A DNA stretch of 64,000 nucleotides from SAR116 cluster bacterium AG-426-B08. Its GTDB lineage: Bacteria > Pseudomonadota > Alphaproteobacteria > Puniceispirillales > Marisalimonadaceae. The notes beneath the pieces were generated by a model, which worked only from the letters and a program-made list of their open reading frames with translations, was not told the origin of the DNA and ran no database searches. The position numbers were made by a program, and so were the translations under genes. The stretch covers positions 20,336-84,335 of the forward strand of contig QCNN01000003.1 of assembly GCA_003213175.1 (NCBI GenBank), written 5' to 3'. Positions 1 to 64,000 of the stretch are shown here, piece after piece; the first letter of the stretch is position 1; each line of letters opens with the position of its first letter.

Positions 1-1
1 T

Positions 2-652
2 GAAAATGATGAAGATATAGAATATTCGAAGAATCACTTTGAAATGAGACCTGGGGAATACGCTGAAAGCCTTAATTGGCTAGGTGACGATGTATGGCAT
101 GCGCATTGTGTAAAACTAAATGACACTGAGGCAGATTTATTTGCTAAATCTAGAACAGGTATTGCACATTGTCCTACTTCAAACATGAGACTAGCTAGTG
201 GGATTGCACCCGTTAGGAATTGGATTGATAAAGATGTAAAAGTTGGATTAGGTGTAGATGGTTCAAGCTCTAATGATAGTGGCCATCTACTTAATGAAGC
301 AAGACAAACACTTCTTCTTCAAAGACTAAAATTTGGTGCAGATAAATTTAGTGGCAGAGAAGCTTTAAAACTAGCTACTAAGGGTGGAGCAAAAGTTTTA
401 AACAGAAATGATATTGGAGAAATTTCTGTTGGTAAGGCAGCTGATTTCGCAATTTATGATTTAAAGCAGATCGATTTTTCTGGTACTTCTTCTGATCCTG
501 TTGCAGCACTGGTTTTTTGTGGTCCAGTTAAAACCAAATATACAATATGTAACGGAAAGATTATTTCAGAGAATGGACATATGAAAAATTTTGATATTAA
601 TACGTCACTTGAAAAGCATGCTTTAGCATCTATCAGATTAATAAATAATTAG
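2..652 (+). CDS. 8-oxoguanine deaminase-type amidohydrolase (5' end outside window)
   Basis: This is the C-terminal part of an amidohydrolase-superfamily deaminase. The reading frame is open from base 2, ahead of the ATG used in the ORF track, so the gene enters from the left and that ATG is internal. The segments AHCVKLND, AHCPTSNMRL and GLGVDGSSSND carry the metal-site His and the catalytic Asp typical of the guanine/8-oxoguanine/cytosine deaminase family. The C-terminal GKAADFAIYDL strand closes the composite beta-domain. The wording of these motifs is closest to 8-oxoguanine deaminase, which converts 8-oxoguanine to urate. Location beside ureide genes supports a purine substrate, but the exact base is inferred. 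It converges on allA with a 4-base overlap. Confidence 0.8.
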   Translation, partial: ENDEDIEYSKNHFEMRPGEYAESLNWLGDDVWHAHCVKLNDTEADLFAKSRTGIAHCPTSNMRLASGIAPVRNWIDKDVKVGLGVDGSSSNDSGHLLNEARQTLLLQRLKFGADKFSGREALKLATKGGAKVLNRNDIGEISVGKAADFAIYDLKQIDFSGTSSDPVAALVFCGPVKTKYTICNGKIISENGHMKNFDINTSLEKHALASIRLINN

Positions 653-1158
653 TAAATACTAAAAATTTCATCATCTTTAAAATTATATTCAATTAAATTT
701 TTAAATTTATCTTCATCATTATTAACTCTATCAACAACCCAAAAATCTTGTTTTTTAAAAACTAATAAAGGATGGTGCCAAATATTTTTTTTGTATGTAA
801 TACCTGTATTTCCATTCAAAGAAAAACATCTTAATGACTCTAGGTCAGGTAGGCCATTAATTTCTGATGCAACTACAGTTAACCATTTATAGTCCTGAAC
901 AGGGAGGAATGTTTGAGATCCTAAAGGATGTTTTTCTAAGATTTTTATTATTATAGGTTTTGGTCTTGGCGAACCTTCAAAAATTGATATAAATGGTCTC
1001 CCTTTTTCTAGGTACAAATCTAATTCTGAAATTTCATGGAATCTTTTTGTAGTTCCTTGGTTAATTATAAATTCATCTTTTGAATTCTTTTTTTGAATTA
1101 AATGCCCAAAGGGTAAAAATTCATTATTATTTATTTCTTCAATTTTTAATTTGATCAT
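649..1158 (-). CDS. allA: ureidoglycolate lyase AllA
   Basis: Cupin-fold ureidoglycolate lyase that splits ureidoglycolate into glyoxylate and urea, the last step of allantoin breakdown. The 169-residue length is normal for the family. Visible family blocks are the N-terminal FLPFGHLIQ, the central HPLGSQTFLPV and the C-terminal ITYKKNIWHHPLLVF with its conserved histidines. Its start codon abuts the stop codon of the allantoicase gene upstream on the same strand, so the two are almost certainly co-transcribed and translationally coupled. The glyoxylate made could feed the serine-glyoxylate aminotransferase encoded at 26 kb. Confidence 0.9.
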   Translation of the reverse strand: MIKLKIEEINNNEFLPFGHLIQKKNSKDEFIINQGTTKRFHEISELDLYLEKGRPFISIFEGSPRPKPIIIKILEKHPLGSQTFLPVQDYKWLTVVASEINGLPDLESLRCFSLNGNTGITYKKNIWHHPLLVFKKQDFWVVDRVNNDEDKFKNLIEYNFKDDEIFSIY

Positions 1159-2136
1159 TTATTTTAATTTACCAAAAACCCTGAACCGAGAGACTCCACC
1201 ATCTGGAAAAATATTTAACTTTACATAATTTACTTCATCAGTTCTTATTATTTTTTTAAATCTATGAATTTTATCTGCCTTTAATTTTGTGGGAGGTAAA
1301 ATCTCTTTCCAATTTTTATTTTGTTTAATTATTGAAGATACTTTTTCTTTCTCATCGAAAAAAGCAGCACTGATTGATGCTTTATCAGGAAAGTTCCCTT
1401 TAAAATGTGCAGTATCAATTTCAATTTCCTCTATTATACCAGATTTAGCTAACTTAATTATTATCCAATCATTTCCTGGTTCTCTTCTTCTCCTTGTTTC
1501 CCATCCATCACCCATTGTTTTCCCACGACCAGATGTTAGTAAAGCTGATACATCACCATAGTGAGCATTGTTATAAGCAATGATTTTTCCACCAAGATTT
1601 AGCGAAGACAATTCTGTTTTTTTGTTTTTAAATTTTTCTAGATCAATTTCAACATGGCCCAAAAGCCTTAGTCTTGCGATACCACCATCTGGGAAGATTT
1701 GGAATCTGATATAATTAACTTTTGCTGACTTCACTTTAAAATTGTGTACCTTATCACCTTGAAGTTTTTGTTTTTTTAAAATTATTTTCCAATCATCATT
1801 ATGGTCAGGTTTTTTTTCAGAGTATAATCCTTGTATTGAAGCAAAGGGAGGATAATTTCCTGTAAAAAAACTTGTATCAATTTCAATTTCATAAACTTTA
1901 CCAGGACTACCTAGTTTTATTATTGCCCAATCATGCCCTCCATCTCGTCTCCTTTTACTTTCCCATCCATCCATCCACTTACCGTGGTTATCATATTTAT
2001 CTTCAATGAATTGAGGTGCTTTGTCATTTAGCATTCTTGAAACTTTACCAAAAAAGTCATCAGAAAACGACATGACTTTAGTACCTAATTTAGGTGATGC
2101 TAAGTTTACAAAATTATTAATATTATTTTTTTTCAA
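1159..2136 (-). CDS. alc: allantoicase
   Basis: Allantoicase hydrolyses allantoate to ureidoglycolate and urea. The 325-residue protein is an internal duplication typical of the family: the first half carries DGWESKRRRDGGHDWAIIKL and the second DGWETRRRREPGNDWIIIKL, each followed by an EIEIDT-FxGN-P-AS segment and an FPDGGxxRxR motif. The N-terminal NLASPKLGTKVMSFSDDFF also matches the family. It lies between the hydantoinase-type gene (14 bases upstream) and allA (0 bases downstream) in a minus-strand operon. No signal peptide is seen, so it is cytoplasmic. Two urea molecules are produced by this enzyme plus AllA, and no urease is present in the window. Confidence 0.93.
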   Translation of the reverse strand: MKKNNINNFVNLASPKLGTKVMSFSDDFFGKVSRMLNDKAPQFIEDKYDNHGKWMDGWESKRRRDGGHDWAIIKLGSPGKVYEIEIDTSFFTGNYPPFASIQGLYSEKKPDHNDDWKIILKKQKLQGDKVHNFKVKSAKVNYIRFQIFPDGGIARLRLLGHVEIDLEKFKNKKTELSSLNLGGKIIAYNNAHYGDVSALLTSGRGKTMGDGWETRRRREPGNDWIIIKLAKSGIIEEIEIDTAHFKGNFPDKASISAAFFDEKEKVSSIIKQNKNWKEILPPTKLKADKIHRFKKIIRTDEVNYVKLNIFPDGGVSRFRVFGKLK

Positions 2137-2150
2137 TTTTATTTACTATT

Positions 2151-3557
2151 TTACAAAGAACAATAGTCCCTATTAATATATTCACCATTATTTTTAGTAG
2201 TTGAAAAGGTACCATTATTAAAAATACACTTTCCTCTTAACCAAGTTTGTAATGGCCATCCGGTAATATCCAGTCCCTCATAAGGAGTATAGTCTGAACC
2301 ATGATTTAAAAATTCTTGCTTTATCGTTTTTTTCAAATTTGGATCCCATATCGTTAAGTCTGCATCAGAACCAATTTTTATTACACCTTTTTTAGGATAC
2401 ATACCATACATTTTGGCAGGATTGGTTGAGGTTAATTCTACAAATCTCTCAATTGAAATTCTATTTTTGGATACACCTTCAGAAAATAAAATTGGAAGTC
2501 TTGTTTCTACGCCAGGTATACCGTTTGGAACCCATCTAAACGAGGTTCTAGCACCAGGTCTATCTTTTCCTTTCGAGTCTTTAAATCTAAAAGGTGAATG
2601 GTCAGAGGAAAACAACTCAAAGGTTCCATCAATAATGCCTGACCAAATTGCTTCTTGACTTTGTTTATCTCTTGGTGGAGGTGAACAAACATATTTTGCT
2701 CCCTCAAAATCCATATTTAGTCCCTTTAAATTATCTCTAGTCAAACAAATATATTGAGGACAGGTTTCAGCAAAAACCTTGAGACCTTTCTCTTTAGCCC
2801 ATCTAATTTGGTTCAGAGCTTCAGAACCAGAAACATGAACAATGACGATAGGAATATTTATGATTTGAGCATGACTTATGGCTCTATGGGTAGCCTCTCT
2901 TTCTACAATTTCAGGCCTAGATATTTCATGATAATAGGGAGCAGTTTTACCTTCATCTTCTAATTTTTTAGTTAAATATTTTATTGCATCATATCCTTCA
3001 GCATGAACCATAACTAGAGTTTTTTGTTGTTTTGCAACTTCAAAAACTTCTAATAGTTCTTTATCATTAAGAACAAGGTCATCATAAGTCATAAAAACTT
3101 TAAAAGATGTATATCCATCTTTTGAAAGTGCTGGAAGTTCTTGTCCTAACACTTGAGGGGTAGGGTCACTTATTATTAAATGGAATGAGGTATCAACATA
3201 CAAATTTCCATTAGCTTTTTTATGATAATCTTCAACACATTTTCTCAATGACTCTCCTTTGACTTGCATCGCAAAAGGTATGATTGTTGTATTTCCTCCA
3301 GCTGCAGCTGATTTAGTTGCTGACTGAAAATTATCAGCCATTTCAACATCCGGTCCTGATGGTTGGTCAACATGAACATGAGGATCAACACCCCCAGGCA
3401 GTACAAAAAGATTTTCTGCATTTATTTTAGTTTTTGCTTCTAAATTTTCATCACCTAAATAAGCTATTTCCTGTTCTTTTATTCCAATATTTAGTTTCTT
3501 TGTTTCGTTTTCTGAAACAACCAACCCATTCTCAATTATCGTGTCTAATTCTGCCAT
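2151..3557 (-). CDS. dihydropyrimidinase / D-hydantoinase-type cyclic amidohydrolase
   Basis: A 468-residue cyclic amidohydrolase. PGGVDPHVHVD near residues 54-64 gives the HxH metal pair, YTSFKVFMTYD contains the lysine expected to be carboxylated, and SSDHSPF carries the catalytic Asp. Length and the CPQYICL and SPPPRDK blocks are those of dihydropyrimidinase/hydantoinase rather than classical allantoinase AllB, though both reactions open a five- or six-membered cyclic ureide. It is first in the alc-allA transcript, so it may act on allantoin, a hydantoin or dihydrouracil. A PuuE-type allantoinase is encoded separately at 11 kb, making a hydantoin or dihydropyrimidine substrate more likely. 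The exact substrate is not decidable from sequence. Confidence 0.85.
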   Translation of the reverse strand: MAELDTIIENGLVVSENETKKLNIGIKEQEIAYLGDENLEAKTKINAENLFVLPGGVDPHVHVDQPSGPDVEMADNFQSATKSAAAGGNTTIIPFAMQVKGESLRKCVEDYHKKANGNLYVDTSFHLIISDPTPQVLGQELPALSKDGYTSFKVFMTYDDLVLNDKELLEVFEVAKQQKTLVMVHAEGYDAIKYLTKKLEDEGKTAPYYHEISRPEIVEREATHRAISHAQIINIPIVIVHVSGSEALNQIRWAKEKGLKVFAETCPQYICLTRDNLKGLNMDFEGAKYVCSPPPRDKQSQEAIWSGIIDGTFELFSSDHSPFRFKDSKGKDRPGARTSFRWVPNGIPGVETRLPILFSEGVSKNRISIERFVELTSTNPAKMYGMYPKKGVIKIGSDADLTIWDPNLKKTIKQEFLNHGSDYTPYEGLDITGWPLQTWLRGKCIFNNGTFSTTKNNGEYINRDYCSL

Positions 3558-3608
3558 TTTCTTTTCCTTAAAGTACTTTTAACAGTTTTATTAATAGAAA
3601 AACAAATA

Positions 3609-4595
3609 TTATTTTTCTAAAATGTGCGAAATACTTTTCTTCCAATCTAAGTTTATATCTTGCCCAATCTCAAATTTATTTTTAAAAAAAAGTTCATCCT
3701 CTACTAAAACAAAAATATCTATATTATTTTTATCAGAGCAACAAATTTTTACTTTTTCACCTTGAAATTCTATATCTTTAATTTTCATTAATTTCTTATT
3801 CTGCGTTTTTAAGATATTAATTTTTATTTGATCCATTCTAACAGCATACTTTTTTCCACCATCATTAATTACATTATGACTACCTACAAAATTAGCTATA
3901 AATTCATTTTTTGGCTTATTAAAAACATTATACGGTGTATCAGATTGCTCTATAGTACCTTTATTCATTACCACTACTAAATCTGCTAATGCTAGTGCTT
4001 CTTCTTGAGAATGTGTTACATGTATAAATGTTATACCTAATTTTTTTTGAAGATTTTTTAATTCTGTCCTCATTTGAATTCTGAGAAAAGGGTCAAGGGC
4101 TGATAAGGGTTCATCTAATAATAATATTGAAGGTTTTGTTATTAAAGATCTAGCTAAAGCTATTCTTTGCTGTTGTCCTCCCGATAATTGACTAGGGAAT
4201 CTATCAACAAAATTTTGCATTTGAACCATTGCTAAAATTTCGTTTGCCTCTTTATATCTCTCTTTTTTATTTATATTCTTAATTTTCAGAGCAAAAGCTA
4301 CATTATCAATACAATTTAAATGCGGAAAAAGTGCATAATTTTGAAACATCATTGAAGTTCCTCTTTTAGCAGGGGTAAGTTCGTTTATAATAGTATTTCC
4401 TAATAAAATATCACCATCAGTTATTTCTTCATGACCAGCTATCATTCTTAGTGTAGATGTTTTCCCACAACCTGAAGGACCTAACAAACAACAATATGTA
4501 CCTGATTGAATTTTCAGATTTATTTTATTTACTGCTGTAATGTCGTCATATTTTTTTAGCAGTGACATTAATTCTAAATTTTGAGGTACGGTCAT
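3609..4595 (-). CDS. ABC transporter ATP-binding protein, PotA-like
   Basis: ATPase subunit of a spermidine/putrescine-class (PotABCD-type) importer. Walker A GPSGCGKTST (about residue 38), signature LSGGQQQR, Walker B LLLDEPLSALD and the switch histidine in FIHVTHSQEEA are all present. The C-terminal ~90 residues resemble a shortened TOBE regulatory domain. It is divergent from its apparent partners (binding protein and two permeases, 4758-7848), which otherwise lack an ATPase gene. The minus-strand hydantoinase/allantoicase genes follow it, so transport and catabolism probably share a transcript. The family name suggests polyamines, but context favours purine or ureide uptake. That substrate is inference. 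Confidence 0.9.
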   Translation of the reverse strand: MTVPQNLELMSLLKKYDDITAVNKINLKIQSGTYCCLLGPSGCGKTSTLRMIAGHEEITDGDILLGNTIINELTPAKRGTSMMFQNYALFPHLNCIDNVAFALKIKNINKKERYKEANEILAMVQMQNFVDRFPSQLSGGQQQRIALARSLITKPSILLLDEPLSALDPFLRIQMRTELKNLQKKLGITFIHVTHSQEEALALADLVVVMNKGTIEQSDTPYNVFNKPKNEFIANFVGSHNVINDGGKKYAVRMDQIKINILKTQNKKLMKIKDIEFQGEKVKICCSDKNNIDIFVLVEDELFFKNKFEIGQDINLDWKKSISHILEK

Positions 4596-4610
4596 AATCT
4601 CTCTTAAAAA

Positions 4611-4658
4611 TGATTAAATTTAATACAACTTTAGTATGAAAGTTACAAAATTTAATCA
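4611..4658. promoter_or_regulatory. nested inverted repeat in the divergent ABC-transporter promoter region
   Basis: An 11-base perfect inverted repeat, TGATTAAATTT (4611-4621) and AAATTTAATCA (4648-4658), encloses a second 6-base repeat AACTTT/AAAGTT with a 6-base loop. It begins 16 bases upstream of the ATPase start codon and about 100 bases upstream of the binding-protein gene. It could be a regulator operator for both transcripts or a hairpin in the leader of the minus-strand operon. The region is AT-rich, which raises the chance of accidental pairing. Confidence 0.45.
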
Positions 4659-4757
4659 TTAAGTTATTTTTCGAAGTATTTTGTCCCTTTTTGATTAAAG
4701 TATTATCAAAAACTGAATAATTTTATTGATCATTTACTTAAATAAAAGGAGAGATTT

Positions 4758-6041
4758 ATGTCAAAGAAAATGTCTAAAAAGATTACTAGAAGAAATATGA
4801 TAAAATCATCTGTGGCAGCAGTGGGCGCTGTAGCCGGTTCCGGATTAATTACAGGTTTCCCTGCAATCCACGCCGCAGGAACGCCAACTCTAAGATATTT
4901 GGGGACTGCTGTTAACATGGGAAATGAGCCTGAAAAGAAACTTTTTGAGGATACTGGTATAAAAGTTAAATATATATCCAAGACTACAGATGATGTTGTA
5001 AAAACAATTTTAACTCAACCTAATAGTTTTGATATTGTAGACTCTGAATATTTCAGTATGCCTAAACTTGTTCCATCTGGAAGTTTGCTTGGTATGGATA
5101 CTAAAAAGATTAAAGAATGGGGAAATGTAGTTACTGCATTTACTGAGGGTAAAGTTGCCGGAAAAACTATAGGAGATCAAGGAACTGCTCCTAAAAAAGT
5201 TCTTTATCTAAAAGGTGCAAAGTCAAAAGAATTCTCAAAAGATCCAACACAATATGTCACACTTATCCCAACTGTATATAACGCAGACACTCTTGGAATC
5301 AGACCAGATTTAATAAAGAGACCGATAAGTACTTGGGCTGAATTACTTAACCCAGAATTTAAAGGAAAGGCTTCAATATTAAATATTCCTTCAATTGGTA
5401 TTATGGATGCTGCAATGGTTGTAGAGGCTATGGGTGAATACAAATATCCCGACAAAGGTAATATGACTAAAAAAGAAATTGATCTGACGATGAAAATTTT
5501 TACTGAAGCAAAGAAAGCAGGTCAATTTAGAGCTTTTTGGAGCGACTTTAATGAGAGTGTAAATTTAATGGCCTCAGGTGAAGTTGTAATACAATCAATG
5601 TGGTCACCGGCCATCACAGCAGTAAGGTCTCAAGGCATACCTTGTGTATATCAACCTTTAAAAGAAGGTTACAGAGCTTGGGCTGCAGGCTTTGCCTTAC
5701 CATCAACCGCGAAAGGTAGACAAGCTGATATTGCTTACGAATATATTAATTGGTTTTTATCTGGATGGATGGGTGCTTACCTAAATAGACAAGGTTATTA
5801 CTCTGCAGTTCTTACAACTGCTGAGAAAAATATGAAGTCTTACGAATGGGACTATTGGATGAAAGGAAAACCTGCATCACAAGATATTTTATCACCAACA
5901 GGAAAGAAACTGGCCTCTAAGGGAGAAATTAGAGATGGTGGATCTTATGAAGATAGAATGGGATCTGTGGCTTGTTGGAATGCTACCATGGATGAAAATA
6001 AATACATGGTTAGAAAATGGAATGAAATGATTGCTTCCTAA
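4758..6041 (+). CDS. ABC transporter periplasmic substrate-binding protein, PotD-like
   Basis: A 427-residue extracellular solute-binding protein of the spermidine/putrescine class. The N-terminus has a twin-arginine signal (ITRRNMIKSS), an Ala/Gly-rich hydrophobic stretch and a likely cleavage after IHA, so it is exported folded by Tat. An AAGGAGAG-like Shine-Dalgarno site precedes the ATG. The mature part shows the usual WAELLNPEFKGKASI and SGEVVIQSMWSP segments of this class. It begins the plus-strand operon with two permeases, a hydantoin-type racemase and upp, and is divergent from the ATPase. Co-transcription with a racemase and a pyrimidine salvage gene argues for a nitrogen heterocycle ligand; polyamine specificity cannot be excluded. 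Confidence 0.88.
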   Translation: MSKKMSKKITRRNMIKSSVAAVGAVAGSGLITGFPAIHAAGTPTLRYLGTAVNMGNEPEKKLFEDTGIKVKYISKTTDDVVKTILTQPNSFDIVDSEYFSMPKLVPSGSLLGMDTKKIKEWGNVVTAFTEGKVAGKTIGDQGTAPKKVLYLKGAKSKEFSKDPTQYVTLIPTVYNADTLGIRPDLIKRPISTWAELLNPEFKGKASILNIPSIGIMDAAMVVEAMGEYKYPDKGNMTKKEIDLTMKIFTEAKKAGQFRAFWSDFNESVNLMASGEVVIQSMWSPAITAVRSQGIPCVYQPLKEGYRAWAAGFALPSTAKGRQADIAYEYINWFLSGWMGAYLNRQGYYSAVLTTAEKNMKSYEWDYWMKGKPASQDILSPTGKKLASKGEIRDGGSYEDRMGSVACWNATMDENKYMVRKWNEMIAS

Positions 6042-6050
6042 ATATACATA

Positions 6051-6082
6051 TAGTTAGGGCAATATTTATATTGCCCTAATTA
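6051..6082 (+). promoter_or_regulatory. intercistronic hairpin after the binding-protein gene
   Basis: A 14-base-pair stem (one G-U pair), 6051-6064 with 6069-6082, closed by a TTTA loop and with a core of TTAGGGCAAT/ATTGCCCTAA. It sits between the binding-protein stop and the first permease start. No T-run follows, so it is more likely an mRNA stabiliser or partial attenuator that keeps binding protein in excess over permease than a full terminator. Confidence 0.65.
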
Positions 6083-6105
6083 CAATTTCCATATAAAAAA
6101 ACATT

Positions 6106-6975
6106 ATGAATAATAGAAAAAGTTTTTTTCTTGCTGCTCCATTTTATTTAGTTTTTTTGTGTTTTTTTTTAATTCCACTAATTTTAACTGTTATAGTAAG
6201 TTTTTGGGATTATAATGAATATTCTATAATACCTGATTTTATTTTTGAAAATTATGCTTATATCTTCAACAACTGTTTTGATTATTCTAAAGATGTTTGC
6301 GTAACTTTTAAAACATACCTATCAACCTTCTATTTTTGTTTTCTGTCATGGCTATTTACCTTGTTAGCTGGATTTACAATTGCATATTTTTTAGCTTTTC
6401 ATGTCAAATCATTAGGTTTGCAAATCACATTATTTTTGATTTGTACAATTCCTTTTTGGACTTCAAATGTGATAAGAATGGTCTCTTGGATACCTCTTTT
6501 GGGGAGAAATGGCTTGTTTAATTCTTTTTTGTTATCTACTGGTATTATAGACGATCCTCAAGAGTGGTTTTTGTATTCTCACTTTTCTGTGGTTTTAGCA
6601 TTTATTCATTTATATACATTGTTTATGATAGTTCCAATATTCAACTCAATGTTGAGGATTGATAAATCTATCATCGAGGCTGCATACGATGCAGGTGCAA
6701 ATGGATTTCAAATATTAATTAATATTATTATACCTCTTTGTAAACCCGGCATTGTTATAGGGTCAATATTTGTTATTACAGTCGTTATGGGAGATTTTAT
6801 AACTATTGGAATTATGGGTGGTCAACAATTAGCATCTATAGGCAAGATTATTCAGGTTGAAATGAGTTATCTTCAATTACCCGCAGCAGCGGCAAATGCA
6901 GTTATTTTACTCATTATCACGATATTTATTATATGGATTATGACAAAATTTATTGATATTAGAAAAGAGTTATAA
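6106..6975 (+). CDS. ABC transporter permease, PotB-like
   Basis: A 289-residue inner-membrane permease with about six hydrophobic segments, the first at residues 8-33. The EAA loop that contacts the ATPase is visible as IIEAAYDAGANGFQILINIIIPLCKPG near residue 190. This motif and the VIRMVSWIPLLGRNGLFN segment are typical of PotB/PotH subunits. It follows the binding-protein gene after a hairpin, and its stop codon is directly followed by the ATG of the second permease. With the ATPase at 3609-4595 it would complete a PotABCD-type importer. Substrate unknown; see the binding protein. Confidence 0.9.
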   Translation: MNNRKSFFLAAPFYLVFLCFFLIPLILTVIVSFWDYNEYSIIPDFIFENYAYIFNNCFDYSKDVCVTFKTYLSTFYFCFLSWLFTLLAGFTIAYFLAFHVKSLGLQITLFLICTIPFWTSNVIRMVSWIPLLGRNGLFNSFLLSTGIIDDPQEWFLYSHFSVVLAFIHLYTLFMIVPIFNSMLRIDKSIIEAAYDAGANGFQILINIIIPLCKPGIVIGSIFVITVVMGDFITIGIMGGQQLASIGKIIQVEMSYLQLPAAAANAVILLIITIFIIWIMTKFIDIRKEL

Positions 6976-7848
6976 ATGATAAATAAAAAGGGAAAATCAT
7001 TTTATTTTTGTTGGTTTTTTTTTATAACCTTCGTAATTTTTCTTTATGGACCCACTTTTACTATTGTTTTGCTAAGCTTTCAGGGACCTGAAGGAGGTTT
7101 AACATTTCCAATGAATGGTTTTTCATTTCACTGGTTTGAAAAACTTTGGGAAGGCGGAGGTTATGTTGACATTGGTTCAGCATTTAGAAGATCCATTCTT
7201 TTAGGAATTATACTAATGATACTGACGGTAATTTTATCAGTAAGTGCTGGTATGGCTTTTCGAAAAAAATTTTTTGGTTCAAATTTTTTATTTTTTCTGA
7301 CAATTTCAAGCTTAATTGTACCATCTATCATTTTATCTCTTGGAGTCGCTTTAGAGTTCAGATTAATTGATGAAACAATTAAATTTATTGGTAATAAATA
7401 TAATATTGATTGGATAATTAATGATTTTCAAACAACTTTAAATATGTTTTCTAGTGGATTAGGTGCTCAACTTACCTGGACTTTACCATTTGGACTATTA
7501 ATTATGTTTGCAATTTTTAATAGATTCGATAAATCATTTGAGGAAGCATCAAGAGACTTAGGTGCTACCCCTTGGCAAACATTTAAATTTATTGTCTTAC
7601 CAATTATTGCTCCAAGTGTTGTTGGTATAGCTTTATTTGGATTTACATTATCTTATGACGAACTTGCTAGGTCTTCTCAAGTAATGGGGGCTACTAACAC
7701 TTTGCCTTTAGAGTTAAAAGGTCTAACCACAACTGTAACAACTCCAGTAATTTATGCCCTCGGAACATTAACCACTGGAATATCATTTCTAGTGATCTTT
7801 ATTGCAATTGGTTCTTTTTTTATTATTAAAAGGAAAAAAATAAAATGA
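6976..7848 (+). CDS. ABC transporter permease, PotC-like
   Basis: A 290-residue second permease of the same importer, with about six membrane spans and an EAA loop FEEASRDLGATPWQTFKFIVLPIIAPS near residue 195. The extended periplasmic part between spans 2 and 4, including the LVVPSIILSLGVALEF-like region, matches PotC/PotI proteins. It starts on the base after the preceding permease stop and ends in an ATGA overlap with the racemase gene, indicating translational coupling of transport with catabolism. The heterodimer with the upstream permease is expected in the inner membrane. Confidence 0.9.
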   Translation: MINKKGKSFYFCWFFFITFVIFLYGPTFTIVLLSFQGPEGGLTFPMNGFSFHWFEKLWEGGGYVDIGSAFRRSILLGIILMILTVILSVSAGMAFRKKFFGSNFLFFLTISSLIVPSIILSLGVALEFRLIDETIKFIGNKYNIDWIINDFQTTLNMFSSGLGAQLTWTLPFGLLIMFAIFNRFDKSFEEASRDLGATPWQTFKFIVLPIIAPSVVGIALFGFTLSYDELARSSQVMGATNTLPLELKGLTTTVTTPVIYALGTLTTGISFLVIFIAIGSFFIIKRKKIK

Positions 7849-8582
7849 AAACAAAGAAAACAATATGTATTATTAATCCTAACACTTCTTCAGAGATGAC
7901 TAACGGAATAGCAAAGGTTGCAAAAAAAATTATTTCTTCTAACTTTGATATAACCTCAACAAGCCCTGAATTTGGCCCCGAGAGTATTGAAGGTTATTAT
8001 GATGAGGTGTTTTGTATACCGGGAATAATTTCTGAAATAAAAAAAAATCCATATTCTGACGCATATATTATAGCTTGTTTTGATGATACTGGCTTAGATG
8101 CATGCAGATCTTTTACTGATAAACCCGTTTTGGGCATAGGCGAATGCTCATATCATGCTGCTAATCTTTTGGGAGGAAACTTTTCGGTGATTACAACGTT
8201 ATCTAGATCTATTCCAGCTTTAAAAGGAAATTTAAAAAAATACGGCATTTATGATAATTGTAACCTAGTTACTTCAGTTGAAATTCCAGTTTTAGACTTA
8301 GAAAAAAATCCTAAAATTACTGAAACAAAATTAGATAATAAAATTCATGAAATTTTATCTAGTACGAATAGCGAAATAATAGTTTTAGGTTGTGCTGGAA
8401 TGTCTGATTTTGCAAAAAATATGCAAGATAAATATAAAATACCAGTCATTGAAGGAATTTCAGTCTCGATAAAATTTGCTGAATCTTTAGTAGAATTAGG
8501 ACTTAAGACATCTAAAAAATTAGGTTATGCTAAACCAAGATCAAAAAAATATTCAGGAATTTTTAAACCATTTCAACCTTAG
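7845..8582 (+). CDS. Asp/Glu/hydantoin racemase family protein (allantoin/hydantoin racemase-like), copy 1
   Basis: A 245-residue cytoplasmic cofactor-independent racemase. The N-terminal IINPNTSSEMT, the first catalytic-cysteine region IIACFDDTGLDACR and the second cysteine in IIVLGCAGMSDF fit the two-cysteine mechanism of the hydantoin/allantoin racemase family. It begins inside the preceding permease stop (ATGA) and upp follows 6 bases later. Racemisation of R-allantoin or a 5-substituted hydantoin would let stereospecific hydrolases in this island use both enantiomers. A second, divergent copy lies at 10.3 kb, so the two may differ in substrate. Confidence 0.85.
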   Translation: MKTKKTICIINPNTSSEMTNGIAKVAKKIISSNFDITSTSPEFGPESIEGYYDEVFCIPGIISEIKKNPYSDAYIIACFDDTGLDACRSFTDKPVLGIGECSYHAANLLGGNFSVITTLSRSIPALKGNLKKYGIYDNCNLVTSVEIPVLDLEKNPKITETKLDNKIHEILSSTNSEIIVLGCAGMSDFAKNMQDKYKIPVIEGISVSIKFAESLVELGLKTSKKLGYAKPRSKKYSGIFKPFQP

Positions 8583-8588
8583 AAAATT

Positions 8589-9215
8589 ATGTCTGTAAAA
8601 ATTTTAAATCATCCGCTTATTGATCATCATATGAATAAACTAAGATCAAAAGATACAAACAACTTTGATTTTCGAATTAGTGCCAAAATAGTTTCAAATT
8701 TAATGGGATATGAGATTTTTAAAAGTTTGAGTACTGAAAATGTACAAATTAATACTCCTCTTGAAAAATTTAAGGGTAGAGAAGTAAAAAAACCATTTCC
8801 ATGTTTGGTATCAATTTTAAGAGCAGGTTCAATAATTGTTGACGGATTACTTGAAGTATTTCCGAATTGTTCAGTTGGTCATATTGGCATTTATAGAGAT
8901 CATAAAACTTTATTACCAAAAGACTATTTAACAAAATTACCTAATAATATTCATAAAAAAAAAGTTTTTTTATGTGATCCAATGCTAGCTACTGGGGGCA
9001 GTGCAATAAGGGCTATTGAGGTTTTAAATGAAAATAATTGTTACGACATTAGTTTAATTTGTCTATTAGCTTGTGATGAAGGAATAAATTTAACTTTAAA
9101 AAAATATCCTAAAACCAATATTTTTGCCGCTCAAAAGGATCCTGTATTAAATAAAAAAGGGTATATTTTACCTGGTCTAGGAGATGCTGGAGATAGAATT
9201 TATGGTACAGAATAA
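8589..9215 (+). CDS. upp: uracil phosphoribosyltransferase
   Basis: Makes UMP from uracil and PRPP. At 208 residues it is the usual length, begins with the family hallmark NHPLIDHHMNKLR, and has the PRPP-binding loop LCDPMLATGGSA near residue 130. The C-terminal YILPGLGDAGDRIYGT forms the uracil-binding region. It is the last gene of the transporter-racemase operon, six bases after the racemase stop. Its presence there suggests that the imported or catabolised compounds include pyrimidines, or that uracil released in the pathway is salvaged. Confidence 0.96.
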   Translation: MSVKILNHPLIDHHMNKLRSKDTNNFDFRISAKIVSNLMGYEIFKSLSTENVQINTPLEKFKGREVKKPFPCLVSILRAGSIIVDGLLEVFPNCSVGHIGIYRDHKTLLPKDYLTKLPNNIHKKKVFLCDPMLATGGSAIRAIEVLNENNCYDISLICLLACDEGINLTLKKYPKTNIFAAQKDPVLNKKGYILPGLGDAGDRIYGTE

Positions 9216-9246
9216 TTTTCTTAATTTAAAAAATATTTTGTTAATT

Positions 9247-9289
9247 CTTTAAAACTGCATACAATTAAAATGTTTTAATCGTTTTAAAG
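9247..9289 (+). promoter_or_regulatory. nested dyad overlapping the ribosome-binding site of the DapA-family gene
   Basis: CTTTAAAAC (9247-9255) pairs perfectly with GTTTTAAAG (9281-9289), and between them ATTAAAA/TTTTAAT (9264-9279) forms a second hairpin. The 3' outer arm runs into the AAAGG Shine-Dalgarno site of the gene starting at 9298, so a folded leader would hide it. It may be a translational switch, an operator or chance pairing in AT-rich DNA. Confidence 0.35.
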
Positions 9290-9297
9290 GTAATTAA

Positions 9298-10248
9298 ATG
9301 CCAAACAATTTATCAAATGCACAAGGTGTTTATGCCATTGCAACAACACCCTTTTTAGATAATGGAGAAGTTGATTTTAACTCTGTAGATAAATTATCTG
9401 ATTATTACTTAGAATGTGGTTCAACAGGAATTACAATTTTAGGTGTAATGGGAGAAGCGCCAAAACTTAATTTAGATGAACAAAAAAAACTTGTTAAAAG
9501 ATATGTTAAAAATCTTCGCGACAAAATGCCAATTATTATAGGCGTAAGTAATCCAGGGCTCGATAACCTAAGAAATATTGCTATTGAAGGAATGGAAATG
9601 GGTGCAAATGGAGTAATGGTTGCAGGAATAAATGGTTTAAAAAACGATGAACAAATTGAAAATTACTTTGAACAAGTTGTTCAATATCTAGACAGTATTC
9701 CAATATGTGTACAGGATTATCCGCCCACAACAAACGTATATTTTTCTGTATCTACAATAGAAAAAGTTTTTTCAAAATATCCACAGTTTGAAATGTTTAA
9801 ACATGAAGATTGCCCAGGCCATAAAAAATTAACTCAATTGATAAATTCAAGAGAAAATTTAGGAAGAAAAAAATATAGCATATTAGTTGGTAATGGAGGT
9901 CTTTATGTACCACAAGAGCTCTATAGAGGGGCAGATGGTATAATGACGGGATTTGCATTTACTTCAATGTTAGTTGAAGTGTTTGATCTTTTCAAAAAAG
10001 GTTTAAAAGAAGAATCTGAAAATTTATTTGATTTATACTTACCTTTAATTAGACATGAACAGCAGTTTGGAATTGGTTTAGCAATTAGAAAAGAAGTGCT
10101 GAGAAAAATAGGCGTCATTTCATCATCTAAAACCAGGTCTCCAGGCCCAAAACTTGATGAGAATGATTTAGAAGAATTAGAACGTCTATTGTCAAGGTTG
10201 AAAAAAAACCTTGAAACGAAGAGTCTTTCTGTACCCAAAGGCATTTGA
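9298..10248 (+). CDS. DapA/NAL-superfamily class I aldolase or lyase
   Basis: A 316-residue member of the dihydrodipicolinate synthase/N-acetylneuraminate lyase superfamily, TIM-barrel enzymes that bind an oxo-acid as a Schiff base. The catalytic lysine is K168 in EMFKHEDCPG and the tyrosine Y141 in VCVQDYPP-like context. The pyruvate-binding GTTGE of true DapA is replaced by GVMGE, so lysine biosynthesis is unlikely. It sits between upp and a racemase in the purine/hydantoin island with its own leader. The real substrate is unknown; a retro-aldol or dehydratase step on a ureide or hydantoin-derived oxo-acid is a hypothesis only. Confidence 0.8.
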   Translation: MPNNLSNAQGVYAIATTPFLDNGEVDFNSVDKLSDYYLECGSTGITILGVMGEAPKLNLDEQKKLVKRYVKNLRDKMPIIIGVSNPGLDNLRNIAIEGMEMGANGVMVAGINGLKNDEQIENYFEQVVQYLDSIPICVQDYPPTTNVYFSVSTIEKVFSKYPQFEMFKHEDCPGHKKLTQLINSRENLGRKKYSILVGNGGLYVPQELYRGADGIMTGFAFTSMLVEVFDLFKKGLKEESENLFDLYLPLIRHEQQFGIGLAIRKEVLRKIGVISSSKTRSPGPKLDENDLEELERLLSRLKKNLETKSLSVPKGI

Positions 10249-10258
10249 AGGATTCATT

Positions 10259-11008
10259 TTGAAAATCTTATTATATAATCCAAACACAACCCAATCAATT
10301 ACTGATAAATTGTATAATACTGCTAAATTAGTTACCTCATCTGGAACAGAGCTTGTTCCTATGACTGCAAAAAAAGGATTTCCTTATATTTCTAATGAAG
10401 CAGAAGCACAAATTTCTGGAACAACTGTTTTAGAAGTTATAGCAAAAGAGCATAGAAATTATAATGCTGCAATAATTGCTGCCTTTGGAGATCCTGGTCT
10501 AAAAGCAGCAAGATCACTATTTCATATACCAATTGTAGGTTTAGGTGAGGCAGCTATGTTGAGTGCTTGTTTGTTTGGCAAAAAATTTGGTATCATATCA
10601 TTTACTAATAATATGTCTGCATGGTATGAGGAAAGTGTTGAAACACTTGGTCTTAAAGATAGATATGCAGGATTTAGAGCAATTGATAGTGTTATTTTGT
10701 CTATAGACAAAATACAATCAGTCCAGAAAAAAAATTTGATAAAATCAGCAAAAGATTCTGTGGAAATTGATGGTGCGGATGTAATAATTTTTGCTGGAGC
10801 ACCTCTTTCAGGGTTTAAAAAAAAAGTAGAGGATAAAATCTCAGTTCCAATTATTGATTGTGCTGAAGCCGCTGTTAAGCAAGCTGAGTTATCTGTTGCA
10901 ATGACTAATAAATTTTCGAATAAGAAAAGTTATAAAACAAAATTACCTCCAAAAAAATCTATTGGTTTAAATAAAACGTTGTCAGATTATTTCTCACATG
11001 AAATTTAG
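10259..11008 (+). CDS. Asp/Glu/hydantoin racemase family protein, copy 2
   Basis: A second racemase-family protein, about 249 residues from the preferred start. The track ATG at 10211 lies deep inside the preceding gene. A TTG at 10259 gives the family N-terminus KILLYNPNTT and has a GAAGGA Shine-Dalgarno site about 7 bases upstream, so I prefer it. The C-terminal IIFAGAPLSGF segment has Ala where copy 1 has the second catalytic Cys (GCAGM), and the first site reads AAFGDPGLKAAR without Cys. Loss of both cysteines suggests it is not a standard two-base racemase; it may be an isomerase or lyase of the same fold. It is 12 bases upstream of the PuuE-like gene. Confidence 0.78.
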   Translation: MKILLYNPNTTQSITDKLYNTAKLVTSSGTELVPMTAKKGFPYISNEAEAQISGTTVLEVIAKEHRNYNAAIIAAFGDPGLKAARSLFHIPIVGLGEAAMLSACLFGKKFGIISFTNNMSAWYEESVETLGLKDRYAGFRAIDSVILSIDKIQSVQKKNLIKSAKDSVEIDGADVIIFAGAPLSGFKKKVEDKISVPIIDCAEAAVKQAELSVAMTNKFSNKKSYKTKLPPKKSIGLNKTLSDYFSHEI

Positions 11009-11020
11009 TTTCAGTCAGCA

Positions 11021-11932
11021 ATGCAAGATAAAGAATTAAATAAAAGAAATTTTTTTGGTTATGGAGATACAAAACTTAAGATTAATTGGCCAGGTAATAA
11101 AAAAATAGCTCTATCAATTGTTGTGAATATTGAAGAAGGTGCTGAACTATCTGTCAGTTCAGGTGATAGTATAAACGAATATATCTATGAAAATAATAAA
11201 ATAAAATTAGAAAATAACTTGCCTGATCTTTGTATGGAATCTCATTTTGAGTATGGCTTACGTTCAGGTTTTTGGAGAATCATTCATTTATTAGATGAAT
11301 ACAAATTGCCAGTCACATTTAGTTGCTGTTCCCAAGCATTAGAAAAATCACCTTGGCTAATAAAAGAAATATTGAATAGAGGGCATGAAATATCTGCACA
11401 TGGTGTAAAGTGGATTTCACATTTTAATTTAAGTGAAAACGAAGAAAGAAAAATTATAAACAAATGTTATAATGACATATTAAAATTAACTGGTAAACCA
11501 CCTTTGGGGTGGCATACGAAATCTGCAACTTCAATCAATACAAGAAAACTATTATTGGAACATGGAGGGTTTTTATATGACTCTAATGCATACAATGATG
11601 ATTTGCCTTACAAAGTAAATTTTAAAAATAAGTCTATTATTGTAATACCTTATGCATTTGATACCAATGATATGAGATATGAGTCTAATGGAGGATTTGT
11701 TCAATCAGATGATTTTTTTATTTACTGCAAGGGTGCATTTGACCAGCTTTTATTAGAAACTAGAGATGAAAAATTAAAAATGATGTCAATAGGATTACAT
11801 CCACGAATCATTGGCCGTCCAGGTAGAATCAATGGTCTAAAAAAGTTGTTGGACTACATAAGTATATCAGAAAAAACCTGGGTTGCAAAAAGAGAGGAAA
11901 TAGCAAAATTTTGGGCAGGAGTTAAATTGTAA
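11021..11932 (+). CDS. puuE: PuuE-type allantoinase (polysaccharide deacetylase fold)
   Basis: A 303-residue NodB-homology protein that resembles PuuE, the metal-independent allantoinase that opens allantoin to allantoate. The N-terminal FGYGDTKLKINWPGNKKIAL, VVNIEEGAELS and the EISAHGVKWISHFNLSE histidine-rich segment are typical of this branch, as is LHPRIIGRPGR near the end. It follows the second racemase by 12 bases and would feed the allantoicase at 1.2 kb. PuuE and chitin/peptidoglycan deacetylases share the fold; absence of a signal peptide and the neighbours favour allantoinase. Confidence 0.85.
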   Translation: MQDKELNKRNFFGYGDTKLKINWPGNKKIALSIVVNIEEGAELSVSSGDSINEYIYENNKIKLENNLPDLCMESHFEYGLRSGFWRIIHLLDEYKLPVTFSCCSQALEKSPWLIKEILNRGHEISAHGVKWISHFNLSENEERKIINKCYNDILKLTGKPPLGWHTKSATSINTRKLLLEHGGFLYDSNAYNDDLPYKVNFKNKSIIVIPYAFDTNDMRYESNGGFVQSDDFFIYCKGAFDQLLLETRDEKLKMMSIGLHPRIIGRPGRINGLKKLLDYISISEKTWVAKREEIAKFWAGVKL

Positions 11933-11997
11933 GCACTCGCCTTTAAAATTGCTAAAACAATTGTCAATTGAACTAACAAATTTAGATCATTGGTTTA

Positions 11998-12026
11998 TTG
12001 ACTCGTGTAAAAAAAAAGATTGAAAT
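11998..12026 (+). promoter_or_regulatory. possible promoter of the TRAP-transporter operon
   Basis: The 167-base gap before the TRAP genes contains TTGACT (11998-12003), a 17-base spacer and TGAAAT as a weak -10. A palindrome CAATTGTCAATTG (11958-11970) lies just upstream and could be an operator. A good AAGGAG Shine-Dalgarno site follows directly before the dctP-like start. The -10 is poor, so the call is tentative. Confidence 0.35.
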
Positions 12027-12099
12027 AATAATAATTACTAACTCAAAAAATTATACTGGAAATTTTTCTAGTGATTAAAATTTTATAAGGAGATTAAAT

Positions 12100-13074
12100 A
12101 TGATACTTAGAAAATTTAGACTTTTGTTAGTTAGTTGTTTAATAGGTCTCTGGACTTTTAGTTCACAAGCAGCTGAGTGGACAATGGCATCTGGATATCC
12201 GAAAAGCAATTTTCATACACAAAACATAATTAAATTCATTGATGATGTAAAATCAGGTTCATCTGTCAAAATAAATTTAAATCCTAACGATACTCTTATC
12301 AAACTTGATGCAATTAAGACATCTTTGCAAAGAGGACAGATACCAATTGGAGAAATAAGATTTGGTATTTATGGAAATGAAGATCCAATGTACATTCTTG
12401 CAGGTTTACCATTTATTGCTCCAGACTATGCTAGTGCATGGTTGTTAAAGGAAGTAAAACATGCGTACCTTCAAGAGAAATTTAATAAGAAAGGACTACG
12501 AATTCTTTACACTTCCCCTTGGCCTGGACAAGGTTTTTATACTAAATTTCCTGTAAATAAAGTTTCAGATTTTAATGGAAAAAAACTTCGCATTTATTCT
12601 ACAGCTACTCAACAAATGGGATCTATGCTAGGTTTTAATGCAACGATTTTACCATTTGCTGAAATACCTCAAGCTTTTTCTACAGGCTTAATAGAAGCAT
12701 TGTTTACAAGTCCACAAACTGGTATTGATATACAAGCATGGGATAATACAAAACATTTTACTTATGCCGGAGCTATCTTTAGTAAAAATGCAGTTATCGT
12801 AACAAATAAAGCTTTTAACGCTTTATCGAAAGCAGATCAAAGTCATGTTTTGGCTGCTGCAGATAGAGCAGAGCTTAGAGGTTGGGAAATGAGTGCTGCA
12901 ACAACTCGAAAACAGATTGGAATACTAGAGAAAAATGGTATGAAATCAAAAAACGCTCCTGATGAAGTGATCTCAAAGATGAAAGAAATTGGTCAAGCCA
13001 TGATGAAAGATTGGAGAAAAAAGGCAAGCCCTGAGGCTAATGCTGTTTTAGATCGTTATCTTTCTATGAGATAA
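12100..13074 (+). CDS. TRAP transporter substrate-binding protein, DctP family
   Basis: A 324-residue periplasmic binding subunit of a tripartite ATP-independent periplasmic transporter. A Sec signal peptide (residues 1-24, cleavage likely after SQA) is followed by EWTMASGYPKSNFHT, and FNGKKLRIYSTATQQMGSMLG matches the DctP ligand-arginine region. DctP proteins bind organic acids, and the conserved Arg in KLRIYS would clamp a carboxylate. The dctQ- and dctM-like genes follow in order, and hydantoinase genes follow them, so an acid such as a hydantoin- or ureide-derived carboxylate is plausible. Ligand not determinable here. Confidence 0.92.
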   Translation: MILRKFRLLLVSCLIGLWTFSSQAAEWTMASGYPKSNFHTQNIIKFIDDVKSGSSVKINLNPNDTLIKLDAIKTSLQRGQIPIGEIRFGIYGNEDPMYILAGLPFIAPDYASAWLLKEVKHAYLQEKFNKKGLRILYTSPWPGQGFYTKFPVNKVSDFNGKKLRIYSTATQQMGSMLGFNATILPFAEIPQAFSTGLIEALFTSPQTGIDIQAWDNTKHFTYAGAIFSKNAVIVTNKAFNALSKADQSHVLAAADRAELRGWEMSAATTRKQIGILEKNGMKSKNAPDEVISKMKEIGQAMMKDWRKKASPEANAVLDRYLSMR

Positions 13075-13090
13075 AATTTAAGAGATAACC

Positions 13091-13606
13091 ATGAGAAAAA
13101 TATTAGATAAAATATACCTTTTAAGTGGTTATCTCTCAGCTATTTTTTTAGCACTTATAGCTTTAACAATTATTGCTCAAATATTAGGTAGATTTGTCAA
13201 TATTACTATAGACTCAACCGAGACTGCCGGTTTTAGTCTGGCTGCCCTAACATTTTTTGGTTTAGCATATACTTTTAGAGGTGGTGAACATATAAGAGTA
13301 ACTTTATTAACTCGGTTGTTAGAAAAAAAAGCTAAAAAATATCAAGAATTATTTGCTTTAACATTTTGTATTTTATTTACAGGATATCTAACATATTGGT
13401 CATGGGATTTCGTTTATTTTTCTTTTATTTTTGATGATATAAGCCCTGGTTTATTAGCTATACCTTTTTGGATACCACGTTTATCAATGTCATTAGGTGT
13501 TACGATATTTTTAATTGCACTTATCGACGACTTTATATTTGTTTTGAATGATCAAGAGGCTTCTTATGATAAGAACGCTTCCCCAATTTTTAAAGATGAT
13601 AAATAA
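13091..13606 (+). CDS. TRAP transporter small permease, DctQ family
   Basis: A 171-residue membrane protein with four predicted spans, starting at residue 10. AALTFFGLAYTFRGGEHIRVTLL between spans 2 and 3 is the hallmark DctQ motif. It lies 16 bases after the binding-protein gene and 13 before the large permease, which is the standard P-Q-M order. It would form the integral membrane complex with the M subunit. Confidence 0.92.
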   Translation: MRKILDKIYLLSGYLSAIFLALIALTIIAQILGRFVNITIDSTETAGFSLAALTFFGLAYTFRGGEHIRVTLLTRLLEKKAKKYQELFALTFCILFTGYLTYWSWDFVYFSFIFDDISPGLLAIPFWIPRLSMSLGVTIFLIALIDDFIFVLNDQEASYDKNASPIFKDDK

Positions 13607-13619
13607 GGATTAATTTTAG

Positions 13620-14921
13620 ATGGCAACGGGATTATCAATTGGTTTATTTTTTCTTCTACTTTTTTTACTTTCTTTAGGTATTTGGGTTGCGCCTGCTTTG
13701 ATTGCAATAGGCTATGTATTACTAGAGTTCTTTACACCAGCGCCAGTAGGTTCATTATTAGCCAGCACAATTTGGGACGCGAGTTGGAATTGGGCTCTGA
13801 CAGCTTTGCCTTTATTTATTTGGATGGGAGAAATTTTGTTTAGGACAAGATTATCTTCAGATATGTTTAAAGGACTTTCCCCGATGCTTTCCAGATTACC
13901 TGGAGGTTTATTGCATGTAAATGTCGTTGGTTGTGGTATTATGGCAGCCGTTGCCGGTTCAAGTGCAGTTACTTGTGCAACCATTGGGCGAATGAGTATA
14001 CCAGAATTAACTAAAAGAAAGTATGATGAAACGTTGAGCATAGGCTCCTTGGCCGGTTCAGGTACTTTGGGTCTCTTGATACCACCATCAATAATGTTAA
14101 TTGTTTATGGAGTATTAGCCCAACAGTCAATTTCACGTCTTTTTATAGCAGGAGTATTACCGGGAATAATGATAATTTTGATTTTTATGTCATATATTTC
14201 CTTAAGATCTATTTTAAATCCCTCATTAGCTCCAAAAGAAAAAAAACGTTATAGTTTTTATGAAAAAATTGTAGCTGGTAAACACTTATTTCCTGTCATA
14301 GGTCTCATTTTTTGTGTTTTAGGTTCTATTTATGGAGGTTATGCAACACCTACAGAAGCAGCTACAATTGGTGTTTGTGGAGCTTTGTTATTAGCTTGGG
14401 CTACTAAAACTTTAAGTTGGCAAAGCTTTAAAGAAAGTTTAATGGGTGCAGTAAAAACCTCATGTATGATTAATTTTATCATAGTTGGAGCAGCATTTTT
14501 GTCGGTTGCAATGGGGTATACAGGTATACCAAAGCAGTTGGGACAAATTGTTAATCAATACGAGTTGTCGCAAATTTCATTGTTAATTATTTTAACTATC
14601 TTATATATATTCCTAGGTTGTTTCTTAGAGGGAACTTCTATGATGGTTCTCACAGCTTCAGTTGTCCTTCCTATGGTTCAAACTGCTGGAATAGATTTAA
14701 TTTGGTTTGGTATTTATACCGTTATTGTAGTAGAGATGGCTCAAATTACACCTCCTGTTGGTTTTAATTTATTTGTTCTACAAGGTATGACAGGAAGAGA
14801 TATACTTAAAATTACTAAGGCAGCTATGCCATTTTTCTTCTTAATGATGTTAGGAATTGTTATTTTAGTGATATTTCCTGAAATCGTAACAGCGCCAGTC
14901 CAATTTATGATTCAAAGATGA
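13620..14921 (+). CDS. TRAP transporter large permease, DctM family
   Basis: A 433-residue protein with about twelve spans that carries the sodium-coupled transport step. Family signatures include AAVAGSSAVTCATIGRMSIPEL near residue 105, AGSGTLGLLIPPSIMLIVYG and the C-terminal ITPPVGFNLFVLQG. An AAGGA Shine-Dalgarno site precedes the ATG. It is the third gene of the P-Q-M set and 45 bases upstream of hyuA, so uptake and hydantoin hydrolysis are probably co-expressed. Confidence 0.95.
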   Translation: MATGLSIGLFFLLLFLLSLGIWVAPALIAIGYVLLEFFTPAPVGSLLASTIWDASWNWALTALPLFIWMGEILFRTRLSSDMFKGLSPMLSRLPGGLLHVNVVGCGIMAAVAGSSAVTCATIGRMSIPELTKRKYDETLSIGSLAGSGTLGLLIPPSIMLIVYGVLAQQSISRLFIAGVLPGIMIILIFMSYISLRSILNPSLAPKEKKRYSFYEKIVAGKHLFPVIGLIFCVLGSIYGGYATPTEAATIGVCGALLLAWATKTLSWQSFKESLMGAVKTSCMINFIIVGAAFLSVAMGYTGIPKQLGQIVNQYELSQISLLIILTILYIFLGCFLEGTSMMVLTASVVLPMVQTAGIDLIWFGIYTVIVVEMAQITPPVGFNLFVLQGMTGRDILKITKAAMPFFFLMMLGIVILVIFPEIVTAPVQFMIQR

Positions 14922-14966
14922 TTTGCACTAAGTTATTATGAATAGAGAATTTTAAGAGGCAAACGA

Positions 14967-17036
14967 ATGAGATTAGCTATTGATATAGGTGGAACTTTTA
15001 CAGATTTAGTTTTAGAAAAAAATAAAACTTTATACACAAAAAAAGTACTTACATCTGTCGAAAAACCAGAAATAGCAGTTCTTGAAGGTGTTTTAGAGTT
15101 ATTGCATGAGAATAATGTTGAACCTAGTCAAATTGATATGATTATCCATGGTACAACCTTAGCGACAAATGCTGTTATAGAAAGAAAGGGTGCTCACAGT
15201 TGTTTTATTACAACCTCAGGTTTTAGAGATGTATTAGATATTGGATATGAAAGTAGGTTCGATCAATATGATTTGTTATTAGAGAAGACTTTGTCAATTG
15301 TACCAAGAAAGTATAGGTATGTTGTGGAAGAGAGAACTGATGTTGATGGAAAAATTTTAAAACCTCTAAATATTAAAAACTTAGACCCCATATTTAATAA
15401 AATTAGTAAAGAAAAATTTGAAAGTATTGGTATTGGATTTTTGCATTCATACGCAAATCCAAAAAATGAAATTGTTTTAAGAGAGTTATTAAGTAAAAAG
15501 TTTCCAGATATAAAAATAAGTATTTCTTCCGAAGTTTGTCCTGAGATAAGAGAATATGAAAGATTTACAACGACAGTTATAAATAGTTACATTAAACCAT
15601 TAATTTCACGATATCTTGATAATCTTAAAAAAAGTTTAGTTAATAAGGGCTTTAATTGTTCATTTTTGCTTATGACCTCGGGAGGTAGTTTGACTAATGT
15701 TGAAAATGCTACAGATCACCCGATAAGATTAGTTGAGTCTGGACCAGCTGGTGGTGTAATTTTAGCAACATCAATAGCCAAAGAGTTAGATTTAAAACAA
15801 GTAATATCATTTGATATGGGGGGAACAACGGCTAAAATAACTCTTATTGAGAATAAGTCTCCTAACAAAGCAAGAGAGTTTGAGGTTGATAGAAAATCTA
15901 GGTTTAAAAAAGGTAGTGGTCTTCCAATTAGGATACCAGTGATTGAGATGGTTGAAATTGGAGCTGGAGGTGGATCGATAGCAAGAGTTAATAAATTAGA
16001 TCAAATTACAATTGGTCCAGATAGTGCTGGAGCAGATCCTGGACCTGCATGCTATGGTCTAGGTGGACAGGAACCAACAATAACAGATGCAGACTTAATA
16101 ATAGGAAAAATAAATCCAGATAATTTTGCTTCTGGAAAAATTAAATTGTTTCGTAAAAAAAGTGAGTTGGCAATAAGGGAGAAAATTTCAAAACCATTAA
16201 AACTTAATCTTGAAATGTCAGCATTGGGCATAACAGAAATGGTAGATGAAACAATGGCAAATGCTGCTAGAGTTCATGCAGTTGAGCAAGGTCAAGATAC
16301 GGAAAATAAAACCTTAATAGCTTTTGGTGGGGCAGCTCCCTTGCATGTTTCAAGAATTGCAGAGAAGTTAAAAGTAAGAAAAATCATAATACCAACTAAC
16401 GCAAGTGTTGGTTCAGCAGTAGGTTTTTTATTAGCTCCCGTTGGTTATGAAGTTATTAAAAGCATGAGGTTTTTTCTTCGTGATTTTAAACCAAAAATAG
16501 TAAATGACTTATTAAGTAAAATGAATAGTGAAGCTGAAAAGGTTATAAATATAAAAAATACTTCTAAAAATTTTAACTTAGAAAGATTTGTCTATATGCG
16601 TTACTTTGGTCAAGGTCATGAAATTAAGGTTAAAATAGATAATAGAAACTTTAATTTAAAAGACACAAATTATCTTAAAAAGAACTTTGAAATTGAATAT
16701 AAAAAATTGTATGGCAGAATACTACCTCATGCTGAGATTGAAGTATTAACTTGGGCAGTTTCACTAATAAATAAAATTAAAAAAGAAAAGAAAATAAAGC
16801 CAATTAAATCTAAAATTTATAAAGGTAAATCACAAATTACTAAAATCATAAATGTGAAAAAATCAAAATTTATTAATACGAAGACATATACTAGAAAAGA
16901 CTTATTGCCTGGAAATATAATTAAAGGTGCATGCGTTTTAGTTGAGGATCAAACAACTATAATTGTTAGTGATAATTTTCAGACAAAAGTTTTATCCAAT
17001 AATTATTTGGAAATTGAAATGATTAAAGGAAAATAA
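14967..17036 (+). CDS. hyuA: N-methylhydantoinase A / hydantoinase subunit HyuA
   Basis: A 689-residue ATP-dependent hydantoinase/oxoprolinase family A subunit. The N-terminal AIDIGGTFTDLVLE and internal ISFDMGGTTAKI are the two actin-like phosphate-binding loops, HGTTLATNAVIERKGA and EIGAGGGSIA are family signatures, and AGADPGPACYGLGG follows. It hydrolyses a cyclic imide or amide with ATP together with the B subunit encoded one base downstream. Family members include N-methylhydantoinase, 5-oxoprolinase and acetone carboxylase; the hydantoin-racemase neighbours favour a hydantoin-like substrate. Confidence 0.88.
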   Translation: MRLAIDIGGTFTDLVLEKNKTLYTKKVLTSVEKPEIAVLEGVLELLHENNVEPSQIDMIIHGTTLATNAVIERKGAHSCFITTSGFRDVLDIGYESRFDQYDLLLEKTLSIVPRKYRYVVEERTDVDGKILKPLNIKNLDPIFNKISKEKFESIGIGFLHSYANPKNEIVLRELLSKKFPDIKISISSEVCPEIREYERFTTTVINSYIKPLISRYLDNLKKSLVNKGFNCSFLLMTSGGSLTNVENATDHPIRLVESGPAGGVILATSIAKELDLKQVISFDMGGTTAKITLIENKSPNKAREFEVDRKSRFKKGSGLPIRIPVIEMVEIGAGGGSIARVNKLDQITIGPDSAGADPGPACYGLGGQEPTITDADLIIGKINPDNFASGKIKLFRKKSELAIREKISKPLKLNLEMSALGITEMVDETMANAARVHAVEQGQDTENKTLIAFGGAAPLHVSRIAEKLKVRKIIIPTNASVGSAVGFLLAPVGYEVIKSMRFFLRDFKPKIVNDLLSKMNSEAEKVINIKNTSKNFNLERFVYMRYFGQGHEIKVKIDNRNFNLKDTNYLKKNFEIEYKKLYGRILPHAEIEVLTWAVSLINKIKKEKKIKPIKSKIYKGKSQITKIINVKKSKFINTKTYTRKDLLPGNIIKGACVLVEDQTTIIVSDNFQTKVLSNNYLEIEMIKGK

Positions 17037-17037
17037 A

Positions 17038-18639
17038 ATGAGTAAAATCAATGAAATTACTAATCAATTAATGTGGAATAGACTTCTTTCTGTAGTAGAA
17101 GAACAGGGACAGACCCTTGTAAGAACTGCATTTAGCCCAATTGTAAGAGAATGTGGAGATATTTCTGCTGGCATATTTGATTTAAAAGGAAGAATGATGG
17201 CACAAGCAGTTACTGGGACTCCAGGACATGTTAATTCTATGGCAGAGTCAGTAAAACATTTTATGCGTTTTTTTTCGATTCAGCATATGAATGAAGGAGA
17301 TATATATATTACAAATGATCCGTGGATGGGAACTGGTCATTTAAATGACTTTGTATTAACCACTCCATGTTTTAAGAATAATAAAATTGTTGGTTTGTTT
17401 TCGTGTACTTCACACCTTACTGATATAGGAGGTATAGGTACTGGTCCAGATGCAACTGATGTTCATATGGAAGGAATTTATATTCCTATGTTAAAATTAG
17501 CTGATAAAGGTAAAATGAATAAAACTCTTTTATCTATGATCAGACAAAATACTAGGCAGCCTGTTGAGACAGAAGGTGATGTTTATTCCTTAGCAGCATG
17601 TAACGACGTAGGATGTTTACGTCTTAATGACATGATGAAAGAATTTGAAATTAGTGACTTGAATCAACTTTCAAATTTTATTTATACAAAGTCTGTGAAT
17701 GCAGTTAAAAAAGAAATTAAAAAAATACCTAATGGTGTTTATAAAAATTCTATGAAAGTAGATGGTTTTGAAAAACCTGTTACGTTGAATGCAACTTTAA
17801 TAGTTAAAGAAGATAAAATTTTTATGGATTATAATGGAACCTCTCAAAAGTCTCTTTATGGAATAAACGTTCCATTATCTTATACAAGAGCATATACAGG
17901 GTTTGGATTAAGTTGTCTTATTTCACCAGAAGTACCTAATAATGCTGGTTCATTGTCACCTTACGATATTAATGCTCCTGAAGGTACAATATTAAATGCC
18001 AAATATCCAGCAAGTGTATGCGCAAGGCATATAATCGGTCAGATGCTACCTGACGTTGTTTTTGGTTGTCTTGAAAAAGCTATTCCAGATTTAGTACCCG
18101 CTGAAGGTGCCTCTTGTTTGTGGAATTTAACTTTTAGAGGTCAACAAAAAGATAATAAAAGTATATTTGCTATCACTGCAGTAACAAATGGTGGTACAGG
18201 TGCACGTCCAAGCAAAGATGGTTTGTCGGCAACAGCTTATCCTTCAGGAGTAAAAGGTACTCCAGTAGAAATTAATGAAGCAGTTGCACCATTATTATTT
18301 TTAAAGAAAGAATTCAAAACTGGTAGTGGGGGTAAAGGTAAATTTAGAGGAGGAGATGGTCAAATAATTGAAATTAAATCCTCTCTTGGAAAAGATATGG
18401 AGATATTAGCCGCGTATGACCGAATTAAATTTCCTCCAAGAGGAAGAAAAGGTGGAGAAAATGGTAAACCAGGTTTAATTAAAATTAAAAATGGACGAAA
18501 ATTAAATGGAAAGGGTACTCAACCTATAAAAGGGGATGAGATATTAGTAGTTGAAACTCCCGGTGGTGGAGGATATGGATTATTTAAAAAAAGAAGCAAA
18601 GATTTATTAAATCAAGATAAAGAAAATGAATTAATTTAA
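17038..18639 (+). CDS. hyuB: N-methylhydantoinase B / hydantoinase subunit HyuB
   Basis: A 533-residue B subunit partner of HyuA. The signature region is GDIYITNDPWMGTGHLNDF near residue 84, where the Asp and His residues form the metal site, followed by SHLTDIGG. The C-terminal GGKGKFRGGDGQIIEI and VVETPGGGGYGLF are characteristic glycine-rich ends. One base separates it from hyuA. It converges on puuD, the two stop codons being on adjacent bases, so no terminator can fit between them. Confidence 0.9.
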   Translation: MSKINEITNQLMWNRLLSVVEEQGQTLVRTAFSPIVRECGDISAGIFDLKGRMMAQAVTGTPGHVNSMAESVKHFMRFFSIQHMNEGDIYITNDPWMGTGHLNDFVLTTPCFKNNKIVGLFSCTSHLTDIGGIGTGPDATDVHMEGIYIPMLKLADKGKMNKTLLSMIRQNTRQPVETEGDVYSLAACNDVGCLRLNDMMKEFEISDLNQLSNFIYTKSVNAVKKEIKKIPNGVYKNSMKVDGFEKPVTLNATLIVKEDKIFMDYNGTSQKSLYGINVPLSYTRAYTGFGLSCLISPEVPNNAGSLSPYDINAPEGTILNAKYPASVCARHIIGQMLPDVVFGCLEKAIPDLVPAEGASCLWNLTFRGQQKDNKSIFAITAVTNGGTGARPSKDGLSATAYPSGVKGTPVEINEAVAPLLFLKKEFKTGSGGKGKFRGGDGQIIEIKSSLGKDMEILAAYDRIKFPPRGRKGGENGKPGLIKIKNGRKLNGKGTQPIKGDEILVVETPGGGGYGLFKKRSKDLLNQDKENELI

Positions 18640-19857
18640 TTAGAGTCTTTTAAGAAAATTGTACAAATCATATAAAGTTTTTCTTTCTGAGTTTTCTAAA
18701 AACGTTATATTCCCAGGTGGCATTGCGTATGACATAACTGCTTGGGAATAAATACTATCAATATTTTGAACAATATCTTTAATATTTTCTAAATTAATCT
18801 GCTTAGGAGAGTGTTTCATATTTTCCCAAAGAGGTTCTTTTGCATGACACATTGAACATTTTGAAATAATAATTTCTTCAGAAGCTACAACTAATGTTTT
18901 GGGAATTTTCTGAATAATTAATTCTGCGTTCTTTTTTGCACTTGATAAGTTGGGTTTACCAATATCACTTAGATAGACCGAAAATAAAACTATTATAGTT
19001 ATTGGTATCCAAATAAGATAAGGTGGTTTTTTACCAGAGTGTTTGATATTAAAAAATTGTCTAATTAAAGCACCCACAATTATAATCAATGAGATTATAA
19101 TCCAAGAATATTCAGTTGCATAAATTGTGGGATAGTGATTACTTATCATAATAAAAATTACTGGTAGAGTTAAATAATTATTGTGTAGCGATCTTTGTTT
19201 TGCTGTAATCCCATGTATAGCATCAGGTTTTTTGTTTTCAAGTAGACTTTTAACCACTTTTTTTTGCCCAGGGATAATGATCATTAAAACATTAGCTACC
19301 ATTATTGTTCCCAGCATTGAACCAATTTGCATGTATGCCCCTCGATATGAAAAAACTTGAAAATATAGCCAGCTAAAAATCGTAAAAATAAATAAAATAA
19401 AAATTGCTAGAACATTATTATTTTTATTAACAGTTTTTTTACATATAAAATTATACAATACCCATCCTAAAATTATACCAATCAAAGAAATAGATATTGC
19501 TTCAAATTTTGTAAGGTCAAACTTTTCGATTTCAATCATATAAAGGTCAGCACTGAGGTAATAAACAAGAATTAATAGTAAAAAACCAGATATCCATGTT
19601 CCATAAGCTTCCCATTTAAACCAAGTTAATTGTGAAGGCATTTTTTCAGGAGCAACAAGGTATTTTATTATTTGATAAAATCCTCCACCATGAACTTGCC
19701 ATGCTTCACCATGAGCTTGTTTAGGCATATCTTTTTTGTTTTGAAGACTTAAATCTAACGCAATAAAATAAAAGCTTGAGCCTATCCAGGCTATTCCTGC
19801 TATCACATGAAGCCATCGTACTAAAAATTCAATCCATTCAAAAAATATATAGAACAA
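18640..19857 (-). CDS. puuD: membrane-bound urate hydroxylase with C-terminal cytochrome c domain
   Basis: PuuD-type enzyme that oxidises urate to 5-hydroxyisourate. The N-terminal two thirds is membrane-embedded (about eight spans, with LVRWLHVIAGIAWIGSSFYF), and the C-terminus has a heme-c motif CSMCH (in ISKCSMCHAKEPLW), so electrons probably leave through a cytochrome rather than to oxygen as in soluble uricase. The track start at 19932 is a TTG overlapping uraH by 74 bases. I prefer the TTG at 19855-19857, one base after the uraH stop, because AGAGG lies 8 bases upstream and the result begins at the family N-terminus FYIFFEWIEFLVRWLH. It is co-transcribed with uraH. Confidence 0.9.
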   Translation of the reverse strand: MFYIFFEWIEFLVRWLHVIAGIAWIGSSFYFIALDLSLQNKKDMPKQAHGEAWQVHGGGFYQIIKYLVAPEKMPSQLTWFKWEAYGTWISGFLLLILVYYLSADLYMIEIEKFDLTKFEAISISLIGIILGWVLYNFICKKTVNKNNNVLAIFILFIFTIFSWLYFQVFSYRGAYMQIGSMLGTIMVANVLMIIIPGQKKVVKSLLENKKPDAIHGITAKQRSLHNNYLTLPVIFIMISNHYPTIYATEYSWIIISLIIIVGALIRQFFNIKHSGKKPPYLIWIPITIIVLFSVYLSDIGKPNLSSAKKNAELIIQKIPKTLVVASEEIIISKCSMCHAKEPLWENMKHSPKQINLENIKDIVQNIDSIYSQAVMSYAMPPGNITFLENSERKTLYDLYNFLKRL

Positions 19858-19858
19858 T

Positions 19859-20209
19859 TTAGCTGCCTCTATAGGTACTATAACCAAATGGAGATAATAA
19901 CAATGGGATATGATAATGACTATCTTCGTCAATGGAAAATTGTATGGCTATATTTTCATAAAAATTATAATCTGGAGTTACTAAATTATTTTTTAAAAAA
20001 TATTCCTTTACATGAAATACAATTTCGTATTTCCCTTTCACAAAATTTTCACTTGAAATAAGAGGGTTATCTAAACGACCATCTTTGTTTGTAAAACATT
20101 CTGAAATTTTTTTTTTGCAATTTTTATCAATTGAATATAATTCAATTAAAATTTTATAGGCTGGTTTACCTATGCTAGTATCAAGAACATGTGTAGTTAA
20201 TCCTGCCAT
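19859..20209 (-). CDS. uraH: 5-hydroxyisourate hydrolase
   Basis: Transthyretin-like protein that hydrolyses 5-hydroxyisourate to OHCU, the step after PuuD. It is 116 residues, starts with GLTTHVLDTSIGKPA (family His), has the HYHIPLLLSP block and ends in the diagnostic YRGS tetrapeptide. No signal peptide is present. It precedes puuD in a two-gene operon and is divergent from uraD, with only 36 bases between the start codons. No Shine-Dalgarno site is visible upstream of its ATG, which suggests a very short or absent leader. Confidence 0.96.
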   Translation of the reverse strand: MAGLTTHVLDTSIGKPAYKILIELYSIDKNCKKKISECFTNKDGRLDNPLISSENFVKGKYEIVFHVKEYFLKNNLVTPDYNFYENIAIQFSIDEDSHYHIPLLLSPFGYSTYRGS

Positions 20210-20228
20210 TATGATACTTTATATCATA
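20210..20228. promoter_or_regulatory. palindromic element in the 36-base uraH-uraD divergent region
   Basis: TATGATA (20210-20216) and TATCATA (20222-20228) form a perfect 7-base dyad with a 5-base spacer that abuts the uraH start codon. TATGAT is close to the -10 consensus on both strands. The element may hold both -10 boxes or be an operator shared by the divergent genes. The assignment is inferred from position only. Confidence 0.4.
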
Positions 20229-20245
20229 TAAAAAATAGTAAAGAA

Positions 20246-20767
20246 ATGACAAATAAGATTATAAATTTTGAAAATAAAAGTTTTACAGAAAAAGAATTCA
20301 TTACTTTGTTTGACTCAATTTATGAACATTCTTCATGGGTTATTATAAATATCATTAAAAATAAAAGCTCCATACCTGAAAAATTAGAGGATTTGAAATT
20401 AAAAATGAAAGAGCAAGTAGAAAAAAGTTCAGATGAGTCAAAATTAAAATTATTACGGTCACATCCAGAGCTTGGAATAAAAAAAAATAAACTTTCAAGT
20501 CTTACAAAATCATCTCAAAAAGAACAAAAGTCTGCAGGTTTAGATCAATGCTCAGAAGAAGAGTACAAAAACATTAAATTATTAAATAAAAAGTATAGAG
20601 AAAAATTTGATTTCCCTTTCATAATTGCTGTTAAAGGTTTGACAAGAGTTGATGTTATAAATGCTATGAACACTAGAATAAATAATAATTATCAAGAAGA
20701 GTTTTTAACAGCATTAAAAGAGGTTCACAAAATAGCAAAAATTAGATTTGATACTTTAATTATTTAA
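20246..20767 (+). CDS. uraD: OHCU decarboxylase
   Basis: Decarboxylates OHCU to S-allantoin, completing urate to allantoin. The 173-residue all-helical protein contains LLRSHPELG, the GLDQCSEEEYKNIKLLNKKYREKF block and FPFIIAVKG, all family signatures with the active-site His and Glu. It is divergent from uraH-puuD and overlaps the 3' end of the molybdoenzyme gene by 8 bases in convergent orientation. It appears to be a single-gene transcript. Confidence 0.95.
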   Translation: MTNKIINFENKSFTEKEFITLFDSIYEHSSWVIINIIKNKSSIPEKLEDLKLKMKEQVEKSSDESKLKLLRSHPELGIKKNKLSSLTKSSQKEQKSAGLDQCSEEEYKNIKLLNKKYREKFDFPFIIAVKGLTRVDVINAMNTRINNNYQEEFLTALKEVHKIAKIRFDTLII

Positions 20768-23099
20768 TTTTTTTATTTATTACAGGTAGATTAAAAACAG
20801 ATATTTTTGGTAAATCTTTTTTCCATTTTTTAATTTCTACGAGAGTAGAATGAGCGGATGGTCCTTGGCTTAGAGATGAACAACCAATATCATCTGTCAG
20901 TACATTTGGATTTCCATGTATACAAAAATTCTCATTTTTATAAGGATTATACCATGCTCCTACAGGAAGATAAACAATGCCTTTCATTACTTCATCAGAA
21001 ATCTTTATTCCTGCAAGACAAGCCCCTCTATCATTAAAAACTTCAACAATATCTCTATTCTTTAAATTACGTTGTTTAGCATCTAATGGGTTTATCTTGA
21101 GCATTTCCCTTTGTTTTACTTTCATTTTTTGGCTATGTTTCCCATTATCAAGTTGACTATGTAAACGATTTTCGGGTTGTCCAGAAATAAGGTGTAAAGG
21201 ATATTTTTTTGCTATTTTTGCCCCCAACCATTCTTTTGGTTCTAACCATGAAGGGTGACCAGGGCAGTCTTTATAATTAAAACTATCAATTACTTTTGAA
21301 AAAATTTCTATTTTTTTTGACGGTGTAGATAGTGGAGAACTTTCTGGATTTTTTATATAATCCTCTAATAAAATTTGATCATGTGTTGGTTGTAAAACCT
21401 CAAAAAAGCTTCCTTCCCAAAACTCTCTAAAACTAGGAAGATAAAAATTATTTTTTTTGGCTAAATTTCTTGCTTCTATCCATAGAAATTCTAACCACTG
21501 CATTTCAGTTCTATTTTCTGTAAACTTTTTATTAAAACCTAATTTTTTAGAAATTAATGAAAATATTTCAAAATCATTTTTAGACTCTCCAATTGGGTTA
21601 ATGGCTCTATGCATGGGTGATACAGTTTGTTCCCAATGTCTAAATCCAATATCATTTCTTTCTAAATTAGTAGAGGTAGGAAAGATGAGATCAGAATAAC
21701 GAGCGAGGCTATTCCACCAAATTTCATTAGTTACTATGGTATCTGGTTTAAAACTAGCTTTAGTCAGTTTTGATAAGTCCATTTGATGATGAAAAGGGTT
21801 TCCACCTGCCCAGTAAACTAACTTTATATTAGGATATTTATAATCAGAACCATTAAAAGTAAATTTTTTACCTGGGTTTAAAAGCATATCTGAGTATCTT
21901 GCAACTGGGATAAAATCTGAAACATTATTTTTAAATTGATTTAAAGCTGGCCATTTAAAATTTTTAACAGGATTACCAATTCCATTTTCGGCACTATACC
22001 CTAAACCAAAACCCCCTCCAGGTAATCCAATTTGTCCCAACATTGCAGCAAGTACAACAACCATCCAATGAGGTTGTTCACCATATTGTTGTCTTTGAAG
22101 AGACCAAGAACCAGTTAATAAAGTTCTCTTATTATTAATAGAACTTACAATTTTATAAAAAGTTTTTTCTTCAATTCCTGTGATTTTTTTTGCCCATTTT
22201 GGATTTTTTTTAACCCCATCTTTATTTCCTAGTAAATAATCTTTAAAAATATCATAACCACTACAATATTTTTTTAAGAATGCATTATCACAAAGATTTT
22301 CCGTTTCTAAAATGTAAGCTAAAGCTAACATAAAGGCAGTGTCTGTGCCTGGTCTGATTTTAATCCAATCTGCTTTGACTAATTTATCAGCCTCCATATT
22401 GGTTGGACTAATATTAAAAAATTTAACCTTATTTTTTTTACATTTTTCTAGGTATAATCTAGTTGTATGAAAACCAACTCCACCTGAAGTAACTTGAGAG
22501 TTTTTTAGAGGTAGACTTCCGAACATGAGAATTACCTCTGTATTCCTAGCTATACTCTCCCAATCAGTGTGTTCATCTAGAAATTTTCTATAAGACATAC
22601 CAACTATATGTGGAATTATTGTTTCGCTTGCCGCGTATGAGTAAGTTGTTACAGATTTAACATACCCTCCATAACAATTAAAAAATCTGTGCAATTGACT
22701 CTGTGCATGATGAAATCTTCCTGAGGATGCCCATCCGTATGAACCAGCAAATATAGATTTGTTAGAAAAATTAGTTTTTACTCTCTCTAACTCATAAGAA
22801 ACAATTTCTATTGCTTCTTCCCAAGATATTTCCAGAAACTCATCATTTCCTCTTTTTTTTCTTTTTCTATCTAGAGCAAATTTTTCATTTTGTTTAAATT
22901 CTTTCAAATAATCTTTATACCAACCTAATCTGACATGAGGCTTTCTAATTCTTAAATCATCATCAATTGCATCAATCATACCTTCAGAAATTAATGAAGG
23001 ATCTAAATCTTTTTCATAAGGTTCTAAAGCTATTAATTTGCCATTTTTAACTTTCGCATAATAACTTCCCCAATGTGAGCTAGTAGTTTTTTTAAACAT
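20760..23099 (-). CDS. molybdopterin oxidoreductase, BisC / TMAO-DMSO reductase family
   Basis: A 779-residue bis-MGD molybdoenzyme. The N-terminal TSSHWGSYYAKVKNGKL and the loop SYGWASSGRFHHAQSQ are those of the DMSO/TMAO/biotin-sulfoxide reductase branch, in which the serine of this loop binds Mo. There is no N-terminal Fe-S cysteine cluster and no Tat signal, so it is probably cytoplasmic like BisC rather than periplasmic like TorA. The SQLDNGKHSQ and GCSSLSQGPSAHSTLVEI regions bind the pterins. It lies 7 bases after the FAD/Fe-S dehydrogenase gene on the same strand. It likely reduces an S- or N-oxide; the substrate is unknown. Confidence 0.85.
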   Translation of the reverse strand: MFKKTTSSHWGSYYAKVKNGKLIALEPYEKDLDPSLISEGMIDAIDDDLRIRKPHVRLGWYKDYLKEFKQNEKFALDRKRKKRGNDEFLEISWEEAIEIVSYELERVKTNFSNKSIFAGSYGWASSGRFHHAQSQLHRFFNCYGGYVKSVTTYSYAASETIIPHIVGMSYRKFLDEHTDWESIARNTEVILMFGSLPLKNSQVTSGGVGFHTTRLYLEKCKKNKVKFFNISPTNMEADKLVKADWIKIRPGTDTAFMLALAYILETENLCDNAFLKKYCSGYDIFKDYLLGNKDGVKKNPKWAKKITGIEEKTFYKIVSSINNKRTLLTGSWSLQRQQYGEQPHWMVVVLAAMLGQIGLPGGGFGLGYSAENGIGNPVKNFKWPALNQFKNNVSDFIPVARYSDMLLNPGKKFTFNGSDYKYPNIKLVYWAGGNPFHHQMDLSKLTKASFKPDTIVTNEIWWNSLARYSDLIFPTSTNLERNDIGFRHWEQTVSPMHRAINPIGESKNDFEIFSLISKKLGFNKKFTENRTEMQWLEFLWIEARNLAKKNNFYLPSFREFWEGSFFEVLQPTHDQILLEDYIKNPESSPLSTPSKKIEIFSKVIDSFNYKDCPGHPSWLEPKEWLGAKIAKKYPLHLISGQPENRLHSQLDNGKHSQKMKVKQREMLKINPLDAKQRNLKNRDIVEVFNDRGACLAGIKISDEVMKGIVYLPVGAWYNPYKNENFCIHGNPNVLTDDIGCSSLSQGPSAHSTLVEIKKWKKDLPKISVFNLPVINKKIK

Positions 23100-23106
23100 A
23101 ATTTTC

Positions 23107-26061
23107 TCAACTTAATTTAATGAGTGGTTCTAAGAATTTAGCCAAATGCATTGCTTTATTATTTGCCTCATCTTTTATTTGAGCTCTACAAGAAGTTCCA
23201 TCTGCAATTACTATTGGGTTATCATGCTTAAGAATTGTAGGAATCAATTTTGCGTGTGCCATTTTAATCGAAACATCATATGTTTCTTTATTATAACCAA
23301 ATGAACCTGCCATACCACAACAACTAGTTTCAATTAATTCTATATTAATTTTAGGAATTTTTTTAAGAATTTGAATAATAGGGTTTACAACATCAAAGGC
23401 TTTTTGGTGACAATGGCCATGGAGTAAAACTTTTTTATTGAAAATTTTAAAATTAATTTTATCTATTTTTTTGATTAAAAGTTCTTCAAAAGTAAAACTA
23501 TTTTTTTTCATTAAAATAGAATCTTTGTTTTTAATCAAGGAAGGTAATTCGTCTTTGAAAGACAGGATACATGATGGTTCTAAACCAACTACAGGTATGC
23601 CTTTTTTGAGATAGGGTATAAACGTTTTTAAAATATTTTCATACTCTTTCTTTGTTTTATCTAAAAGACCATAAGTTAAATAAGTTCTTCCACAACACAA
23701 ATTATCATTATTAATTTTTGGTAAAAAAGGTTCAAATCCAAATGCTTTCAAAACTTTGATAGCAGCTCTTATATTTTCAGGTTCATGATACCTATTAAAA
23801 CTATCTGGAAAAAGTATTACAGGATTATTTTTTATATCCGAAAATTTATTTGGCAACTCACTATCTCTAAAGTAATTTAGTTTAGTAAGAGGAATGTCTC
23901 TTTTAGCCGAAATATCAAAAAACCTCTCATTCATTAAATTGAAAATTTTAGTTTTTTGCAAAAACTTTAAAAATGGGTAAGCATAACTTAGGTATTTACT
24001 ATATTTAGGAAAATAAGCTATTAATTTTTGTGAAAAAGACAAACCAAACCTTTCATATCTTAACTTTTCTATTTCAATTTTCATCTTCGAAATATCCACA
24101 CTTGTTGGGCATTCTTTTTTGCATGCTTTACAAGAAACACACAACTTCATTGTTTCATACATTTCCTTAGAAATAAGAGATTCTTCTCTTAACTGTCCAG
24201 TTAAGGCTAGACGAAGAGTATTTGCCCTACCTCTTGGTGAATCTCTCTCATCTTTTGTTACCCTATAAGATGGACACATAACTCCATTTTCTAATTTTCT
24301 ACAAGAACCATTGTTATTGCACATTTCAATTGCACCCTGAAAGCCTTCAGATTTTCCAGGCCATGATGACCAATCCATGACTGTTTTTATATCAATTGCT
24401 TTATAAGCAGGGGAGTATCTAAAATAATTTCTATCATCCATTTTTGGTGCATCTATAATTTTTTCGGGATTAAAAATGCGATTAGGATCAAATAAATCTT
24501 TTGTTTGCCTAAAAATATCATTAATTTTTTTATCAAACATTTTTTCTATGAACTCAGACCTAACTATACCGTCTCCATGTTCACCAGAAAACGAACCTCC
24601 AAATTTTTTAACAAGAGAACATGCTTCTTCAGCAATCATTCTCATTTTTCTTACATCTTTGTTTATTTTCATATTCAAAACAGGTCGAACATGCAGACAT
24701 CCAACCGAAGCATGAGCATACCAGGTTCCATTTACATCATATTTTTTAAAAATCTTTGTTAATCCATTAGTGTATTCTGCTAAATTTTCTAAGCTCACAG
24801 CACAGTCTTCTACAAAAGAAACAGGTTTACTGTCACTTTTCATAGACATCATTATATTCAATCCGGATTTTCTCATTTCGGTTAGTCTGGATTGATCTTT
24901 AGGGTTAAAAATTTTTATTACACCACCTGATTTTATTTTTTTATTCCAATCATAACCCAAGTTTTTCATTAATTTTTCTAATTGAATTAATTTTTTTTCA
25001 TTTTGACTTTCATTTTTTTCTGCAAATTCAACAACTAATAAAGCTTCTGGCTTTCCTTTAACAAAATCAGCGACTGTTTGTTTAAAAATTTGAATATCTC
25101 TAGCTAATTTGATCATGGTATTATCTATTAATTCTACAGATATAGGGTTAAGTTTTACAATATGTTGAGTTACATCCATTGACTGATAGAATGAAGGGAA
25201 ATGACAAATTGCCATTACTTTTTTGTTTGGAAGAGACGACAATTTTAACTTGATTTTTGTAAAATATCCAAGAGTACCCTCAGAACCAACAAGTAAATGT
25301 GATAAATTAATTCCATCACCTTTTCTTCCATTTGGTCTGTAAGACATTGCATCAGGAAGTAGGGCATCAATGTTATAACCTGCAACTCTTCGTAAAACTT
25401 TTGGAAAATTATTCAAAATGAGTTTTTTATTTTTCTTAACTTGCTCACACAATTTAAAGATATTTGTATTAAAAATATTTACGTTAGAATTTTTTTGGAA
25501 TTTACCAATATCTATATTACCAAATGTATATTCTCTACCATCATTTAATACAGCATTGACTGATAAAACATTATCTCTCATCATTCCGTATTTCAAAGAT
25601 CTTCCACCACAACTATTATTACCAGCCATACCTCCGATAGTTGCTCTGCTTGAAGTTGAGACATCAACGGGAAACCACAATCCATATTGTTTAAGGTATC
25701 TATTTAATTCATCTAAAACTATTCCTGGTTCAACAGAACAAGTTTTATTTTTCTCATCAAATTCTAAAATTTTATTGAAATATTTAGAATTATCTATAAC
25801 CAGTGATTTATTGACAGTCTGACCACATTGAGAAGTTCCTCCTCCTCTTGGTAAAATTGAAATATTATTTTCTAAACAAAAATTTACGGCTTTTAAAACA
25901 TCTTCTTTGTTTTTTGGTATAAAAACTCCTAAAGGTTCAATTTGATATATTGAAGCATCAGTAGAGTATCTTCCTTTTGAAAACTCATCATCATAAAATT
26001 CGCCGTTTGTTATATTTTTTAACTCAGAAAGAGGAATAGGTGGAATGTCTTTTGGCATCAA
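23107..26061 (-). CDS. FAD-linked 2-hydroxyacid dehydrogenase with Fe-S and CCG domains (YdiJ-like)
   Basis: A 984-residue fusion. The N-terminal PCMH FAD domain has LPRGGGTSQCGQTVN and GGMAGNNSCGGRSLKYG; the C-terminal FAD-oxidase domain has GSFSGEHGDGIVRSEF. Next come ferredoxin-like cysteine clusters (CNNNGSCRKLENGVMCPSYR and CVSCKACKKECPTSVD), and the C-terminal part has two cysteine-rich motifs, LCCGRTY and SCCGMAGSFG, as in GlpC/LldE. This order and size match YdiJ-type D-2-hydroxyglutarate/D-lactate dehydrogenases (about 1000 residues). It is upstream of, and probably co-transcribed with, the BisC-like gene, and divergent from serine-glyoxylate aminotransferase. The substrate may be a 2-hydroxyacid such as glycolate, lactate or 2-hydroxyglutarate. 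Confidence 0.85.
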   Translation of the reverse strand: MMPKDIPPIPLSELKNITNGEFYDDEFSKGRYSTDASIYQIEPLGVFIPKNKEDVLKAVNFCLENNISILPRGGGTSQCGQTVNKSLVIDNSKYFNKILEFDEKNKTCSVEPGIVLDELNRYLKQYGLWFPVDVSTSSRATIGGMAGNNSCGGRSLKYGMMRDNVLSVNAVLNDGREYTFGNIDIGKFQKNSNVNIFNTNIFKLCEQVKKNKKLILNNFPKVLRRVAGYNIDALLPDAMSYRPNGRKGDGINLSHLLVGSEGTLGYFTKIKLKLSSLPNKKVMAICHFPSFYQSMDVTQHIVKLNPISVELIDNTMIKLARDIQIFKQTVADFVKGKPEALLVVEFAEKNESQNEKKLIQLEKLMKNLGYDWNKKIKSGGVIKIFNPKDQSRLTEMRKSGLNIMMSMKSDSKPVSFVEDCAVSLENLAEYTNGLTKIFKKYDVNGTWYAHASVGCLHVRPVLNMKINKDVRKMRMIAEEACSLVKKFGGSFSGEHGDGIVRSEFIEKMFDKKINDIFRQTKDLFDPNRIFNPEKIIDAPKMDDRNYFRYSPAYKAIDIKTVMDWSSWPGKSEGFQGAIEMCNNNGSCRKLENGVMCPSYRVTKDERDSPRGRANTLRLALTGQLREESLISKEMYETMKLCVSCKACKKECPTSVDISKMKIEIEKLRYERFGLSFSQKLIAYFPKYSKYLSYAYPFLKFLQKTKIFNLMNERFFDISAKRDIPLTKLNYFRDSELPNKFSDIKNNPVILFPDSFNRYHEPENIRAAIKVLKAFGFEPFLPKINNDNLCCGRTYLTYGLLDKTKKEYENILKTFIPYLKKGIPVVGLEPSCILSFKDELPSLIKNKDSILMKKNSFTFEELLIKKIDKINFKIFNKKVLLHGHCHQKAFDVVNPIIQILKKIPKINIELIETSCCGMAGSFGYNKETYDVSIKMAHAKLIPTILKHDNPIVIADGTSCRAQIKDEANNKAMHLAKFLEPLIKLS

Positions 26062-26147
26062 ATAACTTATAATTTTTTAAATAGGTGCTATATATTTATT
26101 AATATATATATATTCTAACAATATTAAAGATTAAACAAGGATAATAA

Positions 26148-27326
26148 ATGGCTATTAAAAAGTTTCATTCTGGAAAGCATTTTTTGCAATTACCTGGACC
26201 TTCAAATGTGCCTGATAGAATCTTAAATGCCATGTCTTATCCAACCATTGATCATAGAGGGCCCGAATTCTCTGAATTAGCTATTCAATGTTTTAGTGGT
26301 ATAAAAACAATTTTTAAAACAAAAAACCCGGTAATTATATTTCCTGCTTCTGGAACAGGTGCATGGGAAGCTGCTTTGGTAAATACTCTAAATGAAGGTG
26401 ATCATGTGTTGATGGTAGAAACGGGACATTTTGCATCTTTATGGAATAAAATGGCGATAAAGTTGGGTTTAAATACTGAATTTATTGAAACAAATTGGAG
26501 AAATGGCCTAGATCATTTGCAAATAGAAAAAAGGTTGAAGCTTGATGTTAATCAAAAAATAAAAGCTGTTTGTATTGTTCATAACGAAACTTCAACAGGC
26601 TGTACGTCGGATGTTAGAGCAGTTAGACAAGTGCTTGACAATTTAAAACATGATGCTTTGTTAATGGTAGATACTATATCAGGTCTTGCATCTATAAATT
26701 ATGAACATGATAATTGGGGAGTAGATGTTACCATTTCTGGTTCACAAAAAGGTTTGATGTTACCCCCAGGATTATCATTTAATGCTATTTCCAATAAAGC
26801 ATTACTCGCATCAAAAAATTCTAAAATGAAAAGATCCTATTGGGATTGGAATGAATTTATAGAATTTAATAAGAGTGGATTTTTTCCTTATACACCTGCA
26901 ACAAATATGTTATTTGGGCTCAAAGAAGCAATTGCCATGCTTCATGAAGAAGGTCTAGAAAATGTTTTTAAAAGACATGCCAGATATTCTGAAGCTACAA
27001 GAATAGCTATACAATCATGGGGCTTAGAAGTTTTTTGTTCAAACAAAGATAGGTTTTCAGATGTTTTGACTGCTGTAATTGTACCTGATAATAAAGATGC
27101 TGATCAATTAAGAAAAGTAATACTGGAAAATTTTAATATGTCCTTAGGTAATGGTCTTTCAAAGTTAAAAGGTAAAGTATTTAGAATTGGACATCTCGGA
27201 GATTTAAGTGATTTAAGTCTTTTGGGTACACTAAATGGTGTTGAAATGGGTCTAGATTTAATGAATATACCCTTTCAAAGAGGTGGAGTAGAAAAGGCTA
27301 GAGAGTATCTAAAAGATAATTTATAA
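26148..27326 (+). CDS. sgaA: serine-glyoxylate aminotransferase
   Basis: A 392-residue class V PLP aminotransferase that converts glyoxylate plus serine (or alanine) to glycine plus hydroxypyruvate. LPGPSNVPDRILNAM opens the protein, SGTGAWEAALVNTL is the phosphate cup, and the PLP lysine is in SGSQKGLMLPPG near residue 200. The TPATNMLFGLKEAI segment matches the serine/alanine-glyoxylate group. An AAGGA-like site precedes the ATG. It is the most direct visible sink for glyoxylate from the ureide pathway. The donor amino acid is not certain from sequence. Confidence 0.9.
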   Translation: MAIKKFHSGKHFLQLPGPSNVPDRILNAMSYPTIDHRGPEFSELAIQCFSGIKTIFKTKNPVIIFPASGTGAWEAALVNTLNEGDHVLMVETGHFASLWNKMAIKLGLNTEFIETNWRNGLDHLQIEKRLKLDVNQKIKAVCIVHNETSTGCTSDVRAVRQVLDNLKHDALLMVDTISGLASINYEHDNWGVDVTISGSQKGLMLPPGLSFNAISNKALLASKNSKMKRSYWDWNEFIEFNKSGFFPYTPATNMLFGLKEAIAMLHEEGLENVFKRHARYSEATRIAIQSWGLEVFCSNKDRFSDVLTAVIVPDNKDADQLRKVILENFNMSLGNGLSKLKGKVFRIGHLGDLSDLSLLGTLNGVEMGLDLMNIPFQRGGVEKAREYLKDNL

Positions 27327-27336
27327 AATTTGTGAA

Positions 27337-28617
27337 ATGAGCTTCTTTAATAATTTAATAAATTCTTTATTTGATAAAAAAAATAGGAAAAAGAATCTAC
27401 GATTTTTCTTTGAAAAAAAATCTAAGAAATCTGTGAGTGAATATATATATAACGTGAATGCAGCAAAAGGAGAAATATCTGCATTAATTCACTCTGAAGA
27501 ACTATTTAACTTTTTAGAAAATAGTGATGAAAAAGTTTTTATAGATTTTTTTGTAAATCTTGAAAAAGATTATGATTTAGATATCAATTCACTCGATGAA
27601 ACTTTAAAAAAATATACACAAAATAGAGATTATAATTCATACAGAGACATTAAAAAAATTTCAGAAACAAAAAGATCAGAAATATTTAGACGTTTGAATT
27701 CCTCAAGAAAAGGGACGATAAAGTTAGTTAGACTTAGAGAAAAATTATTAAATATTATTAATAAATATCCAAATTTTAAAAAAATTGATTTCGACTTATC
27801 AAATCTATTAAAAGATTGGTTTAATAAAGGATTTCTAATTTTAAAACCAATTGATTGGGAAACACCGGCAAACATTTTAGAAAAAATCATCCAATACGAA
27901 GCAGTGCATCAAATAAAATCTTGGGATGATTTAAGATCTAGATTAGAACCTGATGATAGAAAATGCTTTGCATTTTTTCATCCCGCAATGGAGGATGAGC
28001 CTCTGATTTTTATTGAAGTTGCTCTAACTAGAGAAATTCCAAAAAAAATTGATGAAATTTTTAACCGAAATAGAGTGCAAATAAAAGGCGATGAATCATC
28101 AGTAGCTGTTTTTTATTCTATTTCCAATTGTCAAAAAGGTCTTCAAGGTATTTCTTTTGGAAACTTTTTGATAAAGCAAGTCGCAAGAGATTTAGAGAAA
28201 AGTTTCAGTAAATTAAAGACATTTATTACATTATCTCCAGTTCCTGGTTTCATGGATTGGTTAGCGGTTAAAGAACCTAAATTACACAAGAAATACTCTA
28301 AAAAATTAAATATTCAAATCCTTGAAAAAAACAAAAAATTATTAATGCATATTATTTTTGATTATTTTTTTGTTTCAAACAGGAAAGACAGTTTACCAAA
28401 CGACCCTGTTGCTCGTTTTCATATAGGAAATGGTGCAATCCTTGAAAACGTAAATTTTCTAGGTGATATATCTGAAAAAGGATTTAATCAATCACTATGT
28501 TTTATGGTTAATTATTTATATGATTTAAACGATGTGGAAAAGAACCATGAAAAATATGTAGTTGATAAAAAAATAAATACATCTAAAAAGTTATTAAAAG
28601 AGTTTCAAAAATCTTAA
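27337..28617 (+). CDS. malonyl-CoA decarboxylase
   Basis: A 426-residue malonyl-CoA decarboxylase, which forms acetyl-CoA and CO2. The N-terminal half is a helical oligomerisation domain and the C-terminal half a GNAT-fold catalytic domain. The block CFAFFHPAMEDEPLIFIEVAL, the LSPVPGFMDWL segment and the NDPVARFHIGNGAILENVNF stretch with its catalytic His are diagnostic. It lies 10 bases after sgaA and is probably co-transcribed. No malonyl-CoA synthetase gene is adjacent, so the source of malonyl-CoA is not shown. Confidence 0.92.
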   Translation: MSFFNNLINSLFDKKNRKKNLRFFFEKKSKKSVSEYIYNVNAAKGEISALIHSEELFNFLENSDEKVFIDFFVNLEKDYDLDINSLDETLKKYTQNRDYNSYRDIKKISETKRSEIFRRLNSSRKGTIKLVRLREKLLNIINKYPNFKKIDFDLSNLLKDWFNKGFLILKPIDWETPANILEKIIQYEAVHQIKSWDDLRSRLEPDDRKCFAFFHPAMEDEPLIFIEVALTREIPKKIDEIFNRNRVQIKGDESSVAVFYSISNCQKGLQGISFGNFLIKQVARDLEKSFSKLKTFITLSPVPGFMDWLAVKEPKLHKKYSKKLNIQILEKNKKLLMHIIFDYFFVSNRKDSLPNDPVARFHIGNGAILENVNFLGDISEKGFNQSLCFMVNYLYDLNDVEKNHEKYVVDKKINTSKKLLKEFQKS

Positions 28618-28629
28618 GAGGAAAAGCAC

Positions 28630-29004
28630 ATGCGCAAATTTTTTTATACATTCATATCATTATTTGTATTCAATTTATTTTCATCTAATATAGCTTTTAG
28701 CACAGAAAAAAAAGATCATTACTCTTGTTTACCGAAACATGCTGCAGCTATTCGTTCTAATGGTATACAAGTTTTTAAAATGAAAGGTGATGAGAAACCA
28801 GTAAATGTATTGATTAGAGATGGTTTTCTAGAAACAAATGATATGAAATATAAATTATTTGAAGCTGGAGGAAGAGCTTTTGCTTTCAATGAAGAGAGAG
28901 CTTGGGTACATTTCCAAGATATTACAGTTTTGGATGACGGTACTTTATCATTTGTCATGGCTGTTAATAGTTCAATTTCTAGATATTTGTGCAAAAAAAA
29001 ATAA
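28630..29004 (+). CDS. small secreted protein of unknown function
   Basis: A 124-residue protein that I do not recognise. Residues 1-24 form a Sec signal peptide with likely cleavage after AFS. The mature part has only two cysteines, C33 near its start and C121 three residues from the end, which could form a disulfide joining the termini. The middle looks beta-rich (VNVLIRDGFLETNDMKYKLFEAGGRAFAF). It follows the malonyl-CoA decarboxylase gene by 12 bases with an AGAGGAAA ribosome site. A periplasmic location is inferred. Confidence 0.75.
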   Translation: MRKFFYTFISLFVFNLFSSNIAFSTEKKDHYSCLPKHAAAIRSNGIQVFKMKGDEKPVNVLIRDGFLETNDMKYKLFEAGGRAFAFNEERAWVHFQDITVLDDGTLSFVMAVNSSISRYLCKKK

Positions 29005-29113
29005 TCTTTGGAAATATTTAAAATATTTTAATTTATTTTGATATAATGAATTTTGAAAAAATAATGATTAATTAATTAAATAATGAAAAATTTTAAAATA
29101 ATGTTTTAGTAAA

Positions 29114-30010
29114 TTGATGCAATTTTTTCGCTCAAAAGATTTACTACCAATTTTTCTATTAATTTTGTTAATTTTAGTTTGGAGTTCTGTATGGCCATTG
29201 TTTAAGTTTGCAACAGAGTCAATTCCTCCATTCAGTTTCAGAGTAATAATTGGTTTGCCAGCCTGTTTATTGCTCTTCTTTCTTGCATTTAATAAATGTA
29301 AAACAGTTAAAATACCTCAAAAAAACTGGAAATCATTGTTTTTAATTAGTTTTTTTAATGTGACTTTATGGCAAGTACTGATGTTATATGGAATTGGTAT
29401 GCTTGGAGGAGGTAGGGCAGCTGTTTTAACTTATACTATGCCAGTTTGGGCAACCATCTTTGCCTATTGTTTTGGTTATGAAAAAATAAATTTTTCAATA
29501 ATTATTGCGTTATTACTAGGTGTATTAGGAATTTTATCTTTATCTATTGAGATAAATATTTTTGATAATTTTTTAGGTTTTTTTATAACATTAGCTGCTG
29601 GTTTAAGTTGGGGAATTGGTACTATGTTTGTTAAATACGGTGGTATCAAATCAGATGGATTGATTGTCGCTGGATGGCAACAATTTATTGGAATTTTACC
29701 TATTATACCATTTGCTATTTATTTTGACATAAATAATTTTAGCCCTATAAACTTTAATCATATACTAGTAATTTTGTTTGGAATATTTTTATCGAGTGGT
29801 TACACCTACTGGGCTTATTTTACGGTTTTACAAAAATTTTCGGTTAATGTAACATCAATATCTGTTATGGCAGTTCCAGTTTTGGCAATTTTAATTGATT
29901 ATTTTTTTCTAGACGTTGAGTTATCAATGTTAGATTTTCTTGCTTTGTTTTTAATAGTCACAAGTATTTTCGTTGCTGCTACAAAGCCATTTAATAAAAA
30001 TTATGGTTAG
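29114..30010 (+). CDS. DMT-superfamily transporter, EamA family
   Basis: A 298-residue inner-membrane protein with about ten spans arranged as two repeated EamA halves. The first half has SVWPLFKFATESIPPFSFRVIIG and GGGRAAVLTYTMPVWA, and the second AAGLSWGIGTMFVKYGG. Such proteins export or import amino acids or related metabolites; no substrate can be assigned. A 109-base AT-rich gap before it contains a TATAAT hexamer at 29042-29047 that could be its -10. The Ldh2-type gene follows 6 bases later, so the two probably form an operon. Confidence 0.88.
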   Translation: MMQFFRSKDLLPIFLLILLILVWSSVWPLFKFATESIPPFSFRVIIGLPACLLLFFLAFNKCKTVKIPQKNWKSLFLISFFNVTLWQVLMLYGIGMLGGGRAAVLTYTMPVWATIFAYCFGYEKINFSIIIALLLGVLGILSLSIEINIFDNFLGFFITLAAGLSWGIGTMFVKYGGIKSDGLIVAGWQQFIGILPIIPFAIYFDINNFSPINFNHILVILFGIFLSSGYTYWAYFTVLQKFSVNVTSISVMAVPVLAILIDYFFLDVELSMLDFLALFLIVTSIFVAATKPFNKNYG

Positions 30011-30016
30011 GCAATA

Positions 30017-31048
30017 ATGGTAAAAAAAGATAAGCTTTTTGATTTCTGTGCAAATGTTTTGCTCAAACTAAACATGGATGAAGAAAAAGCACGAAAAACT
30101 TCAGAAATATTGATTGAGGGAGATTTGATGGGGCACTCTACTCATGGAGTTCGACTTCTTCCAATGTACATAGCAGATATTGAAACTGGCAAAATGAAAG
30201 TCAATGGTGAAATAGGAATTATAAATGATAAGGGATCTTGTATTACGTGGAATGGAAATTTGCTACCAGGTATATGGCTAACAGACGAAGCTATAAAACA
30301 AGCTGCAAATAGATGTGAAAAGTATGGTGTAGTTACTGTTTTGATAGGAAACAGTCATCATAATGCTGCATTAGGTGCTTATATGCTTCCTTATGTTAAA
30401 AAAGGATTAATAACTATAATAAAAAGTTCTGTTCCCTCAAGCGCATCAGTTGCGCCATTTGGTGGAACTGAGCCTTTGTTGACGCCTGATCCAATGGCAA
30501 TAGCTTTCCCAACCAACGAGGATCCTGTGATAATAGATATAAGTGCATCGATAACGACTAATAATATGATAGGACAGAAAATTTCTAATAATGAGAAATT
30601 TGATTTTGATTGTTTGTTAACATCAGATGGCAATCCAACAAATGACCCGTTAGAAGTTAGAGAAAGGGGAGGTACGGTTTTACCGATAGGTGGCATGCAG
30701 TATGGTCATAAAGGATTTGGTTTGGCATTGGGAATTGAAGCCTTATCTCAAGGTTTATCTGGCTTTGGCAGGATAAATGAGCCAAAAACTATGAATTTAT
30801 CAACATTAGTTCAAGTAATTAATCCTGAATTTTTTTCTGGAATACAAAACTTTAAAGATCAAATGTCTTTTACAGTAAATAAAGCCAAAAAAAATAAACC
30901 TATTCCTGGAAAAAAAATATTTATTCCTGGAGAAAGGGCATTATTAAATAGAAAAAAATCTTTGGAAAATGGTATTTCTCTCTCAAATAGCACATTAGAA
31001 AGTTTAAAAATAATTTCCAAAAATTATGGAGTAAAATTTTTTAGTTGA
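30017..31048 (+). CDS. malate/L-lactate dehydrogenase family (Ldh2) oxidoreductase
   Basis: A 343-residue NAD(P)-dependent dehydrogenase of the Ldh2/MDH2 family, unrelated to Rossmann-type LDH. GHSTHGVRLLPMYIADIETG near residue 38 has the catalytic His, and TPDPMAIAFPT and MQYGHKGFGLALGIEAL are family blocks. Members include sulfolactate, malate, ureidoglycolate and delta-1-piperideine-2-carboxylate reductases. Presence of ureide genes in the window raises ureidoglycolate dehydrogenase as an option, but distance and the EamA neighbour do not support it strongly. Its 3' end overlaps the convergent MarR gene by 8 bases. Confidence 0.85.
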   Translation: MVKKDKLFDFCANVLLKLNMDEEKARKTSEILIEGDLMGHSTHGVRLLPMYIADIETGKMKVNGEIGIINDKGSCITWNGNLLPGIWLTDEAIKQAANRCEKYGVVTVLIGNSHHNAALGAYMLPYVKKGLITIIKSSVPSSASVAPFGGTEPLLTPDPMAIAFPTNEDPVIIDISASITTNNMIGQKISNNEKFDFDCLLTSDGNPTNDPLEVRERGGTVLPIGGMQYGHKGFGLALGIEALSQGLSGFGRINEPKTMNLSTLVQVINPEFFSGIQNFKDQMSFTVNKAKKNKPIPGKKIFIPGERALLNRKKSLENGISLSNSTLESLKIISKNYGVKFFS

Positions 31049-31508
31049 TCTGTCTATTATTCAAAGAAGAAATGTCTGACAAAGTTTCTAATAATTTTGT
31101 CAATTTTTCTTCACCGTATCTTTTTTGAATATTGTTTAAAATAGCAACATACTCCGGTTTAATTTCTTCAAGACGTTTGTGACCAACATTAGAAATACGT
31201 AAAATAATTTTTCTTTTATCATGCTCATCCGTTTTTTTTTCAATAAATTCATTTTTACACAAAGTATTAATGATTCTAGACAAACTAGGAGATAATATAC
31301 ATGCTTCGTGAGCTAATTCACCTGCGTCGCAAGGTCCTTTCTCACCAAGCACTCTCAAAACTCTAAATTGTTGTTCTGTAAAATTATGCTTTGCTAACAT
31401 AGGCCTGAAAGATTGCATAAGTGACTCTCTAGCTTTCAACAAAGCTATAGTGAGAGATTTCTTTGTTTTAAACAAAGTTATTAAACTATCTTGTTTATTA
31501 TCATCCAT
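31041..31508 (-). CDS. MarR-family regulator, HpaR-like
   Basis: A 155-residue winged-helix repressor. The region FTEQQFRVLRVLGEKGPCDAGELAHEACILSPSLSRIINTL is the helix-turn-helix, followed by the wing KKTDEHDKRKIILRIS. The spacing resembles HpaR, the homoprotocatechuate operon repressor. It is divergent from an HpaI-type aldolase and an old yellow enzyme, with a 12-base inverted repeat in the shared promoter region, so it probably represses those genes and itself. The effector is unknown. Confidence 0.88.
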   Translation of the reverse strand: MDDNKQDSLITLFKTKKSLTIALLKARESLMQSFRPMLAKHNFTEQQFRVLRVLGEKGPCDAGELAHEACILSPSLSRIINTLCKNEFIEKKTDEHDKRKIILRISNVGHKRLEEIKPEYVAILNNIQKRYGEEKLTKLLETLSDISSLNNRQIN

Positions 31509-31553
31509 AATTCAAACTAAATTTTATTAAATTTCATTCATGTGCTCAAGTAA

Positions 31554-31599
31554 AAATTAAATCTTTGAAAACGACTCAATAAATCATAAGATTTAATTT
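31554..31599 (+). promoter_or_regulatory. promoter with flanking inverted repeat before the HpaI-type aldolase
   Basis: TTGAAA (31565-31570), a 16-base spacer and TAAGAT (31587-31592) form a plausible sigma-70-type promoter. A perfect 12-base inverted repeat, AAATTAAATCTT (31554-31565) and AAGATTTAATTT (31588-31599), has one arm touching the -35 and the other covering the -10. This geometry suits repression by the divergent MarR-type protein. Binding is inferred. Confidence 0.5.
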
Positions 31600-31611
31600 A
31601 CGGAGACTATA

Positions 31612-32400
31612 ATGATTAAAATTGAAAATATTGCAAAAAATAAGTTAAAAAATAATGAATTATCTATAGGGGTTGGTTTAAGGCAATCTAGAACTGTTGA
31701 TATTGGTAAGATTATGAAAACATGTGGATACGATTGGTTGTTTATTGACATGGAGCATAACAGTATGGATGTTGATATTGTATCTCAAATTTCAGTGGCT
31801 GCACAAGATACAGGAATTACACCGATTGTAAGAGTTCCAGATTTTGCTCACCATCATGCAACCAGAGTTTTAGATTGTGGGGCACAGGGCATAGTTTTCC
31901 CTCATGTTGACGATGCAAAAACTGCAAAAAAATTAGTTTCGAATTGTTTATACCCGCCCGAAGGACATAGATCTATGACAGGAGTTCTTCCACAGTTAAA
32001 TTTTGAAAAATATTCTATAGCGGATGTTTCTGAAAAAATTAATCAAGATATAATAATTGTAGTAATGTTAGAATCACCTCAAGCTATACAGAATGTTGAT
32101 GAAATAGCATCTGTGAAGGGCATAGACGTTTTGTTAATTGGAACAAACGATTTATGTATGGAAATGGGAATTCCAGGTCAGTATGATCACGAAAAAGTAA
32201 AATCATCATATAAAAAAGTAATAGAAGCATGTATCAATAATAATATCACTCCTGGTATGGGAGGAGTTTATACTGAGGATTTAATGAAAGAATATATTAA
32301 AATGGGAATGCAATTTATTTTGTCAGGTTCAGACTTGGCTTTCATGATGTCAGGTGCTAAACAAAGAGCAGATTATTTAAAAAATTTAGACAGGTTTTAA
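31612..32400 (+). CDS. HpcH/HpaI-type class II aldolase
   Basis: A 262-residue metal-dependent aldolase of the HpaI/citrate-lyase beta family, which cleaves a 4-hydroxy-2-oxo acid to pyruvate plus an aldehyde. WLFIDMEHNSMD has the usual acid residues, RVLDCGAQGIVFPHVDDA holds the substrate Arg and metal region, and VVMLESPQAIQNVDEIASV carries the metal-binding Glu. A CGGAG ribosome site precedes the ATG. It is followed 3 bases later by the old yellow enzyme gene. The physiological aldehyde is unknown; homoprotocatechuate degradation itself is not encoded nearby. Confidence 0.88.
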   Translation: MIKIENIAKNKLKNNELSIGVGLRQSRTVDIGKIMKTCGYDWLFIDMEHNSMDVDIVSQISVAAQDTGITPIVRVPDFAHHHATRVLDCGAQGIVFPHVDDAKTAKKLVSNCLYPPEGHRSMTGVLPQLNFEKYSIADVSEKINQDIIIVVMLESPQAIQNVDEIASVKGIDVLLIGTNDLCMEMGIPGQYDHEKVKSSYKKVIEACINNNITPGMGGVYTEDLMKEYIKMGMQFILSGSDLAFMMSGAKQRADYLKNLDRF

Positions 32401-32403
32401 AAA

Positions 32404-33540
32404 ATGAATCAATCAAAATTATTCTCAGAATTTAAATTAAAAAACACAACTTTTAGAAACAGAATAGTATTATCACCAATGTGTCAATACAAAGCCGTTA
32501 ATGGGTATGTTGAAGATTGGCATTTTCAGCATTACTCAAGATTTGCTTTTTCGGGTCTTGGAGGTGCATTTATTGAAGCTACGGGCATTTCACCAGAAGG
32601 AAGAATTACACATGGTTGTACTGGAATATGGGAAGATGGTCAAATTGAAGGGCTAAAAAAAATAACCGAAGTTTTTAAAAAATATCGTTGTGTTAGTGGT
32701 ATTCAATTAGCTCATGCAGGGAGAAAAGCTAGTTTTTTAAGGCCTTGGGATGGAGCTAAGCCAATAGAAAAAAATGATGGATTTGAAAAAAAATGGCAAA
32801 CAATTGGCCCCAGTGCAATTCCAGTCAATGAAAACTCTCCAACTCCAATAGAAATGACAAATGACGATATTGAAAAAGTTAAAAATGACTTTAAGAATGC
32901 AGCCAGAAGGTCTTTAGAAGCTGGTTTTGACATATTAGAAATTCATGGTGCTCACGGATATTTACTACATTCTTTTTTTTCCCCAATTTCTAATAAACGA
33001 GAGGATAAATATGGTGGAAATTTAGAAAATAGAATGAGGTTTGGTTTAGAGATTGTTAGAAATATAAGAGAAGTATGGTCCTCAGAAAAACCACTTTTTT
33101 ATAGAATTTCTTCAGTTGATGGTGCAGAAAATGGTTCAAGTTTTGAAGAAAATATTGTTTATGCAAAAGAACTTAAAAAAGCTGGTGTCGATATTATTGA
33201 TTGCTCTTCAGGTGGAATAGGAGGTTCTCCAGTTCTGATGAAATCCAAAATCGTTCCTGGTTTTCAAGTGCCTTTTGCTGAGAGAATTAAAAAAGAAGCA
33301 AATATAGATACTATGGCTGTAGGGGCAATAATTGATTTTAATCAGGCGGAAGATATTATTGTTAAAGATAGGGCAAATCTTGTTGCTATTGGACGCGAGT
33401 TATTAGCTGACACTCAATGGGTTTACAAAGCAGCTTCATTTTTTGATTTACCAAACGCTAAGGACTTTCTTCCAGAAAGTTATTCATTTTATCTTTCTAG
33501 AAGAGACGAATATCTTGATAGACAGGCTAAGCCATATTGA
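32404..33540 (+). CDS. NADH:flavin oxidoreductase, old yellow enzyme family (YqjM-like)
   Basis: A 378-residue FMN TIM-barrel ene-reductase. RIVLSPMCQYKAVNG has the Cys of the YqjM subgroup, IQLAHAGRKAS and the EIHGAHGYLLHSFFSPISNKR segment hold the active-site residues, and VAIGRELLADTQW binds FMN phosphate. The length matches the classical single-domain type, without an Fe-S extension. It likely reduces activated C=C bonds in enones or nitro compounds using NAD(P)H. It forms an operon with the HpaI-type aldolase. Confidence 0.9.
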   Translation: MNQSKLFSEFKLKNTTFRNRIVLSPMCQYKAVNGYVEDWHFQHYSRFAFSGLGGAFIEATGISPEGRITHGCTGIWEDGQIEGLKKITEVFKKYRCVSGIQLAHAGRKASFLRPWDGAKPIEKNDGFEKKWQTIGPSAIPVNENSPTPIEMTNDDIEKVKNDFKNAARRSLEAGFDILEIHGAHGYLLHSFFSPISNKREDKYGGNLENRMRFGLEIVRNIREVWSSEKPLFYRISSVDGAENGSSFEENIVYAKELKKAGVDIIDCSSGGIGGSPVLMKSKIVPGFQVPFAERIKKEANIDTMAVGAIIDFNQAEDIIVKDRANLVAIGRELLADTQWVYKAASFFDLPNAKDFLPESYSFYLSRRDEYLDRQAKPY

Positions 33541-33876
33541 TTAAGTGTTATTAGGATTGATAAAATTGTAAAAATCTACTGGAATAACCAGTTTATTTTT
33601 TTGTGATTCTAAGGCTCCTAATTCTGCGCTAGCCTTTCTATAAGCTATCCAGTCAGGATCTGCTTGCATAGCAGCTCTTTTTTTCTCTCTATCTCCAGCA
33701 TTTTCATAGACCCATATATGAGTATATTCATTTGGATCACCAGTTTCACAAATTGAAAATAATAAGGGTTGGCCAAGATTCCTAGATTGAGGATTTTTAC
33801 CTTTTTGCTCATAAAGCTCTAGATGCTTATTTATAGTTCCAGGTTTACACCTATATGTTCTTATATCTAATAACAT
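33541..33876 (-). CDS. NIPSNAP-family protein
   Basis: A 111-residue dimeric alpha/beta-barrel-type protein. MLLDIRTYRCKPGTINKHLELYE is the characteristic NIPSNAP start, and THIWVYENAGDREKKRAAMQADPDW is the conserved middle. The biochemical role of the family in bacteria is not settled. It converges with the old yellow enzyme gene on adjacent bases and has its own start near 33.88 kb. Confidence 0.88.
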   Translation of the reverse strand: MLLDIRTYRCKPGTINKHLELYEQKGKNPQSRNLGQPLLFSICETGDPNEYTHIWVYENAGDREKKRAAMQADPDWIAYRKASAELGALESQKNKLVIPVDFYNFINPNNT

Positions 33877-33937
33877 TTTAACCTCGCTTTTTTATTTTAA
33901 TGTTATATAAAAATATATATTTTGTCCCGTTGTTTTT

Positions 33938-34222
33938 ATGGAACCACAAGTTATTAATACAGTTAAAAAATTAACTATAGAATCATCTAAAACTACTAGG
34001 TACCTAGGTTATCCTAGAAAAGTGCCTTTGTGGAGACTAAAAATTTCTTTACCAAAAGTCTGTAAAATTTATAGATTTGAAGAAAATTCTGATATAAGTT
34101 TAGAAATTGAAAATGGCTTAGGTATTGCTTTCGTGCCAGCATTATCGTCAAAAGAAGCAATTTTAAGATTAAAAACTCTAATACATGATTTTAAGCTTAT
34201 AGAAGACGTTGTTAGATCTTAA
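33938..34222 (+). CDS. hypothetical protein, 94 residues
   Basis: I do not recognise a family. The protein has no signal peptide or membrane span and is rich in Lys and Ile. The sequence GYPRKVPLWRLKISLPKVCKIYRFEENSDISLEIENGL looks like short beta strands, followed by a helical end SSKEAILRLKTLIHDF. It stands alone between the NIPSNAP and cold-shock genes with no clear Shine-Dalgarno site. Normal composition for the window makes it probably real, but it could be a lineage-specific or eroding gene. Confidence 0.55.
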   Translation: MEPQVINTVKKLTIESSKTTRYLGYPRKVPLWRLKISLPKVCKIYRFEENSDISLEIENGLGIAFVPALSSKEAILRLKTLIHDFKLIEDVVRS

Positions 34223-34395
34223 ATTATTACCATAATATAAATCATTTGCCTTAAATGAATAAATACAATATTTTATATCTAACTAAATTTTTGATTAGTC
34301 ATTTTTTAAATGTCTTTTTTTGACTTTGTTTTTCATTTTTTTGTTCAATATAAGTCTAAAAGTTTATGTTTTATAAATGCAACAGGGAGAAGAAG

Positions 34396-34605
34396 ATGCC
34401 AAATGGAACTGTAAAATGGTTTAATAAAAGAAAAGGATTTGGTTTTATTGAACCAGAAACAGAAAATGAAAAAGATGTTTTTGTTCATATATCAGCCGTA
34501 AAAACAGCTGGAATGCATGACTTAAACGAAGGTGACAAATTAAGTTTTGAACTTGAAACTGGAGATAACGGAAAAGTTTCAGCTGTAAATCTTAAAAAAA
34601 GTTAA
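34396..34605 (+). CDS. cold-shock-domain protein
   Basis: A 69-residue CspA-family single OB-fold nucleic-acid-binding protein. NGTVKWFNKRKGFGFIEPE contains RNP1, and KDVFVHISAV is RNP2. I moved the start from the track ATG at 34366 to 34396 because the GGGAGAAGAAG ribosome site lies directly before it and the family begins with this Met. The preceding ~170 bases are AT-rich and without a gene, consistent with the long leader common for csp mRNAs, though I see no definite cold-box or terminator. Confidence 0.93.
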   Translation: MPNGTVKWFNKRKGFGFIEPETENEKDVFVHISAVKTAGMHDLNEGDKLSFELETGDNGKVSAVNLKKS

Positions 34606-34614
34606 TGTTATTTT

Positions 34615-34917
34615 ATGAAAGCCTATTGGGTTGCAAGGTCAAAGATCATTGATCCAGAAAACTATAAAAAATACACTGATTTAGTTCCAGATATCATTCA
34701 AAAATATAGTGGGAAAATACTTGCAAGGGGAGGTGACCACGAAATTCTTGAGGGTACTAAAGAATTTCATAGGTTTGTTATTATAGAATTTCCAACCATA
34801 AAACATGGAAAAAAATGTTGGGAATCAGAAGACTATCAAAAAGCTTCATCTAATAGAAAAAATGGCTCGGGTAAAGTTGATTTAATTTTAGTAGAGGCGG
34901 GCGATAAAACTCATTAG
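34615..34917 (+). CDS. DUF1330 family protein
   Basis: A 100-residue small alpha/beta protein of the dimeric alpha-beta barrel type. AYWVARSKIIDPENYKKYTDLVPDIIQKYSGKILARGG and RFVIIEFPTIKHGKKCWES are the DUF1330 signatures. Its molecular function is not known. It begins 9 bases after the cold-shock gene and may be read through from it. Confidence 0.88.
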   Translation: MKAYWVARSKIIDPENYKKYTDLVPDIIQKYSGKILARGGDHEILEGTKEFHRFVIIEFPTIKHGKKCWESEDYQKASSNRKNGSGKVDLILVEAGDKTH

Positions 34918-34968
34918 AATTTATTTTTTTAGGGATAATATTTAATTAAGGATTAAAGGGTTATTCGA

Positions 34969-35544
34969 ATGAAAACAAAAAATATTTCAAAAAATGATAT
35001 GTTAAAAAGAATTTCTTTTTTTAAAAAATCTATGCCATTACCTATTCAAATGGATCAAACAATACCACAGGAAGGAAAAGATATAGTTTATGCTAGGGAA
35101 TTACTTTCTGTCATTGGTCTTGAAGAAAACTCTACACATAATACCCCAATAAATAAAAACGCTCCAATAAAAGGTGCGGCCGGCATTACTATGACAATTG
35201 CAAAGTGTCCTCCTGGACAAGGTCCTGGGTTACATAACCATCACCAGACATTCGAAACATTTACAGTTTTGACAGGCAAATTTTTAATTGAATGGAATGA
35301 TAATGGAACGGAAAGTGTAGAAATTGAACAGTTTGATACTATTTCTATACCTCCAGGCGTTTGCAGATCTTTTAAAAACATTTCAAATAAAGAAGGACTT
35401 CTTCAAGTTATAATTTCTGGTGGCGTTCATGATATGAATGATATTGCATTTACTAATGCAGCTAAAGTTAAAATGGAAAAGATACAAAAAAATCTTTCAA
35501 AAAAATTTGAGCAGGTAGGTTTCAAATTTAATGCGGGTCAATAA
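34969..35544 (+). CDS. cupin-domain protein
   Basis: A 191-residue protein with one cupin barrel. KCPPGQGPGLHNHHQTFETFTVLTGKFLIEW gives the HxH-x-E metal-binding motif 1, and DTISIPPGVCRSFKNIS is motif 2. The N-terminal ~70 residues are a separate extension of unknown role. It may be a metal-dependent dioxygenase, isomerase or a sensor; nothing nearby fixes the substrate. It converges with the AEC permease gene. Confidence 0.82.
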   Translation: MKTKNISKNDMLKRISFFKKSMPLPIQMDQTIPQEGKDIVYARELLSVIGLEENSTHNTPINKNAPIKGAAGITMTIAKCPPGQGPGLHNHHQTFETFTVLTGKFLIEWNDNGTESVEIEQFDTISIPPGVCRSFKNISNKEGLLQVIISGGVHDMNDIAFTNAAKVKMEKIQKNLSKKFEQVGFKFNAGQ

Positions 35545-35548
35545 TTAA

Positions 35549-36460
35549 TCACAACGAGCTTGCTACTGGTATTGTAATGAGAGACAAAAAAGTTGTTATT
35601 AGAATAGCTCTTGAAATCATTTCTGGCCTTACACCATAGGTTGAAGAGTATGTTAATGCCATTAAACCGACAGGTGCTGCTGCTACCATTATCGTTGTTT
35701 TTGATAATTCAAAACTAAAATCAAAAAGTAATTTTATTACGAAAACTGCTATTAAGGGATGTAAAAAAATTTTTAAAAAAGAAATTAAAAAAGAAATACC
35801 AAGCATATTTTCTTCAATTTTAGTTGATAAAAATATACCGGTAGCAAATAATCCACATGGTATAGCACTATCAGAAACCATTGTAATAGTCCTTTGAAAA
35901 AAAATTGGCATTTCAAAATTTGTATTAACAAAAAACAAACCAATAATTAAACCAATTAAGGGTGGGTTTTTAAATTGACGAAAAAGAATTAATTTTAAAT
36001 TATTAGAAGTATTATTTAATGTATCTAGCAAAAAAATTGTAAAAACTAAAAATAATATGTCTACACCAATTACTCCAATTATTGGAAGAACTAGATTTTC
36101 TTGATATTCAAATTTTGCAATTGGGTACACAAAAAACAAATGATTTGCAAATGCACTAGCCATACCAATAATAATTGATTCAATTATATCTTTTTTAAAA
36201 AAGAAATGAGCTATTAATATAGCTAGAGTAAAAATTATTATCTCAGATACTAAATATCCAAAAATAATTAACCAAGGTAGATTTGAAACCTCAATTGAAG
36301 TTATGATATTTATGACAAGACAAGGTACACCTATTTTGCCAACAAATTGTGTTAATATTATTCCATTTTTATAATTAAAAAAATTTAATTTCGTTGAGAC
36401 AAAACCTAAAAGAACTATTGAAGCGACTGGAATTATTGAATTTAATAAAAGTTCAATCAC
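35549..36460 (-). CDS. AEC-family transporter
   Basis: A 303-residue membrane protein of the auxin-efflux-carrier/malonate-transporter family with about ten spans. The asparagine-rich SAFANHLFFVYPIAKFE and the C-terminal AAAPVGLMALTYSSTYGVRPEM segments fit. It may move a mono- or dicarboxylate. It lies 9 bases after the EamA gene on the minus strand, so the two are probably one operon. Substrate unknown. Confidence 0.85.
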   Translation of the reverse strand: MIELLLNSIIPVASIVLLGFVSTKLNFFNYKNGIILTQFVGKIGVPCLVINIITSIEVSNLPWLIIFGYLVSEIIIFTLAILIAHFFFKKDIIESIIIGMASAFANHLFFVYPIAKFEYQENLVLPIIGVIGVDILFLVFTIFLLDTLNNTSNNLKLILFRQFKNPPLIGLIIGLFFVNTNFEMPIFFQRTITMVSDSAIPCGLFATGIFLSTKIEENMLGISFLISFLKIFLHPLIAVFVIKLLFDFSFELSKTTIMVAAAPVGLMALTYSSTYGVRPEMISRAILITTFLSLITIPVASSL

Positions 36461-36469
36461 AATTAAAAT

Positions 36470-37345
36470 TTATTTATTTTTTAATCTTGTTAGGATAATA
36501 CCTGCAACAACAATTAATAAAGAACCTATGAAGGTGTTTTGAGTTGGAATTTCATCATATAGAAAATATCCCCACACTGCTGCTAAAATAAGAGTTAAGT
36601 TTACAAATGGTGCTGCAAAAGAGGCATTAATATAAGTTAAAGACTTTATAAAACAAAAATGACCTGCGGTTACAAAGATACCCATACTTAACATTAAGAG
36701 GATGTCAAACTTATTTGTGGGAATTTCCCAAAAAAAATATGCAAGTGGTAATGACAAAAAAGTTCCAGAAATGGCAGTATAAATTAAAGTTGTTGATGGA
36801 TTTTCTGTAATATTTAAATATTTTGTACTTACGGTAAAGAAGGAAAAACATAAGGCGGCCATAAAGGGCAAAATTATGTAATAGTTAAAAATCCCCTTTG
36901 TGGGATTTGCTATTATTAGAGCACCCATAAGACCCAAAACAATTAAAATAACTTGCCTTCCAGAAACTTTTTCTTTTAGAAAAAAAATTGCTAATAAAGT
37001 TGTTAAAACAGGTCCTATCATATAAACAGCAATATGTTCTGCAAAAGGGAGTGATGCTAACCCTGCAAACATAAAGCAAGTAGTCATCATAAGCAAAGCT
37101 CCTCGACCTATTTGTAATTTTGGCATATTTGTTTTGGATAAATTAATAAAATTTCTGTTGAAAAGTATGATCAAAAAAACTAATTGAGATACATATCTAA
37201 CAAACACTATAAAAAAAGAATCATACCTTTGGCCTAAATCTTTAGCGATTAATTCCATTATTGACCAAATTAAGTATGTTAATATTATTAATATGAAACC
37301 ATAAGTTGTTTTAGATATTTTGAGATTTTCAAAAAAAGAAACCAT
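36470..37345 (-). CDS. DMT-superfamily transporter, EamA family
   Basis: A 291-residue ten-span protein of the EamA/RhaT superfamily. YLIWSIMELIAKDLGQRYDSFFIVFVRY opens the first repeat, AGLASLPFAEHIAVYMIGPVLTTLLAIFFLKEKVSGRQ is the end of it, and the second repeat closes with AAVWGYFLYDEIPTQNTFIGSLLIVVAGI. It differs clearly from the EamA protein at 29 kb, so this is not a recent duplication. Substrate unknown; it is followed by the AEC transporter. Confidence 0.88.
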   Translation of the reverse strand: MVSFFENLKISKTTYGFILIILTYLIWSIMELIAKDLGQRYDSFFIVFVRYVSQLVFLIILFNRNFINLSKTNMPKLQIGRGALLMMTTCFMFAGLASLPFAEHIAVYMIGPVLTTLLAIFFLKEKVSGRQVILIVLGLMGALIIANPTKGIFNYYIILPFMAALCFSFFTVSTKYLNITENPSTTLIYTAISGTFLSLPLAYFFWEIPTNKFDILLMLSMGIFVTAGHFCFIKSLTYINASFAAPFVNLTLILAAVWGYFLYDEIPTQNTFIGSLLIVVAGIILTRLKNK

Positions 37346-37380
37346 TTAGTTAACATATTAATTAAAGAATAAAAATACAA

Positions 37381-37478
37381 TAAAAAAAGACGGTAGATGG
37401 GGTACTACCGTCTTTTATAAAATCATTTATCTATTCATGAGGAGGAGGAATGATGTTAATAAAATAGATAAATAATTT
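37381..37478 (-). ncRNA. probable CcsR/cuckoo-type small RNA in the 3'-UTR of the DUF1127 gene
   Basis: On the minus strand, 16 bases after the DUF1127 stop, AAUUAUUUAUCUAUU (37477-37463) pairs with AAUAGAUAAAUGAUU (37435-37421) over 15 positions with one G-U. The 27-base loop presents CCUCCUCCUC (37448-37439), complementary to Shine-Dalgarno sequences. A 12-bp terminator hairpin with a seven-T run follows. A DUF1127 gene, then an anti-SD-loop hairpin, then a terminator is the arrangement described for CcsR RNAs of Rhodobacter sphaeroides, processed from the RSP_6037 (CcaF1) transcript. Membership is inferred from architecture; expression is untested. The loop reads CCUCCUCCUC rather than the named CCUCCUCCC. 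Confidence 0.75.
37382..37416 (-). terminator. rho-independent terminator
   Basis: A perfect 12-base-pair stem, AAAAGACGGTAG (37385-37396) with CTACCGTCTTTT (37405-37416), closed by an 8-base loop. On the minus strand the G/C-rich stem is followed by seven T residues, a textbook terminator. On the plus strand only four T residues follow. It ends the DUF1127-sRNA transcript 36 bases before the EamA start codon on the same strand. Confidence 0.9.
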
Positions 37479-37493
37479 ATTCTTTATAAGTAC

Positions 37494-37736
37494 TTATGCA
37501 GCTTTATTTTTTTCTAATTCAATCATCTTATCGTTAACCGAATTTTTTGAAATAGGCAAATTTATAACTTCATTTGATTTATAAAAATTACCATTTGAAA
37601 GCTCATGTCTTGTTATTCCTAACTGAAATAATTCGTTATCTGACAAAAAAGATAAAGCTTGTCTTGTTCTAATAATAGCAACTTTTTCAAAGATATTGAT
37701 TATAGCAGTTGAGAGTTTTTTTAAATTAAAAATCAT
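37494..37736 (-). CDS. DUF1127 small protein (CcaF1-like)
   Basis: An 80-residue basic protein with the DUF1127 motif RTRQALSFLSDNELFQLGITRHELS near residues 25-49. Its C-terminal part (VINLPISKNSVNDKMIELEKNKAA) is an extra tail. DUF1127 proteins are short, arginine-rich and often linked to stress or phosphate responses in alphaproteobacteria; the Rhodobacter homologue upstream of CcsR RNAs has been described as RNA-binding. Here too an anti-SD-loop RNA follows in the same transcript. Divergent from the MarR gene 202 bases away. Confidence 0.85.
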   Translation of the reverse strand: MIFNLKKLSTAIINIFEKVAIIRTRQALSFLSDNELFQLGITRHELSNGNFYKSNEVINLPISKNSVNDKMIELEKNKAA

Positions 37737-37781
37737 TTTATTGTTCCATTCTGTGTATTTAAAAGAATACTTAATACTAAA

Positions 37782-37840
37782 TTAACAATTTGTTAATATA
37801 CAAATTAGGAAAATAATTGTTTCCAAAATAGAAACAATTA
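37782..37840. promoter_or_regulatory. two dyads between the DUF1127 and marR genes
   Basis: TTAACAA-T-TTGTTAA (37782-37796) is a perfect 15-base palindrome, and TAATTGTTTC (37814-37823) with GAAACAATTA (37831-37840) is a perfect 10-base inverted repeat with a 7-base spacer. Both contain an AACAAtt core and lie 18 bases apart in the 202-base divergent region. They may be operators for the adjacent MarR-type protein or another regulator. Function is inferred from symmetry only. Confidence 0.45.
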
Positions 37841-37903
37841 ACTTATTTATTCTTAGTATTTAATAAATTAGAAATAATAAATTCTAGTAAATAAATTAAA
37901 GAT

Positions 37904-37931
37904 TTGACAATAATAAATAAGCGTATATACA
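37904..37931 (+). promoter_or_regulatory. consensus-like promoter of the marR operon, predicted leaderless
   Basis: TTGACA (37904-37909) is a perfect -35, then a 16-base spacer and TATACA (37926-37931) as -10. Seven bases later comes the A of the marR ATG at 37939, exactly where transcription would be expected to start. No Shine-Dalgarno site exists before this ATG, so the first gene is probably translated from a leaderless mRNA. Confidence 0.7.
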
Positions 37932-37938
37932 CATATAT

Positions 37939-38349
37939 ATGTTTGATTATGAATATTGTAATTGTTATATTATTAGAAAAATATCTTCAAAAATTACTAA
38001 AATTTATGATAATGCTCTCAAAACGAGTGGTCTGAAAATAACCCAATATGCAATTCTTAAATATATAAGTATTTTAAAAAAAACTAACCTCAAAAACCTC
38101 TCTACCGCTATGGATTACAATAGGAGTACTTTGGGAAGAAATATAAGGATACTTGAAAGAAAAAAACTCATTCGCTTTGAAAAAGGTAAAGATAAAAGAG
38201 AAGTTGAAATTACTATGAGTAATGATGGAATCAAGATATTCAAGGTAGCCAGACAATCTTGGGAAAATATCAATAATCAAGTTTCTGAAAATTTTGGAAA
38301 AAATAAAATAAAAATTTTAGAACAAATTTTGAATGATAATATTTTATAA
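37939..38349 (+). CDS. MarR-family transcriptional regulator
   Basis: A 136-residue winged-helix protein. LKITQYAILKYISILKKTNLKNLSTAMDYNRSTLGRNIRILERKKLI is the helix-turn-helix, and EKGKDKREVEITMSNDG the wing. Terminal helices for dimerisation flank it. Two cysteines in the N-terminal YEYCNCYIIRK could make it redox-responsive, as in some OhrR-like proteins; that is speculative. It heads a four-gene operon with the ExbB/ExbD-like genes, the next gene starting 15 bases downstream. Its probable promoter is TTGACA/TATACA with a leaderless start. Confidence 0.85.
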   Translation: MFDYEYCNCYIIRKISSKITKIYDNALKTSGLKITQYAILKYISILKKTNLKNLSTAMDYNRSTLGRNIRILERKKLIRFEKGKDKREVEITMSNDGIKIFKVARQSWENINNQVSENFGKNKIKILEQILNDNIL

Positions 38350-38364
38350 AAATTTGGAGTTTAT

Positions 38365-38826
38365 ATGAAGATTTCTAGGTCTTTTTTACTATGGTGGGTA
38401 CAAACAGTTGCGATTTGTTTTGCATCTTTTTTTATTTACACGTTTGAATGGTTTGACGCTCTTTATAATTCTGATCAAACAAAAATTAGTTTTTTGATAA
38501 TTACCATTTTTATAATTGCATCAGTTACAGTTGGTTATTTAAGTTATAGAAATTCAAAAAATTTTAATAAGCTTAGTAATTATGTTTGGTTTTCTTCTGA
38601 AACAATGGTTACGCTTGGCTTAATAGGGACAGTAGCTGGTTTTTTATTAATGTTGAGTTCTGCTTTTGATAATTTAGATGTAAAAAATGTTGAAAATGTT
38701 CAAGAAGTGATTACTGATATGTCTCTCGGAATGAGCACTGCACTATGTACTACTCTTGTAGGTCTTGTTTGTAGCGTTTTAACAAAAATTCAAATGGTAA
38801 TCTTGGAAAATAACCAAGATGTCTGA
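38365..38826 (+). CDS. ExbB/TolQ/MotA-like proton-channel protein
   Basis: A 153-residue inner-membrane protein with about four hydrophobic stretches. The last two match the channel helices of the ExbB/TolQ/MotA family: MVTLGLIGTVAGFLLMLSS and STALCTTLVGLVCSVLTKIQM, including the conserved Thr residues that line the ion path. It is shorter than ExbB or TolQ (about 220-240 residues), lacking much of the cytoplasmic domain between helices. GGAG lies 7 bases before the ATG. Its end overlaps the ExbD-like gene by 8 bases. It probably forms the stator or pore of an ion-driven complex whose target is unknown. Confidence 0.75.
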   Translation: MKISRSFLLWWVQTVAICFASFFIYTFEWFDALYNSDQTKISFLIITIFIIASVTVGYLSYRNSKNFNKLSNYVWFSSETMVTLGLIGTVAGFLLMLSSAFDNLDVKNVENVQEVITDMSLGMSTALCTTLVGLVCSVLTKIQMVILENNQDV

Positions 38827-39436
38827 CCCAAGGTATAGATCCTCATTCGGTTTTATAGACCTTTTATTTAATTTATTGGTAGGTTTTGTTTTTCTATTCA
38901 TGCTAGCATTTATGTTGATTAATCCGGTTGCAAAAAAGGAAACAATAAAACCAAAAGCAGAGTACTTTATCATTTTAGAGTGGGATGGCGAAAAGCCATA
39001 TGACCTAGACATATGGGTTAAAGATAATTTAGGACATGTTGTTAGTTTTAGAAGACCGGATGATGCTCTTATTCATCTAGAAAGAGATGATTTAGGTACA
39101 ATTAATGATACTTATTATGATGCCGATGGAAACCTTGTATACTTGAAGGAAAATAGAGAAACTGTCGCAATCAGAACAAATGAGCCAAGAAATTATTTAG
39201 TAACAATACATTTTTATAATGCAAGAAAAAATCCTGCCCCTTTAGTTCATGCCACTGTAAAATTGATTAAAATAAATCCATATAGAGAAGAATATCATAA
39301 AAAGCTTTTTTTTAGTCAAGAAGGTCAAGAATTACCTGCAATGGTTTTTAGAATAGATTATAATGGCAATGTCGATGTAGGTCCTACGGAGGAATTAATA
39401 ATAAGAGATGAAGTTGTAAGAAAAGAGGGTGCTTAA
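38819..39436 (+). CDS. ExbD/TolR-like protein with unfamiliar periplasmic domain
   Basis: A 205-residue protein with a single N-terminal membrane helix, FGFIDLLFNLLVGFVFLFML, aligned with the ExbD/TolR helix motif FID-x4-LL; D14 is the expected proton-carrying Asp. After a short linker comes a ~150-residue periplasmic domain, starting EYFIILEWDGEKPYDLDIWV, that looks like a beta sandwich distantly recalling DUF2135/YfaP-type domains. I see no OmpA-like peptidoglycan-binding domain and no TolR-type fold. It overlaps its neighbours on both sides (8 and 1 bases). Role: partner of the ExbB-like protein; the cargo is unknown. Confidence 0.7.
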   Translation: MSDPRYRSSFGFIDLLFNLLVGFVFLFMLAFMLINPVAKKETIKPKAEYFIILEWDGEKPYDLDIWVKDNLGHVVSFRRPDDALIHLERDDLGTINDTYYDADGNLVYLKENRETVAIRTNEPRNYLVTIHFYNARKNPAPLVHATVKLIKINPYREEYHKKLFFSQEGQELPAMVFRIDYNGNVDVGPTEELIIRDEVVRKEGA

Positions 39437-39912
39437 TGATTGACTTTTCAATAAGTAGTGGACAACTCATGTTAATTTGGTCTTTTGCTGGTGCAGTATG
39501 TTGTTTACCTTTTTTTACTAAGAACAGGTGGCAACATTTTGTAATTGTTCCGATTATTTTTTTAGCAATTTTTCTAAGTTTTGAAACAAATCATAATTTT
39601 ATTGGAAAGCCATTATATGACAGACCTCCTAAAAGATTCGTTTATCAATTTCATAGTGTGGTTTATGAAAAAGGTGAGAGATGGATAATTCTTTGGGCGA
39701 TAAAAAATAAGGAAAATAGATTATATAAATTTCCACATACAGAGGAAAATGAGGAAAGTTTAGATCAGGCTAGAAGAAATCAAGAGCAATTTGGTATACC
39801 TCAAATGGGTGAAATAGTTCCTGAAGAAAATAATAATGACAAACGCTCTAGAAACAATGAATTTACTCTAAAAACTTATAAGTTTCCATATCAACAATTA
39901 ATGCCCAAGTAG
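39436..39912 (+). CDS. orphan membrane protein of the ExbB/ExbD-like operon
   Basis: A 158-residue protein that I do not recognise. Two hydrophobic segments, LMLIWSFAGAVCCLPFF (residues 11-27) and FVIVPIIFLAIFLSFE, precede a hydrophilic part with FVYQFHSVVYEKGERWIILWAIKNKENRLYKFP and an Asn/Glu-rich stretch. Its ATG shares a base with the preceding stop (TAATG), so it is translationally coupled and probably part of the same complex. It ends 2 bases before the convergent LLM oxidoreductase gene. It has no TonB or TolA features. Confidence 0.7.
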   Translation: MIDFSISSGQLMLIWSFAGAVCCLPFFTKNRWQHFVIVPIIFLAIFLSFETNHNFIGKPLYDRPPKRFVYQFHSVVYEKGERWIILWAIKNKENRLYKFPHTEENEESLDQARRNQEQFGIPQMGEIVPEENNNDKRSRNNEFTLKTYKFPYQQLMPK

Positions 39913-39914
39913 TT

Positions 39915-41027
39915 CTATTCTGCTGCTTTAGCAAGTTTAGTAGAAATATAGTCTGAAATTATTGGTTTAATGTTTTCAGACATTTTTTCAAAAGTATTTA
40001 TCCATAGTTTTTTATGAGCTGTCATATCATGCCCAGTTAATAAAAGCGTTCCAAATGGACCTACTATATCAATAAATGCAATTAGCTTATCCAAAACTGT
40101 TTTTTCATTTCCAATAATAATGAGTTCTTTAGCTTTATTAATAGATTCTGATCTTATTGTTGATAAAGTTAAATTTTCCTTTTTTTCACCGCTGGCAAGT
40201 TTACTTACAACGTTTAAATATAAAAAATATTCAGTAAAAATTCCATGCGAGTCATTTATAATATCATCAGCTTCTTCATTACTATCAGTAATTAAGATAC
40301 TTCTTCCAACTCTCCAGATTGATGGATTAGGAATTATATCTTTTTCTAATGAACCACTTTTATATGTGGGCCAATGAGTTGAAATATCTTTAGGAGGGAT
40401 AAAGTTTCCAGAAATAGGAATCCATGATTTTTGACCAGCAAATTTTGCTGTCATTGAATTTGCATTTTTAAGTGAAACAGCAATAGGTGGATATGGCTTT
40501 TGATAAGGCTTTATAAACTTACCTATCCCTAATTCTGGAACATAATTATTTATTACTTTAAAATTAATGTAATCACCTTCAAACTTAACAGGTTTTTCAG
40601 ATTCCCAAATTTTAATAATTGAATCTATTGTTTCAATCATTGTTAAAGCTCTAGTTTTACCATCAAGGTTATCGAATAATTCCCAATCACTAACAAGTCC
40701 ACCCGCCCCTATGCCAAAAATAAATCTTCCTTTTGATAAATGGTCGAAAAGAGCAGCGTGTCCTGCTATAACTCCGGGGTGTTGTTGTGGCAAAGAAATT
40801 ACACCAGTCCCAAACTTTATATTTTTTGTTTTGTTTATTAGACTTGAATTAAATATTAAAGGTGAGGGCACAGGTTCACCAGAGGAACTGTAATGTTCTC
40901 CCATCCAGGATTCGGAGAAATTAAGCTTATCAGCTAATAAAACTAATTCTTGATCTTCTCTTAAAGATTTACCTAAGTCTTTCCCCGCGGGATGAATAGG
41001 CATCATGAACAAGCCTAAATTAAGCAT
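39915..41027 (-). CDS. LLM-class flavin-dependent oxidoreductase
   Basis: A 370-residue bacterial luciferase-like monooxygenase. FSESWMGEHYSSSGEPVPSPLIF near residue 36 and GTGVISLPQQHPGVIAGHAALFDHLSKGRFIFGIGAGG are hallmarks of the FMN/F420 TIM-barrel family; in an alphaproteobacterium FMNH2 supplied by a separate reductase is most likely. GNEKTVLDKLIAFIDIVGPFGTLLL is the usual C-terminal block. Substrate is unknown. No reductase gene is adjacent. Confidence 0.88.
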   Translation of the reverse strand: MLNLGLFMMPIHPAGKDLGKSLREDQELVLLADKLNFSESWMGEHYSSSGEPVPSPLIFNSSLINKTKNIKFGTGVISLPQQHPGVIAGHAALFDHLSKGRFIFGIGAGGLVSDWELFDNLDGKTRALTMIETIDSIIKIWESEKPVKFEGDYINFKVINNYVPELGIGKFIKPYQKPYPPIAVSLKNANSMTAKFAGQKSWIPISGNFIPPKDISTHWPTYKSGSLEKDIIPNPSIWRVGRSILITDSNEEADDIINDSHGIFTEYFLYLNVVSKLASGEKKENLTLSTIRSESINKAKELIIIGNEKTVLDKLIAFIDIVGPFGTLLLTGHDMTAHKKLWINTFEKMSENIKPIISDYISTKLAKAAE

Positions 41028-41060
41028 AGTCTTATTTACCTCTTTTTATAACAATCATTA

Positions 41061-42035
41061 TTAAATATTGAGAATAATTTTTCCAGTAGTTTTTCGGCTT
41101 TCTAATTGATGATGTGCTTTTTGTATTTCTTCAATTTTATATTCTTTATAAATAGATATTTTTAGTTTTTCTTGATTTATTAAATTAAATAGTTGATTAG
41201 CGTTATGCTGCATTTCTTTGGGATTACTGATGTAAGTTAGTAAACCTCCAGTTGCTATAGAACCAGAAATTGGTCTTAACTTATTAATATCAAAGGGTTC
41301 AATTTTTCCTGAAGAGATACCAAAACTTACTATTCTACCTTTCTTTTTAAGTATATTAATTCCTTTATGAAAAGTAGATTTTCCAACTGAGTCATATATT
41401 ACATCAACCCCATCGCCTTTGGTAAAATCAAGCGACAACTTTTCAAAATCGTTCTCATTATAATTTATTACAAAATCACAGCCTAAACTTTTTGCAACAT
41501 TTTCTTTCTCCGTAGACCCAACTGTACCAATTATATTTGCACCAATAAGCTTTGCCCATTGGCAAAGTAATTGACCAACACCACCTGATACAGCGTGAAC
41601 AAGTACTGTATGATTTTTTTTTATAGACCATGAGTGATGTAGTAAATATTGTGCTGTAAGACCTTGTAAGGTTGCAGATGCTGCAATTTTTAAATCTGTT
41701 TTATCATCAAGTTTGATAACTCTGTTTTTATTAACTACAAATTTTTTAGAAAATGAACCTATATTCATGCAATGACAAACTTTATCTCCAATCTCAAAAT
41801 TAGTTACATTTTTCCCAATTTCTATAACAACTCCTGAAGCTTCCATTCCAACTTCTGTGGGAAGTTTTTTTAGAGGATATAGACCATTTCTTTGATTTAT
41901 ATCTATATAATTTAATCCACAAAATTGATGTTCTATAATTATGTCATCTTCACCAATGTTTCTTAAAAAAGTCTCTTCAACCTTTAATTCTTCTACATTA
42001 CCTTGTTTATATATTTTTATTGCCTTTGTTTTCAT
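41061..42035 (-). CDS. NADPH:quinone oxidoreductase, MDR family
   Basis: A ~324-residue zinc-free medium-chain dehydrogenase of the quinone oxidoreductase (QorA) type. GLNYIDINQRNGLYPL and GMEASGVVIEIGKNV form the catalytic domain, and VLVHAVSGGVGQLLCQWAKLIGANIIGTVGS is the Rossmann loop. I prefer the second Met (42035) to the track start because MKTKAIKIYKQGNVEEL is the usual N-terminus and AGGG lies about 8 bases before it. It likely reduces quinones or enones one electron or two electrons at a time with NADPH. It is downstream of the trpEG pair but not clearly in its operon. Confidence 0.87.
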   Translation of the reverse strand: MKTKAIKIYKQGNVEELKVEETFLRNIGEDDIIIEHQFCGLNYIDINQRNGLYPLKKLPTEVGMEASGVVIEIGKNVTNFEIGDKVCHCMNIGSFSKKFVVNKNRVIKLDDKTDLKIAASATLQGLTAQYLLHHSWSIKKNHTVLVHAVSGGVGQLLCQWAKLIGANIIGTVGSTEKENVAKSLGCDFVINYNENDFEKLSLDFTKGDGVDVIYDSVGKSTFHKGINILKKKGRIVSFGISSGKIEPFDINKLRPISGSIATGGLLTYISNPKEMQHNANQLFNLINQEKLKISIYKEYKIEEIQKAHHQLESRKTTGKIILNI

Positions 42036-42082
42036 CAGATTAACCCTATAAAACTTCAAAAATTATCTTTTAAAAATGATAA

Positions 42083-42724
42083 TTAACTCAGAAGAAAATT
42101 AGAAATTATTTCCTTACCCCCTTCACTTGCAAATGACTCAGGATGATATTGTATACCAAAAAGTGGATATTCAACATGTTTTACTCCCATTATTTCATGC
42201 GTTTTATTAAAACTTTGGAAAGTTATAGTTGGTGTTTCATTTTCAGTACAAAATGCAGTGATTTCAAAACAATTTGGAAGACTATTTTGTTCTACAATTA
42301 AAGAATGATATCTCATAATCTCAATAGATTGTGGAATATTTTTGTGAATATTTTGATTATCATGAAAAAGAAATGAAGTTTTTCCATGCATAGGAATTTT
42401 GGCTTTAACGATTTTCCCTCCAAATGAACTAACAATACCCTGCATTCCAAGGCAAATGCCTAAAATTGGTGTTTTTACTCCTAGTTGTAAAATAGTTTCT
42501 TTGCAAACGCCAAAATATTCAGAATTTTCTGGAGAACCAGGCCCAGGCGAAATTATTATCTTATTAGGTTTAATTTTTTTAATATCTTTAATATCGACTT
42601 CATCATTTCTTTTTACCAAAATTTGATGTTTATATTTTGAATAATATTTACTTAAAATCTCACCACAATATTGGTAAAGATTAAAAGTAAATGAGTCATA
42701 ATTGTCTAAAATTAATATCTTCAC
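42083..42724 (-). CDS. trpG: anthranilate synthase glutamine amidotransferase subunit
   Basis: A 213-residue class I glutamine amidotransferase that supplies ammonia to the TrpE-type subunit. ILDNYDSFTFNLYQY, SPGPGSPEN, the nucleophile GICLGMQGI and the GIQYHPESF His-Glu pair are all present. Its start overlaps the trpE stop by 4 bases (ATGA). Such subunits can be shared with aminodeoxychorismate synthase (PabA), so it may serve folate synthesis too. Confidence 0.88.
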   Translation of the reverse strand: MKILILDNYDSFTFNLYQYCGEILSKYYSKYKHQILVKRNDEVDIKDIKKIKPNKIIISPGPGSPENSEYFGVCKETILQLGVKTPILGICLGMQGIVSSFGGKIVKAKIPMHGKTSFLFHDNQNIHKNIPQSIEIMRYHSLIVEQNSLPNCFEITAFCTENETPTITFQSFNKTHEIMGVKHVEYPLFGIQYHPESFASEGGKEIISNFLLS

Positions 42725-44103
42725 TTTTTTTTAAAACTTTCTAAGACTGATTTCATAGCTTGTAATTTTCTTTCTATTTCAATAAACTCATTGACTGGAT
42801 CTGAGTCATATACTATGCCACCACAAGTTTGAACATATCCAAAATCATCTTTTATAAAAATAGACCTTATTGGTATTGCAAAAGTACAATCACCATTGAA
42901 ACTAAATTGACCAACAGCTCCACCATAGGGGCCTCTTCCATCTTGCTCAATATTATCTATTATTTTAATAGCTTCAATTTTAGGTGCTCCTGTGAGTGTA
43001 CCTGCTGGAAAGTTAGAGGCTAATGCAGAAAACATGTCTTGGTCATCATCAATGATACCTACTATTTCAGAGGAGATATGTTGAACATGCGAATATCTCT
43101 TTATATCCATTAAGTTTCTAACTTTAACAGTTCCAAATTTTGCAACTCTTCCAATATCATTTCTATGTAAATCAACCAGCATATTATGTTCAGCAATTTC
43201 TTTAGGATCGTTTAATAATTCTCTGGCTAATTTTGTATCCTCTTGTCTATTTTTCCCTCTTTTTGTTGTTCCTGCCAATGGGTAAGTTTCCATTTCCCCA
43301 TTTCTTAATCTAAATAATAATTCGGGAGATGCACCAATAATTTTTTGATTATCAAATTTTAAAAAATACATGTGAGGAGAGGGATTTATACTTCTAAGCT
43401 TTTCATAAATCTTAGTCGTATTTCCATCAATTTTGTAAAAACTTTTATACCCTACCTCACATTGAAAAATTAGACCATCCACAATCATTTCTTTGACATT
43501 TTTAATTGCGTTTGAGTGTTCTTTTTTTTCCATAGAGTTACCAAGAAATTCACATGTTAATCTTTCATTAACTTTTATGACATCATTCATTATTTTTTTA
43601 ATTAGTTTGAACCTATCATCTTGATAAAAATAATAGAATATTTCACCAGTTACTTGATCATAAACAAGTCCATCTAGAAAAACACCGAACTTAAAAGGTT
43701 CAAATGAATTATTTGTCTTAACATTTATATTTTTTTCAAAAAAATTAATACAGTCATAACCTAAATATCCAATTAATCCACCAGCATATTTTTTGGAGAT
43801 AATGTTAGATGGAATATATTGTTTTAATAAATTATATGGATTATCAGTTTTAATTTTTTTAGAGTTATTTATTTCGTCTAAAATTATTAGATGATTTTTA
43901 TCACATGTAATTATGTATTTAGGATCAAACCCTAAAATATGATATCTGGATATATTACTTTCTTCGCCTAGTGATTCAAAAAGAAAACAGGTTTTATATT
44001 TTTTTTCAATTTTTTTGAAAAGTTGGAAAAAATCATAATCTTCACTTAATTTTTTGTATTTTGGTTTGCCTGTTAATTTTAATTTATTTAAATCGAAGTC
44101 CAT
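42721..44103 (-). CDS. trpE: anthranilate synthase component I
   Basis: A 460-residue chorismate-binding enzyme. The motif TYPLAGTTKRGKNRQED has Ala where PabB-type enzymes have Lys (PIKGT), which favours anthranilate synthase. LVDLHRNDIGRVAKFG, the FPAGTLTGAPKIEAIKII block and GGAVGQFSF follow as in the family. The N-terminal FLFESLGEESNISRYHILGFDP resembles the LLES tryptophan feedback site. It is coupled to trpG, but no trpD, C, B or A gene is adjacent, which is compatible with a dispersed pathway. Confidence 0.82.
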   Translation of the reverse strand: MDFDLNKLKLTGKPKYKKLSEDYDFFQLFKKIEKKYKTCFLFESLGEESNISRYHILGFDPKYIITCDKNHLIILDEINNSKKIKTDNPYNLLKQYIPSNIISKKYAGGLIGYLGYDCINFFEKNINVKTNNSFEPFKFGVFLDGLVYDQVTGEIFYYFYQDDRFKLIKKIMNDVIKVNERLTCEFLGNSMEKKEHSNAIKNVKEMIVDGLIFQCEVGYKSFYKIDGNTTKIYEKLRSINPSPHMYFLKFDNQKIIGASPELLFRLRNGEMETYPLAGTTKRGKNRQEDTKLARELLNDPKEIAEHNMLVDLHRNDIGRVAKFGTVKVRNLMDIKRYSHVQHISSEIVGIIDDDQDMFSALASNFPAGTLTGAPKIEAIKIIDNIEQDGRGPYGGAVGQFSFNGDCTFAIPIRSIFIKDDFGYVQTCGGIVYDSDPVNEFIEIERKLQAMKSVLESFKKK

Positions 44104-44120
44104 AAAAATTTACTTATATA

Positions 44121-45047
44121 TCATTTTAAATAATGCTTTTCTCTTGCACTAATGATACTTGTAACGACTGTATTGAAAGGGGTATCAATATCAAGCTCTT
44201 TTCCAAGAGTCACTACCATACCATTAATAGAACTCAGTTCACATTTTCTTTTTGCTTCAACGTCTTGCAACATTGATGGTTTTGAGAGGGGCATTTTATT
44301 TCCAAAATCTATCACATATTTTAGGGTATCTTCAAAAGAGAAATTTATGTTTTTGTAATCTCCAATTTTTCTAGCCTCTAAAGCACATCCCAAAGAAACT
44401 TTTTTCATATCATCGTCAGAGAGAATTTCACCTATTGGTTTTCCAAAAACTGAACATGGTCCACTATATGCCACATTACATACAAACTTTTCCCAAATCA
44501 ATTGTTGAATGTCCTCAAATCCTCTGGAAGTAAAACCTGCTTTTTCCCATGCATTAACAACTTTATTTAATCTTTCAGTTATTCCTCCATTTATTTCACC
44601 TATTCTAATCATACTCATACCATTATGATGTGCATGCCCTGGTTTTGGAATTGATGCTCCAAAACCTTGAGCAACTCCTAACAAAACATTTTCTGTTGGC
44701 ATATACTTTGATATTCTCTCTGCAGCTCCAAGACCATTTTGAATTGTTACAACTAGTGAATTTTTTAATTTAAAAGTTGAAAGTTTTAATGCAGCATCAC
44801 CAACTGAGTCACCTTTTGTAGCTAAAATATATAAATCGTGATCTTTTAAATCATTAAATTCACATGTAGCTTTTATTTCATAAACTATATGATTACCACT
44901 TACTCCAGATAATCTTAATCCGTTTTTATTAATTGCATTTATATGTTCTTCCCAAATGTCATAACATGTCACTTGAAATCCATTTCTAGCGAAAAAAGAA
45001 GCATATATTGAACCCATAGAACCTGTACCAATTATTCCAATTTTCAT
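44121..45047 (-). CDS. ketopantoate reductase family protein (2-dehydropantoate 2-reductase)
   Basis: A 308-residue PanE/ApbA-fold protein. IGIIGTGSMGSIYASFFARNGFQV binds NADPH, ILATKGDSVGDAAL and VVTIQNGLGAAERISKYM are conserved, and the catalytic lysine is in IQQLIWEKFVCNVAYSGPCSVFG. The C-terminal LSKPSMLQDVEAKRKCELSSINGMVV is typical. Family members act on pantothenate synthesis or other 2-oxoacids, so panE is likely but not proved. It lies between pirin and trpE on the same strand. Confidence 0.85.
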   Translation of the reverse strand: MKIGIIGTGSMGSIYASFFARNGFQVTCYDIWEEHINAINKNGLRLSGVSGNHIVYEIKATCEFNDLKDHDLYILATKGDSVGDAALKLSTFKLKNSLVVTIQNGLGAAERISKYMPTENVLLGVAQGFGASIPKPGHAHHNGMSMIRIGEINGGITERLNKVVNAWEKAGFTSRGFEDIQQLIWEKFVCNVAYSGPCSVFGKPIGEILSDDDMKKVSLGCALEARKIGDYKNINFSFEDTLKYVIDFGNKMPLSKPSMLQDVEAKRKCELSSINGMVVTLGKELDIDTPFNTVVTSIISAREKHYLK

Positions 45048-45062
45048 ACTTGCTACCTATTA

Positions 45063-45968
45063 TTATTTTTTAATAAATGTTCCATCGTTTAATTCCTTCA
45101 TTGCTAAGTTGATTTCATCAAAATTATTCATAACAATTGGGCCATGCCATGCTACTGGCTCTTGAATTGGCTTTCCAGATATAAGTAAAAACCTTATACC
45201 ATTTTCACCAGACATAAGTTTTATATTATCACCTTTGTCAAAATTAATTAAAGTTTTGTTTCCAGATAGATCTTGCATTTTAATTTCATTACCATTTATC
45301 GACCTTTCAATGTTAATTCCTCTTGGTGAAGAAGCATAATCAAATTTTGCAGAACCTTCAAAAATGTAAGCTAATGCATTCTTATCTACAGATACAGGGA
45401 TTGTTTTAAGAGTATTGGGAGGAACAAAAATATCTAAAAATTGTGGATCAATGAATATATCTGTTACCGGACCTTTGTAACCACGATAGTTACCAACAAT
45501 TATTCTAATTCTTGAACCGTCATCATCGTTAATTTCTTTGATTTCTTGAGAAGATATATCTTGATAACGTGGAGATGTCATTTTTAGTGATGAGGGTAAA
45601 TTTGCCCATAACTGGAAACCATGCATTTCCCCTTTTTCATTACCTTTTGGCATTTCTTGATGAAGGATACCTGATCCAGCTGTCATCCATTGTACATCAC
45701 CTGAATTTAGGTTACCAATATTTCCTAGACTATCTGAATGTTCAACAGTTCCTTTTAGTATATAAGTTATTGTTTCTATACCTCTGTGGGGGTGCCAAGG
45801 AAAACCCTTTTTATAGTCATCAGCAATATCATTCCTAAAATCATCAAGTAAAAGAAAAGGATCAGATAGTCCTGTATCTCCAAACCCAAAAGCTCTATTA
45901 AGTTTAACACCAGCGCCTTCTAATGTCGGTTGAGATAAAGATAAATTTTTGATAGGTCTAATGGTCAT
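45063..45968 (-). CDS. pirin-family protein
   Basis: A 301-residue bicupin. GFGDTGLSDPFLLLDDFRND and FPWHPHRGIETITYILKGTVEHSDSLGNIGNLNSGDVQWMTAGSGILHQEMP hold the metal-binding His/Glu set of the pirin N-terminal cupin. Bacterial pirins are described as quercetinases or as metabolic regulators. It begins a minus-strand run with the ketopantoate reductase gene 15 bases downstream, and is divergent from the TauE/SafE gene. Confidence 0.92.
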   Translation of the reverse strand: MTIRPIKNLSLSQPTLEGAGVKLNRAFGFGDTGLSDPFLLLDDFRNDIADDYKKGFPWHPHRGIETITYILKGTVEHSDSLGNIGNLNSGDVQWMTAGSGILHQEMPKGNEKGEMHGFQLWANLPSSLKMTSPRYQDISSQEIKEINDDDGSRIRIIVGNYRGYKGPVTDIFIDPQFLDIFVPPNTLKTIPVSVDKNALAYIFEGSAKFDYASSPRGINIERSINGNEIKMQDLSGNKTLINFDKGDNIKLMSGENGIRFLLISGKPIQEPVAWHGPIVMNNFDEINLAMKELNDGTFIKK

Positions 45969-46042
45969 ATTTATAACGTCAAAAAAAATCGATTAAAAAT
46001 GAATTCTTTAAATTTAGAATAATATATGTAATTAAATCATTA

Positions 46043-46849
46043 ATGCAAAACTTTTTAAATGAACTGATAACTATATACTCTGATTTTCATTATTCTTCTT
46101 TTTTTTACTTTATTGCATTTTTATCAGTTTTAGTTGTTTCTATTTCTAAATCTGGATTTGGAGGGAGTTTAGGAGGTTTAGGTGTCCCAATTATGCTCTT
46201 TATAATGCCTGCTAAATTCGTGTTAGCTGTTTTTCTTCCTTTAATTATTCTTACAGATATTTGGGTAGTATATGTTTGGAGAAAATTTCCTGTCTATAAA
46301 ATATTATTTATCATGTGTATGGGTGGAATAATTGGTCAAATAGTTGGTTGGTTAGTTTTTGATTATTTTAATGACACAACAATAGTAATAATTATAGCAA
46401 CTTTGGCAATAATAACCTCATTTAGGTATTACAAAAATTTATTTTTACAAAACATGAAAAATTCAAAATCTATTAAGATAAAATTAGAAATTAAAAAAGG
46501 ATTGGGGTGGTGTTCTCTATCTGGTTTCTCAAGTTTTGTTGCATTAACAGGTGGAATACCAGCTCAGATTTTTTTATTGCCATTAAAATTAGATAGAGAA
46601 AAGTTTGTTGCAACAATGAGCTTTTATTTTTGTTTTATTAATTTCATGAAACTTCCATTATTTTTTAATTTAAATATATTATCTATTAAAACTATAGCGT
46701 TTAGCATTTTAATGTTACCTATAGTACCGATAGGAATATTTTTTGGAAAATGGCTTAACAAAAAAATGAGTGATAAGTTATTCTATCATTTTACACATGC
46801 AGCATTGTTTGTTTGTGGCATAAACTTAATTATTAAAGAACTTTATTAG
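46043..46849 (+). CDS. sulfite exporter TauE/SafE family permease
   Basis: A 268-residue membrane protein with about eight spans. SKSGFGGSLGGLGVPIMLFIMPAKFVLAVFLPLIILTDIWVV is the first repeat and SGFSSFVALTGGIPAQIFLLPLKLDREKFVATMSF the second, both typical of TauE/SafE (DUF81). It may export a sulfur-containing or organic anion. No Shine-Dalgarno site is evident before its ATG. It precedes the carboxymuconolactone decarboxylase-like gene by 4 bases. Confidence 0.88.
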   Translation: MQNFLNELITIYSDFHYSSFFYFIAFLSVLVVSISKSGFGGSLGGLGVPIMLFIMPAKFVLAVFLPLIILTDIWVVYVWRKFPVYKILFIMCMGGIIGQIVGWLVFDYFNDTTIVIIIATLAIITSFRYYKNLFLQNMKNSKSIKIKLEIKKGLGWCSLSGFSSFVALTGGIPAQIFLLPLKLDREKFVATMSFYFCFINFMKLPLFFNLNILSIKTIAFSILMLPIVPIGIFFGKWLNKKMSDKLFYHFTHAALFVCGINLIIKELY

Positions 46850-46859
46850 GAGAATGATT

Positions 46860-47243
46860 ATGTCAAGTGAGATGTTTGAAAGAGGAATTGCAAAAAGAAG
46901 AAAAGTATTAGGTGATGAATATGTGGATAAAGCGCTTAAAACAGCTGATGAGTTTGGTGCCGATTTACAAAAATTAATTACCGAATATGCTTGGGGAGAA
47001 GTTTGGAATAAAGAAAGTATAACTGATAAAGAAAGGTCAATGATTAACTTAGGGATGATAGCTGCATTAAATCGTCCTCACGAACTAAAATTACACATAA
47101 AAGGGGCTTTAAATAATGGGTTAACCAAAAATCAAATTAGAGATATTTTTTTGCAAGTTACAGTTTATTGTGGGGCTCCAGCAGGGATTGATTCCATGAG
47201 ATTGGCAAGAGAGGTTTTTGCTGAAATTGATAAAACAAGTTAA
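46860..47243 (+). CDS. carboxymuconolactone decarboxylase-family protein
   Basis: A 127-residue helical protein of the CMD/AhpD family. FGADLQKLITEYAWGEVWNKESITDKERSMINLGMIAALNRPHELKLHIKGALNNGLT and VYCGAPAGIDSMR match PcaC-like proteins. I prefer the ATG at 46860 over the one at 46854 because AGGAG is 7 bases from it. A lone decarboxylase without protocatechuate genes suggests a role other than beta-ketoadipate. It follows the TauE/SafE gene. Confidence 0.87.
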   Translation: MSSEMFERGIAKRRKVLGDEYVDKALKTADEFGADLQKLITEYAWGEVWNKESITDKERSMINLGMIAALNRPHELKLHIKGALNNGLTKNQIRDIFLQVTVYCGAPAGIDSMRLAREVFAEIDKTS

Positions 47244-47327
47244 TTGGACTTATTTAGGACAACTTTTTAGTACATATATTTTCAATAAATTTAATTAATT
47301 TATGATGCTTGAACTTTGGAGAGCTAA

Positions 47328-48740
47328 ATGTCTATTGAAAATGACTTAATTAATATTTCAAAAGATAAAGCCTTTGAAAAAGAAGGCTTTAAAAGTTTAT
47401 TTGGCTTAACTATCGAAGTTGAAAAAGAAATTATTCTTTCTATTGAGAAAGGCAAAAAAAAGAGACTAATATCATTGTTCCAACTTTTGCACCCTGCTGA
47501 TCAAGCAGATATGCTGGAAAGGTTATCGAAAAACAATTTGAACTTGTGTCTTAATTTATTAGGGAAAAAGTTAGAACTAGAAACTTTGGTTTTTCTGGAT
47601 GATGAAGTTAAAAATGAAGTTATAAAAATAATTGGAACCTCAGCACTTATAAGAGCTTTACCTGAATTAAAAACAGATGATGCGGTAGAAATTTTAGAAG
47701 AACTTAATGAAAGTGATAGAAGTATAGTCATCAAAAAGTTACCTAAAACAGAAAGAATGCTGGTTGAAGAAGCTTTCTCATTTCCAGAACATTCTGCTGG
47801 TAGGCTAATGCAAAGGGATTTTTTATCATTTCCAGAATATTGGACAGTTGGACAAACTATTGATCACATGAGAACAACTTTTTATGAAGAAGAAAAAAAC
47901 TTTTATTCAGTCTTTATTACTGACCCTGCTCAAAGGTTGCTTGGTGAACTTTCATTGGCTAAATTATTATCAAATAATCGTTCTACTAGATTAAAAGATA
48001 TTATGCAGTTTGAGTTTAAGTCTGTAAATGTTAATACAGATCAAGAGGAAGTTTCACTCCTTTTCCAACAATATGGTTTAGTAAATATACCAGTTGTAGA
48101 TGATGAAAAAAGAGTACTAGGTGTAATTATTGTGGATGATATAGTTGATGTTATTACTGAGGAAGCTGAAGAGGATATATTTGGTTTAGGTGGTGTTAGA
48201 CACGGTTCAATTCGTTCTTCTATTTTTGAGACTATGAAAGGAAGATTTTCTTGGCTAATTATAAATTTGATAACAGCAATAATCGCATCATCAGTAATTA
48301 GTTTATTTCAGAATGAAATTGAAAAAATAGTTGCACTGGCTGTTTTGATGCCAATTGTTGCTTCTATGGGAGGTAATGCTGGAACACAAACTGTTACAGT
48401 AGCAGTAAGAGCAATTGCAACAAAACAGTTAAATTATGTAAATTTACAAAAATTTGTTTTAAGGGAAACTTGGGTTGGGATGCTGAATGGAATTTTATTT
48501 GCATTTCTATCAAGTTTATTAGCATTTACCTGGTTTAACGATATTCAAATAGCATTAATAATGGGTGTGGCAATGATAACTAATTTATTAATTGCTGGAA
48601 TACTTGGAACTTTAATTCCTCTAACGCTTGAGAAATATAAAATTGATCCTGCTATTTCAAGTTCCGTTTTCTTAACAACTGTAACTGATGTAATTGGTTT
48701 TTTTACTTTTCTTGGCTTAGCCGCTTGGGTTATTTTATAA
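47328..48740 (+). CDS. mgtE: magnesium transporter MgtE
   Basis: A 470-residue Mg2+ channel. The N-terminal superhelical domain (HPADQADMLERL and LNESDRSIVIKKLP repeats), a tandem CBS pair (about residues 145-275, FITDPAQRLLGELSLAKLL) and five C-terminal spans, with PIVASMGGNAGTQTVTVAVRAIA as the pore signature, are in canonical order. It gates by cytosolic Mg2+ binding to the CBS and N domains. An 84-base gap precedes it; I saw no Mg riboswitch there. Confidence 0.95.
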   Translation: MSIENDLINISKDKAFEKEGFKSLFGLTIEVEKEIILSIEKGKKKRLISLFQLLHPADQADMLERLSKNNLNLCLNLLGKKLELETLVFLDDEVKNEVIKIIGTSALIRALPELKTDDAVEILEELNESDRSIVIKKLPKTERMLVEEAFSFPEHSAGRLMQRDFLSFPEYWTVGQTIDHMRTTFYEEEKNFYSVFITDPAQRLLGELSLAKLLSNNRSTRLKDIMQFEFKSVNVNTDQEEVSLLFQQYGLVNIPVVDDEKRVLGVIIVDDIVDVITEEAEEDIFGLGGVRHGSIRSSIFETMKGRFSWLIINLITAIIASSVISLFQNEIEKIVALAVLMPIVASMGGNAGTQTVTVAVRAIATKQLNYVNLQKFVLRETWVGMLNGILFAFLSSLLAFTWFNDIQIALIMGVAMITNLLIAGILGTLIPLTLEKYKIDPAISSSVFLTTVTDVIGFFTFLGLAAWVIL

Positions 48741-48746
48741 TTAAGT

Positions 48747-49160
48747 ATGACAGTTCACTTAAAAAAATTAGCAGTAGGAATAAGTTCAATAGAAAATTTG
48801 AAAGACAGACAAAGTTTCATATTTGATACTTATGGAGAAATAATAAACTTTACGAGGAATAAACCTAAACGAGTTGATGAGTTAATTGAAGGTGGATCTT
48901 TGTATTGGATCATCAACAGAAAAGTTTTTGTCAGACAAAAAATTTTAGAAATCAAAAGTTTTGTTTTGGAAGATGGCAAAAAATCAGCTGGAATTGTTCT
49001 TCAAAATAAGTTAATTAGAGTTAGACCAGTGAGTATGAAACCATTTCAAGGTTGGAGATATTATCAAAAGTCAGACGTTCCTCCAGATATTGATGATGAT
49101 AATTTTTCAGATGAGAATAATGTAGAATTAAGTAAATTGGGTTTTATTAGTAAACAATGA
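48747..49160 (+). CDS. DUF1489 family protein
   Basis: A 137-residue conserved alphaproteobacterial protein. VHLKKLAVGISSIENLKDRQ and IEGGSLYWIINRKVFVRQKILEI match DUF1489, and the C-terminal RPVSMKPFQGWRYYQKSDVPPD is also conserved. Function is unknown. It ends in an ATGA overlap with the RND adaptor gene and starts 6 bases after mgtE, so it links the two in one transcript. Confidence 0.88.
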   Translation: MTVHLKKLAVGISSIENLKDRQSFIFDTYGEIINFTRNKPKRVDELIEGGSLYWIINRKVFVRQKILEIKSFVLEDGKKSAGIVLQNKLIRVRPVSMKPFQGWRYYQKSDVPPDIDDDNFSDENNVELSKLGFISKQ

Positions 49161-50275
49161 TTAGATGGATAAAAAATAATTTTATAAAAATAATTCTTTT
49201 TTTCTTAATTTTATTTCTAAGTTTTTTTGTTTTTAATTTTTTGGTTTCTACAAAACCAATGCCTAAAGCAAAAAATCAGCAAGTGAATTATATTAATGTA
49301 AATGTTGTAAGGGCAGAAATACAAAATGTAACACCATTTTTGAATGCTTTTGGAAAAGTAAACTCACAAAGATCTGGAACATTAAGTTTTGGTGTCTCTG
49401 GAAAAATAGAATATTTATCAAATAAATTTTTGGATGGTACAATTGTTCAAAAAGGAGAAACCTTAGCAAAATTGGATAAAACTAAGTACTTGTTAGAAGT
49501 AAAAAGACTTTCATCAGATTATGTGGAATTAGAAAAACAATTATCGATTAGAAAAAAACAACTTAAAAGAAATAAGGTAATGTTAGATAAAAAAGTTATT
49601 AGTCCATCAAAATATGACGATGAATTAATAAAAATTTCACAAAATAAATTAGAATTGAATAGAACTAAAATTTATTTACAGCAAGCAAAAAAAGACCTTA
49701 TTGATACAGACTTAAAAGCTAAATTTGAAGGTTTAATAACTGATGTTAATGTAAGTTTAGGACAATTTGTATCCAGTTCTGAAATAATTTCTAAAATTCA
49801 GTCTGTAGAAAATTTAGAGGTAGAGTTTATTGTTCCATCATCAATATATAGTAAAGCAAAAACTTTGATAGGAAAGTTAGTAACAGTCTATTGGGAGAGT
49901 AATGGTAAGGAATTAGTAAAAATAAAAGCAAAAATAATAAGAGATGAGGGTATTACAAGAGAAAAAGATGGCGGCGGTAAAATTTATGCTGTCATAGAAA
50001 ATCAAAAATTTGTAAGTATTCCTCCTGGAAGTTTTGTAAAAGTCATTTATCCCATTGACACATTTGTATCTGTAATCAAAATACCTGACTCAGCTCTATT
50101 TCAAAATCAGTATATCTTTATAGAAAATAATGGTTTTTCTAAAAAAATAAAAGTTAACCTTTTATTTAAAGGACAAGATTACTTTCTTATTGACGATTTA
50201 ATGCTTAATCAAAAAAATGTAATAATTAATAGATTTTCTTCAGATATTGAAGGTAAAAAAATTAAAATTTTTTAA
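49157..50275 (+). CDS. RND efflux periplasmic adaptor (HlyD/AcrA family)
   Basis: A 372-residue membrane-fusion protein. One N-terminal span (residues 10-30, FIKIILFFLILFLSFFVFNF) anchors it; GTLSFGVSGKIEYLSNKFLDGTIVQKGETLAKLD is the lipoyl half, residues ~115-175 form a coiled-coil hairpin, and AKFEGLITDVNVSLGQFVSSSEII the second lipoyl half. It links the RND pump at 50303 to an outer-membrane channel, for which no tolC gene is in the window. Overlaps DUF1489. Confidence 0.9.
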   Translation: MIRWIKNNFIKIILFFLILFLSFFVFNFLVSTKPMPKAKNQQVNYINVNVVRAEIQNVTPFLNAFGKVNSQRSGTLSFGVSGKIEYLSNKFLDGTIVQKGETLAKLDKTKYLLEVKRLSSDYVELEKQLSIRKKQLKRNKVMLDKKVISPSKYDDELIKISQNKLELNRTKIYLQQAKKDLIDTDLKAKFEGLITDVNVSLGQFVSSSEIISKIQSVENLEVEFIVPSSIYSKAKTLIGKLVTVYWESNGKELVKIKAKIIRDEGITREKDGGGKIYAVIENQKFVSIPPGSFVKVIYPIDTFVSVIKIPDSALFQNQYIFIENNGFSKKIKVNLLFKGQDYFLIDDLMLNQKNVIINRFSSDIEGKKIKIF

Positions 50276-50302
50276 AATTGTAACTAAATTGAGAGATATT
50301 CT

Positions 50303-53300
50303 TTGACCAAATTTCCCCAATCTAACTTTTTAGGCTTTTTTGTAAAGCATAAAACCGCCGCAAACATAATAATGATTTTGATGTGCATTTGTGGGTTATT
50401 ATCAATTGATAAATTAAATAGGCAATTTTTTCCTAACTTTGATATTGAAAATATTTCTGTTTCTGTAGAATGGCCTGGAGCAACGGCTGAAGAAATAGAC
50501 AGAAATATTATTTCAATATTAGAACCAGAATTAAGACCTATATCAGGAGTAAAAAAAGTATTCTCCAAATCTATAGAAGGGATTGGTTACTCTGTTGTTG
50601 AATTCAATTTTGGGAAAGATATGCAAAAATCTATGCAAGATGTTGAAACTGCTGTTTCCAGGTTGGATTTCCCACAAAATGCTAAAAAACCAAAAATTTC
50701 TCTCGCTGAGTTTTATGATACAATAACTAGAGTTGTTTTATCAGGAAATGTAAGTTTATCTGAATTAAGAAAAGTTTCAAAGGATCTTAAAGAAAAACTA
50801 CTAAAATCAGGAGTTGATAAAGTTGTTCTTATAGGGTTGCCTGATGAGGAAATATTAATTGAGGTTTCTCAAGGAGAAATTTCTAAATTAAATATGCCTA
50901 TAAACGAAATATCTAAATTAATAAAAGAACAATCAATAGATATACCAGGAGGAGCTTTTGCGAATGGTTCACTAAGAGTGAGAACTGAAGGTGAAAAAAG
51001 ATTAGTTAAAACATTTGATAATTTAGAAATCAAAAACTTTATAGACGGTGGACGAATTATTTTAAAAGATATTGCAAAAGTTACAGAGCAATTTGATGAT
51101 ACGAGTATATTAAAATTTGTTGATAGCAAACCAGCTGTTGAACTTCATGTGATGAGAAGTAAAACAAATGATGCATTAGAAACATCTAAAAGCGTAAAAA
51201 AAATACTTTCTCAATTTAAAGAAGGAATGTCTAAAAATTTAAAGATTGAGACATATAATTCAGCATCTGAATTAATTGAAGATAGAATTGGTCTATTAGT
51301 AAAAAATGGTGCTACAGGATTGATTTTAGTATTGGCTGTTCTTTTTTTGTTTTTAGCTTGGAGAACAGCTATTTGGGTGGCTTTAGGGATACCAATAGCT
51401 TTTTTAGCTACCTTTGGTGTGATGTTTTTATCAGGTCAGTCTATCAATATGATATCTTTATTTGGATTGATTATGGCATTAGGTATAGTGGTAGATGATG
51501 CTATTGTTGTTGGAGAGCATTCAGCTTATTTAAAAACTGTTAGAAAATTAAATAATGTTGATGCTCCGATTGTAGCGGCTACCAGGATGTCTTTACCTGT
51601 TATCTGTGCAATGTTAACTACTGTTGGTGCCTTTTTACCATTGTTCATGATAAAGGGAGTAATTGGTCAAATTATTTCCGCTATTCCTCTGGTAATATGT
51701 GCAGTTTTGGTAGCAAGTCTTATCGAATGCTTTTTAGTCTTGCCAGCTCATTTATCTCATTACGACAAAAAAAAATATTCTCCTGGAAGGTTTCGAAGTT
51801 GGTTTGATAAAAGTTTTGATTCCTTTAAAGAAGGTACGTTTAAATCTTTTATAACACTCTGCTATAAATTTCGATATGTTACAATGGTATTTGCTTTTGG
51901 ATTGTTCTTGATTTCTATTGGAATGATGAAAGGCAATAGAGTTCTTTTTAGTTTTTTTCCAACACCAGAGTCAGATCTAATTATTGCTAATTTTGAAATG
52001 TTGCCTGGTTCTAATAGAAATCAGACTTTTGAGATGATTAACAATTTAGAAGAAGGATTAAAAAAAACAAGAGAACACTTTTCAGAACATCCAAATCTAG
52101 TTAATTTTAGCATGTCAACATTTGCAGATAAAGGGTCATTTAGACCGGATAAAGATTCTAGTAAAAGAGGAAGTTATTTAATAGGTTCTATGGTAGTTGA
52201 ATTGATAACTGCTGATCAAAGAACTGTAAGAACAAAGCAATTTATTGAGGTTTGGAATAAGAATGTCAACAAAGCCTCTGGTCTTGATAAGCTTAATATA
52301 AGAGCACCAAGGGGTGGTCCTCCAGGAAGAGATTTAGATGTAAGGCTACGTGGTAATAATTTAGACAATCTAAAAAATGGGTCTGATGAATTAATAAATT
52401 TATCAAGAACTATCCCAGGAGTAAGTTCACTAGATGATAATTTTGAAATAGGTATAAAAGAAAAAGTTTTAAAAATTAATAATAAAGGTCAAGCACTAGG
52501 TTTTTCTGTAAATAATTTAGGTATGCAGGTCAGAGCAGCAATTAATGGAGAGGAGATTACAAGGTTTTCGAGAGGTGACGAAGAAGTATCAGTTAAAATT
52601 AAATTATTACAGGAAGAACTAAAAAATAATATGATTTATAATCTAAGAGTAGTGTCACCAGAAAACAAAAGTGTTGTTTTGGCTCAAGTTGCCTCAATTA
52701 TTGAGAAATCTCCTTATTCTTCAATATCAAGACAGAATGGGTTTAGGGAAGTTACTATAACGGGTGATTTGAATTCAGAAATAATGAATACTTCCCAAGC
52801 CAGAGAATTTCTTCAAAAACAAGGAATAGATAAGATTGCAAAGAAATTTAATTTATCTTATAGATTTGCTGGAAGAGACCTTGAGCAAAAAGAAACATTT
52901 GCAGACATGAAGATTGGAGCACTAATCGGTTTAATGATTATTTATATTGTTTTAGCGTGGATATTTAAATCTTGGTTGAGACCTGTAAGTATTATGATAA
53001 TGATTCCACTCTCATTCATTGGAGCTGTTTTTGGTCATTATTTTTTAAATTTAACCATGTCTATTTTGTCTATGTTTGCATTGTTAGCTTTGGCAGGCAT
53101 TGTTGTAAATAATTCAATCATCCTTGTTGCTACGATTGAAAGACGTTTTGAGGAATTACGTTCAGCAAATGATAATTATTCATCAGTTTTTCAAAATGCT
53201 GTAATTTCAGGTGTTACAAATAGACTGAGACCAGTAGTTTTAACATCACTGACCACGATGGGTGGTTTGACAACTTTAATGTTTGAAAAATCATTGCAAG

Positions 53301-53449
53301 CTCAGTTTTTAATACCTATGGCTGCGACAATTGTTTTTGGATTAGGTGTAACCGCTGTTTTAGTTCTTATAGTAGTACCTTCTATGATGGGTATTGGTCT
53401 AGATTTTTCAAATATTATAAAAAAAATAAAATTTATTAAAATAATTTAA
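50303..53449 (+). CDS. RND-family efflux pump inner-membrane subunit
   Basis: A 1048-residue AcrB/MexB-superfamily transporter. Start is a TTG at 50303 preceded by a GAGAGA site. SVEWPGATAEEIDRNI, the transmembrane block GLIMALGIVVDDAIVVGEHSA with two Asp residues for proton relay, and the second-half MFALLALAGIVVNNSIILVATIERR and TSLTTMGGLTTL are diagnostic. Twelve spans and two large periplasmic loops are implied. The porter domain composition is nearer the AcrB-like multidrug/lipid exporters (HAE family) than the metal CusA type. Substrate is unknown. Confidence 0.93.
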   Translation: MTKFPQSNFLGFFVKHKTAANIIMILMCICGLLSIDKLNRQFFPNFDIENISVSVEWPGATAEEIDRNIISILEPELRPISGVKKVFSKSIEGIGYSVVEFNFGKDMQKSMQDVETAVSRLDFPQNAKKPKISLAEFYDTITRVVLSGNVSLSELRKVSKDLKEKLLKSGVDKVVLIGLPDEEILIEVSQGEISKLNMPINEISKLIKEQSIDIPGGAFANGSLRVRTEGEKRLVKTFDNLEIKNFIDGGRIILKDIAKVTEQFDDTSILKFVDSKPAVELHVMRSKTNDALETSKSVKKILSQFKEGMSKNLKIETYNSASELIEDRIGLLVKNGATGLILVLAVLFLFLAWRTAIWVALGIPIAFLATFGVMFLSGQSINMISLFGLIMALGIVVDDAIVVGEHSAYLKTVRKLNNVDAPIVAATRMSLPVICAMLTTVGAFLPLFMIKGVIGQIISAIPLVICAVLVASLIECFLVLPAHLSHYDKKKYSPGRFRSWFDKSFDSFKEGTFKSFITLCYKFRYVTMVFAFGLFLISIGMMKGNRVLFSFFPTPESDLIIANFEMLPGSNRNQTFEMINNLEEGLKKTREHFSEHPNLVNFSMSTFADKGSFRPDKDSSKRGSYLIGSMVVELITADQRTVRTKQFIEVWNKNVNKASGLDKLNIRAPRGGPPGRDLDVRLRGNNLDNLKNGSDELINLSRTIPGVSSLDDNFEIGIKEKVLKINNKGQALGFSVNNLGMQVRAAINGEEITRFSRGDEEVSVKIKLLQEELKNNMIYNLRVVSPENKSVVLAQVASIIEKSPYSSISRQNGFREVTITGDLNSEIMNTSQAREFLQKQGIDKIAKKFNLSYRFAGRDLEQKETFADMKIGALIGLMIIYIVLAWIFKSWLRPVSIMIMIPLSFIGAVFGHYFLNLTMSILSMFALLALAGIVVNNSIILVATIERRFEELRSANDNYSSVFQNAVISGVTNRLRPVVLTSLTTMGGLTTLMFEKSLQAQFLIPMAATIVFGLGVTAVLVLIVVPSMMGIGLDFSNIIKKIKFIKII

Positions 53450-53467
53450 TTTTCAGAGGTGAATGTA

Positions 53468-53803
53468 ATGAAAGAAATTATGAAAATTAGTGAAATAGAA
53501 AATCTTCAATTTAACGAAAAAGGTCTTATACCTGTCATCACTCAATGTTTCAAAACTAAGGATGTTTTGATGATGGCATGGATGAATAAAATGGCAATCG
53601 AAAGAACAATTAGACTTCACAAAGTAACATATTTTTCAAGAAGTAGGAATGAACTTTGGGAAAAAGGAGAGATTAGTGGAAATTTTCAAAAACTTAAAAT
53701 GTTAATTCCTGACTGTGATAAAGATACCCTCCTAGCTGTTGTTGAACAAACAGGAGTTGCATGTCATAAGGGAACATGGAGTTGTTTCAACGAAACTGTT
53801 TAA
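53468..53803 (+). CDS. hisI: phosphoribosyl-AMP cyclohydrolase
   Basis: A 111-residue HisI domain (no fused HisE) that opens PR-AMP to ProFAR in histidine synthesis. MAWMNKMAIERTIRLHKVTYFSRSRNELWEKGE is the family block, and DCDKDTLLAVVEQTGVACHKGTWSC holds the metal-binding Asp/Cys. The track start is a GTG at 53459; the ATG at 53468 has AGAGG 8 bases upstream and is preferred. It stands alone, not in a his operon, and follows the RND gene by 18 bases. Confidence 0.93.
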   Translation: MKEIMKISEIENLQFNEKGLIPVITQCFKTKDVLMMAWMNKMAIERTIRLHKVTYFSRSRNELWEKGEISGNFQKLKMLIPDCDKDTLLAVVEQTGVACHKGTWSCFNETV

Positions 53804-53806
53804 TTT

Positions 53807-54502
53807 ATGCAAAAAAAACCTAATAATGAGTTAAATCCTTCTAACAAAGGAAAAAAGCAAAAATTAAAAAAAAATAAAAATAGAAAGCTTTCTAGTACTA
53901 ATTGGATTAAAAGACAAGTCAATGACCCTTACGTAATAGAAGCAAATAGACTTGGATATAAATCAAGGGCTGCATTTAAACTATTACAAATAGATAAAAA
54001 GTTTAATTTTTTAAAACCAGGAAAAATTGTAATTGACTTAGGTTGTGCTCCGGGTGGATGGTTACAGGTGGCAGCTAAAAAAGTTTACTCATCCGAAAAA
54101 AATATAAGTGTTGTTGGTGTTGACTTGTTAGCAGTATCAAATATCTACGGAACCAAAACAATAGTTGGTGATATTAATGAAGAAGATACTGAAAAAAAAA
54201 TATTAAATTTGATAGACAAAAAACCAGATATAATTTTGTCGGATATGGCCGCGAATACAACAGGTCATAAGCAGACTGATCACCTCAGAACAACTCAACT
54301 AACTGAAATAGCTCTCAGATTTGCTATAAATCATTTAAATAAAGGTGGGGTTTTTTTAGTAAAAACTTTCAGGGGTGGTTCGGAAAAAACTATTTTAGAA
54401 ACTATGAAAAAAAATTTTTCATATGTAAAAAATGTTAAACCTTTAGCCAGTAGACCTGAATCAGTTGAAAGTTATACAATTTGTATAGATTTAAAGCTTT
54501 AG
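53807..54502 (+). CDS. rlmE: 23S rRNA 2'-O-ribose U2552 methyltransferase RlmE
   Basis: A 231-residue FtsJ/RlmE methyltransferase. A lysine-rich N-terminal tail (residues 1-35) precedes GYKSRAAFKLLQID (catalytic Lys), VIDLGCAPGGWLQVA (SAM), LSDMAANTTGHKQTDHLR (Asp), VFLVKTFRGG (Lys) and SRPESVESY (Glu), so the K-D-K-E tetrad is complete. It begins 3 bases after hisI. It modifies U2552 in the ribosomal A-loop during assembly. Confidence 0.95.
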   Translation: MQKKPNNELNPSNKGKKQKLKKNKNRKLSSTNWIKRQVNDPYVIEANRLGYKSRAAFKLLQIDKKFNFLKPGKIVIDLGCAPGGWLQVAAKKVYSSEKNISVVGVDLLAVSNIYGTKTIVGDINEEDTEKKILNLIDKKPDIILSDMAANTTGHKQTDHLRTTQLTEIALRFAINHLNKGGVFLVKTFRGGSEKTILETMKKNFSYVKNVKPLASRPESVESYTICIDLKL

Positions 54503-54554
54503 ATCGGATATTAAGTTTATATAATAAAGATGTAAATTTAATTAGAAAGTTCTA

Positions 54555-56006
54555 ATGATAGAAGAAGCACTTACCTTTGATGATGTTTTATTACAACCAG
54601 CAAAAAGTTCTATTGGTCCAAATGAAGCAAATTTAGAAACTAAAATTGATGGCTCAATAAAATTAAATATACCTCTAATTTCTGCAGCTATGGACACTGT
54701 TACAGAACATAAATTAGCTATAGCAATGGCACAATTAGGTGGTCTAGGGGTAATTCACAAAAACTTCTCAATAAAGAGTCAAGTTGAACAAGTTAAAAAA
54801 GTAAAAAAATATGAGTCTGGAATGGTTATTGACCCAATAACCATAACCCCAGAAAAACTTATAGGTGAAGCATTTGAATTAATGAAAAAACATCAAATAA
54901 GCGGTATTCCAGTTGTTAACAATTTTAGCAGTAAAATAGAGGGAATCCTTACAAATAGAGACATAAGGTTTGCAGAGAACAAAAATGAAAAAGTAAAAAA
55001 TTTCATGACTAAAAAAGTAGTTACAGTAAAAAAAAATATTAAATCTGAAGAAGCAAAACGTCTTCTTCATTTGCATAGAATTGAAAAATTAGTTGTTGTC
55101 GATAATAATGAAAAATGTATTGGATTAATAACAGTCAAGGATATAGAAAAGTCTGAAAAATTTCCATTGTCGACTAAAGATAAACATGGACGTTTACTTG
55201 TAGGCGCAGCAACTGGAGTTGGTAAGGAGGGTTTGAAAAGATCTGAAGCATTAATAGAATCTGGTGTTGATTTGTTAGTAGTTGATACGGCTCATGGGCA
55301 TAATAGTAAAGTATTAGAAAGTATAAAATATATCTCAAAAAAATATAGTAATATAAGTATTTTAGCTGGAAATGTAGCGACTCCAGAAGCTGTAAAAGCT
55401 CTTATTGATGTAGGTGCCACTTCAATAAAAATAGGTATTGGGCCAGGATCAATTTGTACAACACGTATGATAGCTGGGGTAGGGTTACCACAATTATCAG
55501 CAATTATGGAGTGTGTTAAAGTAGCAAAAAAAAATAAAGTCAATTTGATTTCAGATGGTGGTATTAAATATTCTGGAGACATAGCAAAGGCTATAGCTGC
55601 CGGTGCAAGTGCTGTTATGATTGGTTCATTATTTGCTGGAACTGATGAATCCCCAGGTGAAGTTTTTTTATATCAAGGTAGATCTTATAAATCATATAGA
55701 GGAATGGGTTCACTTGGAGCAATGGCTAGAGGTTCAGCTGATCGATACTTTCAAGAAGAAATTGAGCATTTAAAATTAGTTCCAGAAGGGATAGAGGGTC
55801 AAGTTCCTTACAAAGGTCCGCTGGAAAATGTGTTTTATCAATTGGCTGGGGGATTAAAATCAGCTATGGGGTATACAGGGAATCGCAATATTGTAAACAT
55901 GCAAAAAAATTGTAAATTCAGAAAAATTACTAATTCAGGATTAAAAGAGAGTCATGTTCATGATGTTTTGATAACACGAGAAGCACCAAATTATAGACCT
56001 TCTTAA
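54555..56006 (+). CDS. guaB: IMP dehydrogenase
   Basis: A 483-residue NAD-dependent enzyme that makes XMP from IMP, the first step to GMP. EALTFDDVLLQPAKSS opens it, a CBS pair occupies about residues 95-200, and the catalytic Cys is in GIGPGSICTTRMIAG. SLGAMARGSADRYFQ forms the mobile flap. A TATAAT hexamer at 54520-54525 may be its -10. guaA follows 8 bases later. Confidence 0.97.
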   Translation: MIEEALTFDDVLLQPAKSSIGPNEANLETKIDGSIKLNIPLISAAMDTVTEHKLAIAMAQLGGLGVIHKNFSIKSQVEQVKKVKKYESGMVIDPITITPEKLIGEAFELMKKHQISGIPVVNNFSSKIEGILTNRDIRFAENKNEKVKNFMTKKVVTVKKNIKSEEAKRLLHLHRIEKLVVVDNNEKCIGLITVKDIEKSEKFPLSTKDKHGRLLVGAATGVGKEGLKRSEALIESGVDLLVVDTAHGHNSKVLESIKYISKKYSNISILAGNVATPEAVKALIDVGATSIKIGIGPGSICTTRMIAGVGLPQLSAIMECVKVAKKNKVNLISDGGIKYSGDIAKAIAAGASAVMIGSLFAGTDESPGEVFLYQGRSYKSYRGMGSLGAMARGSADRYFQEEIEHLKLVPEGIEGQVPYKGPLENVFYQLAGGLKSAMGYTGNRNIVNMQKNCKFRKITNSGLKESHVHDVLITREAPNYRPS

Positions 56007-56014
56007 CAATACCG

Positions 56015-57577
56015 ATGAAAAAAAGTAAACCAGAAAAATATATTTTGATCATTGATTTTGGAAGTCAAGTTACTCAACTAATTGCAAGAAGATTGAGAGA
56101 ATTAAAAGTGTATTGTGAAATTATGCCATTTCAAAAAATTACTAAAAAGGAATTTAAATCAAACAACCCTGCAGGTATAATATTATCGGGGGGACCATCA
56201 AGTGTAATATCTAATTATCACCCAAAATTATCATTTAATATTTTAAAAAGGGGAATTCCTGTTTTAGGAATTTGTTATGGACAACAGCTCATGACGTCTA
56301 TGATGGATGGAGAGGTATCTAGTAATAGTAATTCATCTGAATTTGGAAAAGCATTAATTTCTAAAACAAATGAATCTCCAATTATAAAAGGTTTCTTTAA
56401 AAATAAAAAAGAACAAGTTTGGATGTCCCACGGTGATATTGTCTCAAAATTACCAGAAGGATTTAAGATTATTGCAAGCTCTAAAATCTCTCCAAACGCA
56501 ATTATAGCTGATGATTTAAAATTACTCTATGGTGTACAATTTCATCCTGAAGTGTTTCACACAACAAATGGAAAAAAAATTTTTGAAAATTTTGTTAACA
56601 TTTCTGGTGCAGACAAAAATTGGACAATGAGTTCTTATGCAAGAAAATCAATAGATAGTATAAAGTCTGAAGTTAAAAATGAAAAAGTAATATGTGCACT
56701 ATCAGGTGGTGTTGATAGCGCTGTTACTGCTATTTTAATCCATAAAGCTATTAGTAAAAATTTAACGTGTATATACGTTGACCATGGTTTAATGCGAGAA
56801 AATGAGACGAATGAAATAAAAAAAATGTTCAAAGAATCATTTGATATAAAATTAGTAGTTGTAAATGCTTCAAAAATATTTTTTAAAAAATTAAAAGGTG
56901 TCAAAAACCCAGAAAGAAAAAGAAAAATTATTGGCAATTTATTTATTAAAATATTTGAAAGAGAAGCCAAAAAAATAGGAAATGTTAAATTTTTGGCACA
57001 AGGAACATTATATCCAGATGTAATAGAAAGTGTAAGTTTTTCTGGAGGTCCATCAGTAACTATTAAATCACATCATAATGTTGGAGGTTTGCCAAAAAAG
57101 ATGGATCTAAAACTTATAGAACCCCTTAGACAATTATTTAAAGATGAAGTTAGAAATTTAGGGAAAGAATTAGGAATTTCTAAAGATTTTATAAATCGAC
57201 ATCCATTTCCAGGACCAGGTCTTTCAATAAGATGCTTAGGTGTTGTATCAGAAAAGAAAATAAAAATTTTAAGAAAGGTTGATAATATTTTTGTTTCTCA
57301 AATTAAAAAATATAATCTTTATGATAAAATTTGGCAAGCTTTTGCAACTATATTGCCTGTCAAAACGGTGGGTGTAATGGGTGATAATAGAACGTATGAA
57401 AATGTTTGTTGCTTGAGAGCGGTAACCTCAATAGATGGAATGACAGCAGAGACTTATAAATTTGATCATGATTTTTTGATGGAGACAGCTACAAAGATTG
57501 TAAATGAGGTAAAAGGTATAAATAGAGTTACTTATGATCTTACAACAAAACCTCCTGGTACAATCGAGTGGGAGTAA
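56015..57577 (+). CDS. guaA: GMP synthase (glutamine-hydrolysing)
   Basis: A 520-residue two-domain enzyme that makes GMP from XMP. The N-terminal glutaminase domain has GICYGQQLM (Cys) and GVQFHPEVFHT (His-Glu). The ATP-pyrophosphatase P-loop is ALSGGVDSAVTA near residue 230, and the C-terminal dimerisation domain has RHPFPGPGLSIRCLG and ends TTKPPGTIEWE. It is coupled to guaB, so guanine-nucleotide synthesis is one operon here. Confidence 0.97.
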   Translation: MKKSKPEKYILIIDFGSQVTQLIARRLRELKVYCEIMPFQKITKKEFKSNNPAGIILSGGPSSVISNYHPKLSFNILKRGIPVLGICYGQQLMTSMMDGEVSSNSNSSEFGKALISKTNESPIIKGFFKNKKEQVWMSHGDIVSKLPEGFKIIASSKISPNAIIADDLKLLYGVQFHPEVFHTTNGKKIFENFVNISGADKNWTMSSYARKSIDSIKSEVKNEKVICALSGGVDSAVTAILIHKAISKNLTCIYVDHGLMRENETNEIKKMFKESFDIKLVVVNASKIFFKKLKGVKNPERKRKIIGNLFIKIFEREAKKIGNVKFLAQGTLYPDVIESVSFSGGPSVTIKSHHNVGGLPKKMDLKLIEPLRQLFKDEVRNLGKELGISKDFINRHPFPGPGLSIRCLGVVSEKKIKILRKVDNIFVSQIKKYNLYDKIWQAFATILPVKTVGVMGDNRTYENVCCLRAVTSIDGMTAETYKFDHDFLMETATKIVNEVKGINRVTYDLTTKPPGTIEWE

Positions 57578-57610
57578 AAAAGTTTTTAAAAACAATAAGT
57601 AAGAAGTATT

Positions 57611-57847
57611 ATGAAGTTATTGTCTTTTAGTATTATTTTGGGTTCTTTATTATTTTCTTTTCACTATGTTTGGATAAACAGAATAGAGATAATAAAATTA
57701 AATGATAGGTCTACAATTATTTACAATAAATGGACCGGTAATCATTGTGTTTTTTCTCATTTAAAAAGAATGAGAAACGACAATAGATTTACAGATGAAA
57801 TCACCTCTTGTGAAGTAGATAAAAATGGGAAGATACGATTTCCTTAA
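57611..57847 (+). CDS. small membrane-anchored or secreted protein, unknown
   Basis: A 78-residue protein with an N-terminal hydrophobic helix (residues 3-20) that could be a signal anchor. The rest has two cysteines (in NHCVFSHL and ITSCEVDKNG) and ends GKIRFP. I do not recognise a family. It starts 33 bases after guaA and may be in the gua transcript. The composition looks like a real gene. Confidence 0.6.
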   Translation: MKLLSFSIILGSLLFSFHYVWINRIEIIKLNDRSTIIYNKWTGNHCVFSHLKRMRNDNRFTDEITSCEVDKNGKIRFP

Positions 57848-57975
57848 TAAGTTTCAAAGTTTTTAAAAAATAATTAATCAAAAAATCTAGACAAAGTTAA
57901 CCTTTAATGAGAAAACTTAAATAATAATTAAACTTTAATACTTCATATATTTAATTCATTAAATAGGTTTAAAAA

Positions 57976-58164
57976 ATGTCAAATCAAAAAGTAGATACAT
58001 TAATTGAGCTAAACTCAGATACGATTCCTTTAATTAAAGATATTGTCAAAAAATATAAATTAAAAAATCAGTCAAAAGCCTTTAGAGTAATTCTAGATTA
58101 TATTTCTGAAAATGAGAGTGAATGGGATATAATATTTAAAAAAAGACGTTGTAAGAGATGTTAA
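57976..58164 (+). CDS. small ribbon-helix-helix-like protein, unknown
   Basis: A 62-residue protein. DTLIELNSDTIPLIKDIVKKYKLKNQSKAFRVILDYISENE has the strand-helix-helix pattern of ribbon-helix-helix DNA-binding proteins, and the tail KKRRCKRC gives a basic end with a CxxC pair. No family is certain. It sits 27 bases before fhs, so it might regulate that gene or be co-transcribed with it. The call is from pattern only. Confidence 0.55.
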   Translation: MSNQKVDTLIELNSDTIPLIKDIVKKYKLKNQSKAFRVILDYISENESEWDIIFKKRRCKRC

Positions 58165-58191
58165 ACTTATAGAACTTATATTATAATTTTT

Positions 58192-59865
58192 ATGTTCAAA
58201 TCAGACATTGAAATCGCAAGAAAAGCAAATACTATTTCTATTCAAAAAGTAGGAAGCAAACTTGGTTTACAGGAAGAGCATTTGCTTCCGTATGGAAATG
58301 ATAAAGCTAAAATTAGCGAAAAATTCATAAAATCTGTTCAGAAAAATAAAAATGGAAAATTAATTCTAGTAACAGCGATTAATCCTACTCCAGCAGGTGA
58401 AGGGAAAACTACAACTACAGTTGGGCTTGGAGATGGACTTAATGCACTGGGTAAAAAAACCTCGGTTTGTATTCGTGAAGCTTCTCTTGGACCATGTTTT
58501 GGTATGAAAGGTGGAGCTGCTGGAGGTGGTTTATCTCAAGTAATACCAATGGAAGACATGAATCTTCATTTTACAGGAGATTTTCACGCCATAACAAGTG
58601 CTCACAATTTGCTATCGGCTATGATTGATAATCATATATATTGGGGTAATAAAGAAAACATAGACTTAAGAAGAGTTGTTTGGAGAAGGGTTGTAGATAT
58701 GAATGATAGAGCTCTTCGTGATATAGTTACTAGTTTAGGAGGAGTTTCAAATGGGGTACCTAAACAAACAGGATACGATATTACTGTAGCCTCAGAAGTG
58801 ATGGCTATCTTATGTTTAGCAAATGATTTGCAAGACTTACAAAGAAGATTAGGAGATATAATAGTTGCTCATAGAAGCGATAAAAGTCCAGTCTACTGTA
58901 GAGATATTAAAGCTGATGGTGCAATGACAGTTTTGTTGAAAGATGCAATTCTTCCAAATCTAGTTCAAACGTTAGAAAACAACCCTGCTTTTGTACATGG
59001 AGGACCATTCGCTAATATTGCACATGGTTGCAACTCAATTATAGCAACAAATACTGCATTAAAAATTTCTGATTATGTAGTAACAGAGGCTGGTTTTGGG
59101 GCAGATCTTGGAGCCGAAAAATTTATGAATATAAAATGTAGAAAAGCTAATTTATATCCTTCTGTTGTAGTTCTGGTTACAACTGTAAGAGCAATGAAAA
59201 TGAATGGAGGTGTGACAAAAAATGACCTTGAGATTGAAAATATTAATGCAGTAAAAGCAGGTTGTAGTAATTTAGCTTGGCATATAGAGAATTTACAATC
59301 TTTTGGTGTGCCTGTAGTTGTAGCTCTAAATCATTTTATTAAAGATACTGAAGGTGAAATTAATGTTATTAAAAACTTTGTTTCAAATAAAGGTTCAGAA
59401 GTATTTGTATGCAAACATTGGGCACAAGGCTCAAAAGGTATTGTTCCTTTAGCTGAACGAGTTTCTCAGATTGCTGATGAAGGTAAAAATGATTTTCGTT
59501 ATCTTTATAATGACGAAAATTCATTATTTGAAAAAATAGAAACTATTGCAAAGACAATATATAGAGCTGATGAGGTTATTGCAAACACAACTATAAGAGA
59601 AAAACTAAAACAATGGGAAAAAGAAGGATATGGTTCCTTTCCAATATGTATGGCAAAGACACAATATAGCTTTACAACAGATCCTAATCGAAGGGGAGCG
59701 CCATCTGGACATTCAACACCAATAACAGAGGTAAAACTATGCGCCGGGGCAGGATTCATAGTTGTTTTTTGTGGTGAAATAATGACTATGCCTGGTCTGC
59801 CCAAGGTTCCAAGCGCTGAAAATATCACAATTAATAAGCATGGTGATGTAGAGGGTCTTTTCTAA
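58192..59865 (+). CDS. fhs: formate-tetrahydrofolate ligase
   Basis: A 557-residue ATP-dependent enzyme that makes 10-formyl-THF from formate, supplying one-carbon units for purines or serine. [20 protein letters not shown] near residue 65 is the P-loop, [28 protein letters not shown] the folate/formate region, and [13 protein letters not shown] and [16 protein letters not shown] are family blocks. TATAAT at 58182-58187 lies 4 bases before the ATG and no Shine-Dalgarno site is present, so a leaderless transcript is possible. Confidence 0.96.
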
Positions 59866-59866
59866 A

Positions 59867-60430
59867 ATGAATAATGAAAATGTTAATACAATTGAAGAAC
59901 TAAAAATTATTGAAAAAAAATTACCAACATCGCCTGATGAACTATACAAATTGCTTGATAATTTTAAATTAAAATATAAATGTTATTTTCATAAACCACT
60001 AAATACAGTTGAAGAATCTAAGATTGTTCAAAAAGAGTTATTAAGCTCAAATAAAGATTTTGTTCATATAAAAAACTTATATTTAAGAGATCATAAGAAG
60101 AAAAATTTTTTAATAGTTGCTGAACAAGATCAAAAAATTGACCTTAAAGTGTTGAAAGATGTTTTGTGTTCAGGAAGGCTGTCTTTCGGTTCATCTGAAA
60201 GACTTATGGAAAATCTTGGCGTCTTTCCAGGAGCAGTTACACCTTTTTCAATGATTAATGGATTAAAAAATAATGTAATGCTTTACCTAGATAAAAATAT
60301 AAATTCTTACTCAAAAATATATGCTCATCCTTTAGTAAATCATGCAACATTAGAAATTAGTGTAGTTGATTTAATTTATTTTCTAAATAAAATGAAAATA
60401 ACTTTTAACTGGATAAATTTTGAGAGTTAA
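59867..60430 (+). CDS. ProX/YbaK-type aminoacyl-tRNA deacylase
   Basis: A 187-residue protein of the prolyl-tRNA-synthetase-associated editing family, which clears Ala from Ala-tRNA-Pro. KYKCYFHKPLNTVEESKIV, HIKNLYLRDHKKKNFLIVAEQDQKIDLK with its catalytic Lys, and LGVFPGAVTPFSMIN with the GxxP loop are the motifs. It starts 1 base after the fhs stop. The residues before ~40 are an extra leader. Confidence 0.88.
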   Translation: MNNENVNTIEELKIIEKKLPTSPDELYKLLDNFKLKYKCYFHKPLNTVEESKIVQKELLSSNKDFVHIKNLYLRDHKKKNFLIVAEQDQKIDLKVLKDVLCSGRLSFGSSERLMENLGVFPGAVTPFSMINGLKNNVMLYLDKNINSYSKIYAHPLVNHATLEISVVDLIYFLNKMKITFNWINFES

Positions 60431-60435
60431 ATTTA

Positions 60436-60786
60436 ATGTTATATATTATTTGTAAAGTTCTTTTAACAGCAACATTTATTGTTTTAATTAGTGAGTTTGC
60501 TAAAGTAAATGATAGACTTGGTGGTTTAATAGCAGCAATGCCTTTTACAACATTTTTTGTATTGTTTTGGTTCTATTTTGATAATGTCTCTATAAATAAG
60601 ATTTCTAATCATATGACATATACCTTGATATATTTGTTACCTACAATTCCTATGTTCATTTTGTTTCCAATACTTATAAAAAAATTTGGTTTTCATATAA
60701 CTGTTCTCATATCATTTGTGTTAACTTTATTTCTAGTTTTTATTGTAGATTTTTTTTCAAAACAATTTCAGATAAAGTTTTACTAA
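60436..60786 (+). CDS. DUF3147 family membrane protein
   Basis: A 116-residue protein with four hydrophobic segments. EFAKVNDRLGGLIAAMPFTTFFVLFWFYF between the first two is the DUF3147 signature, and the protein is the normal length. Function is unknown; family members resemble small multidrug-type helices. It begins 5 bases after the deacylase gene. Confidence 0.82.
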   Translation: MLYIICKVLLTATFIVLISEFAKVNDRLGGLIAAMPFTTFFVLFWFYFDNVSINKISNHMTYTLIYLLPTIPMFILFPILIKKFGFHITVLISFVLTLFLVFIVDFFSKQFQIKFY

Positions 60787-60797
60787 GATTAATAGAA

Positions 60798-61100
60798 ATG
60801 AAAATTAAAAATAAAATTGCAACTTCAAAAGTTCAAATTGACAATAAATCTGTTAAAGTAACAGAATACAGTTTTTCACCAGGTTCTGAAACCACATTTC
60901 ATAAACATGAAATGGATTATATAGTTGTACCGATCAATGATGGAGAATTACAACTGGTTGATAAATTTGGTAATAACGTTAAATCGAGGTTAAAAAAAGG
61001 TGTTTCATATTTCAAAAAAGTTGGAGTAGAACATAATGTAATTAATTCTGGTAATAAGACCTTAAAGTTTATTGAAATTGAGATAAAAACCCGTTCTTAA
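60798..61100 (+). CDS. small cupin protein
   Basis: A 100-residue single cupin barrel. YSFSPGSETTFHKHEMDYIVVPINDGELQLVD is motif 1, with HKH and a conserved acidic residue for metal, and KKGVSYFKKVGVEHNVINSG is motif 2. No substrate can be given. It sits 11 bases after DUF3147, in a run of short overlapping or near-overlapping genes after fhs. Confidence 0.85.
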   Translation: MKIKNKIATSKVQIDNKSVKVTEYSFSPGSETTFHKHEMDYIVVPINDGELQLVDKFGNNVKSRLKKGVSYFKKVGVEHNVINSGNKTLKFIEIEIKTRS

Positions 61101-61120
61101 AAATTATTTATTTATTCGAT

Positions 61121-61987
61121 ATGTCACTAAATATTTTAAACGAAAAGAAAAAAGAAGAATTTTTTAATGCATTGAAAGTTGTTCATTCGTATTACGAACG
61201 ATTAAATTTGGGTAGACTAAATTTTGGAGATTTGACAATAGATAAAAAAGCTAAAATTAGTGAAGTTTTGAGTTTCATCACTTTATTTAAGTCTATGATT
61301 GTTTCTACAAAATTAATTAGAATTGGTAGTAAGGGTGATGGTGGTTATTTGATTCCAGATGATTTTAAAGAGGTTAAATTTTGTTTTTCACCTGGAATAA
61401 ATGAAATAGTTAATTTTGAAAATGATTTAGCAGAAAAATTTGGAATAAAGTCATTCATGATTGATGGAAGTATAAAAAAACCTCCATTAAGTAATAATTT
61501 ATTTAAATTTAAATGTTTAAATTTAGGTTCCAAGAATGATAAGTATACCACAACATTATCTAATTGGATTAAAAACTCAGTAGATAAAAAAGAAACAGAA
61601 ATGATACTCCAAATGGATATTGAAGGTTCAGAATATGAGGTATTAATTGAAACATCTATAGAAACTTTATCAAGATTTAGAGCAATAATAATTGAGTTCC
61701 ATGGTTTAAATAACTTATTTGAACAATTTTATTTAAAGGTTATTGCTTCAATTTTTAATAAGTTAGGAACGCATTTTTCAATCGCTCATTGTCATCCTAA
61801 CAATTGTTGTGGGGAAGTAAAAGTTGAAAATATTACAGTACCTCGAGTTTTAGAGATTACATTTATTAGAAATGATAGAATAAAATATGTTTCTGAAATG
61901 AATCCATTTACTCTCCCACATCATTTAGATGAAAAAAATGTTAAAAAAAATCCAGATTTGTTAATGCCCGAAATTTGGTGGAAATAA
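61121..61987 (+). CDS. FkbM-family methyltransferase
   Basis: A 288-residue SAM-dependent methyltransferase. LIRIGSKGDGGYLIPDDFKEVKFCFSPGINEIVNFENDLAEKFG is the SAM-binding region in the variant GxNE form, and ILQMDIEGSEYEVLIE is the FkbM motif. Some relatives O-methylate sugars or other surface molecules; this target is unknown. It follows the cupin gene by 20 bases. Confidence 0.85.
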   Translation: MSLNILNEKKKEEFFNALKVVHSYYERLNLGRLNFGDLTIDKKAKISEVLSFITLFKSMIVSTKLIRIGSKGDGGYLIPDDFKEVKFCFSPGINEIVNFENDLAEKFGIKSFMIDGSIKKPPLSNNLFKFKCLNLGSKNDKYTTTLSNWIKNSVDKKETEMILQMDIEGSEYEVLIETSIETLSRFRAIIIEFHGLNNLFEQFYLKVIASIFNKLGTHFSIAHCHPNNCCGEVKVENITVPRVLEITFIRNDRIKYVSEMNPFTLPHHLDEKNVKKNPDLLMPEIWWK

Positions 61988-62018
61988 ATTAATATCTATA
62001 TTTTTTTTTTGATTTATA

Positions 62019-62372
62019 TTGAATGAAATGGAATTTTTTAAAAATGGCAAAAATATTGCAAAAGTAATTAAAGGAATTAAAGGCACCGACTTTCAAAAGA
62101 AAGTATGGTCTGAAATTTGTAAGATAGAGAGTGGAAAGGTTTTAACCTATCAAGATATCGCACGAAATATAGGACGGCCAAAAAGTTCTAGGGCTGTTGC
62201 AAATGCATGTGGTAAAAACCCATATATAGAAATTATACCTTGTCATAGAGTAATAAGATCTGACGGTAAATTGGGGGGGTATAGTGGTAAAGGTGGAATT
62301 GATAGGAAAAAAAAACTTTTAAAAAGTGAAGGCGTCAATTTTAATAATGAGACAAAATTAACACGAAATTAG
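62019..62372 (+). CDS. methylated-DNA-protein cysteine methyltransferase, short form
   Basis: A 117-residue protein that has the C-terminal Ogt/Ada-C domain: GTDFQKKVWSEICKIESGKVLTYQDIARNIGRPKSSRAVANACGKNP and the active site IIPCHRVIRSDGKLGGYSGG-like loop. The nucleophilic Cys of PCHRV is present, so repair of O6-alkylguanine is possible. The N-terminal domain of full Ogt (about 160 residues) is missing. The listed start is TTG; an ATG at 62028 would give 114 residues. No Shine-Dalgarno site is evident. Confidence 0.88.
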   Translation: MNEMEFFKNGKNIAKVIKGIKGTDFQKKVWSEICKIESGKVLTYQDIARNIGRPKSSRAVANACGKNPYIEIIPCHRVIRSDGKLGGYSGKGGIDRKKKLLKSEGVNFNNETKLTRN

Positions 62373-62384
62373 TTTGGATATGAC

Positions 62385-62855
62385 ATGAGTGAAAGTAAAG
62401 ATTTAAAAGATAGAATATTACAAATGAGACAAGATAATAATATTGATACTGGCAAAGTTCATAATGAAGACATAAAGACAATTGAAGAAAAAGAAAAAAT
62501 TGCTCCAAAAACGGTAAATACTGACAACTCAAAAAAAGACTTAAATGTTAAGAAGTCAAAAGAAGAGGAAGCATTTAAGTTGCTAGCCTCAAAGTTTAAC
62601 CAATCTGTAGAAGTAATTTTAGAATTAACAAAAAGAGTTGAAAAGCTTGAAACATTAGTTCGTCTTCAATCAATGCAATCAGATAGCGTTAAAAGCAATA
62701 AAACTGAAAACCTAAAAGCAAAAAAAAGTAAAAATAAATTATTTTTTATAACAATGTTATTATTGGGTGGAATTTATCTAGTTTATTTTTTTAAAATTGA
62801 TTTAAAGATCATGCATGAGATAATTTCAGAATTTTCAAATATAATAAAAAAATAA
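62385..62855 (+). CDS. coiled-coil, C-terminally membrane-anchored protein, unknown
   Basis: A 156-residue protein with an acidic/basic, low-complexity N-terminal half, a predicted coiled coil around residues 60-100 (EEEAFKLLASKFNQSVEVILELTKRVEKLETLVRL) and a hydrophobic span at residues 120-135 (LFFITMLLLGGIYLVYFF). I recognise no domain. It follows the alkyltransferase gene by 12 bases. It might be a scaffolding or secretion-linked protein; that is a guess. Confidence 0.6.
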   Translation: MSESKDLKDRILQMRQDNNIDTGKVHNEDIKTIEEKEKIAPKTVNTDNSKKDLNVKKSKEEEAFKLLASKFNQSVEVILELTKRVEKLETLVRLQSMQSDSVKSNKTENLKAKKSKNKLFFITMLLLGGIYLVYFFKIDLKIMHEIISEFSNIIKK

Positions 62856-62857
62856 AT

Positions 62858-63073
62858 TTATTTATTTTCTAAATCTATATCTAAAATTGTCATATTGAAA
62901 TGATAACAAGTTTCTCCATCATCTTTATCCTCAAAAATTACTCCGAGAAATTCATCATTTAATAAAACTTCTGCAGAATCAGTTTTGTTTTCCCGTCCTT
63001 GAACATTAATTTCTTTTGATTTAAATATAGATCTCAAGTAACTCTGAATTTTTGATATTGTTTGTCTTTGCAT
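62858..63073 (-). CDS. DUF3126 family protein
   Basis: A 71-residue conserved alphaproteobacterial protein. IQSYLRSIFKSKEINVQGRENKTDSAEVLLNDEFLGVIFEDKDDGETCYHFNMTILDIDLE is nearly the whole DUF3126 profile as I remember it. Function is unknown. It is 8 bases downstream of the DUF2794 gene on the same strand and convergent with the coiled-coil gene. Confidence 0.87.
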   Translation of the reverse strand: MQRQTISKIQSYLRSIFKSKEINVQGRENKTDSAEVLLNDEFLGVIFEDKDDGETCYHFNMTILDIDLENK

Positions 63074-63081
63074 ATAAAATC

Positions 63082-63447
63082 CTAACTTATATTTTTTAAC
63101 CTGTAACTTGCAAATTTTTTGTCTAATTTTTTAATCAACAAATTTAATGATGTACTATTTCCAAACACTTGATGATTATATTTTAAAACAAAATTAGGTA
63201 AATAATTATTTTTTTTTGGGAAAATTTTTTGAATTTGAAAAATTGGCTTATCAAACGAATGTTTATAAAATGAAAAGATTGCTATTTTACTGTTATAGTC
63301 AATGGCATAATCTTTTATTATTCCTTTTGCAACTTGCTTACTGTATAATTGTAAAATGGACTTAAGTTCCAAGTTAGAGAAAAAAGTAGGTGATTTAGAT
63401 TTCTGTTTTTTTTGCTTAGTAACTTTATTAAATTTTAAAAGTTGCAT
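63082..63447 (-). CDS. DUF2794 family protein
   Basis: A 121-residue protein. FSNLELKSILQLYSKQVAKGIIKDYAIDYNSKIAIFSFYKHSFDKPIFQIQKIFP matches the DUF2794 profile (original R/D/Y and FSF-R-P-IEK positions), though Lys and Asn replace many Arg/Ala in line with low GC. Function is unknown. It is first in a two-gene minus-strand set with DUF3126 and divergent from the TPR protein. Confidence 0.8.
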   Translation of the reverse strand: MQLLKFNKVTKQKKQKSKSPTFFSNLELKSILQLYSKQVAKGIIKDYAIDYNSKIAIFSFYKHSFDKPIFQIQKIFPKKNNYLPNFVLKYNHQVFGNSTSLNLLIKKLDKKFASYRLKNIS

Positions 63448-63538
63448 AATGTTGTCCTTAAACTTATAAGTAACATTAATTAAGCTACAAATTTAAATTA
63501 TAATCAAGCTTGATAAAATAAAAATTTGGTGATTGGGT

Positions 63539-64000
63539 ATGGCAGATATTTTTGATGAAGTTACTGATGAACTTAGACAGGATCAACTAAAAGGTTTATG
63601 GAAAAAATATAACAAATTTATTTTCATTACTATAATTTTTGTTGGTTTGTTTATTGGTGCATTTAAATTTTATGAGTATCGTAACAACATAATCTCTGTG
63701 GAAAATGTAAATCTTTTTTTAAATTCTTTGGATGATGTTAAAAATAATAAATTAGAAGAAGCTGAGGAAAAACTATTAAAAATTAAAACCCAAGCGGATG
63801 CTGGATTGATTACACTCTCTTTATTTGCTCTAGCAGATATTAGCAAAAAAAGAAAAGATGAAGAAAGAATGCAAGAGTTTTACAATCTAATTATTAATAA
63901 TGAAGAAATAGATTCTTTTCACAAAAATTTAGCAATATTGTATTCTACAAAAAATTCAAATAAATTAAGTGCATCTGAAAAAATAAAAAGATTAGAGCCT
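63539..64000 (+). CDS. tetratricopeptide-like membrane protein, N-terminal part (runs off the window)
   Basis: The ORF track omits this gene because it has no stop in the window, but the frame is open from ATG 63539 to base 64000 (154 codons). It begins MADIFDEVTDELRQDQLKGLWKKYNKF, has one span (FIFITIIFVGLFIGAFKFY, about residues 28-46) and then a helical periplasmic part with TPR-like repeats. This matches the YfgM-like TPR_21 protein that alphaproteobacteria encode, often next to der or bamB. No Shine-Dalgarno site is clear beyond a weak TGGGT. Confidence 0.8.
   Translation, partial: MADIFDEVTDELRQDQLKGLWKKYNKFIFITIIFVGLFIGAFKFYEYRNNIISVENVNLFLNSLDDVKNNKLEEAEEKLLKIKTQADAGLITLSLFALADISKKRKDEERMQEFYNLIINNEEIDSFHKNLAILYSTKNSNKLSASEKIKRLEP

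Follow-up and report, generated by a model that had tools for sequence, protein, structure and literature searches.

Gene content of the locus

The window analysed here is a stretch of 64,000 nucleotides from a SAR116 cluster bacterium whose genome is 51.7% complete. Four closely spaced genes are found in it, and we refer to the last three of them as B, D and C:

37939..38349, + strand: MarR-family regulator, 136 aa (PF01047, 3.6e-6, above the Pfam cut-off)
38365..38826, + strand: B, motor subunit of the MotA/TolQ/ExbB family, 153 aa (Pfam PF01618, 2.7e-7, above the cut-off)
38819..39436, + strand: D, transpore-helix protein, 205 aa (AlphaFold, Foldseek, conservation in 91 relatives)
39436..39912, + strand: C, two-TM protein, 158 aa (AlphaFold, charge topology, co-location with B and D)

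A first-pass annotation of this DNA described the four reading frames and their tight spacing (a gap of 15 bases, then overlaps of 8 and 1 bases) exactly. The stretch that it reported begins at 37904, but the first gene starts only at 37939. Conservation and a low dN against dS rule out chance ORFs, and an identical gene (100% identity) is also found in SAR116 cluster bacterium AG-426-I14. Neither D nor C gave a Pfam match at E <= 1, an NCBIfam match of weight or a PHROG match.

Three genes form the conserved unit

Whether the three genes stay together had been set beforehand as one of two points on which the idea of a new system should stand or fall. Among loci retrieved with D, B was present in 127 of 127 and C in 123 of 127, the four loci without C being cut by contig ends. 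An independent search seeded with B returned D and C in 80/80 loci, so the linkage cannot be an artefact of seeding. No SAR116 locus of sufficient length lacks any of the three genes. B, D and C are thus a real, tightly conserved and so far unnamed unit, and the earlier suspicion of an undescribed system was borne out in this respect.

The gene neighbourhood contains no TonB, TolA, TolB, Pal or receptor gene, either in the adjacent part of the window or in related SAR116 loci, as the first reading had noted for the nearby genes. No neighbour gene revealed the output of the trio. At eight chromosomal loci, a putative lipoprotein family (a Cys near the N-terminus, followed by YFPL-x2-G) is encoded 3' of the trio; loci with this gene downstream of C include L166, L168, L170 and L171. 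We list this family as a candidate output partner.

In phages, genes for Clp protease, ClpS, Hsp20 and trypsin-like proteins are recurrent, lineage-specific neighbours. The gene for a trypsin-like serine protease (PF13365) adjoins the trio in eight phage loci (L043-L046, L124 and other rhizobial phages). We could also observe HNH or Seg-like homing-endonuclease genes that split the trio in rhizobial phages (L043:8800-9342, L044:8219-8977). Genes for an SbmA/BacA-like inner-membrane peptide transporter (PF05992, 1.4e-139) occur in at least 208 viral contigs (for example L082:7191-8162 and L243-L322). They are adjacent to the trio in several phage contigs, but only 8 of 80 SbmA-seeded copies lie beside it; the link is therefore weak and we rejected SbmA/BacA as a partner.

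The upstream region

The locus had been described as a four-gene operon under local MarR control. Of 22 SAR116 loci whose sequence reaches far enough upstream, however, 6 have a MarR gene before B and 16 do not. We therefore place MarR outside the conserved unit, which consists of three genes, not four. The regulator also has a separate history, since it is 84% identical between the window and a near-identical relative (L002), as compared with 100% for B and D. This 16% difference, in genomes that are otherwise 96-100% identical, suggests local recombination or replacement.

At 37815-37839, in the stretch that separates MarR from the gene at 37494, there is a perfect 9-base inverted repeat (AATTGTTTC-N7-GAAACAATT). 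Because other SAR116 loci have a similar, conserved element ahead of B, the repeat may be an operator. Many SAR116 single-cell contigs stop about 40-140 bases upstream of B (L016, L018-L021, L023, L025-L027, L029, L030, L033 and L036). The region upstream of B is AT-rich (27% GC in L017), and no strong inverted repeat was found in it.

Protein B carries a motor core with a MotA-like layout

B scores 30.8 bits against PF01618 (cut-off 22.9), a model that 47 of its 50 relatives match as well, and its profile and core align with the solved MotA and ZorA structures. From hydropathy and charge, the protein is predicted to have four TM helices with both termini in the cytoplasm. The N-terminus and the loop that joins segments 2 and 3 are positively charged, the other loops being acidic, and the spacing between TM2 and TM3 is only about 20 residues. 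The core helices contain the motifs GLIGTVxGF (with Thr89) and GMSTALxTTLxGL (with Thr129/Thr130). Gly85 and Gly88 are invariant, and the threonines are highly conserved (Thr89 in 82/91, Thr129 in 81/91 and Thr130 in 82/91 sequences). For ExbBD, an essential Asp and pore threonines have been described (PMC12905483). Judging by motif position, we infer that Thr89 and Thr129/Thr130 match the pore threonines Thr148 and Thr181 of ExbB; the counterpart of the essential Asp would be Asp14 of D.

The first reading of this protein as ExbB/TolQ/MotA-like thus holds for the motor core and for the length of 153 residues, but the layout is the four-helix one of MotA, not the three-helix one of ExbB. The shortness is not common to all relatives. 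B is longer in cells, where the loop that links helices 2 and 3 spans about 60-95 residues in the proteins measured; phage and SAR116 proteins have about 20 residues there. Phage B lacks almost the entire cytoplasmic part of MotA.

Protein D combines a transpore helix with an unfamiliar periplasmic head

AlphaFold predicts for D (pLDDT 85.5) a helix at residues 5-34, a short linker and an all-beta domain at 49-201. The helix has the FID-x4-LL pattern with Asp14 that was seen in the first pass, and Asp14 is retained in 89/91 relatives. Conservation in the head is even more strict, as W55, D62, D64, L87, D90, D91, G93 and E114 are present in 91/91. The periplasmic domain had been called unfamiliar, and a match to TolR/ExbD was sought. 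None was obtained: the window D and 50 relatives do not match PF02472, and in 20/20 trio-positive genomes the Pfam ExbD model picks out other genes than D. The OmpA-like peptidoglycan-binding model had no match among the 50 D relatives either.

The best PDB fold for D is 2qng (Foldseek E 7.9e-4, TM-score 0.44/0.52). This entry is a TerD-family protein, since a search with a TerD sequence retrieves it (4e-8). The TerD profile (PF02342) matched none of the 50 D relatives, and in a profile-profile comparison (hhalign) P was 0.03-0.04 over 19-31 columns, which is not significant. We therefore do not assign D to TerD by sequence and call its head TerD-like in fold only, as a lead. Both sequences contain clustered conserved acidic residues, whereas D differs from TerD in being a membrane-tethered protein with a periplasmic domain. 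According to a work cited in PMC8123226, TerD binds Ca2+. On the basis of the invariant acidic residues, we hypothesise that the head of D binds a divalent metal.

Other candidates for the domain were not accepted. DUF2135 (3/50 relatives) and PPC (5/50) reached E values of 0.02-0.04 at best, and the PADLOC model PDC-M11A gave E 4e-4 in 2/50 relatives. A BFVD search with D returned matches to uncharacterised proteins.

Protein C

The fourth protein had been described as an orphan with two spans. In agreement with this, C has two helices and no family match; the helices are accompanied by a C-terminal alpha/beta domain of about 100 residues (AlphaFold pLDDT 82.9). The loop between the helices is positively charged. 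The charges therefore indicate an N-out topology with the C-terminal domain in the periplasm. We found no significant structural relative of C below E 0.001. OB-fold-like domains were the top fold matches, but with E values near 0.1 they were not used.

Distribution in phages and cells

The trio is mainly a phage-borne module. In IMG/VR, one B motif retrieved relatives from at least 416 viral contigs and one D motif retrieved 98 relatives; the hosts of such metagenomic viral contigs are uncertain. D is also encoded in 27 isolate phage records, all from Rhizobium or Sinorhizobium phages that range from 59-kb temperate phages to 171-kb phages. Among the matches listed, none of these records assigns a function to the D gene. 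The known isolates with the trio are Rhizobium phage 16-3 and Pootjesviridae-type phages. In the phages examined, the genes are consecutive, have about 115-150, 180-200 and 140-155 codons and keep their order. A limited search of the open-access literature and of family libraries returned no description of the trio or of a phage-encoded ExbB-type motor.

Phage hallmark genes beside the trio on these contigs encode DNA polymerase, clamp loader, tail sheath and PhoH. The position of the trio varies from replication genes to tail genes and to the vicinity of lysis genes, and for this reason we regard it as an accessory module. In phage 16-3, it is located at 22.6-24.5 kb. This is behind the end of the late region (16,823 bp on the map of the related AP-16-3) and ahead of the boundary between excisionase and repressor genes, in a part of the genome between late and early regions that has been described as genetically silent (PMC10460002). 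From this position we infer that the phage can grow in the laboratory without the trio.

The trio is also present in cells. A profile of D matched 42 of 289 alphaproteobacterial genomes (about 14%) and 35/234 of those of high quality, some of the cellular matches being weak. Among Pseudomonadota as a whole, 15 of 299 genomes were matched, including strong matches in three genomes of one non-alphaproteobacterial family. These genome collections are samples. In most of the cellular loci that were retrieved, D has B and C beside it. A plasmid search gave no match. The SAR116 trio and its neighbours are also found on one contig (L013) assigned to a Cryomorphaceae (Bacteroidota) genome, which is probably a binning error.

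The SAR116 copies nest among phage sequences

A tree was built from 91 concatenated sets of B, D and C. The copies of the SAR116 family form a clade (support 100/100) inside a clade that otherwise consists of phage rows, far from the main cellular clade. Forcing SAR116 together with the main cellular clade was rejected with a likelihood difference of 208 units and a p-AU of 1.5e-55, a value that is optimistic because the tested group was named after seeing the tree. The trio of near phage relatives adjoins a phage DNA polymerase or PhoH gene. On these sequence comparisons, the SAR116 family appears to have acquired the trio from a phage.

Of 136 genomes of the order, 45 carry D, and all of them belong to the window's own family. 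The listed family genomes with a completeness of at least 88% all carry D, no listed member that lacks it exceeds 84%, and no D was found in the sister families listed. SAR116 genomes share the genes on either side, placing the trio at a fixed chromosomal site, and this argues for vertical inheritance after the acquisition. A prophage in the window was rejected, since the trio is flanked by ordinary genes of the chromosome that SAR116 genomes have in common.

The SAR116 trio is under strong purifying selection. Between the window and L003, dN is 0.06 for D and 0.17 for the trpE-like neighbour at 42721, and D evolves slowest among the neighbourhood genes compared. Chromosomal retention and phage carriage could reflect different functions in the two settings.

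A putative ion-driven machine

The signatures in the unit (the PF01618 core, Asp14 and the pore threonines), taken from sequence and single-chain structure predictions, fit the earlier idea of a machine driven by ion-motive force. Flagella are powered by motors of this class, and so are gliding, secretion, phage defence and outer-membrane uptake and stability (PMC12204202). Several of them resemble the trio in part. The likeness to MotAB and PomAB lies in the four helices of B with both ends cytoplasmic, in the MotA core helices and in the single helix of D with its conserved Asp. However, B is much shorter than the 266-residue solved MotA chain and is devoid of the large cytoplasmic torque domain, and D does not have the OmpA-like peptidoglycan-binding domain of MotB. 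With ExbBD and TolQR the trio shares the PF01618 core, the pore threonines and the transpore Asp, but B has an extra N-terminal helix and the head of D is not PF02472. A precedent is provided by TolQ-like motors with vWA domains, in which a transpore Asp helix fused to another periplasmic domain replaces TolR/ExbD (PMC12204202). Here, too, a ring gene is combined with an Asp-helix partner that bears a non-TolR/ExbD domain; the trio differs by its TerD/PPC-like beta sandwich, the constant presence of C and its carriage by phages. Because of this precedent for a ring with another transpore-helix partner, the trio is best regarded as a variant within this motor class.

On the model of the solved members of the class, B would form a ring that lets ions flow past Asp14 in the D helix, and the ion flow would turn or shift the periplasmic head of D. 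C, anchored beside B and D, would carry or regulate the periplasmic output. The machine would be common to alphaproteobacteria and their phages, and the SAR116 family would have obtained its copy from a lineage of T4-like phages and retained it, as a conserved gene set, at a single place in the chromosome. Its most likely job would be the maintenance or remodelling of the cell envelope, while a phage might use it to keep the host intact or closed during infection. We give an even chance to this full reading, in which B, D and C are a machine of the MotA/ExbB/TolQ/ZorA class that derives from a T4-like phage lineage and serves envelope maintenance or remodelling. The broader proposition is that complete ion-driven motors, each with a ring, a transpore Asp helix, a metal-binding periplasmic head and a third subunit, are widely encoded by tailed phages, and that a major marine bacterial lineage domesticated one; it seems to us evenly balanced as well. 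If it is true, viruses also carry such motors, here in a compact form whose periplasmic head is undescribed. The trio would then be a rotary machine of viral origin that has a new output in the envelope, and it would offer a new route by which a periplasmic head makes use of the proton-motive force. With phage 16-3 and the Pootjesviridae-type phages among the isolates, the trio is testable in laboratory phages now.

Alternative functions

Envelope maintenance and superinfection exclusion are the leading candidates for the output, and exclusion is the main rival. In this case, the trio of a phage or prophage would block a second phage at the envelope, and the SAR116 copy would have been captured for protection. 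Such a role is possible, though clearly less probable than envelope maintenance. It would suit an accessory module that occupies varied positions in temperate and lytic-looking phages, including the silent region of 16-3 (PMC10460002), and whose three products are all membrane or periplasmic proteins; moreover, phages and bacteriocins are known to exploit Tol and Ton, which are motors of this class (PMC12905483). However, an exclusion gene neighbourhood was not seen, and retention at one site with a slowly evolving D is unlike the patchy, fast-evolving pattern of exclusion and defence genes. Because D evolves slowly and is retained family-wide in SAR116, we favour a steady role in the envelope over a fast-evolving defence.

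It is also conceivable, but unlikely, that the trio is a gated ion leak rather than a motor. B and D would then lower the membrane potential, and phages would use this for lysis timing or host shutdown. The loss of nearly all of the MotA cytoplasmic part from phage B agrees with this idea, as does the position of the trio in two rhizobial siphophages, where genes for lysozyme or endopeptidase lie only some kilobases away. Most phage copies, however, lie among replication or tail genes and not among lysis genes. A plain leak would need neither the conserved head of D nor the constant C, and the stable chromosomal retention speaks against toxicity.

Slightly more doubtful still is a minimal, Zorya-related bacterial defence against phages that was afterwards picked up by phages. 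ZorA models match the core of B better than the motor models of other libraries do (43-45 of 50 relatives, in the TM region only), and the MotA-like topology fits ZorA. But B ends right after the motor core, without the ZorA tail, and D shows no full match to ZorB, whose model touches only 2/50 D relatives with an E value of 0.0015 or weaker. No other defence gene adjoins the trio in the window. Family-wide conservation instead of a patchy distribution and the wide carriage by phages also argue against such an origin; carriage by the phages themselves sets the trio apart from ZorAB.

An ordinary but divergent Tol-Pal or TonB motor is highly improbable even though B belongs to the same Pfam family, as D has no ExbD match, TolA, TonB, TolB and Pal are absent nearby, and the trio coexists in 20/20 trio-positive genomes with separate ExbD-family and further MotA_ExbB genes.
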